From: Dehalococcoidia bacterium
GTDB lineage: Bacteria > Chloroflexota > Dehalococcoidia > Lucifugimonadales > JAGWBF01
Assembly: GCA_021295955.1 (NCBI GenBank)
Contig: JAGWBJ010000001.1
Coordinates: forward strand, 62,001 to 126,000
Reading direction: 5' to 3'
Length of the DNA: 64,000 bases
The notes under the pieces were generated by a model. That model was not told where the DNA came from and made no database searches. It was given only the letters and a program-made list of their open reading frames with translations. Within the stretch, counting starts at the first letter, position 1. Each line of letters begins with the position of its first letter. This document shows, piece after piece, positions 1-64,000 of the stretch. Both the position numbers and the translations under genes were made by a program.

Positions 1-668
1 TGGTGGACGGGCGCGGTGTCGAACTCCCTCTCCACCACCACGTCGGCTTCCTGGAACCCCTTGTCCAGGTCGCCGATCTCAAAGGTGAAGCGGTTGGCGA
101 CGTTGCTGCCCTTGCTGTCGTCGTCCCCAGAGAGAACGCCGCCCGTCCGTACGGTGGCGTCCTCTATGGTTGCCAACCGTTCGTGGACCAGGGGCGCGTC
201 GTCCCTCATCGCCTGCACCACGTTGAGGACGGGGGGAAGCACCTCGTAGTCCACATCTATCAGGGAGAGAGCCTCTTCGGCGATTTCGGCGGTGGTGGCG
301 GCCACCGCGGCGATTGCGTGCCCCTGATACAACGCCTTGTCGGCGGCCAGCACGTTGTTGCTGACGTACCGGGGGTTCGACATGGCCCCCTCGCCCAGGT
401 CCGCCGCCCGGCCCTCGGGCTGCGCCAGGTCCGCGGCCGTCGCCACGGCCTTGACACCGGGCAGCGCCAGGGCGCGGGTGAGGTCGATGGACTTGATGCG
501 GGCGTGGGCGTGGGGGCTCCTGAGCACCTTTCCGTGGAGCATGCCCGGGAGGCTTATATCGGCACCATACCGGGCGCGCCCCGTTACCTTGTCGGCGCCG
601 TCGTGGCGTATGGGCCGCTTGCCTACTACGTTGTACTCCTGGGTGGACAGTACGACGTTGGAAGTCAT
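1..668 (-). CDS. Molybdenum hydroxylase large (Mo-binding) subunit, xanthine/CO dehydrogenase-like, partial
   Basis: This is the first 222 residues of a molybdopterin-binding large subunit; the gene runs off the left edge. The N-terminus reads VVGKRPIRHDGADKVTGRARY, the usual opening of the aldehyde oxidase/xanthine dehydrogenase a/b hammerhead domain. Further on come DVDYEVLPPV and GDLDKGFQEADVVVEREF, both typical of that domain. The start overlaps the stop of the 2Fe-2S subunit gene (ATGA), so translation is probably coupled. The active-site loop that separates true CO dehydrogenase (AYxCSFR) from other hydroxylases lies outside the window, so the substrate cannot be told. The protein should form a heterotrimer with the two genes upstream. 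Confidence 0.9.
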   Translation of the reverse strand, partial: MTSNVVLSTQEYNVVGKRPIRHDGADKVTGRARYGADISLPGMLHGKVLRSPHAHARIKSIDLTRALALPGVKAVATAADLAQPEGRAADLGEGAMSNPRYVSNNVLAADKALYQGHAIAAVAATTAEIAEEALSLIDVDYEVLPPVLNVVQAMRDDAPLVHERLATIEDATVRTGGVLSGDDDSKGSNVANRFTFEIGDLDKGFQEADVVVEREFDTAPVH

Positions 669-1147
669 TGCGCCTTCGCCCCCATTTCCTCCGAGGCGCC
701 CAGCACGGCGCGCACTATCTTGTCGTACCCGGTGCACCGGCACAGGTTGCCCGCCAGCCAGTGGCGCACCCTCTGCTCCGTGGGCTTGGGCTCACTGTCC
801 AGCAGCGCCTTGGCGGCGACTATGAACCCCGGGGTGCATATGCCGCACTGCAGGGCCGCGTGCTCGAGGAAAGCCTGCTGGATGGGGTGGAGGCCGTTGG
901 CGTCGGCCACACCCTCGATGGTGGTTATGTCCTTCCCCTGGGCCTCGACGCCCAGGACGCAGCAGGAGTCCACGATGCGGCCGTCGAACAGCACGGTGCA
1001 AGCGCCGCAGTTGCCGTCGTTGCAGCCCTCCTTGGTGCCCGTCAGCGAGAGGACGTCCCGCAGGACTTCAAGCAGGCTCTGTCTGGCCTCACAGAGGAAC
1101 TCGGTGTCTTCTCCGTTGATCTTGGTCTGTACATGGACCTTGGCCAT
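665..1147 (-). CDS. (2Fe-2S)-binding subunit of molybdenum hydroxylase (CoxS/XdhC-like)
   Basis: This 160-residue protein carries two [2Fe-2S] clusters that pass electrons from the Mo site to FAD. The plant-ferredoxin-type domain has C42, C47, C50 (CNDGNCGACT) and a further Cys at 62 or 63. The C-terminal helical domain has CGIC at 101-104 and CRC at 136-138 in NLCRCTGYDKIV. Length and motif order are standard for CoxS. The gene starts 4 bp after the FAD-subunit stop and its own stop overlaps the start of the large subunit, so the order is M-S-L in one operon. No substrate specificity can be read from this subunit. Confidence 0.96.
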   Translation of the reverse strand: MAKVHVQTKINGEDTEFLCEARQSLLEVLRDVLSLTGTKEGCNDGNCGACTVLFDGRIVDSCCVLGVEAQGKDITTIEGVADANGLHPIQQAFLEHAALQCGICTPGFIVAAKALLDSEPKPTEQRVRHWLAGNLCRCTGYDKIVRAVLGASEEMGAKAQ

Positions 1148-1151
1148 CTCT

Positions 1152-2027
1152 CTAAGCCTCCCTCGCTCGGTCTATGGCGCCCTTCAGTGTCCTGCGTGTC
1201 AGCACTCCCACGAGGTGCTTACGCTGGGGGATGGTGCCGCGCATGTCGGCGATGGGCTTGGCAGCAGCCATTGCGGCCTCCGCGGCCTCTTCGATGGCGT
1301 CGTCGCTGACCTCTTTACCCGCCAGCGCATCTCCCGCTTCCTTCACATACAGGGGCGTGGGCGCGACGGACGCCAGGGACACCCGCGCCGACACGAAGGA
1401 CTTCCCCGAGGCGTCCAGCACCACCGAGGAGCCTACGCCGGCAACGGCGATGTCCATCTCGTTCCTGGGGATGAACCGCAAGTAGTGGGCCCCCGAGTGG
1501 GCCACTGGAGGTGGAAGGTGGATGGCCACCAGGAACTCGCCGTCCTCCAGCACATTCTGGCCGGGGGCCGTGCAGAAGTCCTCCGCAGCCACCGTCCGCG
1601 TGCCGTTGGGTCCGGCCACCTGGCAGGTGGCGCCCAGGACGATGAGGGGGGGTATGCCGTCGGCGCTGGGCGCGGCGTTGCACAGGTTGCCGCCCAGGCT
1701 CGCCCTGCCCTGGATCTGGATGCCACCTATCAGAGCCGCGCAGTCGATGAGGCCCGGATAGGCCTCGGATACAGCGGCGTTCTGGTAGATCCTGCAGCAC
1801 GGGACCGAGGCCCCAAGCTGGAGTCCGTCCTGGGGTGTATAGGATATCTCGTTGGTCTCGGGGATGTTCTTCGCATCCACGAGACGGTCCACCGTCCGGC
1901 GTCCGCTCCTGAGCTGGACCAGTATGTCGGTGCCGCCGGCCAGCACCATCGCTCGGCTACCCTTCTCCGCCAGCAGGGAAATAGCTTCGCCGACGGAACG
2001 AGGCGCCGCGTACTCGAAGTCTTTCAA
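1152..2027 (-). CDS. FAD-binding subunit of molybdenum hydroxylase (CoxM-like)
   Basis: This 291-residue flavoprotein subunit takes electrons from the 2Fe-2S subunit and passes them to the respiratory chain or another acceptor. It has the two FAD-pyrophosphate motifs of the family, AGGTDILVQL at about 30-39 and ASLGGNLCNAAPSADG at about 109-124, followed by the CO_deh_flav C-terminal domain. It is the first gene of the M-S-L operon. The start codon is preceded by GGAGGAGG, and a consensus promoter lies about 80-105 bp upstream. The length is normal for the family. Confidence 0.95.
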   Translation of the reverse strand: MKDFEYAAPRSVGEAISLLAEKGSRAMVLAGGTDILVQLRSGRRTVDRLVDAKNIPETNEISYTPQDGLQLGASVPCCRIYQNAAVSEAYPGLIDCAALIGGIQIQGRASLGGNLCNAAPSADGIPPLIVLGATCQVAGPNGTRTVAAEDFCTAPGQNVLEDGEFLVAIHLPPPVAHSGAHYLRFIPRNEMDIAVAGVGSSVVLDASGKSFVSARVSLASVAPTPLYVKEAGDALAGKEVSDDAIEEAAEAAMAAAKPIADMRGTIPQRKHLVGVLTRRTLKGAIDRAREA

Positions 2028-2094
2028 TGGCCCTCCTCCTCACACGTGTATTGGCCGGGAAAAGGCTCCCGGGCAAGGCGTATACAGCCCGGAT

Positions 2095-2107
2095 ATGCCT
2101 ATGGCAT
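2095..2107. promoter_or_regulatory. Palindrome at the molybdenum hydroxylase transcription start (operator candidate)
   Basis: ATGCC-TAT-GGCAT is a perfect 5-3-5 inverted repeat covering the expected +1 and touching the -10 of the operon promoter. The position suits a repressor, but no regulator gene is next to it. It could be chance in a short spacer. Confidence 0.35.
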
Positions 2108-2134
2108 CATATACGCTAAGCATACCCCTGTCAA
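2106..2134 (-). promoter_or_regulatory. Sigma70-type promoter for the molybdenum hydroxylase operon
   Basis: On the minus strand TTGACA (2134-2129) is followed by exactly 17 bp and then TATGAT (2111-2106), a perfect -35 and a 5/6 -10. The predicted start site is near 2099, giving a leader of about 72 nt before the FAD-subunit ATG. Confidence 0.85.
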
Positions 2135-2185
2135 TTGGATTCAGGCACGCCGGGGGAGCGGGAAACCGCCGCTGGAGGGGTCGCT

Positions 2186-3259
2186 ATAAGGCTCTGCGTC
2201 AGGATAGGTACCAGGCTCCTCCAGGACCACCCGGCCGGTCGACTTCACCGGCTGGCGCGTACCGCCGATGCCGCCGGGATCGACTCTCTGTGGGTGCCCG
2301 AGGCGCCCTTCTACTGGGACGCCTTCGCCATCTTGGGAAGCCTGGCGCGGACCACCCACCGGGTCAGGCTGGGGACCGGCGTTACGAGCCCATACTTGCG
2401 CCCTCCGCATCTCCTGGCCATGTCTGCGGCCACCCTGGACCGGCTGGCGGAGGGTAGGGCCTTCCTGGGCCTGGGACGCAGCCTGCCCCAATGGTACCGG
2501 AGGCTGCTGGGCATGGAGACCGGGGAACCGGTGAGGGTGATGGAGGAGACCCTGACGCTGCTGCGCCAATGGTGGCGTGCGCCCCACCAAGCGTCGTCCG
2601 CCGGACACTTTCAGGTCAGAGGGCTCCCCAGGTACACACACGGGCAACAGCCGGTGTTGCCCGTCTACCTGGCGGCCGTAGGTCCCCGGATGCGCCGTCT
2701 CGCGGCGCGCCTGGCCGACGGCGTGCTCCTTCAGTGGCCCACCGTCGATTTCGTGAGAAAGGCCGCCAAGGAAGCCCGGTATGAGGCCTCGGAGGCCGGC
2801 CGCTCCCCCGAAGAGCTCTCTTTGATCGTGGCCACCGCCGTGGAGGTGACCAGAGACACCGGGGCTGCCCTGGACGGGACCAGGCGGGAGCTGGCCCTTC
2901 ACCTGGTCGTCCCGGGTATGGAGAGGTCCATCACGGGGACGGAGCACGACGTGCCTTTGATGGTCTCCAACGTGCGGCAGGCCATGCGGGCTAAGGAGGT
3001 CCTGGACGGCGGGGGCTGGACCAGGGACTTCGAGCGGGTGGGCGACCTGGAAGCGGCGGCGCGGGCCATACCGGCAGACCTGGCTGCCCGCGTGGCCGCC
3101 GTGGGCCCCATCGACACGGTGAGGCGGCGTCTGGCCGAGTACCGGGACGCGGGCGCTACCCATTTCTTCGTACCCGCGCCCGCGGACCAGCCGTCAGAGG
3201 AGTACGCTGAGTACTTGGCAAGCATCTCACCCCCCGGGGAGACGGGCGGCGGAAGATGA
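2186..3259 (+). CDS. LLM class flavin-dependent oxidoreductase (F420/FMN, luciferase-like)
   Basis: This is a bacterial-luciferase-family TIM-barrel oxidoreductase of about 357 residues that probably uses F420 or FMN; the substrate is unknown. Family features are GIDSLWVPEAPFYWDA near the N-terminus, a strand-turn RLGTGVTSPYLRPPH, and VYLAAVGPRMRRLAARLADG in the middle. The start is unusual. The only ATG/GTG/TTG upstream of the conserved N-terminus is TTG at 2135, which directly abuts the divergent promoter's -35 and has no ribosome-binding site. An in-frame ATA at 2186 has GGAGGGG five bases before it and gives IRLCVRIGTRL, a family-like opening. I list from 2186; 2135 (374 residues) is the conventional alternative. 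The gene overlaps the SDR gene by 4 bp. Confidence 0.8.
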   Translation: MRLCVRIGTRLLQDHPAGRLHRLARTADAAGIDSLWVPEAPFYWDAFAILGSLARTTHRVRLGTGVTSPYLRPPHLLAMSAATLDRLAEGRAFLGLGRSLPQWYRRLLGMETGEPVRVMEETLTLLRQWWRAPHQASSAGHFQVRGLPRYTHGQQPVLPVYLAAVGPRMRRLAARLADGVLLQWPTVDFVRKAAKEARYEASEAGRSPEELSLIVATAVEVTRDTGAALDGTRRELALHLVVPGMERSITGTEHDVPLMVSNVRQAMRAKEVLDGGGWTRDFERVGDLEAAARAIPADLAARVAAVGPIDTVRRRLAEYRDAGATHFFVPAPADQPSEEYAEYLASISPPGETGGGR

Positions 3260-4014
3260 GCGGAGGGCGCGCGGCTGGAAAGGTGGTCCTGGTGACGGGC
3301 GGGGCCCGGGGCATCGGGGAGGCGATCGCGGCTCACCTCGCCGCCGAGGGGGCCAGGGTGGTTGTGGGGGATATCCTGGAGACCGAGGGCCAGCGGGTGG
3401 CCCAGGGCATCGCAGGCCGGGGAGGTAAGGGCATCTTTCATCCCCTGGACGTGACCCGGGAAGACCAGTGGGAGCAGGCTATCGCGGCGGCCGTGGACGC
3501 CTTCGGCGGGCTGGACGTGCTGGTAAACAACGCCGGCGTCGGCCAGCAGCTCGCCATAGAGGACACGGACGAGGCCGTATGGCAGCACACCATGGGCGTG
3601 AACGTCACGGGGGCGTTTCTGGGCACGAAGCACGCCGTCTCCAAGATGAGGAAGAACGGCGGCGGGTCCGTGGTGAACATCTCGTCCATGTCGGGCCTGG
3701 TGGCGGGCGGCACGTCGGCGGCGTACCACGCCTCCAAGGGCGCCATTCGGCTGCTGACCAAGGCCACCGCGGTGCAGTACGCCCGGGACCGCATCCGGGC
3801 CAACTCCGTCCACCCCGGCGTCATCGAGACTCCCATGACGCGGGACTTTCTGGCCGACCCGCGAAATCGCAGGGACAGGGAAGCGCGAACGCCCTTGGGA
3901 CGGATCGGCACGCCCCAGGATGTGGCCTACGGGGTCCTCTACCTGGCCTCCGACGAGTCCTCCTTCATGACCGGCAGCGAGCTGGTGATCGACGGCGGCC
4001 GGACGGCCATATAG
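3256..4014 (+). CDS. SDR family NAD(P)-dependent oxidoreductase
   Basis: This is a classical short-chain dehydrogenase of 252 residues. The cofactor motif TGGARGIG is at 14-21, NNAG at 91-94, and the catalytic Ser144-Tyr157-Lys161 set sits in ISSMSGLVAGGTSAAYHASK. D39 after the second strand (VVVGDI) suggests preference for NAD over NADP. The C-terminal half has the common HPGVIETPM and GSELVIDGG segments. Its ATG overlaps the stop of the LLM oxidoreductase, so the two are probably co-translated and may act on the same substrate. The substrate is not predictable. Confidence 0.93.
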   Translation: MSGGRAAGKVVLVTGGARGIGEAIAAHLAAEGARVVVGDILETEGQRVAQGIAGRGGKGIFHPLDVTREDQWEQAIAAAVDAFGGLDVLVNNAGVGQQLAIEDTDEAVWQHTMGVNVTGAFLGTKHAVSKMRKNGGGSVVNISSMSGLVAGGTSAAYHASKGAIRLLTKATAVQYARDRIRANSVHPGVIETPMTRDFLADPRNRRDREARTPLGRIGTPQDVAYGVLYLASDESSFMTGSELVIDGGRTAI

Positions 4015-4088
4015 CTACAGCCCTGAAGACGAAGGCGAGGATGACCAAGGCCTCCGCGGCAAGTCCGGGCCCAGGAAAGGTCGTGTGC

Positions 4089-5120
4089 ATGGAAGACCCC
4101 CCATCCCCCGGGCCGTTGCTGGAGCTCGGCACGGCGTACTGGACGAGCAAGGCGTTCCTCACTGCCTGCAACCTCGGGCTGTTCTCCCTGATCGAAGGGG
4201 GGAACGACACGGTGGAGCGGTTGGCCGGCGCACTGTCCCTCCCCCTGCGGGGGACCCGATACCTCCTCGAGGGCATGACGGCCCTGGGACTGCTGGAGAA
4301 GACCGGGGAGCAGTATCGCACGACGCCGTTGGCCTCTGCCCACCTGGTGGATGGCAAGCCGGAATACATGGGCGACCTGTTCGTGACCCTGGACCGCCAC
4401 TTCTTCGCCCCCTTCCAGGACCTGGAGACGGCCATGCGCCGCGATGGGCCGGTGTGGCCCGTGGACTCCCTGGGCCGGAGGGTCCCTCTTACGCCGGAGC
4501 AGTCGGAGCTGTTCACCAGAGGGATGCACGGTCTGACAGGCGCCACCGGCGCCGCCTTCGGGCGGGAGTGGGCCTCTGGACTCTCCTGCAGGCGCCATCT
4601 TCTGGACATTGGAGGCGGTTCCGGCGCCATGTCCATAGGGGCCGCCGGCCAGGCGCCGGGTCTCAGGGCCACGGTGCTGGACCGGCCCGTGCCCTGCGCG
4701 GTAGCACGGGAGTACATAGCCGCCGCCGGGCTCTCGGACCGTGTCGACACCCTGGAGTCGGACATCTTCGAAGACCCCTTCCCCGACGGGCCAGACGCGC
4801 ACCTGTACAGCAACGTGCTCCAGAACTACGGGGAGGACCGCTGCCGAGGGCTCCTGCAGAAGAGCTTCGGTGCGCTGCCGCCGGGAGGCGGGGTGGTCAT
4901 CGCGGAGCTCGTGCTGGACGATGAGCGGACCGGCCCGCCCTTCCCCGTGGCGTTCAACTTCCTCGCCCTGGTGGTGACCGAGAGAGGAGGGACCCGCACC
5001 TACGACGAATACCGCTCCTGGCTGGAGGAGGCGGGCTTCGTGGGAATAGAACTGCAACATCTCTTCGGTCCCACCAGCCTTGTCTTCGGGACCAAGCCGG
5101 AGGCGGGGCCGGCGGCTTGA
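4089..5120 (+). CDS. SAM-dependent O-methyltransferase (acetylserotonin/hydroxyneurosporene type)
   Basis: This 343-residue protein has an N-terminal winged-helix dimerisation domain (about 10-85) and a C-terminal Rossmann methyltransferase domain with the SAM loop DIGGGSG at 173-179. Such enzymes methylate small hydroxylated molecules. I chose ATG 4089 because AGGAAAGG lies 8 bases before it; an earlier ATG at 4041 has no spacing between its purine run and the codon. It follows the SDR gene by 74 bp in the same direction. The TGA stop lies inside the -35 box of the next gene's promoter. Confidence 0.88.
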   Translation: MEDPPSPGPLLELGTAYWTSKAFLTACNLGLFSLIEGGNDTVERLAGALSLPLRGTRYLLEGMTALGLLEKTGEQYRTTPLASAHLVDGKPEYMGDLFVTLDRHFFAPFQDLETAMRRDGPVWPVDSLGRRVPLTPEQSELFTRGMHGLTGATGAAFGREWASGLSCRRHLLDIGGGSGAMSIGAAGQAPGLRATVLDRPVPCAVAREYIAAAGLSDRVDTLESDIFEDPFPDGPDAHLYSNVLQNYGEDRCRGLLQKSFGALPPGGGVVIAELVLDDERTGPPFPVAFNFLALVVTERGGTRTYDEYRSWLEEAGFVGIELQHLFGPTSLVFGTKPEAGPAA

Positions 5121-5145
5121 CAGTCCCCAAGGGCCCGTTCACAAT
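5117..5145 (+). promoter_or_regulatory. Sigma70-type promoter for the serine hydrolase gene
   Basis: TTGACA (5117-5122) is followed by 17 bp and CACAAT (5140-5145, 4/6 match). The -35 box contains the stop codon of the upstream methyltransferase gene. The predicted start near 5152 leaves a leader of about 110 nt, which contains a 7-bp hairpin (ACCGGCG-TG-CGCCGGT, 5219-5234). Confidence 0.6.
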
Positions 5146-5262
5146 CGGGAGCACCGGCCCTCCAAACCACTCTATCCCGGGGGAGACGGCAGACCTTGGG
5201 GCTCATCCAGGGCCCTGGACCGGCGTGCGCCGGTGCGGGGCAGCAGGGAACGAGGTGGAGCG

Positions 5263-6408
5263 ATGGCGACAAAGGCCAACGAGATAGTCCAGAAGGCGGT
5301 GGATACCGCCATCGAAGAGGGCGGGGAGATTGGAGTCCAGGTGGCAGCCTACTTGGACGGAGAGCTGGCTGTCGACGTATGTGGAGGCGTGGCCGACGAC
5401 ACCACCGGAAGGCAGGTGGACGGGGAGACGGCGTTCCCCGTGTTCTCCGTGATCAAGGCGGTCACAGCCACGGCGCTGCACATCCAGGCCGAGAAAGGGC
5501 TGGTGGACTATCACGCTCCTGTCGCCCAATACTGGCCCGAGTTCGGGAAACACGGCAAGGACAAGGGCACGGTGTACGACGCCCTCACTCACCGCATCGG
5601 CGTGCCCCTGATGCCGGTGTCCGTGACGCCGGACCTGATGTGCGACTGGGACTGGATGGTGGACCAGCTTGCGGAGATGCATCCTCTATTCGAGCCGGGC
5701 ACCAAGAGCGGGTACATGGCGTACACCTTCGGCTGGGTGGTGGGCGAGGTCGTGCGCCGTACGGACCCCAAGGAGCGCCCTTTCGCCGTGTTCATCCAAG
5801 AGGAGATCTGCCAGCCGCTGGGCATCGATTCCCTCTGGGCGGGAATCCCCGCCGACGTGAATCCCAGGGTGGCCCGCCTCATCGACATGCCGGCGGCCCG
5901 GGCCGGGATGGCCCCCGACTCCCTGATGCCCCGGGCGATGCCGCCCCAGGTCGCCACCATACAAGAAGTGTTCGGGCGGCCGGACGTCAGGCAGGCGTGC
6001 ATCCCCGGCGCTCAGGGGATCATGAACGCCCGCAGCGGCGCCCGCTTCTTCGCCATGCTGGCCAACGGGGGCGAGCTGGACGGGGTGCGTCTGCTGTCCG
6101 AGGACCGGGTCCGGACATTCAACGTCCCGCGGCCGCCCTCCGACTGGGACCCGGTGCACGGGGTGCCCCACAAGGGGACCATCGGAGGATTCCACGTGCC
6201 TGGGAGCCCCGGGATGTGGCCCGCGGGAACGAACCCCCGGGTGTTCGGCCACAACGCCGCCGGGGGGACGGTAGGATGGGCAGACCCGGACGCACGCCTG
6301 GGCGTTATGATCACCCACAACCGCATGTTCCCCCACGGCGCCCGGGAAGACAATCCTCTGTTCCCCATCGGAGAGGCCGTCAGGGAGGCGCTGGGGGTGC
6401 GGGGCTAA
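5263..6408 (+). CDS. Serine hydrolase, beta-lactamase/class C (EstB) family
   Basis: This 381-residue protein of the beta-lactamase/penicillin-binding-protein fold carries SVIK at 62-65, the SxxK nucleophile motif, preceded by DGETAFPVF as in class C esterases. A tyrosine motif (SGYMAYTFGWVVGEV) stands where YxN or YxS is usual, and HNAAGGTVGWADP near the C-terminus fits the third active-site element. No signal peptide is visible, so it is likely a cytoplasmic esterase or amidase rather than a true beta-lactamase. The ATG follows GGTGGAG at short spacing. It converges on the next gene with 10 bp between the stops. Confidence 0.88.
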   Translation: MATKANEIVQKAVDTAIEEGGEIGVQVAAYLDGELAVDVCGGVADDTTGRQVDGETAFPVFSVIKAVTATALHIQAEKGLVDYHAPVAQYWPEFGKHGKDKGTVYDALTHRIGVPLMPVSVTPDLMCDWDWMVDQLAEMHPLFEPGTKSGYMAYTFGWVVGEVVRRTDPKERPFAVFIQEEICQPLGIDSLWAGIPADVNPRVARLIDMPAARAGMAPDSLMPRAMPPQVATIQEVFGRPDVRQACIPGAQGIMNARSGARFFAMLANGGELDGVRLLSEDRVRTFNVPRPPSDWDPVHGVPHKGTIGGFHVPGSPGMWPAGTNPRVFGHNAAGGTVGWADPDARLGVMITHNRMFPHGAREDNPLFPIGEAVREALGVRG

Positions 6409-6418
6409 CGCCGCAAGC

Positions 6419-7243
6419 CTAGTTGCGCCGGGCGATCTCCTCCCAGATGGCCCGGATCTGGTCCTTCACCCGCTTGGCGTCCTCGGATGCCGGCGAGGCG
6501 TCCAGGTACTCCTGGAGGCTCTCCGCCGCCCGCCTCTGCTCTCCCAGGAGCAGGTGGAGGGCCGCCTTGTCCCGGAAGGTCCGGGGTATGTCGGGCTGGA
6601 CTATCGCGATACGCTCCGTTGCCGCCAGGGCCCGCCGGAAGTCCTTCCTACGACCATAGACGTTCCTGAGGTTGGATAGGACGCGTACCAGGATCGTCTT
6701 CTTGGTGCAGGGCGCAAGGAACTCCTCCTGGAACTCCGCCCGCCCTTGGAAGGTCGTCTGAAACAGCCTCTCGCAGTCCCCGCGGGATAGCAGCCTGCCT
6801 CCGTTGAAGGGGTCCACGTAAAGCTCCCACTCGGGCGGGCCGTGCCTCAGGATGAAGTGTCCGGGGAGGCTTATACCCTCCAGGACCATGCCAAGCCTCC
6901 GGGCCACCTCCATGTAGACTATGCTCAGGGTTATGGGGATGCCCAGCCTGCGGTCCATGACCCGGTTCAGGTAGCTGTTCTGCGGGTCATAGTAGTCGTC
7001 GGTGTTGCCGCCGAAGCCCTGCTCGAAGAACAGATACCGGCTGAGCCGCCACAGCGTCGCCGCCGGTCCATCCCCTTCCGCAGGATGGGTCCGGGCCTCC
7101 CGGGCCATCTGGTCCAGCGCCCCAATGTACGCCCGTGTATCCAGCTCCGGGTACTCGTCGCCCGCGATGTAGAGGACGGCCTCGACCAGGGAGATGTCCT
7201 CTTCCTCCCGGCTGACCATGTCGGCAAGCAGGCTACGGAACAC
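6419..7243 (-). CDS. SirB1-type transglutaminase-like/TPR protein
   Basis: This 274-residue protein belongs to the SirB1/YchA family: a transglutaminase-like fold followed by TPR-like helices. The segments NSYLNRVMDRRLGIPITLS and GISLPGHFILR are characteristic. As in other members the usual catalytic Cys is missing from the first segment; the conserved GHF and DPFNGG remain. The C-terminal 80 residues form two helical repeats. The start is GTG at 7243 with GAGGT eight bases upstream. The biochemical role is unknown. It lies just downstream of the ribosomal cluster, separated by a hairpin. Confidence 0.85.
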   Translation of the reverse strand: MFRSLLADMVSREEEDISLVEAVLYIAGDEYPELDTRAYIGALDQMAREARTHPAEGDGPAATLWRLSRYLFFEQGFGGNTDDYYDPQNSYLNRVMDRRLGIPITLSIVYMEVARRLGMVLEGISLPGHFILRHGPPEWELYVDPFNGGRLLSRGDCERLFQTTFQGRAEFQEEFLAPCTKKTILVRVLSNLRNVYGRRKDFRRALAATERIAIVQPDIPRTFRDKAALHLLLGEQRRAAESLQEYLDASPASEDAKRVKDQIRAIWEEIARRN

Positions 7244-7284
7244 GCGTCAGGACCTCGGTTGCAGAAGCGATGCCGCCAGGCCAT

Positions 7285-7300
7285 GCCGAGGACCCTCGGC
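7285..7300 (-). terminator. Hairpin after rpsI, possible terminator or processing site
   Basis: GCCGAGG-AC-CCTCGGC is a perfect 7-bp stem with a 2-base loop about 30 nt past the rpsI stop. There is no run of T after it, so it is not a classical intrinsic terminator. Position at the end of the 37-gene cluster is the main support. Confidence 0.4.
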
Positions 7301-7330
7301 AAGCCGGGATGCCGACCCCCCGGGGCCAGA

Positions 7331-7759
7331 CTAGCGCTTGGTGTACTGGGGAGCGCGGCGGGCGCGCTTCAAGCCGTACTTCTTGCTTTCCTTGATGCGG
7401 GAATCCCTGGTTAGCAACCCGTAGCGGCGCAGGGTAGTCTTCAGGGTCTCGTCGTAGATAGCCAGAGCCCTGGATATGCCGTGCCGCACGGCCTCGGCCT
7501 GGGCCGATACACCGCCACCCTGGACCTTGGCCACGACGGTGAACCTGGACATGGAGTCGGTGACGCGCATGGGCTGGCGTACCGTGCTCTGCCAGGCGGG
7601 CCAGGGGAAGGCTTCCTCCAAGGGCTTGCCGTTGACCTGCACCTGTCCCGCCAGGCCCACCCGATCGGGGGACAGGTTGGGATAGAGCCTCACCTTGGCG
7701 ATGGCCCTCTTACGCTTGCCGGTGCCGTAGTAGTACTGTGAAGTCTGATCCTCGACCAC
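7331..7759 (-). CDS. rpsI: 30S ribosomal protein S9
   Basis: This 142-residue S9 of the 30S head has the family opening YYYGTGKRKRAIAKVRL and the basic C-terminal tail KRARRAPQYTKR, whose last residues reach the P-site tRNA. It is the last gene of the cluster and follows rplM by 8 bp, the usual L13-S9 pair. The length is slightly above the usual 130 because of about ten extra N-terminal residues. Confidence 0.98.
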   Translation of the reverse strand: MVEDQTSQYYYGTGKRKRAIAKVRLYPNLSPDRVGLAGQVQVNGKPLEEAFPWPAWQSTVRQPMRVTDSMSRFTVVAKVQGGGVSAQAEAVRHGISRALAIYDETLKTTLRRYGLLTRDSRIKESKKYGLKRARRAPQYTKR

Positions 7760-7767
7760 TTGAGCCC

Positions 7768-8229
7768 CTACCTTCCTTCAGTGTCCTCGGCCCCTGCGCC
7801 GGAGGCGGCCCCTGTCTGGGCCGCATGGGGGTGCGAGTCCCCCGAGTATATCTTCAGCCTGCGCAGCATATCCCTGCCCCGCTTGGTCTTGGGCAGCATT
7901 CCCCGCACGGCAAGTTGGACGACCCGGTCCGGCCGGGACTCCATCATGTCCCGAAGCAGGTGCGACTTCAGGTTTCCAATGTACCCGGTGTGATGGTAGT
8001 AGGTCTTCTGCATCAGCTTCCGCCCGGTGAGCCTCACCTTGGCGGCGTTGACCACCACCACGTAGTCGCCGGTCAGTATGTGGGGCGTATAGATGGCCTT
8101 GTCCTTGCCCTGAAGCCGCCGGGATATCCTGGTCGCCAGCCTTCCCAACGTCTGTCCCGTGGCGTCTATCACATGCCACTGGGAGTCGACCTCCGTCGGC
8201 TTGGCCATGTAGGTCTTGTTACGTTTCAT
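7768..8229 (-). CDS. rplM: 50S ribosomal protein L13
   Basis: L13 of 153 residues, an early 50S assembly protein. The conserved segments KTYMAKPTEVDSQWHVIDA, GDYVVVVNAAKVRLTGRK and AVRGMLPKTKRGRDMLRRLK are intact. About ten residues of a small, acidic tail (GAASGAGAEDTEGR) follow the normal end at HPHAAQ. It sits between truA and rpsI with gaps of 13 and 8 bp. Confidence 0.98.
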   Translation of the reverse strand: MKRNKTYMAKPTEVDSQWHVIDATGQTLGRLATRISRRLQGKDKAIYTPHILTGDYVVVVNAAKVRLTGRKLMQKTYYHHTGYIGNLKSHLLRDMMESRPDRVVQLAVRGMLPKTKRGRDMLRRLKIYSGDSHPHAAQTGAASGAGAEDTEGR

Positions 8230-8242
8230 TGCCGTTCTCGTC

Positions 8243-9061
8243 TCAGATTATCGGTTGGGGATACACGACCCGCATTAAGCACAGGCCCTTGGCTGGCAGT
8301 GAGGGACAGTTCCTCAACTCCCTCAGCGAGCCGTCCGTCAACCTCTTCGTTATGTCCGTCTCCAGTTTCCCCAAGCCCACCTGCACCAAGACTCCGTTGG
8401 CGCGACGTATCAGGTGGGGCAGGAAGCCGTCGGCCTCGGCGTCTATCAGCACCCTGTCCTCCACCGCCTGCACGTCCCATCGGATCACGCGGCGGACCGA
8501 ACTCCGGTGGGGAGGCAGCGGCACCGTCAGCGCGGAGAAGTCCCGGGTCCCGCACAAATGGCCCGCGGCCTCGTGCATCCTGGCGAGGTCCAGTGTACCG
8601 GGCACCCAGTGGGCGTAGTTGCGCAGGAGGGCCGGCGGCCACTTGGTGTTCAGCACCGTGTACCGGTAGGCCCGACTGACGGCGCACCGCCTGGAGTCGA
8701 ACTCCAGGTCCACCTGAGAGACCCCCCTTACCCGGATGTCCTCGGGCAGGTGGGCGTTCAGCGCCCTGGGGAAGGTATCGATGGTGTAAGGTGCGGCGGT
8801 CAGAAAGTCCACCACCTGACCGCTTGCATGGGCCCCTGAGTCTGTCCTGCCGGCCCCCCTGATCCTGATATTCTCTCCCGTGAACCTGGCCAGGGCCTTC
8901 TCGACCTCACCCTGTATGGTCGGTACGCCCCTCTGCCACTGAAACCCCTTGTACCGGGTGCCGTCGTACTCCAGGAGCACGGCCAGCCTCCGGCTCTCGC
9001 CGCGCCGTGGCTCCTCGGAAAGGCCGGCGTCCAGGCCGAGTCCCCTGGAGTCCTCGGACAC
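8243..9061 (-). CDS. truA: tRNA pseudouridine(38-40) synthase TruA
   Basis: TruA converts uridines 38-40 of the tRNA anticodon arm to pseudouridine. The catalytic motif GAGRTDSGAHA holds Asp74, and FALARY-like and RRVIRWD segments are present. At 272 residues it has about 22 extra N-terminal residues (Ser/Glu/Arg-rich) before RLAVLLEYDGT, where most family members begin. It lies between rplQ and rplM, a common neighbourhood in Gram-positives and Chloroflexota. Confidence 0.96.
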   Translation of the reverse strand: MSEDSRGLGLDAGLSEEPRRGESRRLAVLLEYDGTRYKGFQWQRGVPTIQGEVEKALARFTGENIRIRGAGRTDSGAHASGQVVDFLTAAPYTIDTFPRALNAHLPEDIRVRGVSQVDLEFDSRRCAVSRAYRYTVLNTKWPPALLRNYAHWVPGTLDLARMHEAAGHLCGTRDFSALTVPLPPHRSSVRRVIRWDVQAVEDRVLIDAEADGFLPHLIRRANGVLVQVGLGKLETDITKRLTDGSLRELRNCPSLPAKGLCLMRVVYPQPII

Positions 9062-9072
9062 GGCCCCGGGGG

Positions 9073-9426
9073 CTAGACCAGCTCCACCAAAGCCATGGGA
9101 GCGGCATCCCCCTTTCGCGGCCCCAGCTTGATGACCCTGGTATAGCCTCCGGTCCTCTCGGCGTACCTCTCGGCCAGGTCGTCGAAGACCTTTCGTATCA
9201 CCGCCTTGTTTGGGACCTTGGCAATGGCCAGGCGCCGGTGATGGAGCGTGCCCTTCTTGCCATAGGTGATGAGCTTGTCCACGGTCCTCTTGGCCTCGGA
9301 GGCCTTGGCCTCTGTGGTCACGATCCGCTCATGGCGGATCACCTCTGCCGCCAGGGAGCGCAGCAACGCCCTCCTCTGGTCCTTGCCCCTACCGAGCTTC
9401 TTTCCTGCGATTCGGTGTACCGTCAT
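9073..9426 (-). CDS. rplQ: 50S ribosomal protein L17
   Basis: A normal-length (117 residues) bacterial L17, with [18 protein letters not shown] at the N-terminus and [19 protein letters not shown] at the end. Its ATG overlaps the TAA stop of rpoA by one base (TAATG), so the two are probably coupled. L17 lies near the exit tunnel on the 50S. Confidence 0.98.
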
Positions 9427-10703
9427 TACTCTTCGTCGTCCTCTTCGTCGACGTCTTCTTCCTCAACCGCGTCGGCCTCAGGGAAGATAGGGGCCTCGTT
9501 GCTGTCGAATTGGGGGATCACGTCGCCATCCGAGGCGCTAACACGGCCCAACGCCTCCTGCGCCGCCCGGATGAAGTCCTCGGTGAGTACCCCTTCGGGG
9601 GCGGGTTGGCCGTCCGCACCAGCGGAAACGGCCAGGTCCGCTGCTCCGTCCTCCCCGGGCGCATCCGAGGGCACGCCGTCCTCGGCGGTCTCCACGCTGT
9701 GGCCCGTACGGGCGGCCAGCTCGTCGGAGCTGAGCATCTCTTCGTCGCGCAGCCTGTCCATCAGCTCGAGCAAGGACTTTTCACCGAAGTTCCTCACCTT
9801 CAGGAGCTCGCTGTTGCTCATCTCCAGCACGTGGCCCACCTTGGTGATGTGGGCCCGCTTGAGGCAGTTCAGGGTCCTGGGAGACAGCTCCAGCTTCTCG
9901 ATGGGTGTCTGGTACACCTCGGGTGGCACGGAGATGGTGGGCCGGTCGGGGCCGCCGCCCAACTCCTTGCCCAGGTCCTTGAACCTGTAGAAGTGGCTGA
10001 CGAGGGCGTCCGAGGACTTCCTCAGCGCCTCCACGGGACCGATGGTGCCGTCGGTCCACACCTCCAGCACCAGCCGCTCGTAGTCGGTCACGTGGCCCAC
10101 CCGGGTCCTCTCGACGCTGTAGTTGACCTTCCTCACCGGGTTGTATATGGCGTCGATGGGCAGCACCCCCATCAGGGGGCCTCCGATGACGTCGCCGCCC
10201 TGGGGCACCGGCTGGTACCCCTTGCCGTGGTCCACGTTGAACTCCACCGAAAGCACGGCGTCCTCAGAGTCCAGGGTGGCCAGGTGCAGCTCAGGGTTCA
10301 CGATCTCGAAGTCGGCGGAGGTGGCGATGTCGCCGGCGCACACTCTTCCCTCGCCGCGTATCTCCAGCCGCATCTTTCCGGGTCTCCCCGTCACTGAGCG
10401 GATGCATATCCCCTTGACATTCAGGAGGAACTCCATGACCTCCTCCTTCATGTTGGGGACCGTGGAATACTCGTGCAGCACCTCGTCGATTTTGACCCAG
10501 GTGATGGCCGTACCCTCGATGGAGCTCAGCAGCATGCGCCGCATGGGATTGCCCACGGTGATGCCGTACCCGCGCTCCAGAGGCTCGAAGGCGAACTTGC
10601 CGTAGGTCTCCGTCTCCTCCAGGATCTTTATCTCGGGGGCCAGGGGCTCCGTCCCACGTTCCGGCATGGTCTGGGACAGGATAGAGGTATCCAACATCGT
10701 CAT
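9426..10703 (-). CDS. rpoA: RNA polymerase alpha subunit with long acidic C-terminal extension
   Basis: The alpha subunit is 425 residues instead of the usual 315-330. Residues 1-240 are the dimerising N-terminal domain ([18 protein letters not shown] at about 44-61). Residues 265-320 are the alphaCTD, with the helix-hairpin-helix around [19 protein letters not shown]. After 325 comes a 100-residue Asp/Glu/Ala/Gly-rich tail ending [12 protein letters not shown]. The tail contains one predicted helical stretch ([15 protein letters not shown], about 375-389). I start at ATG 10703, five bases after CGAGG; ATG 10697 is a close alternative. Confidence 0.96.
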
Positions 10704-10705
10704 AA

Positions 10706-11332
10706 CTACCTCGAGTAGTACTCCACTATAAGGCGGGTATCGATGGCCTGCTCCAGGTCCTCGGCCGCCGGCATGGAAGCCACGGTCCCGGACATATGGG
10801 TCGTATCCAGGTTGAGCCATTGGGGCACGGGTCTCTTGGGAATGTCCTCGGTGAAGGCCTTGAAGAAGTCCCGCTCCTTGTGGGACTCCTTCCAGGTGAT
10901 CACGTCCCCCTGGGACAGGGCGTAAGAGGGTATCTTGGTCTTGCGTCCGTTCACGGCGAAGTGGCCGTGGAGCACAAGCTGGCGGGCCTGGCGGCGGGAA
11001 TCGCAGAACCCCAGCCTGTAGACGGCGTTGTCCAGCCTGCGCTCCAGAAGCTCCATGAGGTACTGGCCCGTAACCCCGGGCTTCTTGAAAGCCTGGTCCA
11101 TGTACCGGCTGAACTGCCGCTCCATGACACCGTACATGTAACGCGCCTTCTGCTTTTCCTTAAGCTGGATCCCGTGGTCGGAGATTCGGCGCCTGCGCTG
11201 GGAGCGGTCTCCCGGCGGCGTCCGGCGGCGCTCGATGGCGCACTTGGGAGTAAAGCACCGCTCCCCCTTGAGAAACAGCTTCTCTCCGACTCTCCGGCAC
11301 AGCCTGCATGCCGGTCCAGTGTATCTTGCCAT
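10706..11332 (-). CDS. rpsD: 30S ribosomal protein S4 (zinc-binding form)
   Basis: S4 starts 16S rRNA folding on the 30S. This 208-residue copy is the C+ form: Cys9, Cys12, Cys26 and Cys31 form a zinc site at the N-terminus. The S4 RNA-binding domain follows RRLDNAVYRLGF (about 96-107). It ends IDTRLIVEYYSR as usual. In many bacteria S4 represses its own operon; no leader structure was examined here. Confidence 0.98.
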   Translation of the reverse strand: MARYTGPACRLCRRVGEKLFLKGERCFTPKCAIERRRTPPGDRSQRRRRISDHGIQLKEKQKARYMYGVMERQFSRYMDQAFKKPGVTGQYLMELLERRLDNAVYRLGFCDSRRQARQLVLHGHFAVNGRKTKIPSYALSQGDVITWKESHKERDFFKAFTEDIPKRPVPQWLNLDTTHMSGTVASMPAAEDLEQAIDTRLIVEYYSR

Positions 11333-11342
11333 TGACTCTCCT

Positions 11343-11726
11343 CTACACCCTTCTTCGCTTGGGCGGCCGGCACCCGTTGTGGGGGATGGGCGTTATATCC
11401 CGTATGCTGGTGATGGTCAGCCCGGCGGCCTGGAGGGACCGTATCGCCGCCTCCCTGCCCGCACCGGGGCCCTTGATGTACACGTCCACCTGCCGCAGTC
11501 CCTGGTCCATCCCCCGGCGCGCGGCCTGCTCGGCCGCCCGCTGGGCGGCAAAGGCCGTGCCCTTGCGGGAGCCGCGGAAGCCCGAAGCCCCCGAGCTGGT
11601 GGAGACAAGCACGCTGCCCTGGGGGTCGGTGAGGGTCACCAGTGTGTTGTTGAAGGTCGAATGGATGTGGGCCTTGCCCCTGGGCACTACTCGCCTCTCC
11701 CTCCGACGGCTTCTTGGTCTGGCCAT
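11343..11726 (-). CDS. rpsK: 30S ribosomal protein S11
   Basis: S11, 127 residues, of the 30S platform. The segments [37 protein letters not shown] and [18 protein letters not shown] are canonical. The N-terminus is a short Arg-rich run, as normal. It is flanked by rpsM and rpsD in the alpha-operon order. Confidence 0.99.
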
Positions 11727-11750
11727 GGAGCTCCTTTACTGCTTCTGCTG

Positions 11751-12143
11751 CTACTTCTTCGCGCCGGTCCTGCGGCCCCGGCCCGCGACGGTGCGCCTGG
11801 GGCCCTTCCTGGTCCGAGCGTTGGTCCTGGTCCTCTGGCCCCTGAGGGGGAGTCCCCTGCGATGGCGCAGTCCCCGGTAAGAGCCTATCTCGATGAGACG
11901 GCGGATGTTCATGGTGACCTCCCTGCGAAGGTCCCCCTCCACCTTGTACTCCCGGTCGATGAGCTCCCGCAGCCTGTCGATCTGACCCTCGGAGAGCTCC
12001 ACGATCTTGGGCTTGGGGTCGCCGTCTATGTCCGCCTTGCGAAGGATGTCCCCCGCCACAGCCGGCCCGATGCCGTAGATGTGCTGCAGCGCGACATCGA
12101 CCCTCTTTCGGTCGGGTATGTCAACACCAGCTACTCGGACCAT
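11751..12143 (-). CDS. rpsM: 30S ribosomal protein S13
   Basis: S13, 130 residues, of the 30S head; it bridges to L5 on the 50S and touches P-site tRNA. It opens [19 protein letters not shown] and carries [20 protein letters not shown], followed by the Lys/Arg-rich tail. It lies 18 bp after rpmJ. Confidence 0.99.
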
Positions 12144-12161
12144 CGTCGTCCTCCTCGGCCT

Positions 12162-12275
12162 CTAGCCTTGCCTCTGGGCGTGTCGCGGGTTGGAGCAGAT
12201 AATCCGCACCGACCCCTTACGCCTGATCACCCTGCACTTGTCGCAGCGCGGCTTAACCGACGCTCTGATCTTCAT
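12162..12275 (-). CDS. rpmJ: 50S ribosomal protein L36 (zinc-binding form)
   Basis: This 37-residue gene lies in the infA-rpsM gap. It reads [20 protein letters not shown] at the start and [11 protein letters not shown] at the end. Cys11, Cys14, Cys27 and His32 make the zinc ribbon of C+ L36. Its ribosome-binding region (AAGG) is supplied by a 20-bp tandem duplication of the end of infA. Confidence 0.97.
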
Positions 12276-12276
12276 T

Positions 12277-12316
12277 CTTCACCTTACTTGAACCGGCTTT
12301 ACCTTACTTGAACCGG
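12277..12316. repeat. 20-bp tandem duplication of the infA 3' end
   Basis: Two 20-bp units (12277-12296 and 12297-12316) differ at one base. The right unit holds the last codons and stop of infA; the left one repeats them after the stop and places AAGG before the rpmJ start. Confidence 0.9.
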
Positions 12317-12522
12317 TAGGTTATGCGTCCGCGAGTGAGGTCGTAGGGCGAAAGCTCCACGAGGACCCGGTCTCCCGGAAGTACCCTGATGAAGTGCAGG
12401 CGTATCTTCCCCGAGACGTGGGCCAGGATCCTATGGTCGTTGGGCAGCTCCACCCGGAACATCCCGTTGGGGAGCGCCTCCGAGACCGTTGCCTCTACCT
12501 CGATCGCTTCCTTCTTGGCCAT
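12304..12522 (-). CDS. infA: Translation initiation factor IF-1
   Basis: IF-1 is a 72-residue single-OB-fold protein that blocks the A site during initiation. [20 protein letters not shown] and [19 protein letters not shown] are canonical. The ATG at 12522 is preceded by AAGGAGGT, a near-perfect Shine-Dalgarno. The longer frame upstream has no support. The 3' end is tandemly duplicated into the spacer before rpmJ. Confidence 0.98.
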
Positions 12523-12595
12523 GGACCTCCTTACATCGGTCCGCACATGGGTACATCGGCGCACCGGGACCGAGACCCCGTTGCGCCGCCGGGGG

Positions 12596-13399
12596 TTACC
12601 TCTGGGCGGTCAGCACCTCCGGCTCTCCGTCGGTTATGGCGATGGTGTGCTCGAAATGGGACGAGAGGCTGCCGTCCATCGTGACGATGGTCCAGTTGTC
12701 TTCCAGCACCCTGGTGTGCCAGTCACCTATGTTCACCATCGGCTCTATGGCTATGGTCATCCCCTTTCGGAGCAACGGGCCCTTCTTCGCCGTCCCGTAG
12801 TTGGGGACCTGGGGGTCCTCATGCAGAAAGCGACCCACCCCGTGGCCCACGTATTCCCGGACCACCGAGTAGCCCTGCGTCTCGGCGAAGGTCTGGACCG
12901 CCGAGCCTATGTCCCCGACCCTGGCCCCGTTCCTTGCGGCGTTGATACCCTCCCGCAGAGCCCGCCTCGTCACGTCCATCAGGGCCTTGGCCTCGTCGGA
13001 GACCCTGCCCACCGCCACCGTTATGGCCGCGTCACCGATGAACCCGTCGACCACGGCCCCGACGTCCATCTTGATCAGGTCGCCTTCCTGGAGCTGCCTG
13101 TCGCCCGGGATGCCGTGAACGATCTCCTCATTCACCGAGGTGCACAGCGTCGCGGGGAATCCCCGGTAACCCTTGAAGGCGGGTTTCCCCCCCAAGCGGA
13201 GTATCTCCTGGTAGGCGATGGCGTCCAGGTCCCGGGTCCTGATCCCGGGCCGAACCGACTCCTCCAGCAGCGTCAGGGTCGCCCCGACGATCGCTCCAGC
13301 CCTCCGCATGGCGTCCATCTCCTTGCGGGACTTGATGGTTATCCCTCCCGCGTAGGGCGATGGCGAGTTGGAGGCCGTTTCGATGTTCTCGATATTCAT
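12596..13399 (-). CDS. map: Methionine aminopeptidase, type I
   Basis: Map removes the initiator Met from nascent proteins. All five metal ligands are present: Asp112, Asp123, His186, Glu219 and Glu250; His95 is the substrate-side histidine. At 267 residues it is a plain type Ia enzyme with about 18 extra N-terminal residues. The order adk-map-infA is the common spc-operon arrangement. Confidence 0.98.
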
Positions 13400-13456
13400 T
13401 TTACCACTTTCGTATACCCGTGACTAGAAGCCGACACCGTCGCGGAAACTACGTCT

Positions 13457-14149
13457 CTAGGGCCCTCCCACCGAGGGTCCCAGGTGCATGGCCTTCAGAA
13501 GCCGCTCCGCCACCTCGTCGATACGTCCGAGGCCGTCGACCTCCACCAGCTTGCCCGAGCGGGCGTAGTGGTCCAGCATGGGATGGGTCTCCTCATTGTA
13601 GACACGGATGCGCACCCGCACGGCCTCGGGCCGGTCGTCTTCCCTCTGAAGCAGGTCGCCGCCGCATCGGTCGCAACGCCCTGGGGTGGAGGGCGGCGCG
13701 GTCTTGATGTGATAGGAGGCCTGGCAGGCCCCGCAGATATGGCGCCCGCTCAGCCGGGCAACCAGCTCGTCGTCGGGCACGGATATGAGGATGACGTAGT
13801 CCACGGGCCTTCCACGGGCCGCCATATCGTCCAGGGCCTGGGCCTGGAACATGTTCCTGGGGAACCCGTCCAGCAGGTAGCCCTGCATGTCCAGGGGAGG
13901 CTGGATCCGCTCCAGCACCATCGCCGTGGTAATCTCGTCCGGCACTAACAGGCCGTTGTTCATGTATTCGCTGGCTTTGATTCCCAAAGGGGTACCCTTG
14001 CTCCGGTGATGCCTGAACAGGTCTCCGGAGGCTATGTGGGGAACGTCCAAGACCTCGGTCAGCTTCTTGGCCTGGGTCCCCTTTCCCGCCCCCGGGGGGC
14101 CCAGGATGATCAGCCGTTGGGGAAGGCTTCCTGCCTCTCTGCGGCCCAC
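13457..14149 (-). CDS. adk: Adenylate kinase (zinc-LID type)
   Basis: Adenylate kinase catalyses AMP + ATP to 2 ADP. The P-loop GPPGAGKGT is at 17-25, and DGFPRNMFQAQAL is the conserved central segment. The LID holds two CxxC pairs (CGAC and CDRC), the structural zinc site seen in Gram-positive enzymes. At 230 residues it has about 10 extra N-terminal residues. It starts 9 bp after secY ends. Confidence 0.98.
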   Translation of the reverse strand: MGRREAGSLPQRLIILGPPGAGKGTQAKKLTEVLDVPHIASGDLFRHHRSKGTPLGIKASEYMNNGLLVPDEITTAMVLERIQPPLDMQGYLLDGFPRNMFQAQALDDMAARGRPVDYVILISVPDDELVARLSGRHICGACQASYHIKTAPPSTPGRCDRCGGDLLQREDDRPEAVRVRIRVYNEETHPMLDHYARSGKLVEVDGLGRIDEVAERLLKAMHLGPSVGGP

Positions 14150-14158
14150 TTCCCCCGA

Positions 14159-15481
14159 CTACCTCAGAAAGCCTTCGTAGTTTCTCATCATGAGCTGGGC
14201 CTCGAGCTGCCGCAGGGTGTCCAGGGCCACTCCCACCATGATGAGCATGCTGATGCTGGGCAGCAGCGCTGCCTGCACGTCCGCCAGCAGCGACGCGGGG
14301 TAGGCGACGACCGCGACGAATCCCAGGTAGAGGGCTCCCCCGACCGTGAGCCGGAGTATGACCCGGTTGAGGTACTCCTGGGTAGGCGGCCCGGGCCTGA
14401 TGCCGGGGACGAACCCGCCGTTCTTCTGCAGGTTCTCGGCGAGCTGCTGCTGTTGGAACACGACCAGGGTGTAGAAGAAGGTGAAGGCCACCACCAGCAC
14501 GAAGGTCAGGACCCAGTAGAGCACGTGGTCGGGGGCGAACCAGCTCTGGAACATGACGGCCACCGACCCCACCCAGTCGTCCCTGACCCCCAGGAAGTTG
14601 GCTATCGTCCCGGGCAGGATCACTATCGAGAAGGCGAATATCACGGGAATCATGCCGGCCGAGTTGATCCTGAGGGGCAGGTATGTAGCCCCCGTTTGCC
14701 GGTACATCCTCCCACCTCGGAAGATGCTTCGGCCGTACTGGACGGGTATCCTCCGGTGCGCCTCCGTAAAGATCACGATGAGGGCAATGATCCCGACCCC
14801 GGTTATCGCCAGGGCCACGACCCCCCAGAAGCTGGCCTGGTCGGTCAGGTTCTGTATGAGGGTCGGAAAGCCCGCGACGATCCCCGCGAAGATTATCAGC
14901 GAGATGCCGTTGCCGATGCCCCGCTCGGTGATCAGCTCTCCCAGCCACACCAGGAACATGGTGCCGGCAACCAGGGACGCCAGCATCGCCACGGTGCCGA
15001 TCAGGTCGCCGCCCGCGCTGGGCCATACGCCGTCGATCACCCCGGCCTGCTGGACGAGCTGGAGCTGGCCGTAGCCCTGGGCCGCCGCTATGGGCACTGT
15101 GATCCAGTGGGTTATGCGGTTTATCTTCTGACGCCCGTACTCCCCCTCCCGGGACATGCGCTGCAGGCTGGGAATTACAGGCACCAGGAGCTGCATCACG
15201 ATGGAGGAGGTGATGTAGGGGAACACGCCCAGCGCCGCGACGCTCAGATTACGGAGGGCGCCCCCGCTGAACAGGTCCAGGAACCCCAGGAGCTGGTTGT
15301 TGGCGAAGAGGTTGTCCAGCCGGCCCTGGTCAATGCCCGGGATCGGCACCTGGGCCATGAAGCGGAAGACGGCCAGGATAAACAGGGTGAAGAGGATCTT
15401 CGCCCGCAGGTCGGGGATGCGGAAGGAGTCGATGGCGGCCTGTAGTAGCCGTGGTCTCTCCTCCGCCTCCTGCGTTACCAT
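14159..15481 (-). CDS. secY: Preprotein translocase channel subunit SecY
   Basis: SecY is the 440-residue pore of the SecYEG translocon, with ten membrane segments visible as hydrophobic runs. The family segments QVPIPGIDQ, FPYITSSIVMQLL, GIGNGISLIIFAGI and GLRPGPPTQEYL-like (here GIRPGPPTQEYLNRV) are present. It ends with the basic MMRNYEGFLR tail. It is in its normal place between rplO and adk. Confidence 0.98.
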   Translation of the reverse strand: MVTQEAEERPRLLQAAIDSFRIPDLRAKILFTLFILAVFRFMAQVPIPGIDQGRLDNLFANNQLLGFLDLFSGGALRNLSVAALGVFPYITSSIVMQLLVPVIPSLQRMSREGEYGRQKINRITHWITVPIAAAQGYGQLQLVQQAGVIDGVWPSAGGDLIGTVAMLASLVAGTMFLVWLGELITERGIGNGISLIIFAGIVAGFPTLIQNLTDQASFWGVVALAITGVGIIALIVIFTEAHRRIPVQYGRSIFRGGRMYRQTGATYLPLRINSAGMIPVIFAFSIVILPGTIANFLGVRDDWVGSVAVMFQSWFAPDHVLYWVLTFVLVVAFTFFYTLVVFQQQQLAENLQKNGGFVPGIRPGPPTQEYLNRVILRLTVGGALYLGFVAVVAYPASLLADVQAALLPSISMLIMVGVALDTLRQLEAQLMMRNYEGFLR

Positions 15482-15483
15482 CG

Positions 15484-15927
15484 CTAGACTACCTCGACCC
15501 CGCCCCCGGCCGCCTCTATCTTGTCCCTAGCGGACCGCGTGAACTTGTTGGCCTTGACCTGAAGGGCAACGGGCAGCTCACCGTCTCCCAGCACCTTGAC
15601 CGGGTACTTGAGCTTGCGCAGGTATCCGGACTCCACCAGCCCCTCGGGGGTCACGTCGGAGCCCGCGGGGAAGGCGGCGAGGTCGCCTACCTTGATGAGG
15701 TGATACCTGGTCTTGAAGATGTTGGTGAAGCCCCGTTTCATGGGCAGTCCCTTTATCAGGGGGAGCTGCCCGCCCTCGAAGCCAGGCCGTATGCCCCGGC
15801 CCGACCGGGACTTCTGGCCCTTCATACCCCGGCCGGAGTAGCCGCCGTGCCCGCTGGCGTCGCCGCGGCCCAGCCGCTTGCGGGGGCGCCTTGCCCCCTT
15901 GGGCGGGGACACCTGGTGAGCCATCAT
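15484..15927 (-). CDS. rplO: 50S ribosomal protein L15
   Basis: L15, 147 residues, a late 50S assembly protein. The Gly/Arg-rich N-terminus ([19 protein letters not shown]) and [18 protein letters not shown] are canonical. Its start overlaps the stop of rpmD (ATGATG) and its stop lies 2 bp before secY. Confidence 0.98.
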
Positions 15928-16184
15928 TTCTTGGCCTTCGCTTCCTTTCCGCTATTCTTGACGGTGCGTTTTCGGCCCTTGGACCGGCCGGCGGGCTCGG
16001 GCTCCTCTATCTCTTCGACGGTCACCAGGTGGGCCACTTTGTGGACCATCCCCCGAATGGAGGGGTTGTCCCGGTGCACCACGGTCTGGTTGAGACGCCT
16101 CAGACCCAGGGACCGGACCACCTCCCGGTGTCCGGCCCGATACCCGATCTGACTCTTGGTCCACGTTATGCGGAGAAGCACCAT
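15924..16184 (-). CDS. rpmD: 50S ribosomal protein L30 with basic C-terminal extension
   Basis: L30 here has 86 residues. The first 60 are a normal L30: [20 protein letters not shown], then [20 protein letters not shown] and [14 protein letters not shown]. Residues 61-86 are an added Lys/Glu/Pro-rich tail ending KEAKAKK. The start is ATG 16184; the longer in-frame reading upstream is an antisense-like extension across rpsE. It overlaps rplO by four bases. Confidence 0.95.
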
Positions 16185-16210
16185 CTTACACCCACGATCT
16201 CCAGGGAAAT

Positions 16211-16729
16211 CTACCTGTCCGGCCTGGGGGTGACCTTGCGCTTGGCCAGCTCCTCCGCCGGGTTCCGCAGCTTCTTGAGGGCGTCCAGCGTCGCGGCCAC
16301 CACGTTGATGTGGTTCCTGGAGCCAAGACACTTGGCCACTCCGTCCTTGACGCCGGCCAGGTCCAGAACCGCACGGACCACCCCGGCGGCGATTATTCCC
16401 GTACCCGCCGGGGCCGGCTTGATGAGCACCAGGGAGGCGCCCTTCCTCCCCGAGGTCTCCTGGGGTATGGTGCTGCCCTTCAATGGGACCGTAATCAGCC
16501 CCTTCTTGGCCAGGGCGTTTCCCTTCCGGACGGCATCGGGAATGGCAAGGGCCTTTCCCAGGCCCGCTCCCACGCTGCCCTCGCCGTCGCCGACCACCAC
16601 CAGGGCATTGAACCGCAGGTTTCGACCGCCCTTGACCACCTTGGCGATGCGCCGGGTGAATACCACCCGCTCGTTGAGCCCGCTCGCGTCGGTCCTGTCG
16701 CCAGTCTGCCGTGGACCTATAGAAACCAT
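16211..16729 (-). CDS. rpsE: 30S ribosomal protein S5
   Basis: S5, 172 residues, helps decoding fidelity. It has [20 protein letters not shown] at the N-terminus, [20 protein letters not shown], and [21 protein letters not shown]. The ATG at 16729 overlaps the TGA of rplR (ATGA). It is in the normal place between L18 and L30. Confidence 0.98.
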
Positions 16730-17094
16730 CAGAAGACCAGACCTCCCTCTCTGGCACCGTCGGCAAGGGACTTGATCCTGCCGTGGTACTTGTACCCGCC
16801 TCGGTCGAACACCACCCTGGTGGCGCCCTTGGCCATGGCGCGGGTGGCGATTACGCTCCCGACGATCTTGGCGACGTCGGTCTTGGGGACGTTCTCCGAG
16901 GGCCTCAGCTCCGGCTCGTTGCTGGAGACGGCCGCGATGGTGTGGCCGTGGACGTCGTCGATGACCTGGGCGTAGATGTGCCGAAGACTCCGGAACACGC
17001 ACAGCCTGGGCCTGTCGGGGGTTCCGTATACCCTCCGACGCACCCTGACGTGCCGTGCCAGCCGAAGCTTTCTGGAGTCCTTGTCTCTGGGCAT
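16729..17094 (-). CDS. rplR: 50S ribosomal protein L18
   Basis: L18, 121 residues, binds 5S rRNA with L5 and L25. [20 protein letters not shown] and [20 protein letters not shown] are typical. It overlaps rplF at its start (TGATG) and rpsE at its end (ATGA). Confidence 0.98.
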
Positions 17095-17678
17095 CAGCTC
17101 TTCCTCGCGGCCGCCTTCCCGGGCTTCAGCCGCAGCACCTCGCCGGCGTACCGGATACCCTTCTCCTTGTAGGCGTTGGGGGGCCGTACCTTTCGGATGA
17201 CGGCGGCCAGCTGGCCCACCTTCTGCTTGTCGTTGCCCTCTACGTGGATGCGGTTGTTGCCCTCCACGCTCAGGGTGACTCCCTCCAGGGGCTGGACGTC
17301 CACCGAGTGGCTGAAGCCTACGTTGAGGGTTATCCCGGCGCCCGACTGCTGGACCCTGTAGCCCACCCCCATGAGCTCCAGGGTCTTCCGGTATCCGTCG
17401 GTGGTGCCGGTGATGGCGTTGGCAATGAGAGTCCGCGTGAGGCCGTGCAGGGAGCGGTGGAACTTTCTGGCCGACTGGCGCTCCACCATTACCTCCCCGT
17501 CCTCGACCCTGACGTTCACCTCGGGATGTATGGGTTGCTTGATGGTCCCCCTGGGTCCCTTTACCGTTACCTCCGCGTAGTCCACGGTAACCTCGACCTC
17601 GGCCGGGATGGGTATGGCCTTGCGGCCCAGCCTGGACAGGGTCCTGGTGGGACCGTTCTTCGCGCCGTTACCAGACAT
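17094..17678 (-). CDS. rplF: 50S ribosomal protein L6
   Basis: L6, 194 residues, near the L7/L12 stalk base. [19 protein letters not shown] starts the first domain, and the end [20 protein letters not shown] is the family signature. I start at ATG 17678, which overlaps the end of rpsH by 11 bp; a longer frame upstream reads against rpsH and has no support. Confidence 0.97.
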
Positions 17679-18066
17679 AGCAGAGCAACTCCCCTCCGAC
17701 CCCCTGGCGCCAGGCCTCCCGGCCCGTCTTGAGTCCCCACGAGGTGGACAGAATGGCGATGCCAAGGCCGCCGTAAACCCTGGGAATCTCCCCCTTACCG
17801 ACGTAGACCCGTAGGCCCGGCTTGCTGATCCGTTTCAGCCCGTTGATGGCAGGCTCGCGCCCCTCCCTGTAGGCCAGATGGACCCGGAGCATGGGGCGCG
17901 GCTGGGCCCGGAGCATGTCGAAGTCCCTGATGAAGCCCTCGTCCTTCAGGATGCGGGCGATGCCCAGCTTGATCTTGGACACGGGCATCACCAGGGAGTC
18001 GTGCCTCATCCCTTGGGCGTTGCGTATGCGTGTAAGCATATCGGCGATTGGGTCTGTAACGGGCAT
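17668..18066 (-). CDS. rpsH: 30S ribosomal protein S8
   Basis: S8, 132 residues, a primary 16S rRNA binder. It has TDPIADMLTRIRNAQ at the N-terminus and ends [11 protein letters not shown], the usual C-terminus. The last 11 bp overlap rplF. It follows the zinc-type S14 gene by 17 bp. Confidence 0.98.
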   Translation of the reverse strand: MPVTDPIADMLTRIRNAQGMRHDSLVMPVSKIKLGIARILKDEGFIRDFDMLRAQPRPMLRVHLAYREGREPAINGLKRISKPGLRVYVGKGEIPRVYGGLGIAILSTSWGLKTGREAWRQGVGGELLCYVW

Positions 18067-18083
18067 GGTTGCTTATTCTCCGG

Positions 18084-18269
18084 CTACCAGCTGGCCTTCT
18101 TGACCCCGGGCAGCTCTCCATTCAAGCTTAGCTGCCTGAAGCAGATGCGGCACAGGCCGAAGTAGCGTATGTAGGCCCTGGGCCTGCCGCACTGGTGGCA
18201 GCGGTTGTGGTGGCGCACCGCAAACTTTTGGGTCCTCTTCCACTTCTGTATCTTTGAAGTCTTGGCCAA
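18084..18269 (-). CDS. rpsN: 30S ribosomal protein S14 type Z
   Basis: This 61-residue S14 is the short zinc-binding form. Two CxxC pairs (CHQC at 24-27 and CRIC at about 40-43) hold the metal. It ends LPGVKKASW, exactly as in the family. It lies 8 bp after rplE. Confidence 0.98.
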
Positions 18270-18277
18270 CGCCTTCC

Positions 18278-19054
18278 CTATTCCGAACGGACGAAAGGCA
18301 TTCCCAGCAGCGCGAGAAGCCGGGAAGCCTCAGCATCCGTCCTAGATGTGGTGGTCATCGTCACCTGAAAGCCGCGGATACGCTCTATTCCTCCGTAGTC
18401 GATCTCCGGGAATATGATCTGCTCCCGGACTCCCATGGAGTAGTTGCCCCGGCCGTCGAAGCTGGATGAGGGCACCCCTCTAAAGTCCCGGATGCGGGGC
18501 AGGGCCGTGTTGACCAGGCGGTCCATGAAGTAGTACATCATGTGCCCGCGAAGGGTCACGCACATCCCGATGGGATTCCCCTCTCTCAGCTTGAAGTTGG
18601 CGATGGACTTTCTCGCCTTGGTGACGATGGGCTTTTGGCCCGTCATGGCCGTAAGGTCGGCGGCCGTGCTCTCCAGGGCCCGGGCGTTGGTCAGCGCTTC
18701 CCCAAGTCCCACGTTAAGCACGATTTTCGTGAGCTTCGGCACCTGCATCACGTTCTTGTAGCTGAACTCCTTGAGCATGGCCGGGACCACCTGGGAGCGG
18801 TATAGCTCCAGGAGCCGCGGCAACGGCTTGGCGGGAGCGGCGCCGTTGGTCGCCCCGTCCTGCGCCGCCGCGTCGTCCGCGACGGCCTGCGTCTCGGGAG
18901 CGGGCTTCTTGGCCGCGGCTTTGGTGCGGCGCCCGCCCTTGGCCCCCTCGCTCTGCCGCGTCGTACTCCTCTTCTTTGACGCAGGCTTGGCGTCGGGAGC
19001 CGCTTCGGCCGGAGCTTGGGCCTCTAGTCGATCGTCTCCCTGCACCTCAGACAT
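18278..19054 (-). CDS. rplE: 50S ribosomal protein L5 with Ala/Lys-rich N-terminal extension
   Basis: L5 carries 5S rRNA into the central protuberance and bridges to S13. The normal L5 core (about 180 residues) starts at [17 protein letters not shown] near residue 78 and ends [10 protein letters not shown]. It is preceded by a 77-residue extension rich in Ala, Lys, Ser and Gln. The extension seems real: the first ATG (19054) is preceded by AAGGTAAGGGT, and there is no ATG or GTG between it and the core, only one TTG without a ribosome-binding site. The start overlaps rplX by 31 bp. Total 258 residues. Confidence 0.94.
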
Positions 19055-19335
19055 ACCCTTACCTTCCTACCATCGTCCAGGACGTTGAAGGTTGCCCTGG
19101 TCGTCTTATCGCACTTGTTGCACACCAGCATCACGTTGGAGATGTGGATTGGCGCCTCTTTCTGGATCCGCCCCGCCTGCCTCACACCGGGCTGTGGCTT
19201 CATGTGACGGACCACCATGTTGACACCTTCGATGGTAACACGGTCCTGGGGACTCAGGACCCTGTCCACCCGGCCGGTCTTGCCCTTCTCCTTGCCGGCT
19301 ATGACCATCACGGTATCGCCCTTGCGGACTTTCAT
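19024..19335 (-). CDS. rplX: 50S ribosomal protein L24 (Cys-containing form)
   Basis: L24, 103 residues, starts 50S assembly. The KOW motif region [20 protein letters not shown] is at the N-terminus. The C-terminal part has VCNKC and VCLRC, two CxxC pairs that probably bind zinc; many L24 proteins lack these. The ribosome-binding site (GAGGTAACGGA before ATG) is inside a 17-bp tandem duplication. Confidence 0.97.
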
Positions 19336-19337
19336 TC

Positions 19338-19371
19338 CGTTACCTCGGGCATTTCGTTACCTCGGGCATCT
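19338..19371. repeat. 17-bp tandem duplication in the rplN-rplX spacer
   Basis: Two 17-bp units (19338-19354, 19355-19371) differ at one base; a degenerate third unit may follow. On the minus strand each unit contains CCCGAGGT, so the rplX Shine-Dalgarno is doubled. A similar CCCGAGGT lies at the end of rplN itself. Confidence 0.88.
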
Positions 19372-19385
19372 CGTTCCCCGGTGCC

Positions 19386-19757
19386 TCAGACCACCTCGGG
19401 GGCCAGGGACACGATGCGCATGAAGCCCCGGTCCCTCAGCTCCCGGGCCACGGGCCCGAATATGCGCGTGCCCCGTGGGGTGCTCTGCTTCTCCACCACC
19501 AGCACGGCCGCGTTGTCGTCGAAGCGCACGTAGCTGCCGTCGGGCCTCCGGTACGGTTGCGCTACCCTCACTATGACGGCCCGGACCACCTCGCCCTTCT
19601 TCACCTGGGCCATGGGCGCCGCTTCCTTTACCGCCCCCACTATGATATCTCCCAGGGAGGCGTAGCGTCTCCGGCTGCTTCCCGGGATGTTGATGCACAT
19701 GATCTCTTTGGCGCCGCTGTTATCGGCGACCGACAACCGGGAGAAGGTCTGGATCAC
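19386..19757 (-). CDS. rplN: 50S ribosomal protein L14
   Basis: L14, 123 residues, at the subunit interface. It opens [19 protein letters not shown] and has [20 protein letters not shown] and [14 protein letters not shown], all canonical. The ATG overlaps the stop of rpsQ by four bases. A 50-bp spacer with a tandem duplication follows before rplX. Confidence 0.98.
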
Positions 19758-20398
19758 TTTCGCTCCTCCTCTTCCACAGCGTCTCCCCCGCCGTCGCCGG
19801 GGCCCGGCCCGTCCTCGACTCCGCCAGCCTCCGCCTCTTCCTCTTCAGGGACGTCCTCTTCGAGCGACGCTACGGGCTCGTCCTGCTGCTCCGGCTCCTC
19901 TTCGACAGCCTCTTCTTCGTGGAGGGCCTGGGGTTCCTCGTCGTCGGGCTCGCCGTCGTCAGCCTCGTCTTCCATCTCGTCGACGTATTCGTCGTCGTCC
20001 ATAGCCACGGGCACGGCTCCTGGCTCTGGCTCGGGGGCCTCTTCCGCCATCTCCACCGGATCGTCCGCTATAGCTTGGGTCGCGGCCTGCTCGCGCTCCT
20101 CGGTCAGGAGGCCCTCGTCCAGCTCGGCGGGCTTCACCTCGGCGACCTCCCGCCTCTGGACGATCTCCACCACCCGCCATTTCTTCATCCTGGACAGTGG
20201 CCGGGTCTCCTCGATCCGGACCATGTCCCCAATGCGGCACTCATTGTCGCGGTCGTGGGCGAAGAACCTTGTGATGCGACGTATGCTCTTCTTGTAGAGC
20301 CGGTGGCGCTGCTGCCATCTCACGGCGACCAGCACCGTCTTGTCCATCTTGTCGCTGACGACCTCGCCGAGCCGTACCTTACGCCTCCCATCGGGCAT
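19754..20398 (-). CDS. rpsQ: 30S ribosomal protein S17 with very long acidic C-terminal extension
   Basis: S17 is normally about 85 residues; this one has 214. Residues 1-90 are a complete OB-fold S17 ([20 protein letters not shown], and [20 protein letters not shown]). Residues 91-214 are a Glu/Asp/Ala/Pro-rich tail with runs such as [20 protein letters not shown] and no aromatic core. The tail stays in one open frame and the rplN start overlaps its end, so it is not a frameshift artefact. Its role is unknown; a fold is unlikely. Confidence 0.95.
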
Positions 20399-20596
20399 CT
20401 ATTTCACCCCTGCCTCTCGCTCTCGTGCCACGGTGATTAGGCGTGCGATGTTCTTCCTGGCGGTCCGGATTTGCGCCGTGTTGCCGAGCTGCTTGGTTGC
20501 CACCCGGAAACGAAGGTTCAGAAGCTCCTTGCGGGAGTCTTCCAGCTCCTTGTGGAGCTCCTCGTCGGTGAGCTGTCTTATCTCGTGGGCTCGCAT
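20399..20596 (-). CDS. rpmC: 50S ribosomal protein L29
   Basis: L29, 65 residues, a two-helix protein at the exit tunnel that docks SRP and trigger factor. It reads MRAHEIRQLTDEELHKELED and RKNIARLITVARERE. Its TAG stop directly abuts the rpsQ start. Length is normal. Confidence 0.98.
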   Translation of the reverse strand: MRAHEIRQLTDEELHKELEDSRKELLNLRFRVATKQLGNTAQIRTARKNIARLITVAREREAGVK

Positions 20597-20640
20597 GTGG
20601 CTCTACTCCGGGGCCCTTCCACCCCTGTGATCGTACCCGT

Positions 20641-21069
20641 CTACCCGGCCTCGGCGAGAGCGGCGTCCCGCTTGATGGCCTTGGTGGCAATGGGAAGCTT
20701 GTGGGCGCCCAGGCGCAGCGCCTCCATGGCCAGGTCCTCCCGGACTCCGCCCACCTCGAAGAGCATCCGCCCGGGCTTCACCACTGCCACCCAGTGGTCC
20801 ACGGCGGCCTTTCCGCCGCCCATACGGGTCTCGGCGGGTTTCTTGCTGACACCCTTGTCGGAGAACAGCCGCACCCATACCTGGCCGCCCCTCCTGAGGT
20901 GGCGGGTTATGGCGATACGGGCGGCCTCGATCTGCCGGGCGGTTATCCAGTGGGCCTCCAGGGCCTTGAGTCCGAACTCGCCGAAGTCCAGGCTGTTGTT
21001 GGAGGTGGCTTTTCCTCGCCGGTGTCCCCGGTGCATCTTGCGGTACTTGACGCGCTTAGGTTGCAACAT
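20641..21069 (-). CDS. rplP: 50S ribosomal protein L16
   Basis: L16, 142 residues, positions the A-site tRNA. It starts [20 protein letters not shown] and has [15 protein letters not shown]-like [20 protein letters not shown]. The first 14 bp overlap the end of rpsC. A 44-bp gap to rpmC follows. Confidence 0.98.
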
Positions 21070-21808
21070 CGACTGCCTCCTCGGTGGCCTCTTCCTCCTC
21101 CGCGGGCTCGTCCGAAGGTATGGTTACCTCGATGGTCTCCAGCTCCTCCGCCCGCTCCTCGGGAGGAGGCGGAAGGATATCCCCCTTGTAGATCCACACC
21201 TTGACACCGATGCACCCCATCATCGTGCGCGCCTCGGTGATGCTGTAGTCAATGTCGGCCCGGAGGGTATGCAGGGGCACCCGGCCCTCCATGTACTTCT
21301 CCCGGCGGGCGATCTCCGACCCGGTGATGCGCCCCTTGACTATGACCTTTATGCCCTTGGCCCCCGCCTGCATCGCCCTCTGGGCGGCCTGACGCATGGC
21401 CCTTCGATAAGAAACCCGGCGCTCCAGCTGGTCGGCGATGTTCCTTGCCACCAGGTAGGAGTTGAGCTCGGGCTGGGATATCTCCATTATGTTGAGCTGT
21501 ATCAGTTTGTTTGTGATGCCCTCCAGCCGGCTCCTGAGCCTCTTGACCCGCTCCCCGTCCCTGCCAATGAGTATGCCTGGGCGGGCCGAGTGGACGTTCA
21601 CCACGATGTCCTGGGCGCCCCGGTCGATCTCCGTGCGGGCGATCCCGGCGTTGGAAAAGCCGCGGTACTCGCTTTCGATGGCGTGGCGTATCTGGAGGTC
21701 CTCCAGCACCAGGGTGCGGTAGTCCCGGCCGTTGGGGGCGTACCAGTGGGTCTGCCAGTCCTTGACGATGCCGAGCCTGAACCCTATGGGGTGAGTCTTG
21801 TGGCCCAT
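21056..21808 (-). CDS. rpsC: 30S ribosomal protein S3 with acidic C-terminal tail
   Basis: S3, 250 residues, at the mRNA entry of the 30[21 protein letters not shown], the KH-domain loop [13 protein letters not shown], and [16 protein letters not shown] are conserved. After about residue 212 comes a Pro/Glu-rich tail ([18 protein letters not shown]) that most shorter S3 proteins lack. It directly abuts rplV and overlaps rplP by 14 bp. Confidence 0.97.
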
Positions 21809-22153
21809 CTAGGAGACCTCCTCCTCGTCCACGACCACGGTCACGTGGCTGGAGCGCTTGGTGATGCGCCCGACCCGTCCCCGGGCCCTGGGGCGGAACC
21901 TCTTGAGGGATGGCGCCTGGTCGGCCACCACCTTTACGATCACCAGGCCGTCGGGGTCCATCAGCAGGTTGTTCTCGGCGTTGGCAGAGGCGGAGCGCAC
22001 GGTCTTGGCCACCACCCTCGCCCAGGGGGACGGCAGAAGTCCCAGGGTGTCCAGGGCGTCGTTGACCTTCATGCCTCGCACCAAGTCCATTATGGGCTTG
22101 AGCCTCTTGGGAGAGGCCCCCACGTTCCTGGATACTGCTTTGACTTCGGGCAC
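21809..22153 (-). CDS. rplV: 50S ribosomal protein L22
   Basis: L22, 114 residues, lines the exit tunnel. VGASPKRLKPIMDLVRGMKV and RPRARGRVGRITKRSSHVTV (beta-hairpin and C-terminal strand) are standard. The length is normal. Macrolide-resistance changes in the hairpin cannot be judged without an alignment. Confidence 0.98.
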   Translation of the reverse strand: MPEVKAVSRNVGASPKRLKPIMDLVRGMKVNDALDTLGLLPSPWARVVAKTVRSASANAENNLLMDPDGLVIVKVVADQAPSLKRFRPRARGRVGRITKRSSHVTVVVDEEEVS

Positions 22154-22168
22154 GGGCGCTCTCTCCGA

Positions 22169-22459
22169 CTACCGGCGTCCCAGCGAGGATGTTCGCTCCG
22201 ACCGGGCTACGTGGCCGCGGAAGGTGCGGGTGGGGGCAAACTCACCCAGCTTGTGTCCCACCATGTTCTCGGTTATGAACACCGGAACGTGCCTCCGGCC
22301 ATCGTGCACCGCGATGGTGAGCCCGACCATCTCCGGCATTATCGTGGAGGCCCGGGACCAGGTGCGTATCACCGTCTTGATGCCCGCGTGCTGGACGGCC
22401 ATCACCTTCTTCTCCAGCTTCGGATGGACGTAGGGACCCTTCTTGGTGGACCTGGACAT
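22169..22459 (-). CDS. rpsS: 30S ribosomal protein S19
   Basis: S19, 96 residues, of the 30S head. [18 protein letters not shown] and [19 protein letters not shown] are canonical. It starts 3 bp after rplB and lies 15 bp before rplV. Confidence 0.98.
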
Positions 22460-22462
22460 CCC

Positions 22463-23296
22463 TTACCTCCTCCCCCTGCCTCGCACGATGAAGCTGCTGC
22501 TGTTCTTCTTCTTTCGACGGGTCTTCAGCCCCATGGCGGACTTGCCCCAGGGGGTCTTGGGGCCGGGCATTCCCACCGGGGACCTGCCTTCCCCACCGCC
22601 GTGGGGGTGGTCCCTGGGAGTCATGGCGACGCCGCGTACCTGGGAACGGCGTCCCTTGTACCGGTTCTTTCCGGCCTTGCCCAGCTTTACGTTCTTGTGG
22701 TCAGGGTTTCCGACCTGGCCCACCGTCGCCCGACAGTCTACCAGCACCCGCCTGATCTCTCCCGAGGGTAGGCGGATGAGCACGTAGGGGTCCTCCCTGG
22801 AGAGCACCTGGGCCGCCACGCCGGCGCTCCGGACGATCTGGCCGCCGCGCCCGGGCGTCAGCTCCATGTTGTGGACCAGGGTGCCCGCGGGGATGTGGCG
22901 GAGGGGCAGGCTGTTCCCGGGCTTGATCTCCGCCCGGGGGCCCGATTCCACCCGGTCTCCCACGGTCAGCCCGATGGGGGCGAGAATGTACCGCTTCTCT
23001 CCGTCCACGTAGTGGATGAGGGCAATGCGCGCCGACCTGTTGGGGTCGTACTCGATGGAGGCCACCTTGCCGGGGATGCCGGTCTTGTCCCGTTTGAAGT
23101 CGATTACCCGGTACGCCCGCTTGTTGCCGCCGCCCCGGTGCCGGACGGTTATCCTTCCACTACGGTTGCGCCCCGCCTTGTTGGTCAGGGGGCTCAGCAG
23201 GGACTTCTCCGGCTTTTTCCGGGTTATCTCCTCGAAGGACGGCCATGCGGCACGCCTGGTGCCGGGGGTCATGGGCCTCAGGTTTCGGAGAGGCAT
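22463..23296 (-). CDS. rplB: 50S ribosomal protein L2
   Basis: L2, 277 residues, supports the peptidyl-transferase centre. It has [19 protein letters not shown] at the start, the SH3-like core [20 protein letters not shown], and the conserved [13 protein letters not shown] containing the histidine important for activity. It ends with the usual Arg/Lys-rich tail. Gaps to rplW and rpsS are 3 bp. Confidence 0.98.
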
Positions 23297-23299
23297 TCT

Positions 23300-23584
23300 C
23301 TACACACCCTCGATGATCTGGATTCTGTCGCCGGGCCGCAACGACACCAGCGCCTTCTTGGTGTCGGGCCGCTTCTTGAACCGTGGACCGAAGCGCTTGG
23401 ACTTGCCGCGGACCATGATGACGTTCACGCTTACGACCTTCACGTCGAAGGTTGCCTCCACGGCGCTCTTTATCTCCACCTTGTTGGCCCTCCGGTCCAC
23501 CTGGAAGGCGTACTTCCCCCGCTCCTGGAGGATGGTGCTCTTCTCGGTTATGAGGGGGGCTATCAGTACTTGGCTGGGCTCCAT
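23300..23584 (-). CDS. rplW: 50S ribosomal protein L23
   Basis: L23, 94 residues, docks trigger factor and SRP at the tunnel exit. ITEKSTILQERGKYAFQVDR and VEATFDVKVVSVNVIMVRGK are typical. It directly abuts rplD and lies 3 bp before rplB. Confidence 0.98.
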   Translation of the reverse strand: MEPSQVLIAPLITEKSTILQERGKYAFQVDRRANKVEIKSAVEATFDVKVVSVNVIMVRGKSKRFGPRFKKRPDTKKALVSLRPGDRIQIIEGV

Positions 23585-24259
23585 CTACTCACCCTCGGCC
23601 TGCGCGCCGCGGCCCTTCCGGGGACGGCGGAGGCGGTCGCCCGCCCAGAGCTGCTCGGCCCGCCGGGCGGCGTCCAGGGTCATCACCACCCGGTCTCTCC
23701 GCAAGATCTGTTCGGCGTTCAGGAGGTTCACCGGAGTGGTCCACACCTTCTCCAGGTTCCGCGCGGAAAGGACCACGTTGGTGGCCGTCCCGTCGGTGAC
23801 GATCAGCGTCGACCTGCCGGCTCCCAGGCTGGACAGTATCTCCGACATCCCCTTGGTGCTAGGGCCGTCGATGGTCAGGTCGTCCACCAAGATCAGCTTG
23901 TCGGCGCGGACCTTGTCCGAGAGAACGCACCGCAGCGCGCGCCGCCGCATCTTCTTGGGCATGTCCCGACGGTGGTCCCGGGGATGGGGACCGAACACCA
24001 CGCCGCCGTGGCGCCATTGGGGAGCCCTGATGCTGCCCTGCCGAGACCGGCCGGTGTACTTCTGGGGCCAAGGCTTACGGCCGCCGCCGGAGACCTGGGC
24101 CCGGGTCTTGGTGGCATGCGTGCCCTGACGCCTGTTCAGCCCGTACATCACCATGGCCTGGTGGACCAGGACCTTGTTCATCTCCACGCCGAAGAGGTCG
24201 TCGCTCACCTCGGCGGTGTCGACGACGTCGCCGCGCTGACTTCTAACCGGCAGCTCCAA
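23585..24259 (-). CDS. rplD: 50S ribosomal protein L4 (TTG start)
   Basis: L4, 224 residues, lines the exit tunnel and in some bacteria represses the S10 operon. It has YGLNRRQGTHATKTRAQVSG, then GGRKPWPQKYTGRSRQGS and the Rossmann-like C-terminal half. I start at TTG 24259, which gives (M)ELPVRSQRG as in the family and has GGTGGAG four bases upstream. An earlier TTG at 24280 lacks a ribosome-binding site. No ATG exists before residue 27. Confidence 0.95.
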   Translation of the reverse strand: MELPVRSQRGDVVDTAEVSDDLFGVEMNKVLVHQAMVMYGLNRRQGTHATKTRAQVSGGGRKPWPQKYTGRSRQGSIRAPQWRHGGVVFGPHPRDHRRDMPKKMRRRALRCVLSDKVRADKLILVDDLTIDGPSTKGMSEILSSLGAGRSTLIVTDGTATNVVLSARNLEKVWTTPVNLLNAEQILRRDRVVMTLDAARRAEQLWAGDRLRRPRKGRGAQAEGE

Positions 24260-24305
24260 GATTCTCCACCCTAACGGCAAGGGCCCGCGGCACGTCCGCA
24301 GTCCC

Positions 24306-24920
24306 CTACTTCACCTTCTTGATAACGATCAGATCGTTGGGGGCGCCGGGCACCCCACCCTTCAGGAACAGGAGGTCTCGCTCCGCGTCCACGTCCACCA
24401 CCTCCAGGTTCTTCACGGTGACCCGGACGGCCCCGGTGTGACCCGCCATCTTCTTGCCCTTGAACACCCGGCCCGGATACGTGCCGGCTCCGATGGAGCC
24501 CGGCGCCCTCGCCCGGTCCGACTGTCCGTGGGTCCGCGGCCCGCCGTGGAACCCATGCCGCTTCATGCCGCCCTGGAATCCGAGGCCCTTGGAGGTGCCC
24601 ACCACGTCGACCTTCTCCCCGCTCTCGAACAGGTCGACCTTGATCTGCTGGCCCACCTCCAAGTCTTCGGTCCCGTCCACCGCGAACTCCCGCAGGTGAC
24701 GGAACAGCCCGGCCCGGCCGAGGTGCCCCCTCATGGGCTTGTTGAGGCGCTTCACGGACCCGTAGCCGACCTGCGCGGCCTGGTATCCGTCCCGCTCCAC
24801 CGTCTTGACCTGGGTGACGGCGCACGGGCCCGCCTGTATCACCGTCACGGGCACCACCCGGCCCTCGGGGGTGAAGACCTGCGTCATGCCCACCTTCTTG
24901 CCCAACATTCCCTTGATCAC
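24306..24920 (-). CDS. rplC: 50S ribosomal protein L3
   Basis: L3, 204 residues, an assembly-initiator protein near the peptidyl-transferase centre. [20 protein letters not shown] and [20 protein letters not shown] are canonical. The loop reads [10 protein letters not shown], so the glutamine methylated by PrmB in enterobacteria is absent, as in many phyla. A 71-bp gap separates it from rpsJ. Confidence 0.98.
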
Positions 24921-24991
24921 GCGGAGACCTCCAGCGGCTCCCGTGGATCGAGGCGGGCCTGTGCATGGTGTACGAAGAGGGTCATGTCACA

Positions 24992-25303
24992 CTACAGCTT
25001 GATGGAGATGTCGACGCCCGCCGGGAGGTTTAGCCTGGTCAGAGCGTCGATAGTCTTGGACGTGGGGTCCACGATGTCGATCAGGCGTTTGTGCGTCCTG
25101 ATCTCGAAGTGCTCCCGGGAGTCCTTGTCCACGTGGGGGGACCGGATTACGCAGAACCGCCGGATGTGGGTCGGCATGGGCACCGGCCCGGCAACCATGG
25201 CTCCCGTACGCTCCGCGGTCTCCACGATCTGCCCCGCCGACAGGTCCAGGGACCTGTGGTCGAAGGCCCGTAGCACGATCCTGATCTTCTGGCTAGTCGT
25301 CAT
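24992..25303 (-). CDS. rpsJ: 30S ribosomal protein S10
   Basis: S10, 103 residues, in the 30S head and also a NusE transcription factor. [20 protein letters not shown] and [20 protein letters not shown] are canonical. It starts 2 bp after fusA, so there is no tuf gene between EF-G and S10. Confidence 0.98.
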
Positions 25304-25305
25304 CT

Positions 25306-27399
25306 CTACACGCCCAGCTTAACGCCGTGGACCATCTCTGCCAGGATGCTCTCCGGCACGGGTTCATAGTCCCGGAACTCCATAGTATAGCTCGCCCTCC
25401 CCTGGGTAACGGAGCGAAGCGTCGTGGTGTAGGCGAAGGTCTCCGCTAGAGGCATCAGGACCCTGATCACCTGTATCCCCTCCTGGCCCTCTATGTTCCT
25501 GATCTGGCCTCGCCTGGAACTCAGGTCCCCCAGCACGTCACCCAGGAACTCTCCGGGGGTCACTACCTCCATCTCCATGACCGGCTCGAGGAGTATGGGG
25601 CTCGCCTTCTTCACGCCGTCCCTGAAGGCGATGGTCCCGGCGGCCTTGAAGGCCATCTCCGATGAGTCCACCTGATGGAAGGACCCGTCCACCAGGCGGA
25701 CCTTGACGTCGATCAACGGGAACCCGCCCAGGGGGCCGTTCTCCACCGCCTCCTTGACGCCCCGCTCGACGGCCGGGATGTACTCGCGGGGGATCGCGCC
25801 TCCGTGGATCAGGTTCTCGAACAGGAACCCTTCTCCCCGGTCCCTGGGCTCTATCTCCAGCCATACGTGGCCGTACTGTCCCCGGCCCCCCGTCTGGCGG
25901 ACGAAGCGCCCCTCGATCTTAACGGGGGCGGTAATGGCCTCCCGGTACGCGACCTTGGGCTTGCCGACGTGGGCATCAACGTTGAACTCCCGGCGGATGC
26001 GGTCCACCAGCACCTCCAGGTGCAGCTCACCCATACCGGAGATCAACGTCTGGCCGGTCTCCTGGTCGTAGCGCAGCTCGAAGGTGGGGTCTTCCTCCGC
26101 CAGCTTGGTCAGGGCGTAGGTCAAGCGGTCCTGGTCCGCCCTGGTCATGGGCTCGATGGACACCGACAGCACCGGCGATGGGAACTGGGGAGGCTCCAGC
26201 ACAACCGGGGCATCCCGGGTGCAGATGGTGTCTCCCGTGAAGGTGTTCTTGAGCCCCACGGCCGCGCAGATGTTCCCCGCCTCCACCGACTCGGACTCCT
26301 CCCGGTGGTTCGCGTGCATCTGCAGCACCCGACCCATGCGCTCCCTCTGGTCCCGGGTCGTGTTGATCACCGAGGACCCGGCCTTCAACGTACCGGAGTA
26401 CACTCTCAGGTAGACGAGCCGTCCCACGAAGGGGTCGGTGGTCACCTTGAAAGCGAGGGCCGACAAGGGAGCGTCCGATCTGGCCTCCCGGATCACCTCC
26501 TGGTCCTTGCCCACGAGAGTGCCGGTGACGGCGGGCACCTCGGCCGGGGAGGGGAGGTAGTCCACGATGGCGTCCATCACGGCGTGGATGCCCATGCCCG
26601 CCAGGGCGCTGCCGCACACCACGGGGACCAGGCGGCCTCCGATGGTCGCCCTGCGCAGGGCAGCCCGCAGCTCGTCGACGGGGAGGGCCTCGCCTTCCAG
26701 GTACCGGATCATCAGGCCTTCGTCAGTCTCGACGATCTTCTCGATCATGGCCTCCCGGTGCGACTCGAACTCTTCCCGGTCCTCCTGGGGTATCGGCGAC
26801 GGCTCCGGCCGCGACCCGTTGCTCTTGTCGGACGCCCCGCTAAAGAAGAGGGCGTGGCCTTCCAGGAGATCGACCACACCCTTGAACACGGTGTTTTCCA
26901 GCAGCGGAAGCTGAATGGGCACGGGATTCGCCTTGAGCCTGTGGCGGATCGTGTCGACGGTCCTCTCCAGGCTGGCCCCGGCCCGGTCCATCTTGTTTAC
27001 AAAGCATATCCTGGGGACGTTGTAGTTGTCCGCCTGGCGCCAGACCGTCTCGGACTGGGGCTGCACGCCCGCCACCGCGTCCAGCACGACGATGCCGCCG
27101 TCCAACACCCTCAGGCTCCGCTCCACCTCGGCGGTAAAGTCCACGTGTCCCGGGGTGTCGATGATGTTGATGCGCAGGTCGTTCCAGTAGCAGGTGGTGG
27201 CGGCGGCCGTTATGGTGATGCCCCGTTCCCGCTCCTGGGGCATCCAGTCCATGACGGTGGTGCCCTCGTCCACCCCGCCGACTCGGTGGATTCTTCCAGC
27301 CAGATAGAGCACCCGCTCGGTCACGGTCGTCTTGCCCGCGTCGATGTGGGCTATGAAGCCAATGTTGCGTATGTCGCCTATGCGAAAGCTCTCGGACAT
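25306..27399 (-). CDS. fusA: Elongation factor G
   Basis: EF-G, 697 residues, drives translocation with GTP. The G1 loop AHIDAGKTT, switch [10 protein letters not shown] and NKMD (G4) are intact, and domains III-V follow with [14 protein letters not shown] and [10 protein letters not shown]. Length is normal. It lies between rpsG and rpsJ. Only one copy is present in the window. Confidence 0.98.
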
Positions 27400-27456
27400 G
27401 GTTTCCGTACCTCGGCTAACCGGACCCGGGACCCTTGAATGCCATCGGAGAGACCC

Positions 27457-27927
27457 TTACCACCTGTAGTGTACGAAGGCCCGGTTGGCCTCCGCCATAC
27501 GGTGCAGCTCTTCTCTTCGCCTTACGGCGGCGCCCTCTCCCCTGGAGGCATCCAACAGCTCGGCAGCCAGCTTGCGCACCATGGGCATCCCCTGGCGCGC
27601 CCTGGCCGATCGGATGATCCACCGGATGGCCAGCGCCTCGCTGCGGTTGGCACGCAGCTCAGTGGGCACCTGGTAGGTGGCGCCTCCCACTCGCCGGGGC
27701 TTAACCTCCAGCAGAGGGGTGGCGTTCTTCATCGCCTGATTGAACACTTCCAACGGCTCCCTCTTGGTGTTCTCCTCCACCAGGTCGAGGGCTCCGTAAA
27801 CGATGCGCTGGGCAACGGTCTTCTTGCCCCTCATCATTATCTTGTTGATGAAACGGCTCAACTCCACGCTGTTGAAGCGGGGGTCGGCCTGCACACGGCG
27901 TTTCTCTGAGCGTCTTCTTCTGGACAT
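27457..27927 (-). CDS. rpsG: 30S ribosomal protein S7
   Basis: S7, 156 residues, organises the 30S head. RFINKIMMRGKKTVAQRIVY and GGATYQVPTELRANRSEALA are canonical, and it ends ANRAFVHYRW. It is 52 bp after rpsL and 57 bp before fusA. Confidence 0.98.
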   Translation of the reverse strand: MSRRRRSEKRRVQADPRFNSVELSRFINKIMMRGKKTVAQRIVYGALDLVEENTKREPLEVFNQAMKNATPLLEVKPRRVGGATYQVPTELRANRSEALAIRWIIRSARARQGMPMVRKLAAELLDASRGEGAAVRRREELHRMAEANRAFVHYRW

Positions 27928-27979
27928 TGATTCACCTGGAAGGCGGGGCGGCGTCTACGCGATTACGTGGAAAGCCGTA

Positions 27980-28411
27980 TCAGATCCCGGCTGCAGCTCC
28001 CCTGCCCCTCTCGGACCCGTACTTGCTGCGTCCCCGCCGCCGGTCCTGCACGCCCTCGCAGTCCAGGGCGCCCCGGACGATGTGGTAGCGCACGCCGGGC
28101 AGGTCCTTGACCCTGCCGCCCCGCAGAAGGACCACTGAGTGCTCCTGCAAGTTGTGGCCCTCGCCTCCGATGTACGCGGTGACCTCGAACCCGTTGGTAA
28201 GCCTCACCCGCGCGATCTTCCTGAGCGCCGAGTTGGGCTTCTTGGGGGTCATCGTGCGGACCTGGACGCAGACGCCGCGCCTTTGGGGAGCTCCGGGGCC
28301 CCAGACCACGCGATTGCGAAGCGAGTTCTGGAGCCAGTGCATCGCAGGCGCCTTGGTCTTGGACCGGGACTTCTTGCGTCCCTTCCTTACGAGTTGGCTA
28401 ACGGTTGGCAT
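27980..28411 (-). CDS. rpsL: 30S ribosomal protein S12
   Basis: S12, 143 residues, at the decoding centre. It starts [31 protein letters not shown] and [17 protein letters not shown] carry the lysines linked to streptomycin sensitivity and the Asp methylthiolated in many bacteria. I use ATG 28411, preceded by GGAAG; the 16 extra codons upstream lie across the promoter. It is the first gene of the 37-gene cluster. Confidence 0.98.
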
Positions 28412-28446
28412 ACCACTTCCTTCGACGCACCTTGCGCCGCTCAGGT

Positions 28447-28475
28447 ACTTTAACAACATTGCTGGCCCTTGTCAA
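28447..28475 (-). promoter_or_regulatory. Main promoter of the str-S10-spc-alpha cluster
   Basis: TTGACA (28475-28470), a 17-bp spacer and TAAAGT (28452-28447) lie upstream of rpsL on the minus strand: a perfect -35 and a 4/6 -10. The start site would be near 28440, with a 5' leader of about 28 nt. No comparable promoter is visible inside the cluster because its spacers are mostly under 60 bp. Confidence 0.85.
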
Positions 28476-28663
28476 CCGAATTTCGCATCCGTCAACGACC
28501 AGATGGCAGCGGGGCCACCGCCGCCCCCGGAGGGCAGTCTCATCCCTTCCAAGACGCCATCCGTCGTGCTAGTCTACTGGCACGCCTCTCGTGCGGGAGC
28601 GCGGGCACAGCGCAGGTCCGTCGCTCCGGCGGGGCGCCCGCCAGGGAGAATAGGGGTTCGTCG

Positions 28664-29011
28664 ATGTCGATGAGGGACCGCGGGTTCACGAGAAGGGACA
28701 TTCGCGGCGGCTCGGGGGCCGGGGCCGAGGTCGCAAGCGAGCACTTCGACGAGATGATAGGCACCGTGGAGCTGTACATCTACCGGCACCCCAGCAAGAA
28801 GATCAAGGGCTACACGGCGTTGAAGTCCACCCTGGAGGCCCAGGGATGCGAGGTGGACCTGACAGCCGCCGGAGCCAGCCCGGTGGGCAAGGGCTACGAA
28901 GCCATCAGGATTGCCAACAATGGGGCGGAGATACCCACGCCGCTGCTCCGGCGGGCCCACGGCTGGGCCCACCAGCGGAACTTCCTCCACATGTTCTACA
29001 AGAGGGGCTGA
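28664..29011 (+). CDS. Hypothetical protein, 115 residues
   Basis: I do not recognise this protein. It starts MSMRDRGFTRRDIRGGSG, a basic flexible head, and continues with an alpha/beta stretch (GTVELYIYRHPSKKIKGYTA, then TLEAQGCEVDL) and ends QRNFLHMFYKRG. There is no signal peptide or membrane segment. ATG 28664 follows AGGGG with 7 bases spacing. It is divergent from rpsL and converges on the VWA gene with 6 bp between stops. The codon pattern matches its neighbours, so I treat it as real. Confidence 0.65.
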   Translation: MSMRDRGFTRRDIRGGSGAGAEVASEHFDEMIGTVELYIYRHPSKKIKGYTALKSTLEAQGCEVDLTAAGASPVGKGYEAIRIANNGAEIPTPLLRRAHGWAHQRNFLHMFYKRG

Positions 29012-29017
29012 CCCGGG

Positions 29018-32000
29018 TTAGGTGGTCAGCATCCGGTAAATGGTGGGGAGGCGCTCGGGTAGGGTCCAGATGTTGTCCAGCACCTCGTAGCTCATATCCC
29101 CGCACATGGTCTTCAGGTAGTCATGCCCCGCCTTGTCCACGGTCAGGCAGAAGGGTGTGACGTCCTTCCGCTTGGCCTCCACCAACGCCATGTGCGTATC
29201 GTGGACAGCGTACTCCTTCTCGACCCCTTCACGGCTGTAGCCCCTGTCCTGGGGCCTGCCGTCGCTGATGAGGAACAGTATCTTGGTCTTGGCCTCCTGG
29301 GCCTCCAGCTTGGACGTGGCGTGCCTGAGGGCCGGCCCCATCCGCGTGGCGTGCATCGGCGTCACCTTGTCGATGCGGCGCTTGATCTTGTCCTGGAAGG
29401 ACTCGTCGATGTCCTTTATGACATAGAACTCCACGTTTTCCCTGCCGTACCCGGAGAACCCGTAGATACCGTAGGTATCGCCGATGGTCTCCAACGCCTG
29501 CATCAGCAGGGCGGTGCTCTCCTTCTCCAGGTCGATGATACGCTTGTAGTGGCGGCGTACCAGGCCTTCCCGCCGGGACCTGAGCCACATCATGTACTCC
29601 ACCGGGTCGTCGGGCGCGTCGTGGTCGTCCACCGTAGGGCGGCCCTCGTCGATGGCCTCGGCGGTGGAAGCGCTCATGTCCAGTAGAAACACCACCGCCA
29701 CGTCCCGCTCCAGCTTGTTCCGGCGCCACCATATCTTCTCCGAGGGGGTGGTACCCCGCTTGCGGTCGATTGTCGCCTCGATGGCCGCGTCCAGGTCCAG
29801 GTCCTCGCCGTCGATGACCCGCTTGACCTTCCGGAAGCTCTCGGGCACCACCAGCTCGAACTGACGCCGGATATCGCTGGACAGGGAGGCGAAGTTGCGC
29901 ACCGTGTCGTTGTAGAAATTGATATCGCCTTCGTCCACGTTCTTCTCGCGGACGATGCACCACTTGGGCTTGTAGTCATCGGCCCGGAAGTCCCACTCGT
30001 CGTACACCTGGGACCTGGGCTCCTTGGCCTCCAGGGCGCCGCCCTGCTCGTCCTCGTGGACCATGGGCCCGTGGCCCTGGCCAGGCTGGGAAGAGGGGGG
30101 AGGCACGCCCGCCTCCTTCATGATGTTCTGGGCGAACATCCCCATGGCGTCCTGAAGCTCGGCGGCCTCGGGGTCCAGGTCCAGCTCAGGGTTGTCCTTC
30201 AGGAGCTCCTCCAGCATCTCTTTGGTTATCGGCTGGGACTCCCCGTCCACATCCTGGGACGGCTCCATGCGCAGCCGGTTGAGGAGCTGTACCAGCTCGG
30301 GCTTGAAGTCCCCGCGAAAGTCCACCTGCTCCGGGGACTCGTACTCCTCTTCCTCCCCCTCCTGGCCCTCGCCTTCCTCCTGGGAGCCCTCCTTGTCCTG
30401 TTGGAGCTGTTGCATCAGCTCCTGGAACTCCTCCTCGGAGAACTCCTCCTGGTTGTCGAAGTCCTGGGGCTCGAACTCCTCGGGAGACTGGGGCTCGTTG
30501 GGAAGCTCGGAGAGTATCTTGTAGACGCGTATCGTAGCCTCGGCGGTGTCCTCGACGGTGGCGTCGACGTGTAGCAGCCGCTTGAATACCTTTGCCAGGA
30601 CCCGGGCCGTCTTGACGTGCTTCTTGGGCACGGGCACGGCCTTGAGCTGCTCCAGGCTTAGGCGCACCAGCAGCTCCACCATGCACTGGAGCAGGGGCAT
30701 CTCGTCTATGGCGGGCCGCTCGGCCAGGGCGTCGCCCTGCACCTGCCTGTAGCTCCGCACTATGCCCGCGTACTCCGCCTTGACCCGGTAGTCCAGCCTA
30801 CCGTCCTCCAGGATGGTGAAAACGTCCAGGGCCAGCTTCCGGTCGTCGAAGAGGTTGAAGAACCTGCCCATGTCCGTGACGAACCCGCGCTCGGCGCTGG
30901 CGGCGTCGTCCTCAGTTTGTTCGACGACGGGGCCCAGGGCCTCCTGAAGCCGCTGGACCGCCCCCGCGACGGACTCCTTCTCCATGGCGGGCCGCAGGTC
31001 GTCGAACAGCAGCGAAGGGAGCTCGAAGTTGAACCCAAAGCTCTCGAACTCCAGGTGGGCCACCTGGTGCGTGGACACTACCTTGAACCACCCGAAGTTC
31101 TCGTTCTTGGAGGGGTACCGGTCCACCACCGGAGGGAGGTACACCTTGCTCCCCTCGGTGGAGGCGGCCGACTCGGATACCCAGCCTATGCCCTTGTGGG
31201 CCAGCTCGGCGCTGCTCATTATCTCGATGGAGGAGCCCGACAGCATCCGGCAGTAGAGGCGCATGACGCCCTTGACCCGGTCCAGCTCCTGGCTGGACGA
31301 CAGGGTCTCCAGAAGCTGCTCGGAGGTGTTGGACTCTATCTTGAAGTAGGCCAGCCCTCCGTCTGGGTTCTCCTTGAGCAGGCGCACGCCCTCCTGGAAC
31401 CACACGTCCAGCTGGTTCAGGGTGACCCGGTTCAGAACCGTGTTCAGGCTCTTCAGGAAATGGGGCACCGCCTGGGGCGTAATGGCCAGCAGGGTCTCGC
31501 ACAGGTCCAGGATGTACCGCTGGGACTGGTTGTTGACCTGGGTCAGGGACTGGGAGCCCTCCAGCAGGAACGACGCCGTCTCCCGTTGCCCTCCCTTGGT
31601 CAGTCGCTCCGCCAGCCGCAGGAACCTGCTCCGCTGGCTCTCCTCGACCTGGGGAAGGACCCGGCCCGACACCTCCAGGCAGGCCTTCACCTCCCGCCAG
31701 CTCCCCTCGGCCAGGGCCCGCCCCATGGACAGGAAGGCCTCCCGCTCCCGACCCATCTGGGGCAGTACGTTCCGCCCCAGGACCAGGCACTCGGACGCCA
31801 CGTCGTAGGACTTGGTGGACAGGGCCTCCACCAAAGCGGCGAACACCTCCACGTCCCAGAAGGGCAGGCTTCTGATGAGCTGGGGGCTCACGTCGAAGAA
31901 TCTGGATGCCAGCGTGCTGGACTTCCACGTTCCCTTGTACAGGCTCCGGCCCAGGCCGGCCCACCGGGGGATGTACTGGGTCCTGAGGCTGGCAGCCACT

Positions 32001-32365
32001 TCGGGGCTGGCCTTGAAGTAGGAGCAGGCCAGGGCGGGGGAGTCCTGGGCCAGGTAGGTCCCGCACCTGGCCCACTGCATGAAGGAGAGAAAGGGAAGGA
32101 ACTTGGCCACTTCGGGGCCGGCGCGCAGGTACTCGACCGCCGCCTCCCATGAGCGGGCCGTCTGGCTGGCGATGGTCACGCCCTCCACGGCCCAGGCCTG
32201 TACCTCCTCCTCCTTGAAGGCCAGGGTCATGGCCTCCTTGGCGATCCTGTACTCCTCGATCACCGAGGCGGGGAGCTTGGCCAGGTCCGCCTCTATCTCC
32301 GCCAGGGTCGCAGGCCGGGGGTCTCCGGGGCCGGTACTCAATTCGCTACCCCCTTTTTCCACCAT
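29018..32365 (-). CDS. NorD/CbbO-type VWA-domain protein, 1115 residues
   Basis: The C-terminal 220 residues are a von Willebrand A domain: the MIDAS motif DMSAS is at 896-900, with a Thr (HATRMGPAL) and an SDG further on. This matches NorD and CbbO, which work with NorQ/CbbQ AAA+ ATPases to mature or reactivate metalloenzymes. Residues 1-640 are mostly helical, probably repeats. Around 655-715 lies a very acidic Gln/Glu stretch (EEFSEEEFQELMQQLQQDKE). The length is well above NorD (about 600). The start ATG 32365 lies inside the end of the Nudix gene; TTG nine codons on is an alternative. The partner ATPase is two genes upstream. Confidence 0.85.
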   Translation of the reverse strand: MVEKGGSELSTGPGDPRPATLAEIEADLAKLPASVIEEYRIAKEAMTLAFKEEEVQAWAVEGVTIASQTARSWEAAVEYLRAGPEVAKFLPFLSFMQWARCGTYLAQDSPALACSYFKASPEVAASLRTQYIPRWAGLGRSLYKGTWKSSTLASRFFDVSPQLIRSLPFWDVEVFAALVEALSTKSYDVASECLVLGRNVLPQMGREREAFLSMGRALAEGSWREVKACLEVSGRVLPQVEESQRSRFLRLAERLTKGGQRETASFLLEGSQSLTQVNNQSQRYILDLCETLLAITPQAVPHFLKSLNTVLNRVTLNQLDVWFQEGVRLLKENPDGGLAYFKIESNTSEQLLETLSSSQELDRVKGVMRLYCRMLSGSSIEIMSSAELAHKGIGWVSESAASTEGSKVYLPPVVDRYPSKNENFGWFKVVSTHQVAHLEFESFGFNFELPSLLFDDLRPAMEKESVAGAVQRLQEALGPVVEQTEDDAASAERGFVTDMGRFFNLFDDRKLALDVFTILEDGRLDYRVKAEYAGIVRSYRQVQGDALAERPAIDEMPLLQCMVELLVRLSLEQLKAVPVPKKHVKTARVLAKVFKRLLHVDATVEDTAEATIRVYKILSELPNEPQSPEEFEPQDFDNQEEFSEEEFQELMQQLQQDKEGSQEEGEGQEGEEEEYESPEQVDFRGDFKPELVQLLNRLRMEPSQDVDGESQPITKEMLEELLKDNPELDLDPEAAELQDAMGMFAQNIMKEAGVPPPSSQPGQGHGPMVHEDEQGGALEAKEPRSQVYDEWDFRADDYKPKWCIVREKNVDEGDINFYNDTVRNFASLSSDIRRQFELVVPESFRKVKRVIDGEDLDLDAAIEATIDRKRGTTPSEKIWWRRNKLERDVAVVFLLDMSASTAEAIDEGRPTVDDHDAPDDPVEYMMWLRSRREGLVRRHYKRIIDLEKESTALLMQALETIGDTYGIYGFSGYGRENVEFYVIKDIDESFQDKIKRRIDKVTPMHATRMGPALRHATSKLEAQEAKTKILFLISDGRPQDRGYSREGVEKEYAVHDTHMALVEAKRKDVTPFCLTVDKAGHDYLKTMCGDMSYEVLDNIWTLPERLPTIYRMLTT

Positions 32366-33014
32366 GTCCCGGGCTCCGCCATGTCCCGGGCTCCGCCGTG
32401 TCCCGGGGAAACAGGTCGAGAAACTGCTCCACTATCTGCGCCGTGGCCCCGAATATCATGTGGTCCCCGAAGGTGTAGCAGTACCGCTTCTCGGTCACGC
32501 CGTTCATCCACCGCACCTCCTGTCGCCGGTTGTCCGGGTCCAGCAAGCCCTCGACCGGCACCTCCAGCACCTCGGCTATCTCGATGGAGCTGGGCTCGAA
32601 GGGGTAAGGGTAGGGGATGGTCCCGACGTACACGCGGACGCCGAACCGGCTCCTCGTGGCGATGTCGTCCAGCTCTCCCAGGACGGTGACGTCGGCGGGG
32701 TCTATTCCCATCTCCTCACTGGTCTCCCGGAGGGCCGTGTCGCGGAAGTCCAGATCCTCGGGGTCTCGGGCTCCGCCCGGGAAGGATATCTCCCCCTTGT
32801 GGTGCTCCACGTCCTGGGTGCGCTTGTTCAGGAGGATGCAGTACTCGCCCTCCTTCTGGTAGAGGAGGACCATGACCGCAGCGGGCATGAGAGACTCGTC
32901 GTCCACCGACTTCTTCTCACGCCCCGATAGGACTTGCCTTACAGCTTCAATGGTGGGGTCCGTCGTATCATCCATGGCGGGAGACGGCAAGGGCCCGAAA
33001 GCCGCCCCCTGCAT
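32346..33014 (-). CDS. Nudix hydrolase, CoA pyrophosphatase-like
   Basis: This 222-residue Nudix protein has the CoA-pyrophosphatase arrangement: LLNKRTQDVEHHKGEISFPG, then GGARDPEDLDFRDTALRETSEEMG as the Nudix helix region (about 79-102 from the first Met). It may hydrolyse CoA or a related dinucleotide; coaE, the last step of CoA synthesis, is two genes upstream. The last 15 codons are built from a 17-bp tandem repeat (SPGHGG region), so the tail may be recent. It overlaps the VWA gene by 20 bp. Confidence 0.85.
   Translation of the reverse strand: MQGAAFGPLPSPAMDDTTDPTIEAVRQVLSGREKKSVDDESLMPAAVMVLLYQKEGEYCILLNKRTQDVEHHKGEISFPGGARDPEDLDFRDTALRETSEEMGIDPADVTVLGELDDIATRSRFGVRVYVGTIPYPYPFEPSSIEIAEVLEVPVEGLLDPDNRRQEVRWMNGVTEKRYCYTFGDHMIFGATAQIVEQFLDLFPRDTAEPGTWRSPGHGGKRG
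32364..32397. repeat. 17-bp tandem duplication at the Nudix/VWA junction
   Basis: Two identical 17-bp units (32364-32380, 32381-32397) and a partial third (to about 32408). They encode the Nudix C-terminus and supply the GGAG before the VWA start. Confidence 0.9.
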
Positions 33015-33016
33015 CC

Positions 33017-33904
33017 CTACTCGAATATCGAGGAGACGACCTCTTCCACGCTCCTGTGGATCTCCTCGTCATCGGTCAACGCCCACACGATGGCCACGTG
33101 GGCCGCCCTTCTGGGGGCCACTCCCTGGGCGATGAGCTTGCCGGCGTAGATCAGAAGCCTGGTGCTGGCCCCCTCCTTGACACCGTGCTCCTTCAGGTTC
33201 CGGACCTTCTCCCCCAGCTTGGCCAGCCGCTCGGCGTCCTCCTTGCCGCACAAGCTCTCGCGTTGGACGATCTCCGCCTCCACGTCCCTCGGCGGGGGGC
33301 CGAACTCCAAGGCGATGAACCGCTGGCGCGTGCTGTGTTTCAGGTCCTTCAAGGCGCTCTGATAGCCGGGATTGTAGGAGATCACCAGCAGGAACCGCTC
33401 GCTGGCCTCCAGCAGCTCGCCCTTCTTGTCCATGGGAAGGATGCGCCGGTGGTCGGTAAGGGGATGGATGAGTACGGTGGTGTCCTTCCTGGCCTCCACC
33501 ACCTCGTCCAGATAGCAGATGCCTCCGGACTTCACCGCTTTCGTCAGAGGGCCGTCCATCCACTTGGTGCCCTCGGCCTCCAGCAGATACCTTCCCACCA
33601 GGTCGCTGGCGGTCAGGTCCTCGTGGCATGCGATGGTCACCAGCGGTATGCTGCTCCCGTTGGACGCCGCCTTGCCCCTCTTCTTGACCACCGTGAGGGG
33701 CCGTCCCAGCCTCCAGGCCATGTGCTCTATGAACCGGGTCTTGCCGCACCCGGTGGGCCCCTTCAAAAGTACGGGTAGCTGGGCGGCGTAGGCCGCCTCG
33801 AAGAGCTCCACCTCGTCCCCGACGGCCCGGTAGTAGGGCTCCTGCTGGATGGTGTACTCTTCGATGGCGAACTCTTTGAACGCGGTGCTGGTTCCACTTG
33901 CCAT
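33017..33904 (-). CDS. MoxR-family AAA+ ATPase, NorQ/CbbQ/GvpN type
   Basis: This 295-residue ATPase has Walker A GPTGCGKT at 49-56, Walker B ICYLDEV, and the CbbQ/NorQ features [14 protein letters not shown] and SYNPGYQ. Such proteins form hexamers and remodel a metalloenzyme with a VWA partner, here the large gene at 29018. The start ATG 33904 lies 2 bp after the coaE stop and is preceded by GAAAGG; a longer frame overlaps coaE and is less likely. No NO reductase, Rubisco or gas-vesicle gene is in the window, so its client is unknown. Confidence 0.92.
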
Positions 33905-33906
33905 GC

Positions 33907-34512
33907 CTAACCGACCTTTCCGCCTACCTTGCTTTGGCACAACGCCTCCACCTCACGCCTCAACTCCTCCAGGCTTCCGGAGTTATGCACCACCACCTGC
34001 GCGTGCCTTGACCTCTCCTCGAAGGGCATCTGCGCCTGAACGCGGCTCCGGACCTGTTCTTCCGTCAGCCCGTTTCTGCGCATCAGCCGCTCTTCCACCT
34101 GCTCGCCCGTGGAATGGGTGACCCACACCTCGTCCACCAGGCCTTCCCACCCGGCCTCTATCAACAGGGCCGCCTCCAGGACCACCAGGTCGACTCCCTG
34201 CCCGCGGAGCCCCTCGATCCGCTCCCGGATGATACCGGCCATCCTGGGATGCATGATGGCGTTGAGGGCGCTCATGGCCTGGGGGTCGTTGAAGACAATG
34301 GCGCCCAGCCGCTTCCGGTCTATCTCCCCGTTGGGACCGAGCACCCGCTCGCCGAAGATGTCCACGACTTCGCGCCATATGGCGGTGTTGGGGGTGTACG
34401 CCTCGTGCCCCACACGATCGGCGTCAATGACCTCCGCGCCCAGCTCTCTCAGGATACGGGAAACCTCGCTCTTCCCTGTGCCGATACCTCCCGTGAGGCC
34501 TATAACTAGCAT
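33907..34512 (-). CDS. coaE: Dephospho-CoA kinase
   Basis: CoaE phosphorylates dephospho-CoA in the last step of CoA synthesis. The P-loop [11 protein letters not shown] is at 5-15, [12 protein letters not shown] follows, and [12 protein letters not shown] and [14 protein letters not shown] complete the family set. Length (201) is normal. It lies between rimI and the AAA+ gene, all on the minus strand. Confidence 0.97.
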
Positions 34513-34554
34513 ATCTTCCCTTTGGGCTGGGAGGTTCCAGACATTCTACCAACC

Positions 34555-35265
34555 CTAGTTAGGCGGGTCAACCGCGGTCTCCTCGCCCTCGCCCAGGCGT
34601 ATGATGACCTCGCCGTACCGCTCCATATAGCACTCCTTGAGCCTCCGGAACCTGGCCTGGTACTCCTCGGTGTTGATGGGTCTCGTCGTCATTATGGTGG
34701 CGTCTTCCCGGTTGTCGGTGTAGTACGCCTTTCGAATGCCCACCTTCTCGAAGCCGTACTTCAGGTACAGGGACTGGGCGACGTGATTGGAGACGCGGGC
34801 CTCCAGGCTGACCACCGAGGAGCCGCTGGCCATGGCCAGCTCCAAGCAGCCTATGATGAGCAGCTCGCCCACGCCCCTCCCTCTCCACGACTCGGAAACG
34901 GCCACGGCGGTTATGTGGGCCTCGTCGGCCATGAACCACAGGCCCAGAAATCCCACGATGGACTCGGCCTCCGGTCCCGCAGCGGGATCGGGGACCCCGT
35001 TGGTCAGCCGGGCCTTGAGACCATCGAGGACTCGTCCCAGCAGCCCGCCCGACACCGGGTCCCGCGGCGGGGGCGGGACGGCCTCCCGGTCCTGATGGAC
35101 CTCCCGGAGGGAGCCGGTGTCCATCGCCACCAGATACTTCGCCCGGCGGTTCTCCAGCTCTCGCTTGAAGGGAGTGGCGGGCCAGAGGGTGGGAAAGGCC
35201 TGTCTCTCGATCTGTGAGACCCGGCTTATGTCCTCGCGCCTCAGGGGGCGGATCTGAACGTCCAT
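34555..35265 (-). CDS. Ribosomal-protein-S18-alanine N-acetyltransferase-like GNAT protein (RimI-like)
   Basis: A 236-residue GNAT acetyltransferase. The acetyl-CoA loop is SWRGRGVGELLI, and EARVSNHVAQSLYLKYGFEKVGIRKAYYTDNREDA is the RimI-type C-terminal part. It also starts like RimI (QIRPLRREDISRVSQIERQAF). Two oddities: a Pro-rich, low-complexity insert of about 40 residues near 60-100 and a 40-residue C-terminal extension. The start is ATG 35265; 11 codons upstream are also open. Confidence 0.8.
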   Translation of the reverse strand: MDVQIRPLRREDISRVSQIERQAFPTLWPATPFKRELENRRAKYLVAMDTGSLREVHQDREAVPPPPRDPVSGGLLGRVLDGLKARLTNGVPDPAAGPEAESIVGFLGLWFMADEAHITAVAVSESWRGRGVGELLIIGCLELAMASGSSVVSLEARVSNHVAQSLYLKYGFEKVGIRKAYYTDNREDATIMTTRPINTEEYQARFRRLKECYMERYGEVIIRLGEGEETAVDPPN

Positions 35266-35521
35266 GGCTGCGCGACGCCTTGGGAGCGACGGACTCATTC
35301 TATCACAGCACCCTGTCGCAACAGCACCCTGCCATCACGGGACTCGACGGAAACGGGAGACGCCGGACCGGCGCCACTTCAGGCGGAACGCCGCCCCCTT
35401 CCCCGGCGGGCCCCTTTTCCGGCGGGCCCCTTTTCGGGAGGAGAGGTATGTGCTAGTCTTCTCGTGCGACGGCGCACCGGCCGGACACGCCCAACGACAG
35501 CACTGCAGGAGGGATGGAGAG
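35266..35521. other. Spacer between rimI-like and NIPSNAP genes, with two tandem repeats
   Basis: This 256-bp divergent spacer holds a possible minus-strand -10 (TAGAAT, 35302-35297) without a good -35, an 11-bp direct repeat of period 16 at 35305-35331, and a perfect 16-bp duplication at 35403-35434. TGCTAGTCT (35451-35459) resembles an extended -10 for the NIPSNAP gene; the same string is upstream of the gene at 28664. Confidence 0.6.
35403..35434. repeat. Perfect 16-bp tandem duplication
   Basis: Units 35403-35418 and 35419-35434 are identical (CCGGCGGGCCCCTTTT), with the first bases of a third. It lies about 90 bp upstream of the NIPSNAP start. Confidence 0.92.
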
Positions 35522-35842
35522 TTGATCTACGACGTGCGCATCTACGACTTCAAACCGGGCACCGTGGACCAGTACATGGCCGCGGTCCGCGAGTTAGGGC
35601 TGCCCATCCGCGAGTCCCACGGCATCAGGCTCGCCGGATGGTACTACGGCGAGGTCGGAACCCTGAACCAGGTCATACACATATGGGAGTACGCCGACAT
35701 GGCCGACTTCGAGAAGAAGTCCGAGGAGGTGCGCCAGGACCCGCGTTGGTTCGGGGAGTACGTCCCCCGGGTCCAGCCGTTGCTGGTTGCCCAACGTAAC
35801 CAGATCATGAACGGCCCGGACTTCTTCCCCAGGCCCTCCTAG
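35522..35842 (+). CDS. NIPSNAP family protein
   Basis: This 106-residue protein is a single ferredoxin-like alpha/beta domain of the NIPSNAP family: YDVRIYDFKPGTVDQYMAA at the start and NQVIHIWEYADMADFEKKS in the middle. Such proteins are dimers of unknown substrate that often sit beside degradation genes. The start is TTG 35522 with GGAGAG upstream and AGGAGGGATGG further up; an ATG at 35515 stops after three codons. It converges on the FAHD gene. Confidence 0.85.
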   Translation: MIYDVRIYDFKPGTVDQYMAAVRELGLPIRESHGIRLAGWYYGEVGTLNQVIHIWEYADMADFEKKSEEVRQDPRWFGEYVPRVQPLLVAQRNQIMNGPDFFPRPS

Positions 35843-35884
35843 ACGGGCCATCCCCGGTGGGCGGCCTCTCGGCACTCCCGGTGT

Positions 35885-36640
35885 CTAACTCTCCGCCACC
35901 ACCGGGTTGGACAGGACGCCGATGCCCTCGATGTCTATCTCCACCGTGTCCCCCGCCTGGAGGTGCGCGGGTTCGCCCGGGGTCCCCGTGAAGATCATGT
36001 CCCCCGGCTCCAGGGTCATGCGCCGGGACGTCCATTCGATAATCGTCGGTATGTCGAAGATCAGGTAGGTGGTGCTCTCGGCCTGCACCTCCTTGCCGTT
36101 GACCCGCGCCCGGAGCATGACGTTGCCGGGGTCCAGCTCGTCGCTGATGTAGGGCCCCACCGGCGAGAAGGTGTCCGACGACTTGGCCCGCCACCACTGG
36201 CCGTCGCCCCGCTGCCACTCCCGCCCGCTCACGTCGTTGCCGCAGGTGTACCCCAGGATGTACCGGGCCGCCTCCGCCTTGGATACGTTCCGGCAACGGC
36301 TCTTGACTACGATGACCAGCTCCGCCTCCTCGTCCAGGGTCTCTATGTCGTTGGGACGGACGATGGCGTCCCCCGGTCCTATCATGGACGACGTGGTCTT
36401 GATGAATATAAGGGGCTGCTGGGGGGCCGGGCGGTCGTGGAGGTGGCTGGAGTAGTTGAGGCCCACCGCCAGCATCTTCGACGGCTGGGTCGGCGCCAGG
36501 AGCTTCACCTCCGAGACCGGATGCGTGTGGTCGGTAACCTGATACTCCTCGAATGGCGTGGTGGTGATCTCCCTCAGGGTATCGCCGTCCACCACCCCGT
36601 AGCTCACCTGGCCGTGGGCCAGGTACCGCGCGAACTTCAT
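35885..36640 (-). CDS. Fumarylacetoacetate hydrolase (FAHD) family protein
   Basis: A 251-residue FAH-fold hydrolase or decarboxylase for 2-oxo/acylpyruvate-type substrates. MLAVGLNYSSHLHD, then LDEEAELVIVVKSRCRNVSK with the metal-binding Glu pair, and GDMIFTGTPGEPAHLQAGDTV are the family motifs. Length is normal. It has its own promoter 46-74 bp upstream and is divergent from the MDR gene. Substrate cannot be told. Confidence 0.92.
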   Translation of the reverse strand: MKFARYLAHGQVSYGVVDGDTLREITTTPFEEYQVTDHTHPVSEVKLLAPTQPSKMLAVGLNYSSHLHDRPAPQQPLIFIKTTSSMIGPGDAIVRPNDIETLDEEAELVIVVKSRCRNVSKAEAARYILGYTCGNDVSGREWQRGDGQWWRAKSSDTFSPVGPYISDELDPGNVMLRARVNGKEVQAESTTYLIFDIPTIIEWTSRRMTLEPGDMIFTGTPGEPAHLQAGDTVEIDIEGIGVLSNPVVAES

Positions 36641-36685
36641 CGTGTGCTCCTTTCCAGGTGTCCTCCGACAGTCATCCCGGCGCGT

Positions 36686-36714
36686 ATATTACTCCAACCG
36701 CATCCGGGCGTCAA
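36686..36714 (-). promoter_or_regulatory. Sigma70-type promoter for the FAHD gene
   Basis: TTGACG (36714-36709), 17-bp spacer, TAATAT (36691-36686): 5/6 and 4/6 matches. The leader would be about 40 nt. Confidence 0.8.
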
Positions 36715-36808
36715 AGCCGGGCCGCCGGGGCCCGTGGGCATGTGTGGTAGGATGTACCGGGTCAACCATAGCCGCACCCGCCGCGGTGCCATACAGGAGA
36801 CAAGCTGG

Positions 36809-37786
36809 ATGAAGGCAGCCGTCATTCACGAACTGGGGACCGAGGAGGCGTTCCACTACGAGGACGTGGAGGACCCGCAGGCGGGGCCGCGGCAGGTCCT
36901 CGTGCGGATCAAGGCTGCCTCCATCAACCGGGGCGACCTGGGCCGCAGGGAGGGCTCCTACCGCGGCGTCACGGCCGCGGCCAAGCTGCCGCTGATCCTC
37001 GGCTGGGACGTTTCGGGCGTCATCGAGTCCGTCGGCGAGGAGGTGCGGGACCGCCGCGTGGGCCAGAAGGTGGTGGCCACCCTGGCTTCCGGAGGGTACG
37101 CCGAGCTGGCCGCCGTGAGCGCCCGCGGCACCGTGCCCTTTCCGGACACCCTCTCCTTCGAGGAGGCCGCCAGCGTACCCATCGTCTTCCTCACATCCTG
37201 GTTCGCCCTCCTCAAGGTGGCCGGCCTCCAGGAGGGCGAGACGGCTCTGGTCCATTCCGCCGGCAGCGGGGTCGGGATGGCCGGCATCCAGATCGCCAAA
37301 TACGCCGGGGCGCGGGTGATCACCACCTCCAGCTCCGGGGACAAGCTGGACAGGGCCCGGGAGCTGGGCGCCGACGACGGCGTCAACTACCGCCAGGAAG
37401 ACGTGCTGGACCGGGTCATGGCCTTGACCGAGGGAGGCGGGGTGAACGTCGCGCTGGACGGCGTCGGCGGCGAGAACCTGGCCGCGAGCATCGCCTCTCT
37501 GGCCCCCCTGGGCAGGCTGGTCACCGTGGGCAACACCAGCGAGTCGCCCACCACCATAGACTCGGGCCTGCTGTTCCAGAAGACCCTCACCGTCCACGGG
37601 TTTACCCTGGCGGGCCAGATGGTCCGCGGCGGGGTGATGCCCGAGCTGGCCCGCATCATGGACCTCTTCGGCGAGGGAAAGTTCAGGGCGATAGTCGACC
37701 GGGTGTTCCCGCTACGGCAGGCTTCCGAGGCCCATCGGTACGTGTCCGAGGGGGGCCAGTTCGGGAAGGTGGTCCTGCGGCCGTAG
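36809..37786 (+). CDS. Zinc-independent MDR oxidoreductase (quinone oxidoreductase-like)
   Basis: This 325-residue medium-chain reductase has the GroES-like N-terminal domain (EDPQAGPRQVLVRIKAASIN, GWDVSGVIESVGEEV) and a Rossmann domain with HSAGSGVGMAGIQIAK as cofactor loop. The Cys/His ligands of zinc alcohol dehydrogenases are missing, so it is a quinone-reductase-like NAD(P)H enzyme. S-S-S after the second strand (TTSSSGDK) favours NADPH. ATG 36809 follows AGGAGA by 8 bases. It converges on the amidase gene. Confidence 0.92.
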   Translation: MKAAVIHELGTEEAFHYEDVEDPQAGPRQVLVRIKAASINRGDLGRREGSYRGVTAAAKLPLILGWDVSGVIESVGEEVRDRRVGQKVVATLASGGYAELAAVSARGTVPFPDTLSFEEAASVPIVFLTSWFALLKVAGLQEGETALVHSAGSGVGMAGIQIAKYAGARVITTSSSGDKLDRARELGADDGVNYRQEDVLDRVMALTEGGGVNVALDGVGGENLAASIASLAPLGRLVTVGNTSESPTTIDSGLLFQKTLTVHGFTLAGQMVRGGVMPELARIMDLFGEGKFRAIVDRVFPLRQASEAHRYVSEGGQFGKVVLRP

Positions 37787-37848
37787 GCAGAATTCGTCCC
37801 CGGCCCGACGCGGCGGGAGCCCCTACGTCCGCTGGGAAACCGGACCCT

Positions 37849-39207
37849 CTACCAGGAGTCGGGCGGCGCCAGAGTCACGTCCAGCGCCTTCTCGCACCAG
37901 GAGGCGACGGCCAGCAGGTGGGCCTCGTCGAAGGGCGCCCCCTCGAGCTGTACGCCCAGGGGCAGGCCGTTGGCGCTGAGGCCCGACGGAAGGCTGACCG
38001 TCGGCAGCCCCGACGAGGTCCAGGGACGCTGGAAGGCCGGGTCTCCCGTCGTGGTCAGGTCCCTGGGGGCTTCGGCGGGCGTGCTTGGGGTGAGAAGGGC
38101 GTCGAACCCCCGGGCAACCTGGGCTATCTCGACGGCAAACCGGCGGCGCATCCTCTGGGCCTGCATGTAGCGCACCGCCGGGACCATCATCCCCATCTCG
38201 ATGGTGGCCCTAAGCTTGGGGCTGTAGTCGTCCGGCTGGCGGCGGAAGAACTCCTCGTGGAAGGTGGCGCAGTCCACAGCCTGGATAATGCCGTGGGCCG
38301 CGTAGTTGGACATGAAGCTCTTGGGCAGACCCACCTCGGTAACCGTCGCCCCGGCCGCGGCCAGCTTCTCCGCCGCCGCCTCGGTGTTGCGGCGGACCTC
38401 GTCGTCACAGTAGTCCAGGAAGAACTCCCGGAGCAACCCGATGCGCGGCGGCTCGCCGAGGCTGCCCAGGGCCGCCCTGTAGTCCGGGACCGGCTCCGAG
38501 GAGGAGCCCGGGTCGTTGGGGTCGTGGCCCGCCATGGCCCCCAGCATGACGGCCGCGTCTTCCACCGTCCGGACGAGTATCCCGACGGTGTCCACGGACC
38601 AGCTAACGGGGACTACCCCGTAGCGGCTGATCCTCCCGTAGGATGGCTTGAGCCCTACGATCCCGTTGTAGGAAGCGGGGCGGCAGGTGGAGCCGCCCGT
38701 CTGGGAGCCCAGGGCCGCCGCAACCATCCTGGTCGAGACCGCCACCGCCGAGCCGCTGGAGGAGCCTCCGGGGGTGTGGGCCAGGTTCCAGGCGTTGCGG
38801 CTGGGCGAAGGGTCTCCCGTGGCGAACTCCGTCGTGACGGCCTTTCCCAGGACGACGGCCCCGGCCTCCTTGAGCCTGGCAACGCAGGTGGCGTCGTAGT
38901 CGGGGACGAAGTCGGCGTACACCTTGGACCCGGCGGTGGTCCTCATGCCGGCCGTGTAGAAGATGTCCTTCAGGCCGACCGGCACACCGTGCAGCGGGCC
39001 GCGGGGGCCCTTCTCCCCGAGCTCCCGGTCCCGCTGGCGCGCCTCCTCCAGCAGCTCCTCCCGGTCGATGGTGACCCAGGCCTTGAGGGTCGGCTCCATG
39101 GGGTCGATGCGGTCGAGGAGCGCCTGGCACAGGCCGACGGAGGACACCCCGCCGCCGCGTATACGGTCAGCCGCCTGGGCGGCGGTCAAGTCGTGCAGCT
39201 CGAGCAT
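37849..39207 (-). CDS. Amidase-signature family amidase
   Basis: A 452-residue amidase-signature enzyme. The triad is Lys80 (VGLKDIF), the cis-Ser at about 149/150 in GGSSSGSA, and the nucleophile Ser173 in GSQTGGST. It resembles GatA, but the C-terminus (LPLGVQLEGAPFDEAHLLAVA) is the general amidase type, and no gatB is nearby. ATG 39207 has AGGAGGGG five bases upstream. It follows a 62-residue small protein that may be its GatC/AtzG-like partner. Confidence 0.92.
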   Translation of the reverse strand: MLELHDLTAAQAADRIRGGGVSSVGLCQALLDRIDPMEPTLKAWVTIDREELLEEARQRDRELGEKGPRGPLHGVPVGLKDIFYTAGMRTTAGSKVYADFVPDYDATCVARLKEAGAVVLGKAVTTEFATGDPSPSRNAWNLAHTPGGSSSGSAVAVSTRMVAAALGSQTGGSTCRPASYNGIVGLKPSYGRISRYGVVPVSWSVDTVGILVRTVEDAAVMLGAMAGHDPNDPGSSSEPVPDYRAALGSLGEPPRIGLLREFFLDYCDDEVRRNTEAAAEKLAAAGATVTEVGLPKSFMSNYAAHGIIQAVDCATFHEEFFRRQPDDYSPKLRATIEMGMMVPAVRYMQAQRMRRRFAVEIAQVARGFDALLTPSTPAEAPRDLTTTGDPAFQRPWTSSGLPTVSLPSGLSANGLPLGVQLEGAPFDEAHLLAVASWCEKALDVTLAPPDSW

Positions 39208-39223
39208 GATGTCCCCTCCTGGG

Positions 39224-39245
39224 CCTCTTCTGGACCTCTTCTGGG
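39224..39245. repeat. 11-bp tandem duplication upstream of the amidase
   Basis: CCTCTTCTGGA is repeated at 39224-39234 and 39235-39245 with one mismatch, just upstream of the amidase ribosome-binding site. Confidence 0.75.
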
Positions 39246-39292
39246 AAGGCTGTCCTGAGCGCATCGAAGGCGCCGAAGACGGGCTTCCGCGG

Positions 39293-39481
39293 TTATAGGA
39301 AGAAGGCGGGCTCCTCTTCCTTGTCGGGCAGGTTGTGGGAGATCACCCACAGGTGCTCGGCGGCCTCCTCCAACGTGGCGCGGATGGCCTCGGCCCTCTG
39401 TGCCCCGTACAGCTCGGTCGCCTTGTCAAAGAGCTCCCGGGCGATCTCCTGCTGAGACTGGGCGGGATTCATGCCAACCAT
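39293..39481 (-). CDS. Small protein upstream of amidase, possible GatC/AtzG-like partner
   Basis: A 62-residue, mostly helical protein (QQEIARELFDKATELYGAQR) ending LPDKEEEPAFFL. AtzG/DUF4089-type and GatC proteins are small, helical, end in an extended Glu-Pro-rich tail that wraps round the amidase, and sit just upstream of it; this gene fits in size, position and tail. I see no decisive motif, so the function is an inference. The start ATG 39481 has GGAGG six bases before it, inside the stop region of the cyclophilin gene 2 bp away. Confidence 0.7.
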   Translation of the reverse strand: MVGMNPAQSQQEIARELFDKATELYGAQRAEAIRATLEEAAEHLWVISHNLPDKEEEPAFFL

Positions 39482-39483
39482 CC

Positions 39484-40113
39484 CTAACCTCCGGAGCTCT
39501 CGTCTATCTGGACCCCCTGTATGACCACGTCCTCCAGGGGCTTGTCCCGCTGGTTCGTCTGCACCTTGGAGATGGCCTCCACCACGTCCTGCCCCTGGGT
39601 GACCCGGCCGAAGATGGTGTGCTTGTCGTTCAGATGGGGCGTCGGCACGGTGGTGATGAAGAACTGACTGCCGTTGGTCCCCGGGCCGGCGTTTGCCATG
39701 GCCAGGAGGCCGGGCTTGTCGAACCTCAAGGATGGGGCGAACTCGTCCTCGAACTGGTAGCCGGGGCCGCCCCCGCCGGTGCCGGTGGGGTCGCCACCCT
39801 GGATCATGAAGTTTGGAATAACCCGGTGGAAGATAACGCCGTCGTAGAACCCGTCCCTGGAAAGGGTCAGGAAGTTGTTCACCGTCTTCGGCGCCTCTTG
39901 GGGGAACAGCTCTATGACGATTTCGCCGTGATTGGTGTCTATGGTAGCCAGGTAGCTATTGGACTGGTCGATGGTCATGGGCGGCCCTCCTCCGGACTGA
40001 TCGCTCTCAGGGGTCGGCGTCGACCGCTCCAAGACCGGGTCCCCGGCCTCGTCGCAGGCCGCGAATGCGAGTACCGCAAAAACACCGAGGAGAGTCAGCA
40101 GCCAAAGCTTCAC
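39484..40113 (-). CDS. Lipoprotein peptidyl-prolyl cis-trans isomerase (cyclophilin)
   Basis: The protein is a cyclophilin with [19 protein letters not shown] and [18 protein letters not shown], the active-site Arg and Gln. From GTG 40113 the N-terminus is (M)[19 protein letters not shown], a complete lipoprotein signal with lipid Cys20, so it should fold proteins outside the membrane. Upstream ATGs add a non-signal head and cross the promoter. A TATAAT lies 6 bases before this GTG, so the mRNA may be leaderless. 209 residues. It heads a run with the small protein and the amidase. Confidence 0.9.
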
Positions 40114-40119
40114 CGGGGT

Positions 40120-40148
40120 ATTATAGACCATATCCGCCGACCCGTCAC
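40120..40148 (-). promoter_or_regulatory. Promoter placing the start site at the cyclophilin GTG
   Basis: GTGACG (40148-40143), 17-bp spacer and a perfect TATAAT (40125-40120). Plus-one would fall on or next to the GTG at 40113, suggesting a leaderless transcript. Confidence 0.75.
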
Positions 40149-40217
40149 CGCACCCTGCTGCTACGCCGCACCTGGCGGGGCCCATAGCGGGGAAGGGCTC
40201 CCGCAGGCCCCTCGGGC

Positions 40218-40628
40218 CTATCGGCCGGCGCACCGCCAGACGCGGCAGCCGGTGATGCCCACCACGATGGGCATCAGGGTATCGACGACGGTCCAGACCT
40301 GTCCGTCGGCCACGTTGTCCGCAGACAGGTTGCTGAACCAGTTCCAGAAGAACAGGAGAAGCACGGCCACGGAGGCGTAAAACACGGTGTTGGCCCGTAT
40401 GTACCGCCTCAGGTACTCGGTCCCTTCGCCGGAGACGCTCCGCTTCTCCACGTAGCCGGCCGCCACCGTGAGCACTATGCCCACCGCCATGAAGTAGTTC
40501 AGCACCTCCCAGACGCGGAAGGGCTCGTCTCCACCGGGATGGTACAGCGGAGTGGCGATGAAGTTCACGGCCACCGCAACGGCCAACAACACCAGATAGA
40601 CCGCTACCGCGCGAATCAGGATGGGCAT
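40218..40628 (-). CDS. Small membrane protein, four predicted membrane segments
   Basis: I do not recognise the family. The 136 residues contain four hydrophobic segments: about 5-25, 42-62, 83-100 and 115-130. The loop between the second and third is charged ([19 protein letters not shown]). It ends [13 protein letters not shown] 40628 is preceded by GGAGGGG. It is divergent from the amidohydrolase gene. No function is proposed. Confidence 0.75.
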
Positions 40629-40671
40629 GTCCCCTCCTCGAAGTATGTCCAGGCAGATACCGGGCGGCCCC

Positions 40672-40700
40672 AATATATCACCCGGAGCCGCCCCTTGCCA
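40672..40700 (-). promoter_or_regulatory. Probable promoter for the membrane protein gene
   Basis: TGGCAA (40700-40695), 17 bp, TATATT (40677-40672). The -10 is 5/6; the -35 only 3/6. Confidence 0.5.
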
Positions 40701-40724
40701 CAGAGCCGCCGCGTAGGCCAGGGA

Positions 40725-40753
40725 TTGACTCTCCCCTTTGCCGCGACTACACT
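40725..40753 (+). promoter_or_regulatory. Sigma70-type promoter for the amidohydrolase operon
   Basis: TTGACT (40725-40730), 17 bp, TACACT (40748-40753). Plus-one is expected near 40760, 28 bp before the ATG chosen for the gene and almost on an in-frame ATG (40758). Confidence 0.8.
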
Positions 40754-40787
40754 GCGCATGGTGCAAGACACCGTAAGAGAGCCGCCA

Positions 40788-41579
40788 ATGCTCATCGTAG
40801 ACACCCACTGCCACGCGTCGCCCTACTGGTTCGAGCCCGTCGAGATACTGCTGGACGAGATGGCCAGGAACGACGTTGGCAAGGCCGTGCTAATCCAGGC
40901 CCGGGGGTTCTACGACAACTCCTACCTCGTCGAGTGCAAGCGCCGCTTTCCCGGCCGCTTCGCAGTCGTAGTGGTCGTGGACACCCAGGCGGAGGACGCC
41001 CCGGCCACCTTGGAGCGATGGGTGGAGCAGGGGGCGGGCGGGATACGCCTCAACCCCCTGGCCCGCTCACCGGGGGACGACCCGCTGGCCATCTGGCGCA
41101 AGGCCTCGGACCTGGGCATCGCGGTGAGCTGCCTGGGCACCGCCCGGGAGTTCGGCTCCCCGGAGTTCGAGGAGCTTGTCAGGTCGCTGCCGGACCTGAG
41201 CGTGGTCATAGAGCACCTGGGGGGAGCCGAGCCCGGGATGCCGTCCCCCTACGAGGAGTACCGCAAGGTGCTGGGGCTTGCCAAATACCCCAACACCACC
41301 ATGAAGGTCCCGGGGCTGGGTGAGCTGTGCCCCAGGCCCATCCCCTTCATCCAGCCGTTCCCGTTCCCCAACGTCCCACCCCTCATCGAAATGGCCATCG
41401 ACGCCTTCGGGCCCAGCCGCCTCATGTGGGGCAGCGACTTTCCCCCGGTGGCCCAGCGGGAGGGATACCGCAACTCCCTCCGGTTTCCCATGGAGCACGT
41501 TTCCTTCCGGAGCGAGGAGGACAAGGAGTGGGTGTTCGGGAAGACGGCCGCGTCCGTGTGGAAGCTGGGCCCAGGATGA
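40788..41579 (+). CDS. Amidohydrolase family protein (amidohydrolase 2, metal-dependent)
   Basis: This 263-residue TIM-barrel protein starts MLIVDTHCHASPYWF, with the HxH metal motif, and later has VVIEHLGGAEPG and LMWGSDFPPVAQREGYRN, the His and Asp of the amidohydrolase-2 family (decarboxylases and lactonases). ATG 40788 starts exactly at the domain; in-frame ATG 40758 and GTG 40761 are alternatives and one of them could be leaderless. It heads a run with a zinc-ribbon protein, a D-2-hydroxyacid dehydrogenase and a second zinc-ribbon protein. Confidence 0.88.
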   Translation: MLIVDTHCHASPYWFEPVEILLDEMARNDVGKAVLIQARGFYDNSYLVECKRRFPGRFAVVVVVDTQAEDAPATLERWVEQGAGGIRLNPLARSPGDDPLAIWRKASDLGIAVSCLGTAREFGSPEFEELVRSLPDLSVVIEHLGGAEPGMPSPYEEYRKVLGLAKYPNTTMKVPGLGELCPRPIPFIQPFPFPNVPPLIEMAIDAFGPSRLMWGSDFPPVAQREGYRNSLRFPMEHVSFRSEEDKEWVFGKTAASVWKLGPG

Positions 41580-41601
41580 CCAAGACGAGGGAGGTGTCGC
41601 C

Positions 41602-42039
41602 GTGAACTGCCCCCGGTGCCGGGCGCCGCTGCGGACGGAGAAGCACAAGGGAATCGAGGTCGACCGCTGCACGCAGTGCCAGGGCATGTGGCTCGACCAC
41701 CACGAGCTGGACGAGCTGGAAGACACGGTGATGGACGACGACCAGATCAAGGGCACCATGATGTTCCGCTTCCAGGGCAGCGACCTGAGCTGTCCCAAGT
41801 GCCAGGCCCCAATGCAGTGGTTCAGGTACCGCCACTACGACCTGGAGCTGGACTTCTGCGAGGCGGAGCACGGCTTCTGGCTGGACAAAGGCGAGGAGAA
41901 ACGGGTGCTGGAGATCATGCAGCAGCGCCTCAAGGACCTGAAGCGCTCCTCCAGCGCCGAGGCGGAGTGGGACAAGTTCCTGTCCCAGGTGAACACCAGG
42001 TCCTTCATGGACAAGGTGAAGGACCTGTTCAGAAAGTAG
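41602..42039 (+). CDS. Zinc-ribbon protein (zf-TFIIB type)
   Basis: A 145-residue protein with two TFIIB-like zinc ribbons. The first reads NCPRCRAPLRTEKHKGIEVD then CTQCQGMWLDHHELDELE; the second has CPKCQAPMQWFRY and a CEAEHGFWLDKGE segment in which the second pair is partly replaced by His. The C-terminal 50 residues are a charged helix. The start is GTG 41602 with GGGAGGTG upstream. The function is unknown; such proteins are often coded near metabolic genes. Confidence 0.85.
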   Translation: MNCPRCRAPLRTEKHKGIEVDRCTQCQGMWLDHHELDELEDTVMDDDQIKGTMMFRFQGSDLSCPKCQAPMQWFRYRHYDLELDFCEAEHGFWLDKGEEKRVLEIMQQRLKDLKRSSSAEAEWDKFLSQVNTRSFMDKVKDLFRK

Positions 42040-42080
42040 GGACCGAAACCGGAAGCCATACCAGTGGGAAAGGAGCGTCC

Positions 42081-43055
42081 ATGCCCAAGACCAAGGTAGT
42101 CCTGCTGAGCCCCTACCGCGACCGGGCCGAGTTCACGGCCAATCTCGCTCCCGAGGACATGGACGTCACCTTGGTGAACCCGCGGCTGGGCTTGGACGAG
42201 ATAGTACCCCTCTGCCGGGACGCGGAGGCCATCCTGGCCATCCCGGCAGACGTGCCCATCGAGCTCCTTAAGCAGTGCCCGAAGGTCAAGCTCATACAGT
42301 GCCTTAGCGCGGGCTACGAGCTCCTGGACCTGGAGGCCATCGGCGAGATGGGCGTCCCCGTAGCCAACAATGGGGGCGCCAACGCCATCGCCGTGGCCGA
42401 GCAGACCATCGCCATGATGATCGGCATCTGCAAGAAGATGATGCTCCAGTGGTACCACGCCTCGAAGGAGCGGCGGTGGAGGGGCGACCTGTCGGCGATG
42501 GACCCGCTGGAGATAACGGGGAAAACCGTCGGAATCGTGGGCCTGGGCCGTATCGGGAAGCAGGTGGCCAAGCGCCTCAAGGGTTTCGACACCAGGACCA
42601 TATACTACGACATCGTCGAGATGCCCAAGGAGGTCCGGGAGTATGTGGCCGCCGAGCCCGTGCCCTTCGACGACCTGCTCAGGGAATCGGACCTGGTCAG
42701 CCTGCACGTGCCCCTGACTAGGAGGACCCGGCGCATGATCTCCGACCGGGAGCTGGACATGATGAAGCCCACGGCGTTCCTCATCAGCGACGCCCGGGGG
42801 GCGGTGGTGGACGAGAAAGCGCTCTACCAGGCCCTCAAGAACGGGCGCATCGCCGGCGCCGCCCTTGACGTGCTGGAGCAGGAGCCCACACCGGCGGACA
42901 ATCCCCTGCTCGACCTGGACAACGTGATCATCACTCCGCACATGGCCGGTTTCAGCTACGAGACCAGCGTGAGGACCGCCCAGTTCGCCTACGACAACGT
43001 GCGCCGCATCGTGGCGGGCGACCCGCCCGAGTCCATAGTCACCCCGGACGACTGA
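42081..43055 (+). CDS. D-2-hydroxyacid dehydrogenase (NAD-dependent)
   Basis: A 324-residue D-isomer-specific dehydrogenase. The NAD loop is GIVGLGRIG and the catalytic residues are Arg in SDARGAVVDE, Glu in LDVLEQEP and His in ITPHMAG. The substrate could be a glyoxylate/phosphoglycerate-type 2-oxoacid; this is not resolvable here. ATG 42081 is preceded by AAGGAGCG. It lies 41 bp after the first zinc-ribbon gene and 2 bp before the second. Confidence 0.94.
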   Translation: MPKTKVVLLSPYRDRAEFTANLAPEDMDVTLVNPRLGLDEIVPLCRDAEAILAIPADVPIELLKQCPKVKLIQCLSAGYELLDLEAIGEMGVPVANNGGANAIAVAEQTIAMMIGICKKMMLQWYHASKERRWRGDLSAMDPLEITGKTVGIVGLGRIGKQVAKRLKGFDTRTIYYDIVEMPKEVREYVAAEPVPFDDLLRESDLVSLHVPLTRRTRRMISDRELDMMKPTAFLISDARGAVVDEKALYQALKNGRIAGAALDVLEQEPTPADNPLLDLDNVIITPHMAGFSYETSVRTAQFAYDNVRRIVAGDPPESIVTPDD

Positions 43056-43057
43056 CG

Positions 43058-43339
43058 GTGCCGGCGCTGCCCCACTGCCCCGAGTGCGGGGCTGCCATCG
43101 AGTCGCCCGCGGAAGGCACCATGCCCGACGGCGTGGTCGAGCACCGGTGCCCCTCGTGCTCGTACCAGATACCGCTGTACACCCCATCCCCCGACAGTGG
43201 CGAGGCGTGTCCCGAGTGCGGCTCTCCGGCGGACTCTCCGGCCACGCTGGAGGAGGTGGACAGCTCGGGCCTGCTGGGCTTCCTGTACTGCAGCTCCTGC
43301 CGATGCCTGCTCCACAAGTATTGGGGCACGCTGCTGTAA
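43058..43339 (+). CDS. Small zinc-ribbon protein, 93 residues
   Basis: The protein has two zinc-ribbon units: CPEC/CPSC (about 7-10 and 31-34) and CPEC/CSSC (about 51-54 and 78-81). Nothing else is recognisable. The start is GTG 43058, 2 bp after the dehydrogenase stop. It probably binds zinc and may bind nucleic acid or a partner protein; this is inference. It converges on the gene at 43343 with 3 bp between stops. Confidence 0.75.
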   Translation: MPALPHCPECGAAIESPAEGTMPDGVVEHRCPSCSYQIPLYTPSPDSGEACPECGSPADSPATLEEVDSSGLLGFLYCSSCRCLLHKYWGTLL

Positions 43340-43342
43340 CGG

Positions 43343-44485
43343 CTACGGGGCAAAGTCGACGGGCTCGGCCTCCCGCATCTCCGGGGGCCACAGGACAGCC
43401 TTCCTCCTCCCCTGCCACTGGACGATGATGACCGAGCGGCCCACCTGCCGTCCCGTGTCGGGGTCTATCCTGAACCGCCCGTAGAAGGTCGTGAAGTCCA
43501 GCGTTGACGCCGCCTCCCGCAGGGCGCCCGCCTCCAGGCTTCCGGCCTCCCCCACGCACCTGCCCGCCACAAGGCCCGCAGCATAGGCCTGGGCCATGGC
43601 GTAGTCCGCGTCACCGGAGGCGAAGCCAGGATGCCCGAGGGCCAGCCGGTCCACCGTGGGGCCGTATTCCGGCGGGTAGGACGCAGCGGGCTCCCACTGG
43701 CTCGGACCCATGAACCCGTCGGCCTGGTCTCCCAGGTCCCGGCCGAACTCCGCCACTCCGGCAACCACCAGGGCGACGGCTTCGGCCCGTAGTCCTCGGG
43801 ACCTGATCTGCCGCGCCAAGGCCAGGTCGTCCTGGATGCGCCCGACGCCGGCGACCAGGTCGGGCTCCGCGGCCTCCAACTCATCCAACAAAGCCGAGAA
43901 GTCCGTGACGGGGACCTGGTAGGCCCGCTTGAGGACGACCCGCGACCCTCGCTGGGAGACTTCCTCCTCCAGGCCTGAGGCGACCGCCGCGGGAAAGGTG
44001 CCCCGTTGGGCGTGAAGTACCGCGACACGCCGGGGCCTGGGGTCCCGCTCCAGAAGCAGATCCACCAGCCCCCCGAGATACCGGCTGGCGGGCGCCAGAA
44101 CCCCCACGCACCAGCGGAACCCCTGCTCGTAGATCCGGTCCGAGGCGCCCCCGTGGTTCCAGAGGACCGTCCCGTGTCTCTCGGCCACGTCGCAAGCGGC
44201 CAGGGTGAGGACGCTGGAGTAGGGTCCCAGGAGGATGTCCACCCCGTCCTCGGCGATGAGCCGCTCGGTCATGGACCGGGCCCCGTGGACGGTGCTCCCG
44301 TCATCGTAGTGAGTCAGGTGGACGGGCAGCCTGCGCCCGGCGGATGCGACGTACATCCCCCCACCGGTGTTGGTGTCCTGGACCCACGCCGAAGCCCCCT
44401 GGAGGGCCTGTCTGCCCTGGGAGCCGAACTGGCCGGTGAGGGATACCGCCATCCCCACGTGTACGCCATCGCGCGACGGAGCCAT
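43343..44485 (-). CDS. Leu/Ile/Val-binding-type (Peripla_BP_6) protein without signal peptide
   Basis: A 380-residue ligand-binding protein of the LivJ/AmiC class: VGMAVSLTGQFGSQGRQALQ at the start, VDILLGPYSSVLTLAACDVA and GVAEFGRDLGDQADGF later. It begins directly with the binding domain: no signal peptide or lipobox precedes it, and the gap to the upstream gene is 24 bp. It is thus probably cytoplasmic, like AmiC, rather than an ABC-transporter receptor; no permease or ATPase gene is near. It follows a FIST sensor gene. Confidence 0.85.
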   Translation of the reverse strand: MAPSRDGVHVGMAVSLTGQFGSQGRQALQGASAWVQDTNTGGGMYVASAGRRLPVHLTHYDDGSTVHGARSMTERLIAEDGVDILLGPYSSVLTLAACDVAERHGTVLWNHGGASDRIYEQGFRWCVGVLAPASRYLGGLVDLLLERDPRPRRVAVLHAQRGTFPAAVASGLEEEVSQRGSRVVLKRAYQVPVTDFSALLDELEAAEPDLVAGVGRIQDDLALARQIRSRGLRAEAVALVVAGVAEFGRDLGDQADGFMGPSQWEPAASYPPEYGPTVDRLALGHPGFASGDADYAMAQAYAAGLVAGRCVGEAGSLEAGALREAASTLDFTTFYGRFRIDPDTGRQVGRSVIIVQWQGRRKAVLWPPEMREAEPVDFAP

Positions 44486-44509
44486 GATTCGACGGCTTCC
44501 CCGACGGCG

Positions 44510-45703
44510 TTACTTGTCGCCGTGCATGGGCCGGAAGATACCGAAGGAGCTGGTGTATCCGTGGAGGAAGGTCGTGCCAGCCACCTGGCCGATCTCCCCG
44601 TTGCAGAAGAACCCACCCAGGGGCATCACCCCGACTTTGTCGGCGAACAGCTCCGTATCGTGGTCGGGCCGGCCGTACAGGTACTGCCCTCGTCCCAGGC
44701 AGGAGAACAGGAGCGCTCCCTCGCAGGGACTTGCCCTCTCCGCGGAGCCGTAGCGGGCCAGCAGGGCCGCCAGGTCCTCGGCGGAGGTCAGGGCGTCTCT
44801 CAGGTGGAACCGCACCCTCTGGCCCTCACGCAGCAGCTCGCCCACCGCCATGGCCCCGCTGCGGGCGTCCATTCCGATGATGTTCCGGATGAGGAAGTCG
44901 CCCTGTTGGGGGTTGTCTATGAAATCGTCCATCAGCACCCCCAGGAACAGGGAGTGCTGCATCAGGCCCTGGTCCCTTTCCTCCGACTCCGAGAACAGCT
45001 CGCGCAGGACCTCCAGGGGAGGCCGGCCGTCCATCTCCTGCAACAGGTTCTGGTTGCTCTTGGTTATGCTCATCAGCTTGCCGACGGGCCGGCAGCCCTG
45101 GGCCACGACCGTGTCCACGATGACGTTTCCCTTCAGGGCCAGGCCAATGGCCCCCTCCCGATGGACCTTGTCCCCCAGGAAGAGGGCGTTCTCTCCCGCC
45201 CTGCGGCCCCCCGAGGCGAGGCCGCCGATCTTTGCGCTCTTGGCGAAGGCGTAGTCCAGCCCCATGAGGAAGTTCTGGGCCGGAAAGCTGAAGGGGTCCA
45301 CCAGGAGGACGAACCCGGGGTCGTCCTGGGCGGTCACGTTGAAGGCGTCCTCCCAGGCATCGGGGCTGGCGTCCAGGTCGGGCAGGTCGTCGCCGCGGAG
45401 GTGAAAGGCGGACAGCTCCACGTCGGGAAGGCTCGCCGCGGTCAGGGACACTCCGTGCCGCTGCTCGATCTCCCTGCCTCCTCCGATGACCCCGCCGGCG
45501 GAGCACCCGAGGAGCAGGGTCGACCCCAGGTGCTCCCCCACCATGGTAGGCACGGACTCGTACTGGGCGGCGAAATGGCCCGACACGAAGACCAGGGCCA
45601 GGTCCGGGGGGCCGTCTCCGAGGGCGCCGCGGACCTGGGCGGCGCACTCCCGCAACGCCTCCTCCAAGTTCTGCTTCTCGGATACGGCTGAAGCCCATTT
45701 CAT
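44510..45703 (-). CDS. FIST-domain sensory protein
   Basis: A 397-residue stand-alone FIST protein: FIST_N (about 1-215, with LLLGCSAGGVIGGGREIEQR) and FIST_C (about 220-390, with GALLFSCLGRG and the end YTSSFGIFRPMHGDK). FIST domains are predicted ligand (amino-acid) sensors and usually are joined to output domains; here none is present. ATG 45703 has GGAGGT seven bases upstream; GTG 45718 is an alternative. Its partner may be the binding protein just downstream. Confidence 0.9.
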   Translation of the reverse strand: MKWASAVSEKQNLEEALRECAAQVRGALGDGPPDLALVFVSGHFAAQYESVPTMVGEHLGSTLLLGCSAGGVIGGGREIEQRHGVSLTAASLPDVELSAFHLRGDDLPDLDASPDAWEDAFNVTAQDDPGFVLLVDPFSFPAQNFLMGLDYAFAKSAKIGGLASGGRRAGENALFLGDKVHREGAIGLALKGNVIVDTVVAQGCRPVGKLMSITKSNQNLLQEMDGRPPLEVLRELFSESEERDQGLMQHSLFLGVLMDDFIDNPQQGDFLIRNIIGMDARSGAMAVGELLREGQRVRFHLRDALTSAEDLAALLARYGSAERASPCEGALLFSCLGRGQYLYGRPDHDTELFADKVGVMPLGGFFCNGEIGQVAGTTFLHGYTSSFGIFRPMHGDK

Positions 45704-45758
45704 CTCCGGCACCTCCACTCAAAGCGCCGCGGCCCGGATGGGAAGCCGCAGTGCAACA

Positions 45759-45767
45759 AGTATACCA
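45759..45767 (-). promoter_or_regulatory. Extended -10 promoter candidate for the FIST gene
   Basis: TGG-TATACT on the minus strand (45767-45759) is an extended -10 (5/6). No good -35 is present. The leader would be about 50 nt. Confidence 0.5.
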
Positions 45768-45800
45768 GACACCCGCTCCGCCTTTGAGCCGTCGCCATCG

Positions 45801-45832
45801 CCCTCACCCTAACCCTCTCCCCCGGGAGAGGG
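45801..45832. repeat. REP-like palindromic element
   Basis: CCCTCACCCTAA is followed by the near-perfect palindrome CCCTCTCCCCCGGGAGAGGG (45813-45832). I recognise this form, CCCTCACCC...CTCTCCC-GGGAGAG, as an intergenic repeat seen in many unrelated bacteria. It lies in a divergent spacer, so it is not a terminator for either neighbour. Confidence 0.65.
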
Positions 45833-45953
45833 AACGATACGGCGGGGTGGCATTCCCGTTGGCATTGGGGCACAATGGGTACGACGCGCTATCCCCGCCG
45901 CCGAACGGTGACGGCCCACCGACGCCAGCGCCTTCGGCAGAAAGAGGCCCCGG

Positions 45954-47999
45954 GTGCCCAACCGCCTGATAAACGAGACCAGCCCATATCTCCTCCAGCA
46001 CGCCCACAACCCGGTGGAGTGGTACCCGTGGGGGGAGGAAGCTCTCCAGCGGGCCAAGGACGAAGACAAGCCCATCCTGCTGAGCATCGGCTACTCGGCC
46101 TGCCACTGGTGCCACGTCATGGAGCGCGAGTCCTTCGAGAACGAGGAGATCGCGGGCATAATGAACGAGCACTACGTCAACATCAAGGTGGACCGGGAGG
46201 AGAGGCCGGACCTGGACAGCGTGTACATGAACGCCGTCCAGGCCCTGACGGGGAGCGGCGGCTGGCCCATGACCGTGTTCCTGACGCCCGAGGGGAAGCC
46301 CTTCTACGGCGGGACCTACTTCCCACCCGTGGACACCCGGGGGATGCCGGGCTTTCCCAGCGTGCTCCTGGGAATATCCCAGGCCTACAGTACCCGCCGG
46401 GGCGACGTGGTCCAGGCCACCTCCCAGCTCCTGTCCCACATGCAGCACCTCTCCCGGCCCGTCCGGAGCCTGGAGCCCCTGTCTCCCGACCTGACGCACC
46501 AGGCCTACCAGTCGCTGGCCCAGAGCTACGACTACCAGAACGGCGGGTTCGGCATGGCGCCCAAGTTCCCCCAGGCGATGACCTACGAGTTCCTGCTCAG
46601 GTATTCCAGGGCCTCCAACAGCCCCAGGGCCCTGGAGATGGTGGAGGACACCCTCCACAGGATGGCGATGGGCGGCATATACGACCAGATCGGCGGCGGC
46701 TTCCACCGCTACTCCACCGACGCCTACTGGCTGGTCCCCCATTTCGAGAAGATGCTCTACGACAACGCCCTGCTAAGCAAGCTCTACCTGCACGCCTACC
46801 AGGCCACGCGCAACCCCCTGTACCGCCGCATCACCGCAGAGACCCTGGACTACGTCCTTCGGGAGATGACCGACCCGAAGGGCGGTTTCTACTCGACCCA
46901 GGACGCCGACAGCGAGGGGGTCGAGGGCAAGTTCTTCGTCTGGAGCCTGGAGGAGATACAGGCCGTCCTGGGAGAGGACGAAGGGGAGCTCATCGCGGGG
47001 TACTTCGGAGTCACAGAAGCCGGCAACTTCGAGGGGAAGAACATCCTCAACGTCCCCCAGGGCGCCGACTCCTTCGCCCCCGAGGCGGGCATGTCCGTCG
47101 GGGAGCTGCAGGAGAAGGTCGCAGCGGCGCTCCCGCCGCTCCTGGAGACCAGGGACCGCCGCATACACCCGGCGCTGGACGACAAGGTCCTTTCCTCCTG
47201 GAACGGCCTGATGATGCGGAGCTTCGCCGAGGCGGCCTCGACCCTGGGGCGGAGGGACTACCTGGAGGCCGCCGTAAGCTGCGCCACCTTCCTCCTGGAG
47301 GAGATGCGCGCGGACGGCCGTCTTCTGCGCACGTGGCGGGATGGGCGTGCCTCCCTCAAGGCCTACCTGGAGGACTACGCCTTCGTCGCCGACGGCCTGC
47401 TGGCGGTGTACGAGGCCACCTTCGACCGGCGATGGCTGGAGGAGGCCCGGTCCCTTTGCGACACGATGTTGGCCCTGTTCTGGGACGAGGGGGACCTCAC
47501 CTTCTACGATACCGGGCACGACCACGAGGCCCTGATAGTAAGGCCCAGGGACGTGTTCGACAACGCGATTCCCTGCGGAAGCTCGGTGGCGGTGGACGTC
47601 CTACTGCGCATGTCGATCTTCACCGGGGAGAGCGACTACTCCCGCAGGGGCGCGGCGTCCCTACGGTCGATGCACCAGTACCTGGGCCGCGCGCCCCTGG
47701 GGATGGGCCACTGGCTCTGCGCCCTGGACTTCTACCTGTCGTCGCCCAGGGAGATCGCCATCATCGGGGACCGGTCCGAGGCGGATACCCGGGCGCTCCT
47801 GGAGGTGGTCTACGGCCGCTACCTGCCCAACAAGGTCGTGGCGGGCGCCGCCGTGGGGACTGCCGGAGACGGCGCGATGCCCCTGCTCCAAGACCGGGGC
47901 ATGGTCGACGGCAAAGCGACGGCATACGTGTGTGAGAACTACACCTGCCAGCTTCCCGTCACCGCGCCCGGCGACCTGGCCGCCCAGCTAGGCGGCTAG
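45954..47999 (+). CDS. DUF255 thioredoxin-fold/(alpha/alpha)6-barrel protein (YyaL/SSP411 type)
   Basis: The 681-residue protein has an N-terminal thioredoxin-like DUF255 domain with [20 protein letters not shown] and CHWCH (C50-x2-C53), then a glycosidase-like six-hairpin domain ([25 protein letters not shown]). The family is widespread but its reaction is not known. The start is GTG 45954 with AAAGAGG upstream, giving [17 protein letters not shown] as in relatives. Length is normal. Confidence 0.94.
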
Positions 48000-48032
48000 C
48001 GGGCGGGACTATCCCCACGCCTCGAATGGGGC

Positions 48033-48038
48033 TATAAT
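48033..48038 (+). promoter_or_regulatory. Perfect -10 (TATAAT) upstream of the isocitrate dehydrogenase gene
   Basis: TATAAT about 100 bp before the ATG at 48141. No convincing -35 is at 16-18 bp. The leader would be about 96 nt. Confidence 0.45.
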
Positions 48039-48130
48039 GGCACGGGAGTTTTTCCGCCGTAGGGTCCATTCCACGGCAGCCCCCTCGGCGCACGTCTTTC
48101 CGGCGACCCAGGGGAGGGGGAGAAAGGTAA

Positions 48131-50344
<2,214 letters not shown>

Positions 50345-50363
50345 CCAAGAGGGACGGTAAGGG

Positions 50364-51179
50364 ATGTCGAAGAGGAAACGCATAGGCGCGCTGCTGCCGG
50401 CCACCAACCCCGTGGTGGAGCCCGACTTCTACACCGTGGTCCCCCGGGACGTGACCGTACACTTCGAGCGCATGTGGAACGGCCGGTGGGGAAACCAGCC
50501 GGAGAAGCCCGAGGACCAGGAGTACGAGGTCAGGATGACGCCCCAGGAGGCGAACACCGTCCAGTGGGTGATGTTCGGCACCAACCAGACCAAGATGAAC
50601 GAGGACGTGGAGCGGGGCGTCAGGTCCCTGGCCAACGTGGAGTTGGACGTCCTCGCCTACGCCTGCACCGGCGGGACCTGGCACAGAGGCAGTCTCGCCT
50701 TCGACCGCCAGATGGCGGAGCAGATGGAGCGGGCCAGCGGCGTGCCCTCCGTCACCGCCGTGACCTCCTGCATAGAGGCGATGCGCCACATGGGTACGGA
50801 GAAGATCAGCGTGGCAGGGCCCTACCGCAACCACCACTTGAACACGTGGCTGAAACCGCTTCTGGAGGAGGCCGGGTTCCAGGTGATCAACGCCGAGGGC
50901 CAGCCCTGGATGCAGGAGTCCATGAACCCCAGGGACATCGATACCCAGGAGCCCCGGGTGATCGTCGATTTCGCCCTCACCGTGGCCAGGGATGAGGCCG
51001 ATACGGTGTTTCTGCCCGGCACCGCGTGGCGGGCCCTGGAGGCGGCAGAGGAGCTGGAACAGCGCCTGGGCAAGACGGTGATCACGGTGAACCAGGCCAC
51101 CATCTGGAACGCCCTCAGGACCGCGGGATGGACCGAGCCCATAAGCGGGTACGGAAGGCTGTTGAGGAGCCTGTCCTAA
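50364..51179 (+). CDS. Maleate isomerase/arylmalonate decarboxylase-like protein lacking one catalytic Cys
   Basis: A 271-residue Asp/Glu-racemase-fold protein. It has IGALLPATNPVVEPDFYTVV at the start, LDVLAYACTGGTW with the first catalytic Cys (C101), and GKTVITVNQATIWNALR as in maleate isomerases. The second cysteine site, normally in an SCTNLR-like motif, reads LPGTAWR (Gly219). One-cysteine members of the fold exist (AMDase), but they keep the other Cys. So the reaction is uncertain. It lies 19 bp after mdh and 57 bp before an aminotransferase. Confidence 0.8.
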   Translation: MSKRKRIGALLPATNPVVEPDFYTVVPRDVTVHFERMWNGRWGNQPEKPEDQEYEVRMTPQEANTVQWVMFGTNQTKMNEDVERGVRSLANVELDVLAYACTGGTWHRGSLAFDRQMAEQMERASGVPSVTAVTSCIEAMRHMGTEKISVAGPYRNHHLNTWLKPLLEEAGFQVINAEGQPWMQESMNPRDIDTQEPRVIVDFALTVARDEADTVFLPGTAWRALEAAEELEQRLGKTVITVNQATIWNALRTAGWTEPISGYGRLLRSLS

Positions 51180-51236
51180 AGCGCCTGCCACCCGCCGCAT
51201 TCCCCAAGGACCGACTATCCCCTTAGGAGGACGGAG

Positions 51237-52538
51237 ATGCCCGAGCGAACCAAGGCGGAGAGAGACCTGCTGGCCAAGGCGGCCGAGGTGTTCCCCGGCG
51301 GGTACACCGGGAACTTGGCGCTGGACGATGCCCACCGCTTCATCATCAAGGGTGGCAAGGGGTCCAAGGTCTGGGACGTCAGCGGCAACGAGTACATCGA
51401 CTACCTGAACGGCTCGGGCCCCATGGTCCTGGGCCACGCCCATCCCGCGGTGGTGGCGGCGGTGGTCGCGGCCGCGGAGCAGGGCAGCACCTTCTTCGCC
51501 ACCAACGAGCAGGCGGTGCTGCTGGCGGAGGAGGTGGTGAAGGCCGTCCCCTGCGCGGACAAGGTGCGGTTCACAACCAGCGGCACCGACGCCGACCTCC
51601 AGTGCATGCGCATCGCCAGGGGCTATCGGAGACGGGACAAGATCCTCAAGTTCGAGGGGGGATACCACGGGACCAGCGAGTACGGGCTCATGAGCATATT
51701 CCCCAGGCCCGACCAGCTACCCGAGTACCCCGAGCCCGTGGCCAACTCGGCAGGAATCCCCAGCGTAATCGGAGAAACGGTGCTGGTGGCCCCCTTCAAC
51801 GACATAGAGACCACCACGGCCATCATAGAGACCCACCACGACGAGCTGGCCGGGGTGATCGTCGAGCCGATGCAGCGTATCCTAGCCCCCAAGCCCGGGT
51901 TCCTGCAGGCTCTGCGAGACGCCACCGCCCAGTACGACATACCGTTGATCTTCGACGAGGTGGTCACCGGATTCCGGCTGGCCTACGGCGGGGCCCAGGA
52001 GTACTATGGGGTCACCCCCGACCTGGCCTCCTACGGCAAGATCGTGGGCGGCGGCCATCCCCTGGCGGTGGTGGCAGGGCGGGATGACCTGATGTCCACG
52101 TACGACTCCTCGATGGTGGACCCGGACTCCTACATCCCTCAGATAGGCACCCTCAACGGCAACACGGTAGCCTGCGCGGCCGGCCTGGCCACGCTGGCGG
52201 AGATGCGCAGGGAGGGCGCCTACGAGCGTCTGCACGGCACCGGCCGCAAGCTGCGGGACGCCCTGGAGCGGCTGTGCGGCGAGGCTGGCATCGCCATGCA
52301 GCCCTCGGGCGAGGACGTGATGTTCGGTATCTACTTCAGCGACCGGCCCATGGTCAACTACAGGGATACCCTCCTGGCGGACTCGGCCATGATGGCCTCC
52401 TTCAACACGACGCTCCTGGAGGAGGGGATACTGAAGAGCCTGCCGGACAAGTTCTACCCCTCGCTGGCCATCACCGACGAAGACGTAGACCGCACCATCG
52501 AGGTGTTCTCCCACGCCATCGACAAGCTGGCGGGTTAG
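51237..52538 (+). CDS. Class III aminotransferase, glutamate-1-semialdehyde aminomutase-like
   Basis: A 433-residue PLP enzyme with the HemL-like layout: FPGGYTGNLALDDAHRFIIK, SGTDADLQCMRIARGY, DEVVTGFRLAYGGAQ, and the PLP lysine in SYGKIVGGGHPLAVVAG. It lacks several residues typical of true HemL and begins a different N-terminus, so it is more likely a catabolic amino acid/beta-amino acid transaminase than a tetrapyrrole enzyme. ATG 51237 has GGAGGACGGAG before it. Confidence 0.85.
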   Translation: MPERTKAERDLLAKAAEVFPGGYTGNLALDDAHRFIIKGGKGSKVWDVSGNEYIDYLNGSGPMVLGHAHPAVVAAVVAAAEQGSTFFATNEQAVLLAEEVVKAVPCADKVRFTTSGTDADLQCMRIARGYRRRDKILKFEGGYHGTSEYGLMSIFPRPDQLPEYPEPVANSAGIPSVIGETVLVAPFNDIETTTAIIETHHDELAGVIVEPMQRILAPKPGFLQALRDATAQYDIPLIFDEVVTGFRLAYGGAQEYYGVTPDLASYGKIVGGGHPLAVVAGRDDLMSTYDSSMVDPDSYIPQIGTLNGNTVACAAGLATLAEMRREGAYERLHGTGRKLRDALERLCGEAGIAMQPSGEDVMFGIYFSDRPMVNYRDTLLADSAMMASFNTTLLEEGILKSLPDKFYPSLAITDEDVDRTIEVFSHAIDKLAG

Positions 52539-52740
52539 GTTCGAGGAGACCTTACGTAACGCCGGGCATGGGCCAAATCACGAGGCCCGCTGGCGCTCGT
52601 GCCTAAAACCCCAGGGCTTGGATACCCGCTTTCGCGCGTATGACGGTCTCGCGCGTATGACGGTTATAGAAGAGCTCTGCCGCCAAGTGATCCGGCGGCC
52701 CGTCCAGGCCGTATGAACAGGCAGCAGGGGTCTCCCTCCT
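52539..52740. other. Spacer after the aminotransferase with REP-like element and tandem duplication
   Basis: This 202-bp spacer holds a REP-like stem (ATACCCGC-TTTC-GCGCGTAT, 52622-52641, one mismatch), a 17-bp tandem duplication (52632-52665), and a small hairpin (GCCGCC...GGCGGC, about 52680-52700). No other gene is visible. Confidence 0.6.
52619..52665. repeat. REP-like palindrome with a 17-bp tandem duplication
   Basis: On the minus strand it reads like the common CGTCATNCCCGCGAAAGCGGG-type repeat (here CGTCATACGCGCGAAAGCGG). Half of the palindrome (TCGCGCGTATGACGGT) is then repeated in tandem at 52632-52648 and 52649-52665. Confidence 0.6.
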
Positions 52741-53781
52741 ATGAAGCACCCATGGGCCAACGTCCTGATCCTGTTGCTGGGCGCCGTCGAGGTTTCCACG
52801 GGGCTCCTCGGCCTCATCCACGGCTCCCCCGGGTGGGTCTCCGCGCTGAACATCCACCGGGTGTGCGGGTTCGGCCTCGTCGCACTGCTCCTGTGGAAGG
52901 GCCGGAACATCCTGGCGTCGTTGGCCGGGCTCCGCAAGCGGAAGGGCATCCCCGCCACGCACCTGGGCTCCCTGGTGCTGCTCTCCCTGCTCCTCGTCTC
53001 CCTGGGCCTGGGACTGGCCTGGAGCCACGCCGGCCGCTTCAGCTTCGCCGGGTTCAGCGGAGTGTCCTGGCACATCTACCTGTCCCTAGCCATGGCGCCC
53101 CTGCTCCTGTGGCACACTCTCCGGCAGCGATGGACCCTGCGGCCCCGCTTCTGGGCCGAACGACGCTTTGCCCTGCGTCTGGCGGGTCTGGCGGTGGCGG
53201 GCCTGGTGCTGTGGAGGGTGAGTGAAGCGGCAAACCAGGTGTTGGCCCTTCCCGGCCACGACCGGCGATCCACCGGCTCCTACGAGCGCGGGAGCTTCTC
53301 GGGCAACGCCTTCCCCACGACCTCATGGCTGAACGACAACCCCAAGCCTCTGGACTCCGAGGGTTGGTCCCTGGAGGTCGGCGGTCATGTCCGGGGCCAT
53401 CTCCGGCTGGACCACCGGCAGGTGGAGGGCTATCAAGACCGGCTGACGGCCACGCTGGACTGCACCGGGGGATGGTACTCCACCCAGGAGTGGGACGGCA
53501 TACGGCTCAAGACGGTATTGGAGCGGGCGGGAATGGGACCCGATGCGGCAAGCGTGACGGTCCGGTCGGTGACGGGATATGCCCGCCGGTTCTCCCTTGA
53601 GGAGGCCGAGGGTTATCTACTGGCGACCCACGTGGGCGGGGAGCCCCTGTCCCACCGCCACGGCTTTCCCCTGCGGCTGGTAGCGCCGGGAAAGCGCGGC
53701 TACGACTGGGTCAAGTGGGTGACGGCCGTGGAGGTGAACGACACGGGCAAGTGGTGGCAGCCGCCCCTGCCCCTCACCTGA
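52741..53781 (+). CDS. Membrane-anchored sulfite oxidase-type molybdopterin protein
   Basis: The 346 residues join an N-terminal four-helix membrane part (about 8-30, 36-58, 74-94, 108-127, plus a fifth near 143-160) to a C-terminal sulfite-oxidase molybdopterin domain. The Mo-cysteine is C241 in TLDCTGGWYSTQEWDG. Histidines 39, 96, 111 and 125 lie in or next to the membrane segments and could bind haem b, as in cytochrome b561/DUF4405 proteins. The reaction may be electron transfer between a small substrate and the membrane. The start has no strong ribosome-binding site. It converges on sdhE with 4 bp between stops. Confidence 0.8.
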   Translation: MKHPWANVLILLLGAVEVSTGLLGLIHGSPGWVSALNIHRVCGFGLVALLLWKGRNILASLAGLRKRKGIPATHLGSLVLLSLLLVSLGLGLAWSHAGRFSFAGFSGVSWHIYLSLAMAPLLLWHTLRQRWTLRPRFWAERRFALRLAGLAVAGLVLWRVSEAANQVLALPGHDRRSTGSYERGSFSGNAFPTTSWLNDNPKPLDSEGWSLEVGGHVRGHLRLDHRQVEGYQDRLTATLDCTGGWYSTQEWDGIRLKTVLERAGMGPDAASVTVRSVTGYARRFSLEEAEGYLLATHVGGEPLSHRHGFPLRLVAPGKRGYDWVKWVTAVEVNDTGKWWQPPLPLT

Positions 53782-53785
53782 CCCT

Positions 53786-54673
53786 CTACGCGGGAGCGCC
53801 CATCTTCTCAACGACGGCCCTGGGGGAGATGATGTGTTTCTGCAGCCCCAGGTCCCGGGCGTCCAGGCCCATGGCAAGGCCGATAAGCTGGGGCAGGTGG
53901 AGGATGGGAAGGTCGATGCTCCGCCGGGTCTGTGCCATGGCCTTGGGCTGGTAGCCGTCCAGGTTCAGGTGGCAGAGGGGGCACGGAGTAACCATGGCGT
54001 CGGCGCCCAGGTCGGCGGCCTCGGAGGTGTGCTTGCCCACCATCGCCACCGAGTTCCGCTCGTTGATGGTCAGGATGGGGAACCCGCAGCACCGGGTCTT
54101 TCCCGGAAAGTCCACCACCTGGCCGCCCAGGGCGGCGATCACCGTTTCCAGGGAGGTCTGCCGTTGAGGGTTCTCGTCGAAGCCCAGGGCGTCGCTGGGC
54201 CGAATGATGTAGCACCCGTAGAAGGGGGCGACCCGCAGGTGGCTCAGGGGCGTGGTGACCAGGGAGCCCAGCTTATCCACGCCCACGTCCTCGATGATCA
54301 CCCACAGCAGGTGCTTGATCACCGCCGTCCCCTTGTACTCCAGACGCTCCTCGGACAGGTGCTCGTTAACCGTGGCCAGGTAGCCGGCGTCGTCGGTGAG
54401 GCGCTTGTTGGCCTGGCTCATTACCCCCTGGCACGTGCTGCATATGGTCATGATGGGGAGGCCCAGGCGTTCGGCCATGGCGAAGGTCCGGGCGTTCAAC
54501 ACGTCGCCCAGGAGCTGGTTCTTCTCCTGGAGTACCCCGGCGCCGGTGCACGATGCGCCCGTGAGCTCCACCAGCTCGATGTCCAGCTTGCCGCAGACCG
54601 CCATGGCGGCGGGGTAGAGCTCGGGGCATCCCCCTCTTGAGACGCATCCCGGAAAGAAAGCATATTTGGGCAT
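53786..54673 (-). CDS. SdhE/HdrB-like CCG-domain subunit of succinate dehydrogenase
   Basis: A 295-residue protein with two CCG (cysteine-rich) domains: GASCTGAGVL..TICSTCQGVM and KTRCCGFPIL..TPCPLCHLNL. It is related to HdrB of heterodisulfide reductase and to SdhE of type E succinate:quinone reductases, where it replaces the usual haem-b membrane anchors. It begins MPKYAFFPGCVSRGGCPE. It follows sdhB in the order A-B-E. No sdhC or sdhD is in the run, which supports this role. Confidence 0.88.
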   Translation of the reverse strand: MPKYAFFPGCVSRGGCPELYPAAMAVCGKLDIELVELTGASCTGAGVLQEKNQLLGDVLNARTFAMAERLGLPIMTICSTCQGVMSQANKRLTDDAGYLATVNEHLSEERLEYKGTAVIKHLLWVIIEDVGVDKLGSLVTTPLSHLRVAPFYGCYIIRPSDALGFDENPQRQTSLETVIAALGGQVVDFPGKTRCCGFPILTINERNSVAMVGKHTSEAADLGADAMVTPCPLCHLNLDGYQPKAMAQTRRSIDLPILHLPQLIGLAMGLDARDLGLQKHIISPRAVVEKMGAPA

Positions 54674-54728
54674 CTGATTCCTCTCTTCTTCGACTATTAC
54701 GGGCTGCCGAGACGGCGCACGCGGGCCC

Positions 54729-55682
54729 CTAGCCCAGGTGTCCCAGCCTCCTGAAGATACGGCGGACGTTCTGGACGTTGGGGAGCATCGTGTGCAGCAC
54801 CGGCGGCATCTTCCCTCGAAGCAGGGCGCGGAGCCCCACCGGCGCCATGCCGATCATGGCCGGAAGGTTGAAGACTCCGAAGGTCCTGAGGGGCAGCTTC
54901 AGCTCGTCCAGCCAGCCGCTGTGTCCCACGATGTCGACGAAGGCGTCGGTGTGGCGGGCGCCGGTGTTGTCGTCGTACCCGGCGCGGATGGCCCGGTCCC
55001 GCAGGGCCATGATACGGTCCATGGGCGCCACTCCCTTGGGGCACACCTCGACGCATTCGTAGCAGCGGGTGCAGTCCCAGATGCCCGTCTCCTGGCTCAG
55101 GCCGCCCAGACGGTAGCTGTCCTCGCCGTCCCGCGGGTCCGCCACGAACCGGTACGCCTTGGCCAGGGCGGCTGGCCCCAGGAAATTGGGGTCCACCTCC
55201 AGCACCGTGCAGTCTGAGACACAGGCGCCGCACATGATGCAGTCCATTACGCCGGCCAGGTGCAGCATGTCCTCGTTGGGCGCCAGGTACTCGCCCTCGG
55301 GCTCCGGGCCCTTGGGCTGTAGCCACGGCTCCACCGCCTTCACCTTGTCCCAGAAGGGAGTCATGTCCACCACCAGGTCTTTGACCACGGGCATCACCCC
55401 GGCGGGCTCGATGGTGATGTCCTCCCCCTCGGGAGAGATCTGGGTCACGCGGGTCTTGCAGGCCAGGGCGGCGTGGCCGTTGACGCGCATGGCGCACGAG
55501 CCGCATATGGCGCTGCGGCAGGAGCACCTCAGCGACAGGGTGCCGTCCATGTCCTCGCGGATGTTGATGAGCGCGTCCAGGACGGTGGTGTACTGGTCCA
55601 CCTCGACCTGGTAGTCGGCCCAGTAGGACTCGGGGGTCTCGTCCTCGGGGCCGTATCGCTTTATCTTGAGCTTGACTTCCAT
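54729..55682 (-). CDS. sdhB: Succinate dehydrogenase iron-sulfur subunit
   Basis: A 317-residue SdhB. The N-terminal ferredoxin domain has CSCRSAICGSC for the [2Fe-2S] cluster; CIMCGACVSDC and CTRCYECVEVCP hold the [4Fe-4S]/[3Fe-4S] clusters. It is longer than classical SdhB (about 240) through a C-terminal extension of about 70 residues with basic, amphipathic helices. ATG 55682 overlaps the sdhA stop (TGATG); nine upstream codons would cross into sdhA. Confidence 0.95.
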   Translation of the reverse strand: MEVKLKIKRYGPEDETPESYWADYQVEVDQYTTVLDALINIREDMDGTLSLRCSCRSAICGSCAMRVNGHAALACKTRVTQISPEGEDITIEPAGVMPVVKDLVVDMTPFWDKVKAVEPWLQPKGPEPEGEYLAPNEDMLHLAGVMDCIMCGACVSDCTVLEVDPNFLGPAALAKAYRFVADPRDGEDSYRLGGLSQETGIWDCTRCYECVEVCPKGVAPMDRIMALRDRAIRAGYDDNTGARHTDAFVDIVGHSGWLDELKLPLRTFGVFNLPAMIGMAPVGLRALLRGKMPPVLHTMLPNVQNVRRIFRRLGHLG

Positions 55683-57361
55683 CAGTACTTCCTCTCCTCG
55701 GGCGTCCACTGGGTTATCACCACGGGAAGGTGGGAAACCTTGGGCCCGTCGTCAGAGTGGGAGACCAGAACGTGCTTCAGCCAGTTCTCGTCGTCCCTCT
55801 CGGTAAAGTCGGTGCGGGAGTGGGCGCCGCGGCTGTCCTTCCGCTCCAGGCCGCTCAGCACGATGGCTTCGGCACAGTCCAACATGAACCCCAGCTCCAG
55901 GGCGAAGATCAGGTCCGTGTTGAAGACGCTACCCTTGTCCTCCACGGGCACGGAGGCGTACCGCTCCTTCAGCTTGCGGACGTCGGCCAAGGCCGCGGTC
56001 ATTCCCTCTTCGTTGCGGTATACGCCCAGGTGCCGGTCCATGGTCACGCCCATGTCCCGGCGCACCGAGGCCACCCGGTCGCCGTTGGCCGGCCGGTCCA
56101 GCACGCCGCGGAGCCTGGCCTCCTCTTCGGCGACCAGCGTCCTGATGTCCAGGTCCCGGTACTCCTTGTCCGAGGCGACTGCGGCGGCGTGGTTTCCCGC
56201 CCGGTGGCCGAAGACGATGGTGTCCAGCAGGGAGTTGGCCCCCAGCCGATTCCCGCCGTGGACGCTGACGCAGGCGCACTCGCCGGCGGCGTACAGGCCA
56301 GGCACCCTGGTGAGGCCGTCCACGTCCGTCTTGATGCCGCCCATGATGTAGTGCATGCCGGGTGTGATGGGAATCGGCTCCTTGGTTATGTCGACTCCCA
56401 CCAGGTCCAGACCGATGTCATAGATCTGGGAGAGCTTCTCCCGTATCACCTGCTCTCCCAGATGGCGGCAGTCCAGCAGCACGCACCCGTCGACGCCGTT
56501 GCCCTCGGCGATCTCGGTGGCCTCGGAGCGGGAGACCACGTCCCTTGAGGCCAGCTCCATCATACTGGGGGCGTACCTCTCCATGAACCGGTCTCCGTGG
56601 CGGTTCAGCAGGTAGGCGCCTTCACCCCTGGCGCCCTCGGTGATGAGGACGCCGCTGCCCTTGAGGGTGGTCGGATGGTACTGGACCATCTCCATGTCCA
56701 TGAGCAACGCGCCGGCGTTGTAGGCCAGGGCCATGCCGTCCCCGGTGACGATGAGGGCGTTGGTGCTCGGCTCATACGCCCTGCCCACCCCGCCCGTGGC
56801 CAGGACCACCGTCTTGGCCCGGATGACGTAGAGGCGGCCGGTCCGTATCTCCATCGCCACCACGCCGCAGCACTCGCCGTCCTCCAGGATGAGCCTGGTG
56901 ACGAACCACTCCTCGTAGCTGGCGACCTGGGACTTCATGAGCTGCTCGTGAAGCACGTGGAGCATGGCCTGGCCCGTGAAGTCGGCGACGAAGAAGGTCC
57001 GGGCCCGGCGCTGGCCCCCGAAGGACCTGGTGCCCAGCCGGCCGTCGTCGTCCCGGTTGAAGATCACCCCCATGTGCTCCATGGAGATGAGCTCCTCGCC
57101 GGCGACCTTGCACATCAGCTCGATGGCGTCTTGGTCCCCCAGGTAGTCGCTGCCTTTGACCGTGTCGAAGGCGTGCTCTTCCCAGCTATCGCCCCGGTCC
57201 ACCAGGGCGGCATTGATGCCCCCCTGGGCGGCGTTGGAGTGGCTTCTCACCGGGTACACCTTGGATATGATCCCGACGTCGGCGCCCGACTGGGCGGCGG
57301 CCAGGGCGGCCCTCATGCCGGCCAGGCCCGCGCCAATCACCAGTACGTCGTGTTCAAGCAT
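55682..57361 (-). CDS. sdhA: Succinate dehydrogenase/fumarate reductase flavoprotein subunit
   Basis: A 559-residue flavoprotein. [14 protein letters not shown] binds [18 protein letters not shown] contains the His that carries covalent FAD, and [10 protein letters not shown] and [14 protein letters not shown] are family motifs. ATG 57361 has AAGGAG before it. The first 35 bp of the gene with its ribosome-binding site are duplicated upstream (49-bp tandem repeat); the upstream copy is out of frame and stops after 18 codons. It should oxidise succinate to fumarate with SdhB and the HdrB-like subunit. Confidence 0.96.
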
Positions 57362-57422
57362 GGGCGTCTCCTTGGCCCGCGCCAATCGCCAGTACGTCGT
57401 GTTCAGGCATGGGCGTCTCCTT
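57325..57422. repeat. 49-bp tandem duplication of the sdhA start region
   Basis: Units 57325-57373 and 57374-57422 differ at only two positions. Each contains AAGGAGACGCCC followed by ATG. The upstream ATG (57410) opens an 18-codon frame that ends at a TGA overlapping the true start (ATGCTTGA). Confidence 0.95.
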
Positions 57423-57433
57423 GAATAAAGAGG

Positions 57434-57976
57434 CTACTGGGGGTTCAGGACCAGCAGGAGCGACGCGATGCTCTTGGCGTCCCTGATCTCGCCGCGGCGT
57501 ATCAGGTCGGGCGCGCCGCTCAAGGGCACCCTTACCACCTCGATGTTCTCATCCTCGTCCTGGCTAGGGGCTCCCGGCCGGAGGCCCCTGGCCACGTAGG
57601 CGTGCATCAGCTCGGTGCAGAAACCGGGAGTCGTCCAGAAGCTGGACAGATGCACCAGCTCCCCAGCCACGTATCCGGTCTCCTCCCGGAGCTCCCGGTG
57701 GGCCGCATCTTGCGGGCTCTCCCCGGGGTCCATCCCCCCCGCGGGGACCTCCAGAAGGAGCTCTTCCACGGGCTTCCGGTACTGGCGCACCATCACCACG
57801 TTGCCGTCATCATCCAGGGGGACGACGCACACGCAGGGGACGTGCTCGACTATCTCCCTGGTGCCCAGCTTCCCCTCGGGCAGGCTGACGGTATCGACGC
57901 GGAGGTTCACGATCTTGCCTTCGTAAGCAACCCGGCTGTCAACGGACGGCTCGTCTTGTGGAGAGGAGTTGGGCAA
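57434..57976 (-). CDS. Nudix hydrolase, ADP-ribose pyrophosphatase-like
   Basis: This 180-residue Nudix protein has the ADP-ribose pyrophosphatase order: VAYEGKIVNLRVDTVSLPEG, then MVRQYRKPVEELLLEVPAGG, and the box GGMDPGESPQDAAHRELREE. SFWTTPGFCTELMHAYVARG is also typical. I start at TTG 57976, the only start that keeps the N-terminal strand; it is 2 bp after the nadK stop and lacks its own clear ribosome-binding site. It is likely made by coupling with nadK, a functional link through NAD metabolism. Confidence 0.85.
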   Translation of the reverse strand: MPNSSPQDEPSVDSRVAYEGKIVNLRVDTVSLPEGKLGTREIVEHVPCVCVVPLDDDGNVVMVRQYRKPVEELLLEVPAGGMDPGESPQDAAHRELREETGYVAGELVHLSSFWTTPGFCTELMHAYVARGLRPGAPSQDEDENIEVVRVPLSGAPDLIRRGEIRDAKSIASLLLVLNPQ

Positions 57977-57978
57977 GG

Positions 57979-58845
57979 CTAGTACTGTATGGCCCTCGTG
58001 CTGCTCTGTCCCCCGCCGAACCCCAAGCGCCTCGTGAGGGTCTCGTAGTAGTGGGTGGCCGGATAGGCCCGAAGGAACAGCGCCTTCAGGTGGCTCTGCC
58101 GCACCTGCACGCCGTCTCCCGCCAGAAGCTCGGCGTCCTGGAACCCGTCCACACTGAGCATGGCCTGGTGGTCCGTCTCCACTACCAGCTTCACCACCGA
58201 GGAGCCTGGCAGCACCAGCGCCGGGGCCATCCCCACGTGAGGCGCCACGGACTTGAGTATGATGTCGGTGGCCTGGGGCGCCAGGATCGGTCCGCCAACG
58301 GCCAGGTTGTACCCCGTACTGCCCGTGGCGGTGGACACGATGACGGCGTCGGCCCGGAAGTCCGTCAGATGGGCCCCGTCTATGGCCGTGCGCACCTGCA
58401 CGACCCGGGAGGTGGCCCCCCTGCCCACGACGGCATCGTTCAGGGCATGGTACACCCCGTTGGAAGCGCCAGCCTCGTCCGTGCCTCTCACCCGTGCGAC
58501 TTCGACCCTCAGCATGGACCGTCCTTCGACCCTTGCCGTCCCCTCCAGATAATGGGGTACCGAGTCCAGCGCCTCGTCGGCCTCCAGCTCCGTCATGAAC
58601 CCCAAGCGCCCCATGTTGACGCCGAGAATGGGTATTCCGTTGGGCGCCGTGACGGTGGCGGCGCGGATGATGGTCCCGTCGCCGCCCACCGTGACGACCA
58701 AGTCCGTGTCCCGGGCGACGGACATGTCGGGGCTCACGTCGGAGGTCGAGCACACCCACGCCCTGTCCTGGAGGTCCAGCCGTTCGATCAGGGCTGATGC
58801 CATCTCGAGGGCCTCCGCCTGACCGCACTTGTAGATAAACCCTAT
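57979..58845 (-). CDS. nadK: NAD kinase
   Basis: NadK makes NADP from NAD. The motif GGDGT, then ILGVNMGRLGFMTEL, NDAVV and STATGSTGYNLAVGGPIL are complete. The start is unusual. ATG 58803 cuts off the first strand and half of a helix (IGFIYKCGQAEALEMASAL), which continue in frame upstream. Before that helix there is no ATG, GTG or TTG, only an ATA at 58845 preceded by AGGTAAG, and a TGA stop 11 codons above. I list the gene from ATA 58845 (288 residues); from ATG it is 274. Confidence 0.88.
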   Translation of the reverse strand: MGFIYKCGQAEALEMASALIERLDLQDRAWVCSTSDVSPDMSVARDTDLVVTVGGDGTIIRAATVTAPNGIPILGVNMGRLGFMTELEADEALDSVPHYLEGTARVEGRSMLRVEVARVRGTDEAGASNGVYHALNDAVVGRGATSRVVQVRTAIDGAHLTDFRADAVIVSTATGSTGYNLAVGGPILAPQATDIILKSVAPHVGMAPALVLPGSSVVKLVVETDHQAMLSVDGFQDAELLAGDGVQVRQSHLKALFLRAYPATHYYETLTRRLGFGGGQSSTRAIQY

Positions 58846-58951
58846 CTTACCTGTGGATTTCGACGTCGCCCCGCCCCTTCAGACCTCGATCGTCGGCGCC
58901 GCGTTCGCCGTGGATGGGCCCTGGAATGCGCCCCGGCGGCAGGCCACCGGC

Positions 58952-58980
58952 AGTCTAGCATCGCTACGAACGGGTGTCAA
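58952..58980 (-). promoter_or_regulatory. Sigma70-type promoter for nadK-Nudix-sdhABE
   Basis: TTGACA (58980-58975), 17 bp, TAGACT (58957-58952). Plus-one near 58945 leaves about 100 nt before ATA 58845. The genes nadK, Nudix, sdhA, sdhB and sdhE follow on the same strand without another clear promoter. Confidence 0.8.
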
Positions 58981-59027
58981 CAAAACCGTGCGTCGCGAAG
59001 AGGGCATCCCCGGGAGGGTTGCCGCGC

Positions 59028-60536
59028 CTATACCAGGTTGCCCACGGCGATCTCGGCCAGCCGGAGCAGGGGACCGGGGACGATCCCCACGAACAGCACC
59101 GCCAGCACCGATAGCCCCAGGGCCAGTCGGAAGGGGTAGGAGGACGGGAGCCGCTCTTCCGAGGCGGGGGGATCCAGGTACATGACCCGCACGACCCGCA
59201 GGTAGTAGTAGGCCGATACGACACTGTTGACCACTCCGACGATGGCGAGCCACGCGAGGTCGCTGTTTACCGCGGCGGTGAAGATGTACAGCTTGGAGAT
59301 GAAGATGCCCGTGGGCGGCACCCCCACCAGGGCCACCAACGCCAGGGCCAGGGCGAAGGCCACGTAGGGGGCCCGCCGGGCCATCCCCGCGAATTCGCCT
59401 ATCTGCTCGCTGCCGGTCTTGTTGGAGATGGCGATGATGGCGAAGAAGGCGGCCAGGTTGGTCGCCGCATAGGCGCCCAGGTAGAAGAGGACGCTGCTTG
59501 GCCCCAGGATGCTGTCCCCCGGGTCGCCAGAAGTCCGGGACGCCACGGCGGCCAGGCCCACCAGCAGGTAGCCGGCGTGGGCGATGGTGCTGTACCCCAG
59601 CAGGCGCTTTATGTTGGTCTGGGCCACCGCCACCAGGTTGCCGACGGTCATGGAGGCTGCGGCCAGGGCGGCGAACAGGATACCCCAGTCCACCTCGAAG
59701 GCCCCGAAGCTCGTGTAGAAGACCCGCAGCAGCACGGCGAACCCCGCCGCCTTGCTGGCCACCGAGAGGTAGGCCGTCACCGGGGTCGGGGCCCCTTCGT
59801 ACACGTCGGGCACCCACATCTGGAAGGGGACCGCGGAGATCTTGAAGCCGAAGCCCGCTATCATGAGGACTATGCCGACCAGCATGGCGTAGCTGCCGAA
59901 GGGCGTGCCGCCGGACGCGGCCCCGGAGAGGGCCTCGCCGATGTCGGACAGGTACGTGCTGCCCGTGAAGCCGAACACGAGGGCCATCCCGTACAGCAGC
60001 AGCCCGGAGCTTACGGCGCTGAGGACCAGGAACTTGATTCCTGCCTCGCTGGACCGGGCGGTCATCAGGAAGGCCGCCAGGGCCGCCAGCGGCAGCGCCG
60101 TGAGCTCCAGGGAGATGTATATGGTTATCAGCTCTCCCGCAGCCGCCAGCAGCATCATCCCCGTGGCGGACATGAGAATGAGCCCGTAATACTCTCCCTG
60201 GTAGCGGGACATCTTTCCGACGTAGTCCGTCGACGCCAGCACGATCAGGGCCACCACCCCTATGACCAGGAACTTGAAGAAGAGGGCGAACTGGTCCACG
60301 GTCAAGGCTGCCCTGGACTCGGCGAGGTTGAAGATACCCGCGAGCTGGCCGCCCGGTTCCTGGCTCACGTCCACCCATAACCAGATGCTCAGCCCCAGGG
60401 GGATGAGGAGACCCAACACCGAGGCCAGGGCCAAGAAGCCCTTGCGGCTCACCACCAGGTCCAGGAGGATGACGAAGGTCGCCACGCCGACCATGGCCAC
60501 CTCGGGAGAGAGGAGCCGCAGGTCCTCCCAGGTCAT
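59028..60536 (-). CDS. nuoN: NADH-quinone oxidoreductase subunit N
   Basis: NuoN is an antiporter-like membrane subunit of complex I. The 502 residues contain about 14 hydrophobic segments and family segments LELTALPLAALAAFL, GFGFKISAVPFQMWVPDVYE and LLGYSTIAHAGYLLVGLA, with the conserved Glu and Lys of the proton path. It overlaps nuoM by four bases and is the last nuo gene. Confidence 0.97.
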   Translation of the reverse strand: MTWEDLRLLSPEVAMVGVATFVILLDLVVSRKGFLALASVLGLLIPLGLSIWLWVDVSQEPGGQLAGIFNLAESRAALTVDQFALFFKFLVIGVVALIVLASTDYVGKMSRYQGEYYGLILMSATGMMLLAAAGELITIYISLELTALPLAALAAFLMTARSSEAGIKFLVLSAVSSGLLLYGMALVFGFTGSTYLSDIGEALSGAASGGTPFGSYAMLVGIVLMIAGFGFKISAVPFQMWVPDVYEGAPTPVTAYLSVASKAAGFAVLLRVFYTSFGAFEVDWGILFAALAAASMTVGNLVAVAQTNIKRLLGYSTIAHAGYLLVGLAAVASRTSGDPGDSILGPSSVLFYLGAYAATNLAAFFAIIAISNKTGSEQIGEFAGMARRAPYVAFALALALVALVGVPPTGIFISKLYIFTAAVNSDLAWLAIVGVVNSVVSAYYYLRVVRVMYLDPPASEERLPSSYPFRLALGLSVLAVLFVGIVPGPLLRLAEIAVGNLV

Positions 60537-62077
60537 CGGACCGCCTCCAACCCTTGCACCGCCTGTAGAATGGGCTCGACGCCGGCGTCAAACACGTCGG
60601 CGATGAAGGCCGGGTAGAACCCCACCACCACGATGCTGACCACCAGCACGCCCAGGGGTATGGCCTCCACCAGCGCCGCGTCGCCGATGGAGGAGAAGCG
60701 CTCCCGGGGCGGTCCGAACATGACCCGCTCGATCATCCACAGTATGTACCCGGCGGCCAGCACGATGCCGCACACCGCCAGCACCGTGGGCCACGGGAAG
60801 GCCTCGAAGGAGCCCAGGAACACCAGCACCTCGGCCACGAAGCCGCTGAGCCCGGGCAGTCCCAGCGACGCAAGACCCGCTATCAGGAAGACCGTGGCTA
60901 TGACAGGCATCCGGCCCGCGAGACCTCCCAGGTCCGGTATGTACCGCGTGTGGGCCTTGTCGTACACCAGCCCGACCAGGAGGAACAGGAGACCGGTGAT
61001 GGTGCCGTGGGCGAACATCTGCATGTTGGCCCCGGACAGGGCCACGCTGGAAGCCGAACCCCCGCCCACGGCCACCGCCACGCCCAGCATGACGAGCCCC
61101 ATGTGGCTCACGCTGCTGTAGGCGATGAGCCGCTTCAGGTCCGTCTGGCGGATGGTGACCGCCGCGCCGTACAGCACGCTTACCACCGCCAGCACCACCA
61201 GGACCCACGAGAAGGCCTCCGCCCCGTCCAGGTCGGGAAACATGCCCACCGAGACGCGGACCAGCCCGTATCCGCCCATCTTCAGGAGCACCCCCGCCAG
61301 CATCACGCTCACCGCCGTCGGGGCGTCTGTGTGTGCGTCGGGCAGCCACGTGTGGACGGGCCACACCGGAAGCTTGATGGCGAAGGCGGCCACGAAGAAC
61401 CAGAAGATGACGCCGATGGGGATGACGGTGCGGGCCGCGTCGATGCCGTTCTCCGACAGGTAGACCATGTCGAAGGTGCCGTCGATGGGCGTCGCGTACA
61501 CGGCGACGATGGCCACCAGCATGAAGGCGCTTCCCAGGATCGTGAAGATCAGGAACTTCATGGCCGAGTACTCTTTACGGCCTGTCCCCCAGATGGAGAT
61601 CAACAGGTACATGGGCAGGAGCTCCAGCTCCCAGAACAGGAAGAAGAGCAGGAAGTCCAGTGAGACGAACACCCCCAGGACCGCCGTTTGCAGCACCAGG
61701 AGCCAGATGAAGTACTCCCGCACCCGCAGCTTGACATGCCAGGACGCCAGCACGGCGCAGAAGCCCAACAGCCCGGTCAGCAGCACCATCGGTGCGCTGA
61801 GGCCGTCCACACCCAGGTGGTAACTGGCCGAGAACGTCTCGTTGTTGAAGATGGTACCGACGCCTATCCAGTCAAACCGGTCGACGAGCTGGAACCGGTC
61901 GGCCCCCTCACCTTTGTCAAACAGGGAGAAGACGGTCACGGCCAGGGCCAGCTCCACCAGCGCCACGGCGACGGCAAAGGCGCGCACCAGCACGTCGCTC
62001 CGCAACGCGGCGGCGATGACCAGCGCCCCCAGCAGGGGGACGAACACGGTGGCCGTCAGAAGCCCGTTGAACTCCAT
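60533..62077 (-). CDS. nuoM: NADH-quinone oxidoreductase subunit M
   Basis: NuoM is an antiporter-like subunit of complex I: 514 residues, about 14 membrane segments. LFWELELLPMYLLISIWG carries the conserved Glu, AFAIKLPVWPVHTWLPDAHT the Lys, and LKRLIAYSSVSHMGLVMLG the discontinuous-helix region. It lies 47 bp after nuoL and overlaps nuoN. Confidence 0.97.
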   Translation of the reverse strand: MEFNGLLTATVFVPLLGALVIAAALRSDVLVRAFAVAVALVELALAVTVFSLFDKGEGADRFQLVDRFDWIGVGTIFNNETFSASYHLGVDGLSAPMVLLTGLLGFCAVLASWHVKLRVREYFIWLLVLQTAVLGVFVSLDFLLFFLFWELELLPMYLLISIWGTGRKEYSAMKFLIFTILGSAFMLVAIVAVYATPIDGTFDMVYLSENGIDAARTVIPIGVIFWFFVAAFAIKLPVWPVHTWLPDAHTDAPTAVSVMLAGVLLKMGGYGLVRVSVGMFPDLDGAEAFSWVLVVLAVVSVLYGAAVTIRQTDLKRLIAYSSVSHMGLVMLGVAVAVGGGSASSVALSGANMQMFAHGTITGLLFLLVGLVYDKAHTRYIPDLGGLAGRMPVIATVFLIAGLASLGLPGLSGFVAEVLVFLGSFEAFPWPTVLAVCGIVLAAGYILWMIERVMFGPPRERFSSIGDAALVEAIPLGVLVVSIVVVGFYPAFIADVFDAGVEPILQAVQGLEAVR

Positions 62078-62124
62078 TACGCTAGGCGCTCATACGCCGG
62101 CCGGTGCCGACCGCGCAACGCTCC

Positions 62125-64000
62125 TTACCCCCAAATCAGAAATGCTCCTACTATCGCCGCCACTCCTACGGTGGTGACCACGGCGTAACCCTGGACCTGC
62201 CCCGCCTGGACCAGGCTGATGGCCCGGCCTATGTTACGCGAGAACCAGCCGGTGAACTCCGCCACGTTGTCCACGATCCACCGGTCGAACCAGTCCAGGG
62301 TACCGGCGATGACCCTGTAGAACAGCCGGTACGCGACCTGTCCCTCGAATAGGTGGTCCATGTAGTACCGCTCCGTAAGCAGCCGCTGCGCCGCCTTGAA
62401 GGGCCAGCCCAGCCCGTCCAGAGACACCCTGGGCCACACGTACAACAGCGTGGCCACCCCGATGCCCCCGGCCGCGACCAACACCGAGACGGAGGCCAGT
62501 GGGAAGCTGAACTTCTCCAACGCCACCGCTGCGCCCCCGGGCCCAACGATGAAGTCGTTGAACCAGTGGGGAGCGACCCCCAGGAACCCCTCCTTGAACC
62601 CCAGCGGGTTCACCAGATAGCCGGATACCACGGCGGCCAGGGCCAGGACCAGCATGGGCCCGACCATGGAGGGCGGGGACTCGGCCAGGTGCACGTCGTG
62701 GGACCCCGCCGCGGGAGCGCCCTCACCCTGCTCCTGGAACTCCTTCTCCGCGCCGCCCCTGAACTGCCCGTGGAAGGTCATGTAAATCATCCGGAAGGCG
62801 TACACGGCCGTCAAGAACACGGCGACTATCAGCAGCCAGAACACCACGGCGTCCACCGTCCCATGACCCCGCCAAGCGTGCAGCAGTATCTCGTCCTTGC
62901 TCCAGAAGCCCGACAGCGGGAATATGCCCGCCAGGCTCAGGGCCCCTATCAGGGTCGCTGCGTAGGTCCAGGGCATTACACGCCTCAGACCGCCCATGTA
63001 CCGCATGTCGAAGGTGCCGGCCGCGTGGTTTACGCTCCCGGCTCCCATGAACAGCAAGCACTTGAAGAAGGCGTGGTTGAACAGGTGGAATATGGCCGCG
63101 CCAAAGGCCCCCACGCCCAGGGCCGCCATCATGTACCCGAGCTGGCTCACGGTGGAGTAGGCCATGACCCGCTTGATGTCGTTGGACGCCAACCCCATGG
63201 TGGCCGAGAAGATGGCCGTGAACGCGCCCACGACGGCCACCGCGCTCATCGCGTCCTGGGAGGCCTCGAACACGGGGAAGAACCGGGCCACCAGGAACAC
63301 CCCCGCGGCGACCATCGTCGCGGCGTGTATGAGGGAGCTCACGGGGGTCGGGCCCTCCATGGCGTCGGGAAGCCAGACGTGCAGCGGGAACTGGGCCGAC
63401 TTCCCCGCCGCCCCGGCGAAGATGCCCACCGCCAGCCACGTAACGGCCATGCTGCCCAGGAGGCCCATCCCGATGCCCTCGTGGATGTCGGCGATCTCCA
63501 GAGGGTTCAACCCGGCGTCGTTGAAGGTCGACCCGTTGAAGAACAGGTACAGGATCGCCAGGAGGAAGCCCACGTCCCCGATCCGCGTCACCAGGAACGC
63601 CTTCTTGGCGGCGGCCGCGGCGGAGGGGCGGTTGTACCAGAACCCGATGAGCAGGTAGGAGCACACTCCCACCAGCTCCCAGAAGACGTAGAGCTGCACG
63701 ATGTTGCTGGACAACACCAGGCCCACCATGGACGCGGTGAAGAGGCACATCAGGGCAAAGTAGCGGGGGTACCCCGGGTCGCCCTTCATGTAGCCCATGG
63801 AGTAGACCTGGACCATGAGGCTGACGCCCGTTACCACCACCAGCATCACCGCCGTGAGGTGGTCCACCATCAGGCCTACGCGTATCTCCAGCGCCCCGAC
63901 GGTGAGCCACGGGTGGGAGGCGAACTCCAGGTCCGCCCGCCCCTCGATGGCCGAGTACAGCAGCCACGACGACAGGCCAAGGGACCCGGCGATGGCCAGG
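62125..64000 (-). CDS. nuoL: NADH-quinone oxidoreductase subunit L (partial)
   Basis: NuoL is the distal proton-pumping subunit of complex I with the long lateral helix. The frame is open to the right edge (625 residues present); the true start lies outside. LYVFWELVGVCSYLLIGFWY, FPLHVWLPDAMEGPTPVSSL and DIKRVMAYSTVSQLGYMMAA are intact. A start at ATG 63870 would delete the first helices, and the reading LAIAGSLGLSSWLLYSAIEG continues in frame above it. Confidence 0.96.
   Translation of the reverse strand, partial: LAIAGSLGLSSWLLYSAIEGRADLEFASHPWLTVGALEIRVGLMVDHLTAVMLVVVTGVSLMVQVYSMGYMKGDPGYPRYFALMCLFTASMVGLVLSSNIVQLYVFWELVGVCSYLLIGFWYNRPSAAAAAKKAFLVTRIGDVGFLLAILYLFFNGSTFNDAGLNPLEIADIHEGIGMGLLGSMAVTWLAVGIFAGAAGKSAQFPLHVWLPDAMEGPTPVSSLIHAATMVAAGVFLVARFFPVFEASQDAMSAVAVVGAFTAIFSATMGLASNDIKRVMAYSTVSQLGYMMAALGVGAFGAAIFHLFNHAFFKCLLFMGAGSVNHAAGTFDMRYMGGLRRVMPWTYAATLIGALSLAGIFPLSGFWSKDEILLHAWRGHGTVDAVVFWLLIVAVFLTAVYAFRMIYMTFHGQFRGGAEKEFQEQGEGAPAAGSHDVHLAESPPSMVGPMLVLALAAVVSGYLVNPLGFKEGFLGVAPHWFNDFIVGPGGAAVALEKFSFPLASVSVLVAAGGIGVATLLYVWPRVSLDGLGWPFKAAQRLLTERYYMDHLFEGQVAYRLFYRVIAGTLDWFDRWIVDNVAEFTGWFSRNIGRAISLVQAGQVQGYAVVTTVGVAAIVGAFLIWG

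Follow-up and report, generated by a model that had tools for sequence, protein, structure and literature searches.

The window analysed here, a stretch of 64,000 nucleotides (positions 62001–126000 of contig C29 in genome G000), carries on its minus strand a gene for NAD kinase, nadK. The assembly, 2,563,525 bases in 30 contigs, is metagenome-like, with 87.68% completeness and 7.04% contamination. The identity of the gene is clear from its families: both Pfam NAD kinase domains exceed their curated cut-offs in the product (PF20143 with 84.1 bits against 23.7, PF01513 with 64.7 bits against 25.5), 21 distinct solved sequences match it at E 1e-10 or better, and each of the 18 NCBIfam models that match it names NAD kinase. 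All 18 NCBIfam scores lie below the models' own cut-offs, the best reaching 171.3 bits where the equivalog cut-off is 316. The match is single in this genome, and an alignment with 58 relatives shows, as conserved columns, the first strand and the helix that precede the GGDG region. In its families, single copy, first strand and promoter the gene resembles an ordinary bacterial nadK; the difference is that here no standard start codon stands above the first strand. The features of the locus are:

57979–58878, minus strand: open frame of nadK, from the codon after the TGA at 58881–58879 to the TAG at 57981–57979
58952–58980, minus strand: promoter-like TTGACA-N17-TAGACT, one found against a mean of 0.0 in shuffled sequences; message expected from near 58945
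58874–58879, minus strand: AAGGGG, putative Shine-Dalgarno (SD) sequence, 7 nt upstream of the ACG
58864–58866, minus strand: ACG, best candidate start, giving a 295-residue protein; offset 7 above the strand, as in 10 of 58 relatives; SD −7.5 kcal/mol
58843–58845, minus strand: ATA, likelier the first residue of strand 1 (Ile or Val in 55 of 58 relatives); SD −1.9 kcal/mol
58801–58803, minus strand: ATG, first in-frame standard start, preceded by GGAGG and lying within the first helix; SD −9.5 kcal/mol

A conserved N-terminus without a standard start

Read on the minus strand, the TGA at 58881–58879 is followed by AGG (58878), GGC, GGG, GCG (58869), ACG (58866), TCG (58863), AAA, TCC, ACA, GGT and AAG (58848), and then by ATA (58845), GGG, TTT, ATC, TAC and AAG. 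This codon reading bears out the preliminary description, which had placed a TGA 11 codons above the ATA with no ATG, GTG or TTG between the two. The first in-frame standard start is the ATG at 58803, 14 codons inside. From 58946 down to that ATG the only other ATG, GTG or TTG in any frame is an out-of-frame GTG at 58828; a GTG at 58947 is in frame with nadK and is separated from it by the TGA.

We aligned the open frames of 60 nadK loci from 59 genomes, our own included; one genome (G055) gave two loci, and two additional weak pieces from G020 and G004 stand outside the set. The start counts leave out our own gene and L038, which is cut by a contig end, so that they refer to 58 complete loci from 57 genomes. 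All 58 have a standard start 2–13 codons above the first strand, most commonly at offset 6 (35 loci) or offset 7 (10 loci), with two loci having both, and our nadK is the sole one of the 59 complete loci that has none. Where its relatives begin with an ordinary start codon, this gene does not have one.

The alignment also confirms the earlier claim that the N-terminus, with its strand IGFIY, extends above ATG 58803: the strand is conserved in the relatives, 58 of 58 of which have a standard start above it, and of 65 hits to relatives 48 have good scores in the part above that ATG. In the column of the ATA 55 of the 58 relatives have Ile or Val, in the next column 52 have Gly and in the fifth 42 have Tyr; of 15 columns our gene carries the commonest residue at just 7. 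In the ATA-start protein the Pfam N-terminal model does not match until residue 44; in the ACG-start protein no match to a solved structure begins before residue 17, and most begin at 45 or later. Because these matches start late, the first strand rests on the alignment of relatives together with two NCBIfam models, which extend to the N-terminus (residue 4) and put the ATA residue approximately 3 and 6 positions into their profiles. A single-sequence structure model, of low confidence and too poor to add support (mean pLDDT 43.7), predicts a strand at residues 8–12 and a helix at residues 17–29, with the Met encoded at 58803 (residue 22) inside the helix. Since no standard start lies above this conserved N-terminus, the gene calls for either a start codon outside the standard set or a base that has changed.

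Candidate start codons and rival explanations

Given the promoter-like element at 58980–58952, the message should begin near 58945. The exact hexamers TTGACA and TAGACT lie upstream of nadK in 16 of the 59 loci listed, our own included, and the nadK promoter seems, from these sequences, to be unusually conserved in the order. The other loci with TTGACA-N17/18-TAGACT are L002, L003, L007, L009, L011, L012, L015, L017, L019, L020, L023, L036, L037, L049 and L053 (35–66% protein identity); summed over the 59 genomes the pattern has 204 matches, and a reversed control has 14.

The preliminary description was wrong to admit no codon but ATA 58845 as an opening for nadK. Four codons above or at the strand are one base away from ATG, namely AGG 58878 (offset 11), ACG 58866 (offset 7), AAG 58848 (offset 1) and the ATA itself (offset 0); the ACG, 7 codons above the ATA, has an SD score typical of the window. 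The scores are given in kcal/mol; for comparison, 33 genes of the window have a median of −7.3 and 300 random places one of −3.5. One surveyed gene (55682–57433) was scored one codon past its ATG, which hardly affects the median. They are −6.5 for AGG, −7.1 for GCG 58869, −7.5 for both ACG and TCG 58863, −1.9 for both AAG and ATA, and −9.5 for ATG 58803. In G001, a genome of the same family, AAGGA stands 7 nt ahead of the nadK ATG, behind the same promoter hexamers. On position and SD sequence jointly, ACG is the best candidate for the nadK start, and ATA is a poor one on both.

We therefore have moderate confidence, from these sequence comparisons, that nadK begins at the triplet 58866–58864 and not at ATA 58845. 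Initiation at this ACG would begin with a message from the TTGACA/TAGACT promoter, starting near 58945; the ribosome would bind AAGGGG (58879–58874), which would set the triplet 7 nt downstream in the P site; the initiator tRNA (anticodon CAU) would match ACG at the two outer bases and mispair at the central one, and the enzyme would be produced at a low level, carrying fMet where the codon specifies Thr. Several observations count against this start. TCG 58863 has an identical SD score at the commonest offset (6), chance alone brings 9 of 128 internal ACG codons to −7.5, ATG 58803 surpasses all other nadK candidates in the strength of its SD sequence, and a predicted fold of the leader pairs part of the putative AAGGGG. 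Nor does codon strength give ACG an advantage over ATA in the reporter values excerpted from PMC6925171: in E. coli, ACG yielded 0.1–1.5% of the ATG value in one context, ATA and TCG were among the codons at 19.0–43.9% of ATG in another, and the authors themselves saw little consistency between contexts.

Those reporter values are one argument for ATA 58845 as the real start; others are that it is a near-cognate of ATG and that a neighbouring oxidoreductase gene seems to use the same codon. Nevertheless we consider it very unlikely. Its SD score is weaker than the random median, it encodes the strand's first residue where the relatives start 2–13 codons higher, and no relative depends on a start there: the one with a standard codon in that column (a GTG in L009) also has an ATG 6 codons above. 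One of the other non-standard codons, TCG 58863, GCG 58869 or AGG 58878, could serve instead, as their SD scores are at or near that of ACG and TCG has its favourable offset, but TCG and GCG are two bases off ATG and AGG follows directly on the stop with an SD spacing of 4 nt, and we regard a start at any of the three as distinctly improbable. Translation from GTG 58947, by readthrough of TGA 58881 or with the TGA being an error, would make use of an in-frame standard codon separated from nadK by a sole stop. However, this GTG lies 4 nt past the second promoter hexamer, at or before the expected start of the message, and 34 codons above the strand, as compared with starts within 13 codons in 58 of 58 complete relatives, which leaves such a start barely credible.

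The nearest standard codon, ATG 58803, could also be the sole start, giving an NAD kinase that lacks the first strand. In its favour are an SD sequence equalled by only 9 of 222 internal ATGs, the late beginning of the Pfam N-terminal match, and the fact that most solved relatives align with the ACG-start protein no earlier than residue 45. Against it, our gene retains the conserved strand that such a start would omit, as do all 58 complete relatives, the genome yielded no other nadK, and the low-confidence structure model sets the Met within a predicted helix; loss of the strand would be expected to harm folding. We consider this reading unlikely.

A more serious alternative is that the assembled base is wrong, or is a minor allele, in which case nadK would be an ordinary gene with its standard start at 58866, or else close above the strand. 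A single substitution would be enough, and the assembly is metagenome-like, with the contig number, completeness and contamination given above. The low frequency of true start losses points the same way: in the excerpted results of PMC5622118, among closely related prokaryotes, only 3 of 61,358 ancestral AUG starts had switched to CUG or AUU. If substitution errors were common, however, they should also have left stops, since in 30 genes of the window a stop arises from random substitution 9.6 times as frequently as a start is lost; yet none of the 25 split-gene pairs in an 828-kb sample has a sense-strand stop. Specifically, 24 of these pairs are shadowed by a dominant opposite-strand frame and one is frameshift-like, in a search that misses short fragments and left unreported two TGA-split genes seen elsewhere. 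We judge the likelihood that the organism usually carries another base here to be considerable, though short of even; this estimate overlaps with the reading that places the start at the ACG position.

Three interrupted frames were seen in passing. On the minus strand of contig C22 of our genome, at ∼201321–203401, a gene appears, in comparison with its homologue in G014, to be broken in two by a frameshift, either as a pseudogene or by assembly error. On the same contig and strand, at ∼11418–11723, a thioredoxin-like frame opens right after an in-frame TGA where Cys is expected (FATW-TGA-PTCRA), as does its homologue in G014; we presume it to be a selenocysteine protein of the UxxC type. At L097 (∼8693–8700) a frame likewise opens right after a TGA, where an aligned relative has Cys-Pro-Leu-Cys, and this TGA possibly encodes selenocysteine, judging from the alignment.

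A probable ATA start in a second gene and possible non-standard starts in the lineage

The preliminary description spoke of two ATA starts in one window and left the second gene unnamed. It is probably the oxidoreductase at 2186, a luciferase-like monooxygenase and the only such gene found in the window:

2120–3259, plus strand: stop-to-stop frame of a luciferase-like monooxygenase (PF00296, 194.1 bits), with its first standard start a TTG at 2135
2186–2188, plus strand: ATA, probable monooxygenase start, from its SD sequence and the alignment of orthologues
2174–2180, plus strand: GGAGGGG, Shine-Dalgarno sequence, 5 nt (TCGCT) before the ATA; −9.8 kcal/mol

The SD score of this ATA, to be compared with 0 for the upstream TTG 2135, is matched by only 3 of 93 internal ATA codons. 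Exactly at the position of the ATA, a TTG stands in the closest orthologue (L070, 54%); the next (L071, 48%) has a GTC there and no standard start above the conserved part. Two more distant homologues from a single genus (L077 and L078) have no standard start and carry a CTG near the expected place. This second case, then, looks like a real ATA start; it is probable on sequence grounds, and a stronger one than can be made for ATA in nadK.

To see how common start-less genes are, we sampled 827,936 bases of our own genome (∼32%, the window included) and 800,000 of G014. A screen of 304 of our open reading frames with homologues was followed by a stricter, anchor-based method applied to 251 of our genes and 189 of G014. 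Sampling was uneven: for nadK and the oxidoreductase many relatives had been fetched deliberately, while most genes were compared mainly with G014. A first filter was too loose and gave 59 candidates among the 304, as BLAST alignments continued into upstream noise; a second flagged 34 of the 304, and was blind to the oxidoreductase with its TTG far upstream. The anchor-based test flagged 21 of 251 and 17 of 189 genes, respectively, and missed nadK, so its sensitivity is imperfect. In the 251 genes of our genome the standard start nearest the conserved part is ATG in 156, GTG in 63 and TTG in 25, with none in 7. The flagged cases were judged by eye. Most proved to be wrong-strand frames, genes starting a few codons into the alignment, or genes whose homologues differ at the N-terminus, and were rejected; the convincing start-less genes were nadK and the oxidoreductase in our genome and one of the 189 in G014.

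That G014 gene is a reverse-strand frame on contig C1 (793093–794197 of the 800-kb stretch) with no ATG, GTG or TTG on the way from its upstream stop to the conserved SFKIAVIPGDGIG, and with a CTG near the expected start; from its motif we take it to be isocitrate/tartrate dehydrogenase-like. Candidate non-standard starts elsewhere in the order are the GTC in the oxidoreductase orthologue of G049 and the CTG in luciferase-like genes of G056 and G023.

The suggestion that AUA initiation is real in this lineage finds no support in the screen, with just two convincing cases of our own among the 304 and 251 frames tested. Lineage-wide AUA initiation predicts many start-less genes, and within the uneven sampling described these were not found. 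Thus the preliminary description is supported as regards an N-terminus that extends above ATG 58803 without a standard start, and is not supported as regards either an ATA start of nadK or AUA initiation in the lineage. A broader version, that the order uses non-standard starts more often than usual and that a weak nadK start would hold NADP synthesis low, strikes us as improbable.

We also looked at the initiation machinery. IF3 was not found in our genome, nor IF3_C in G001, the family's only other genome; IF3 is present in 52 of 59 genomes and in all 33 good genomes of the order. Because rplT is likewise missing from our genome, an assembly gap is suggested: rplT adjoins IF3 in G014 and G050, and in G001 it sits at a contig end. 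A loss of IF3 may therefore be only apparent, its neighbour being absent here too and the contig of G001 ending next to rplT. Among the tRNA loci scanned (30 of 36) none has a TAT anticodon and three have CAT.

Known systems and significance

One bacterial gene with a start other than AUG, GUG or UUG is infC of E. coli, which begins with AUU, a codon tied to autoregulation by IF3. Like nadK here it is a conserved gene with a near-cognate codon at the usual start position; the difference lies in that tie to autoregulation, of which nadK shows no sign, and in the nadK codon being known from one assembly only. Edited chloroplast genes also have a genomic ACG where their relatives have ATG, but theirs depend on C-to-U editing of ACG to AUG, which according to the excerpted text of PMC9845219 has not been observed in bacteria. 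As far as titles and abstract openings tell, none of the matches listed in our literature search deals with nadK start codons, and none of the relatives searched comes from the same genus, a contig scan having given one distant relative only.

Should the codon prove to be an assembly error or a minor allele, little biological importance would attach to the finding. The nearest ATG with a good SD sequence, at 58803, misleads here, as comparison of N-termini across relatives makes plain. If the ACG is real, a gene caller restricted to ATG, GTG and TTG would cut off the first strand of NAD kinase, and a central enzyme of an uncultured lineage would start from a weak near-cognate codon.
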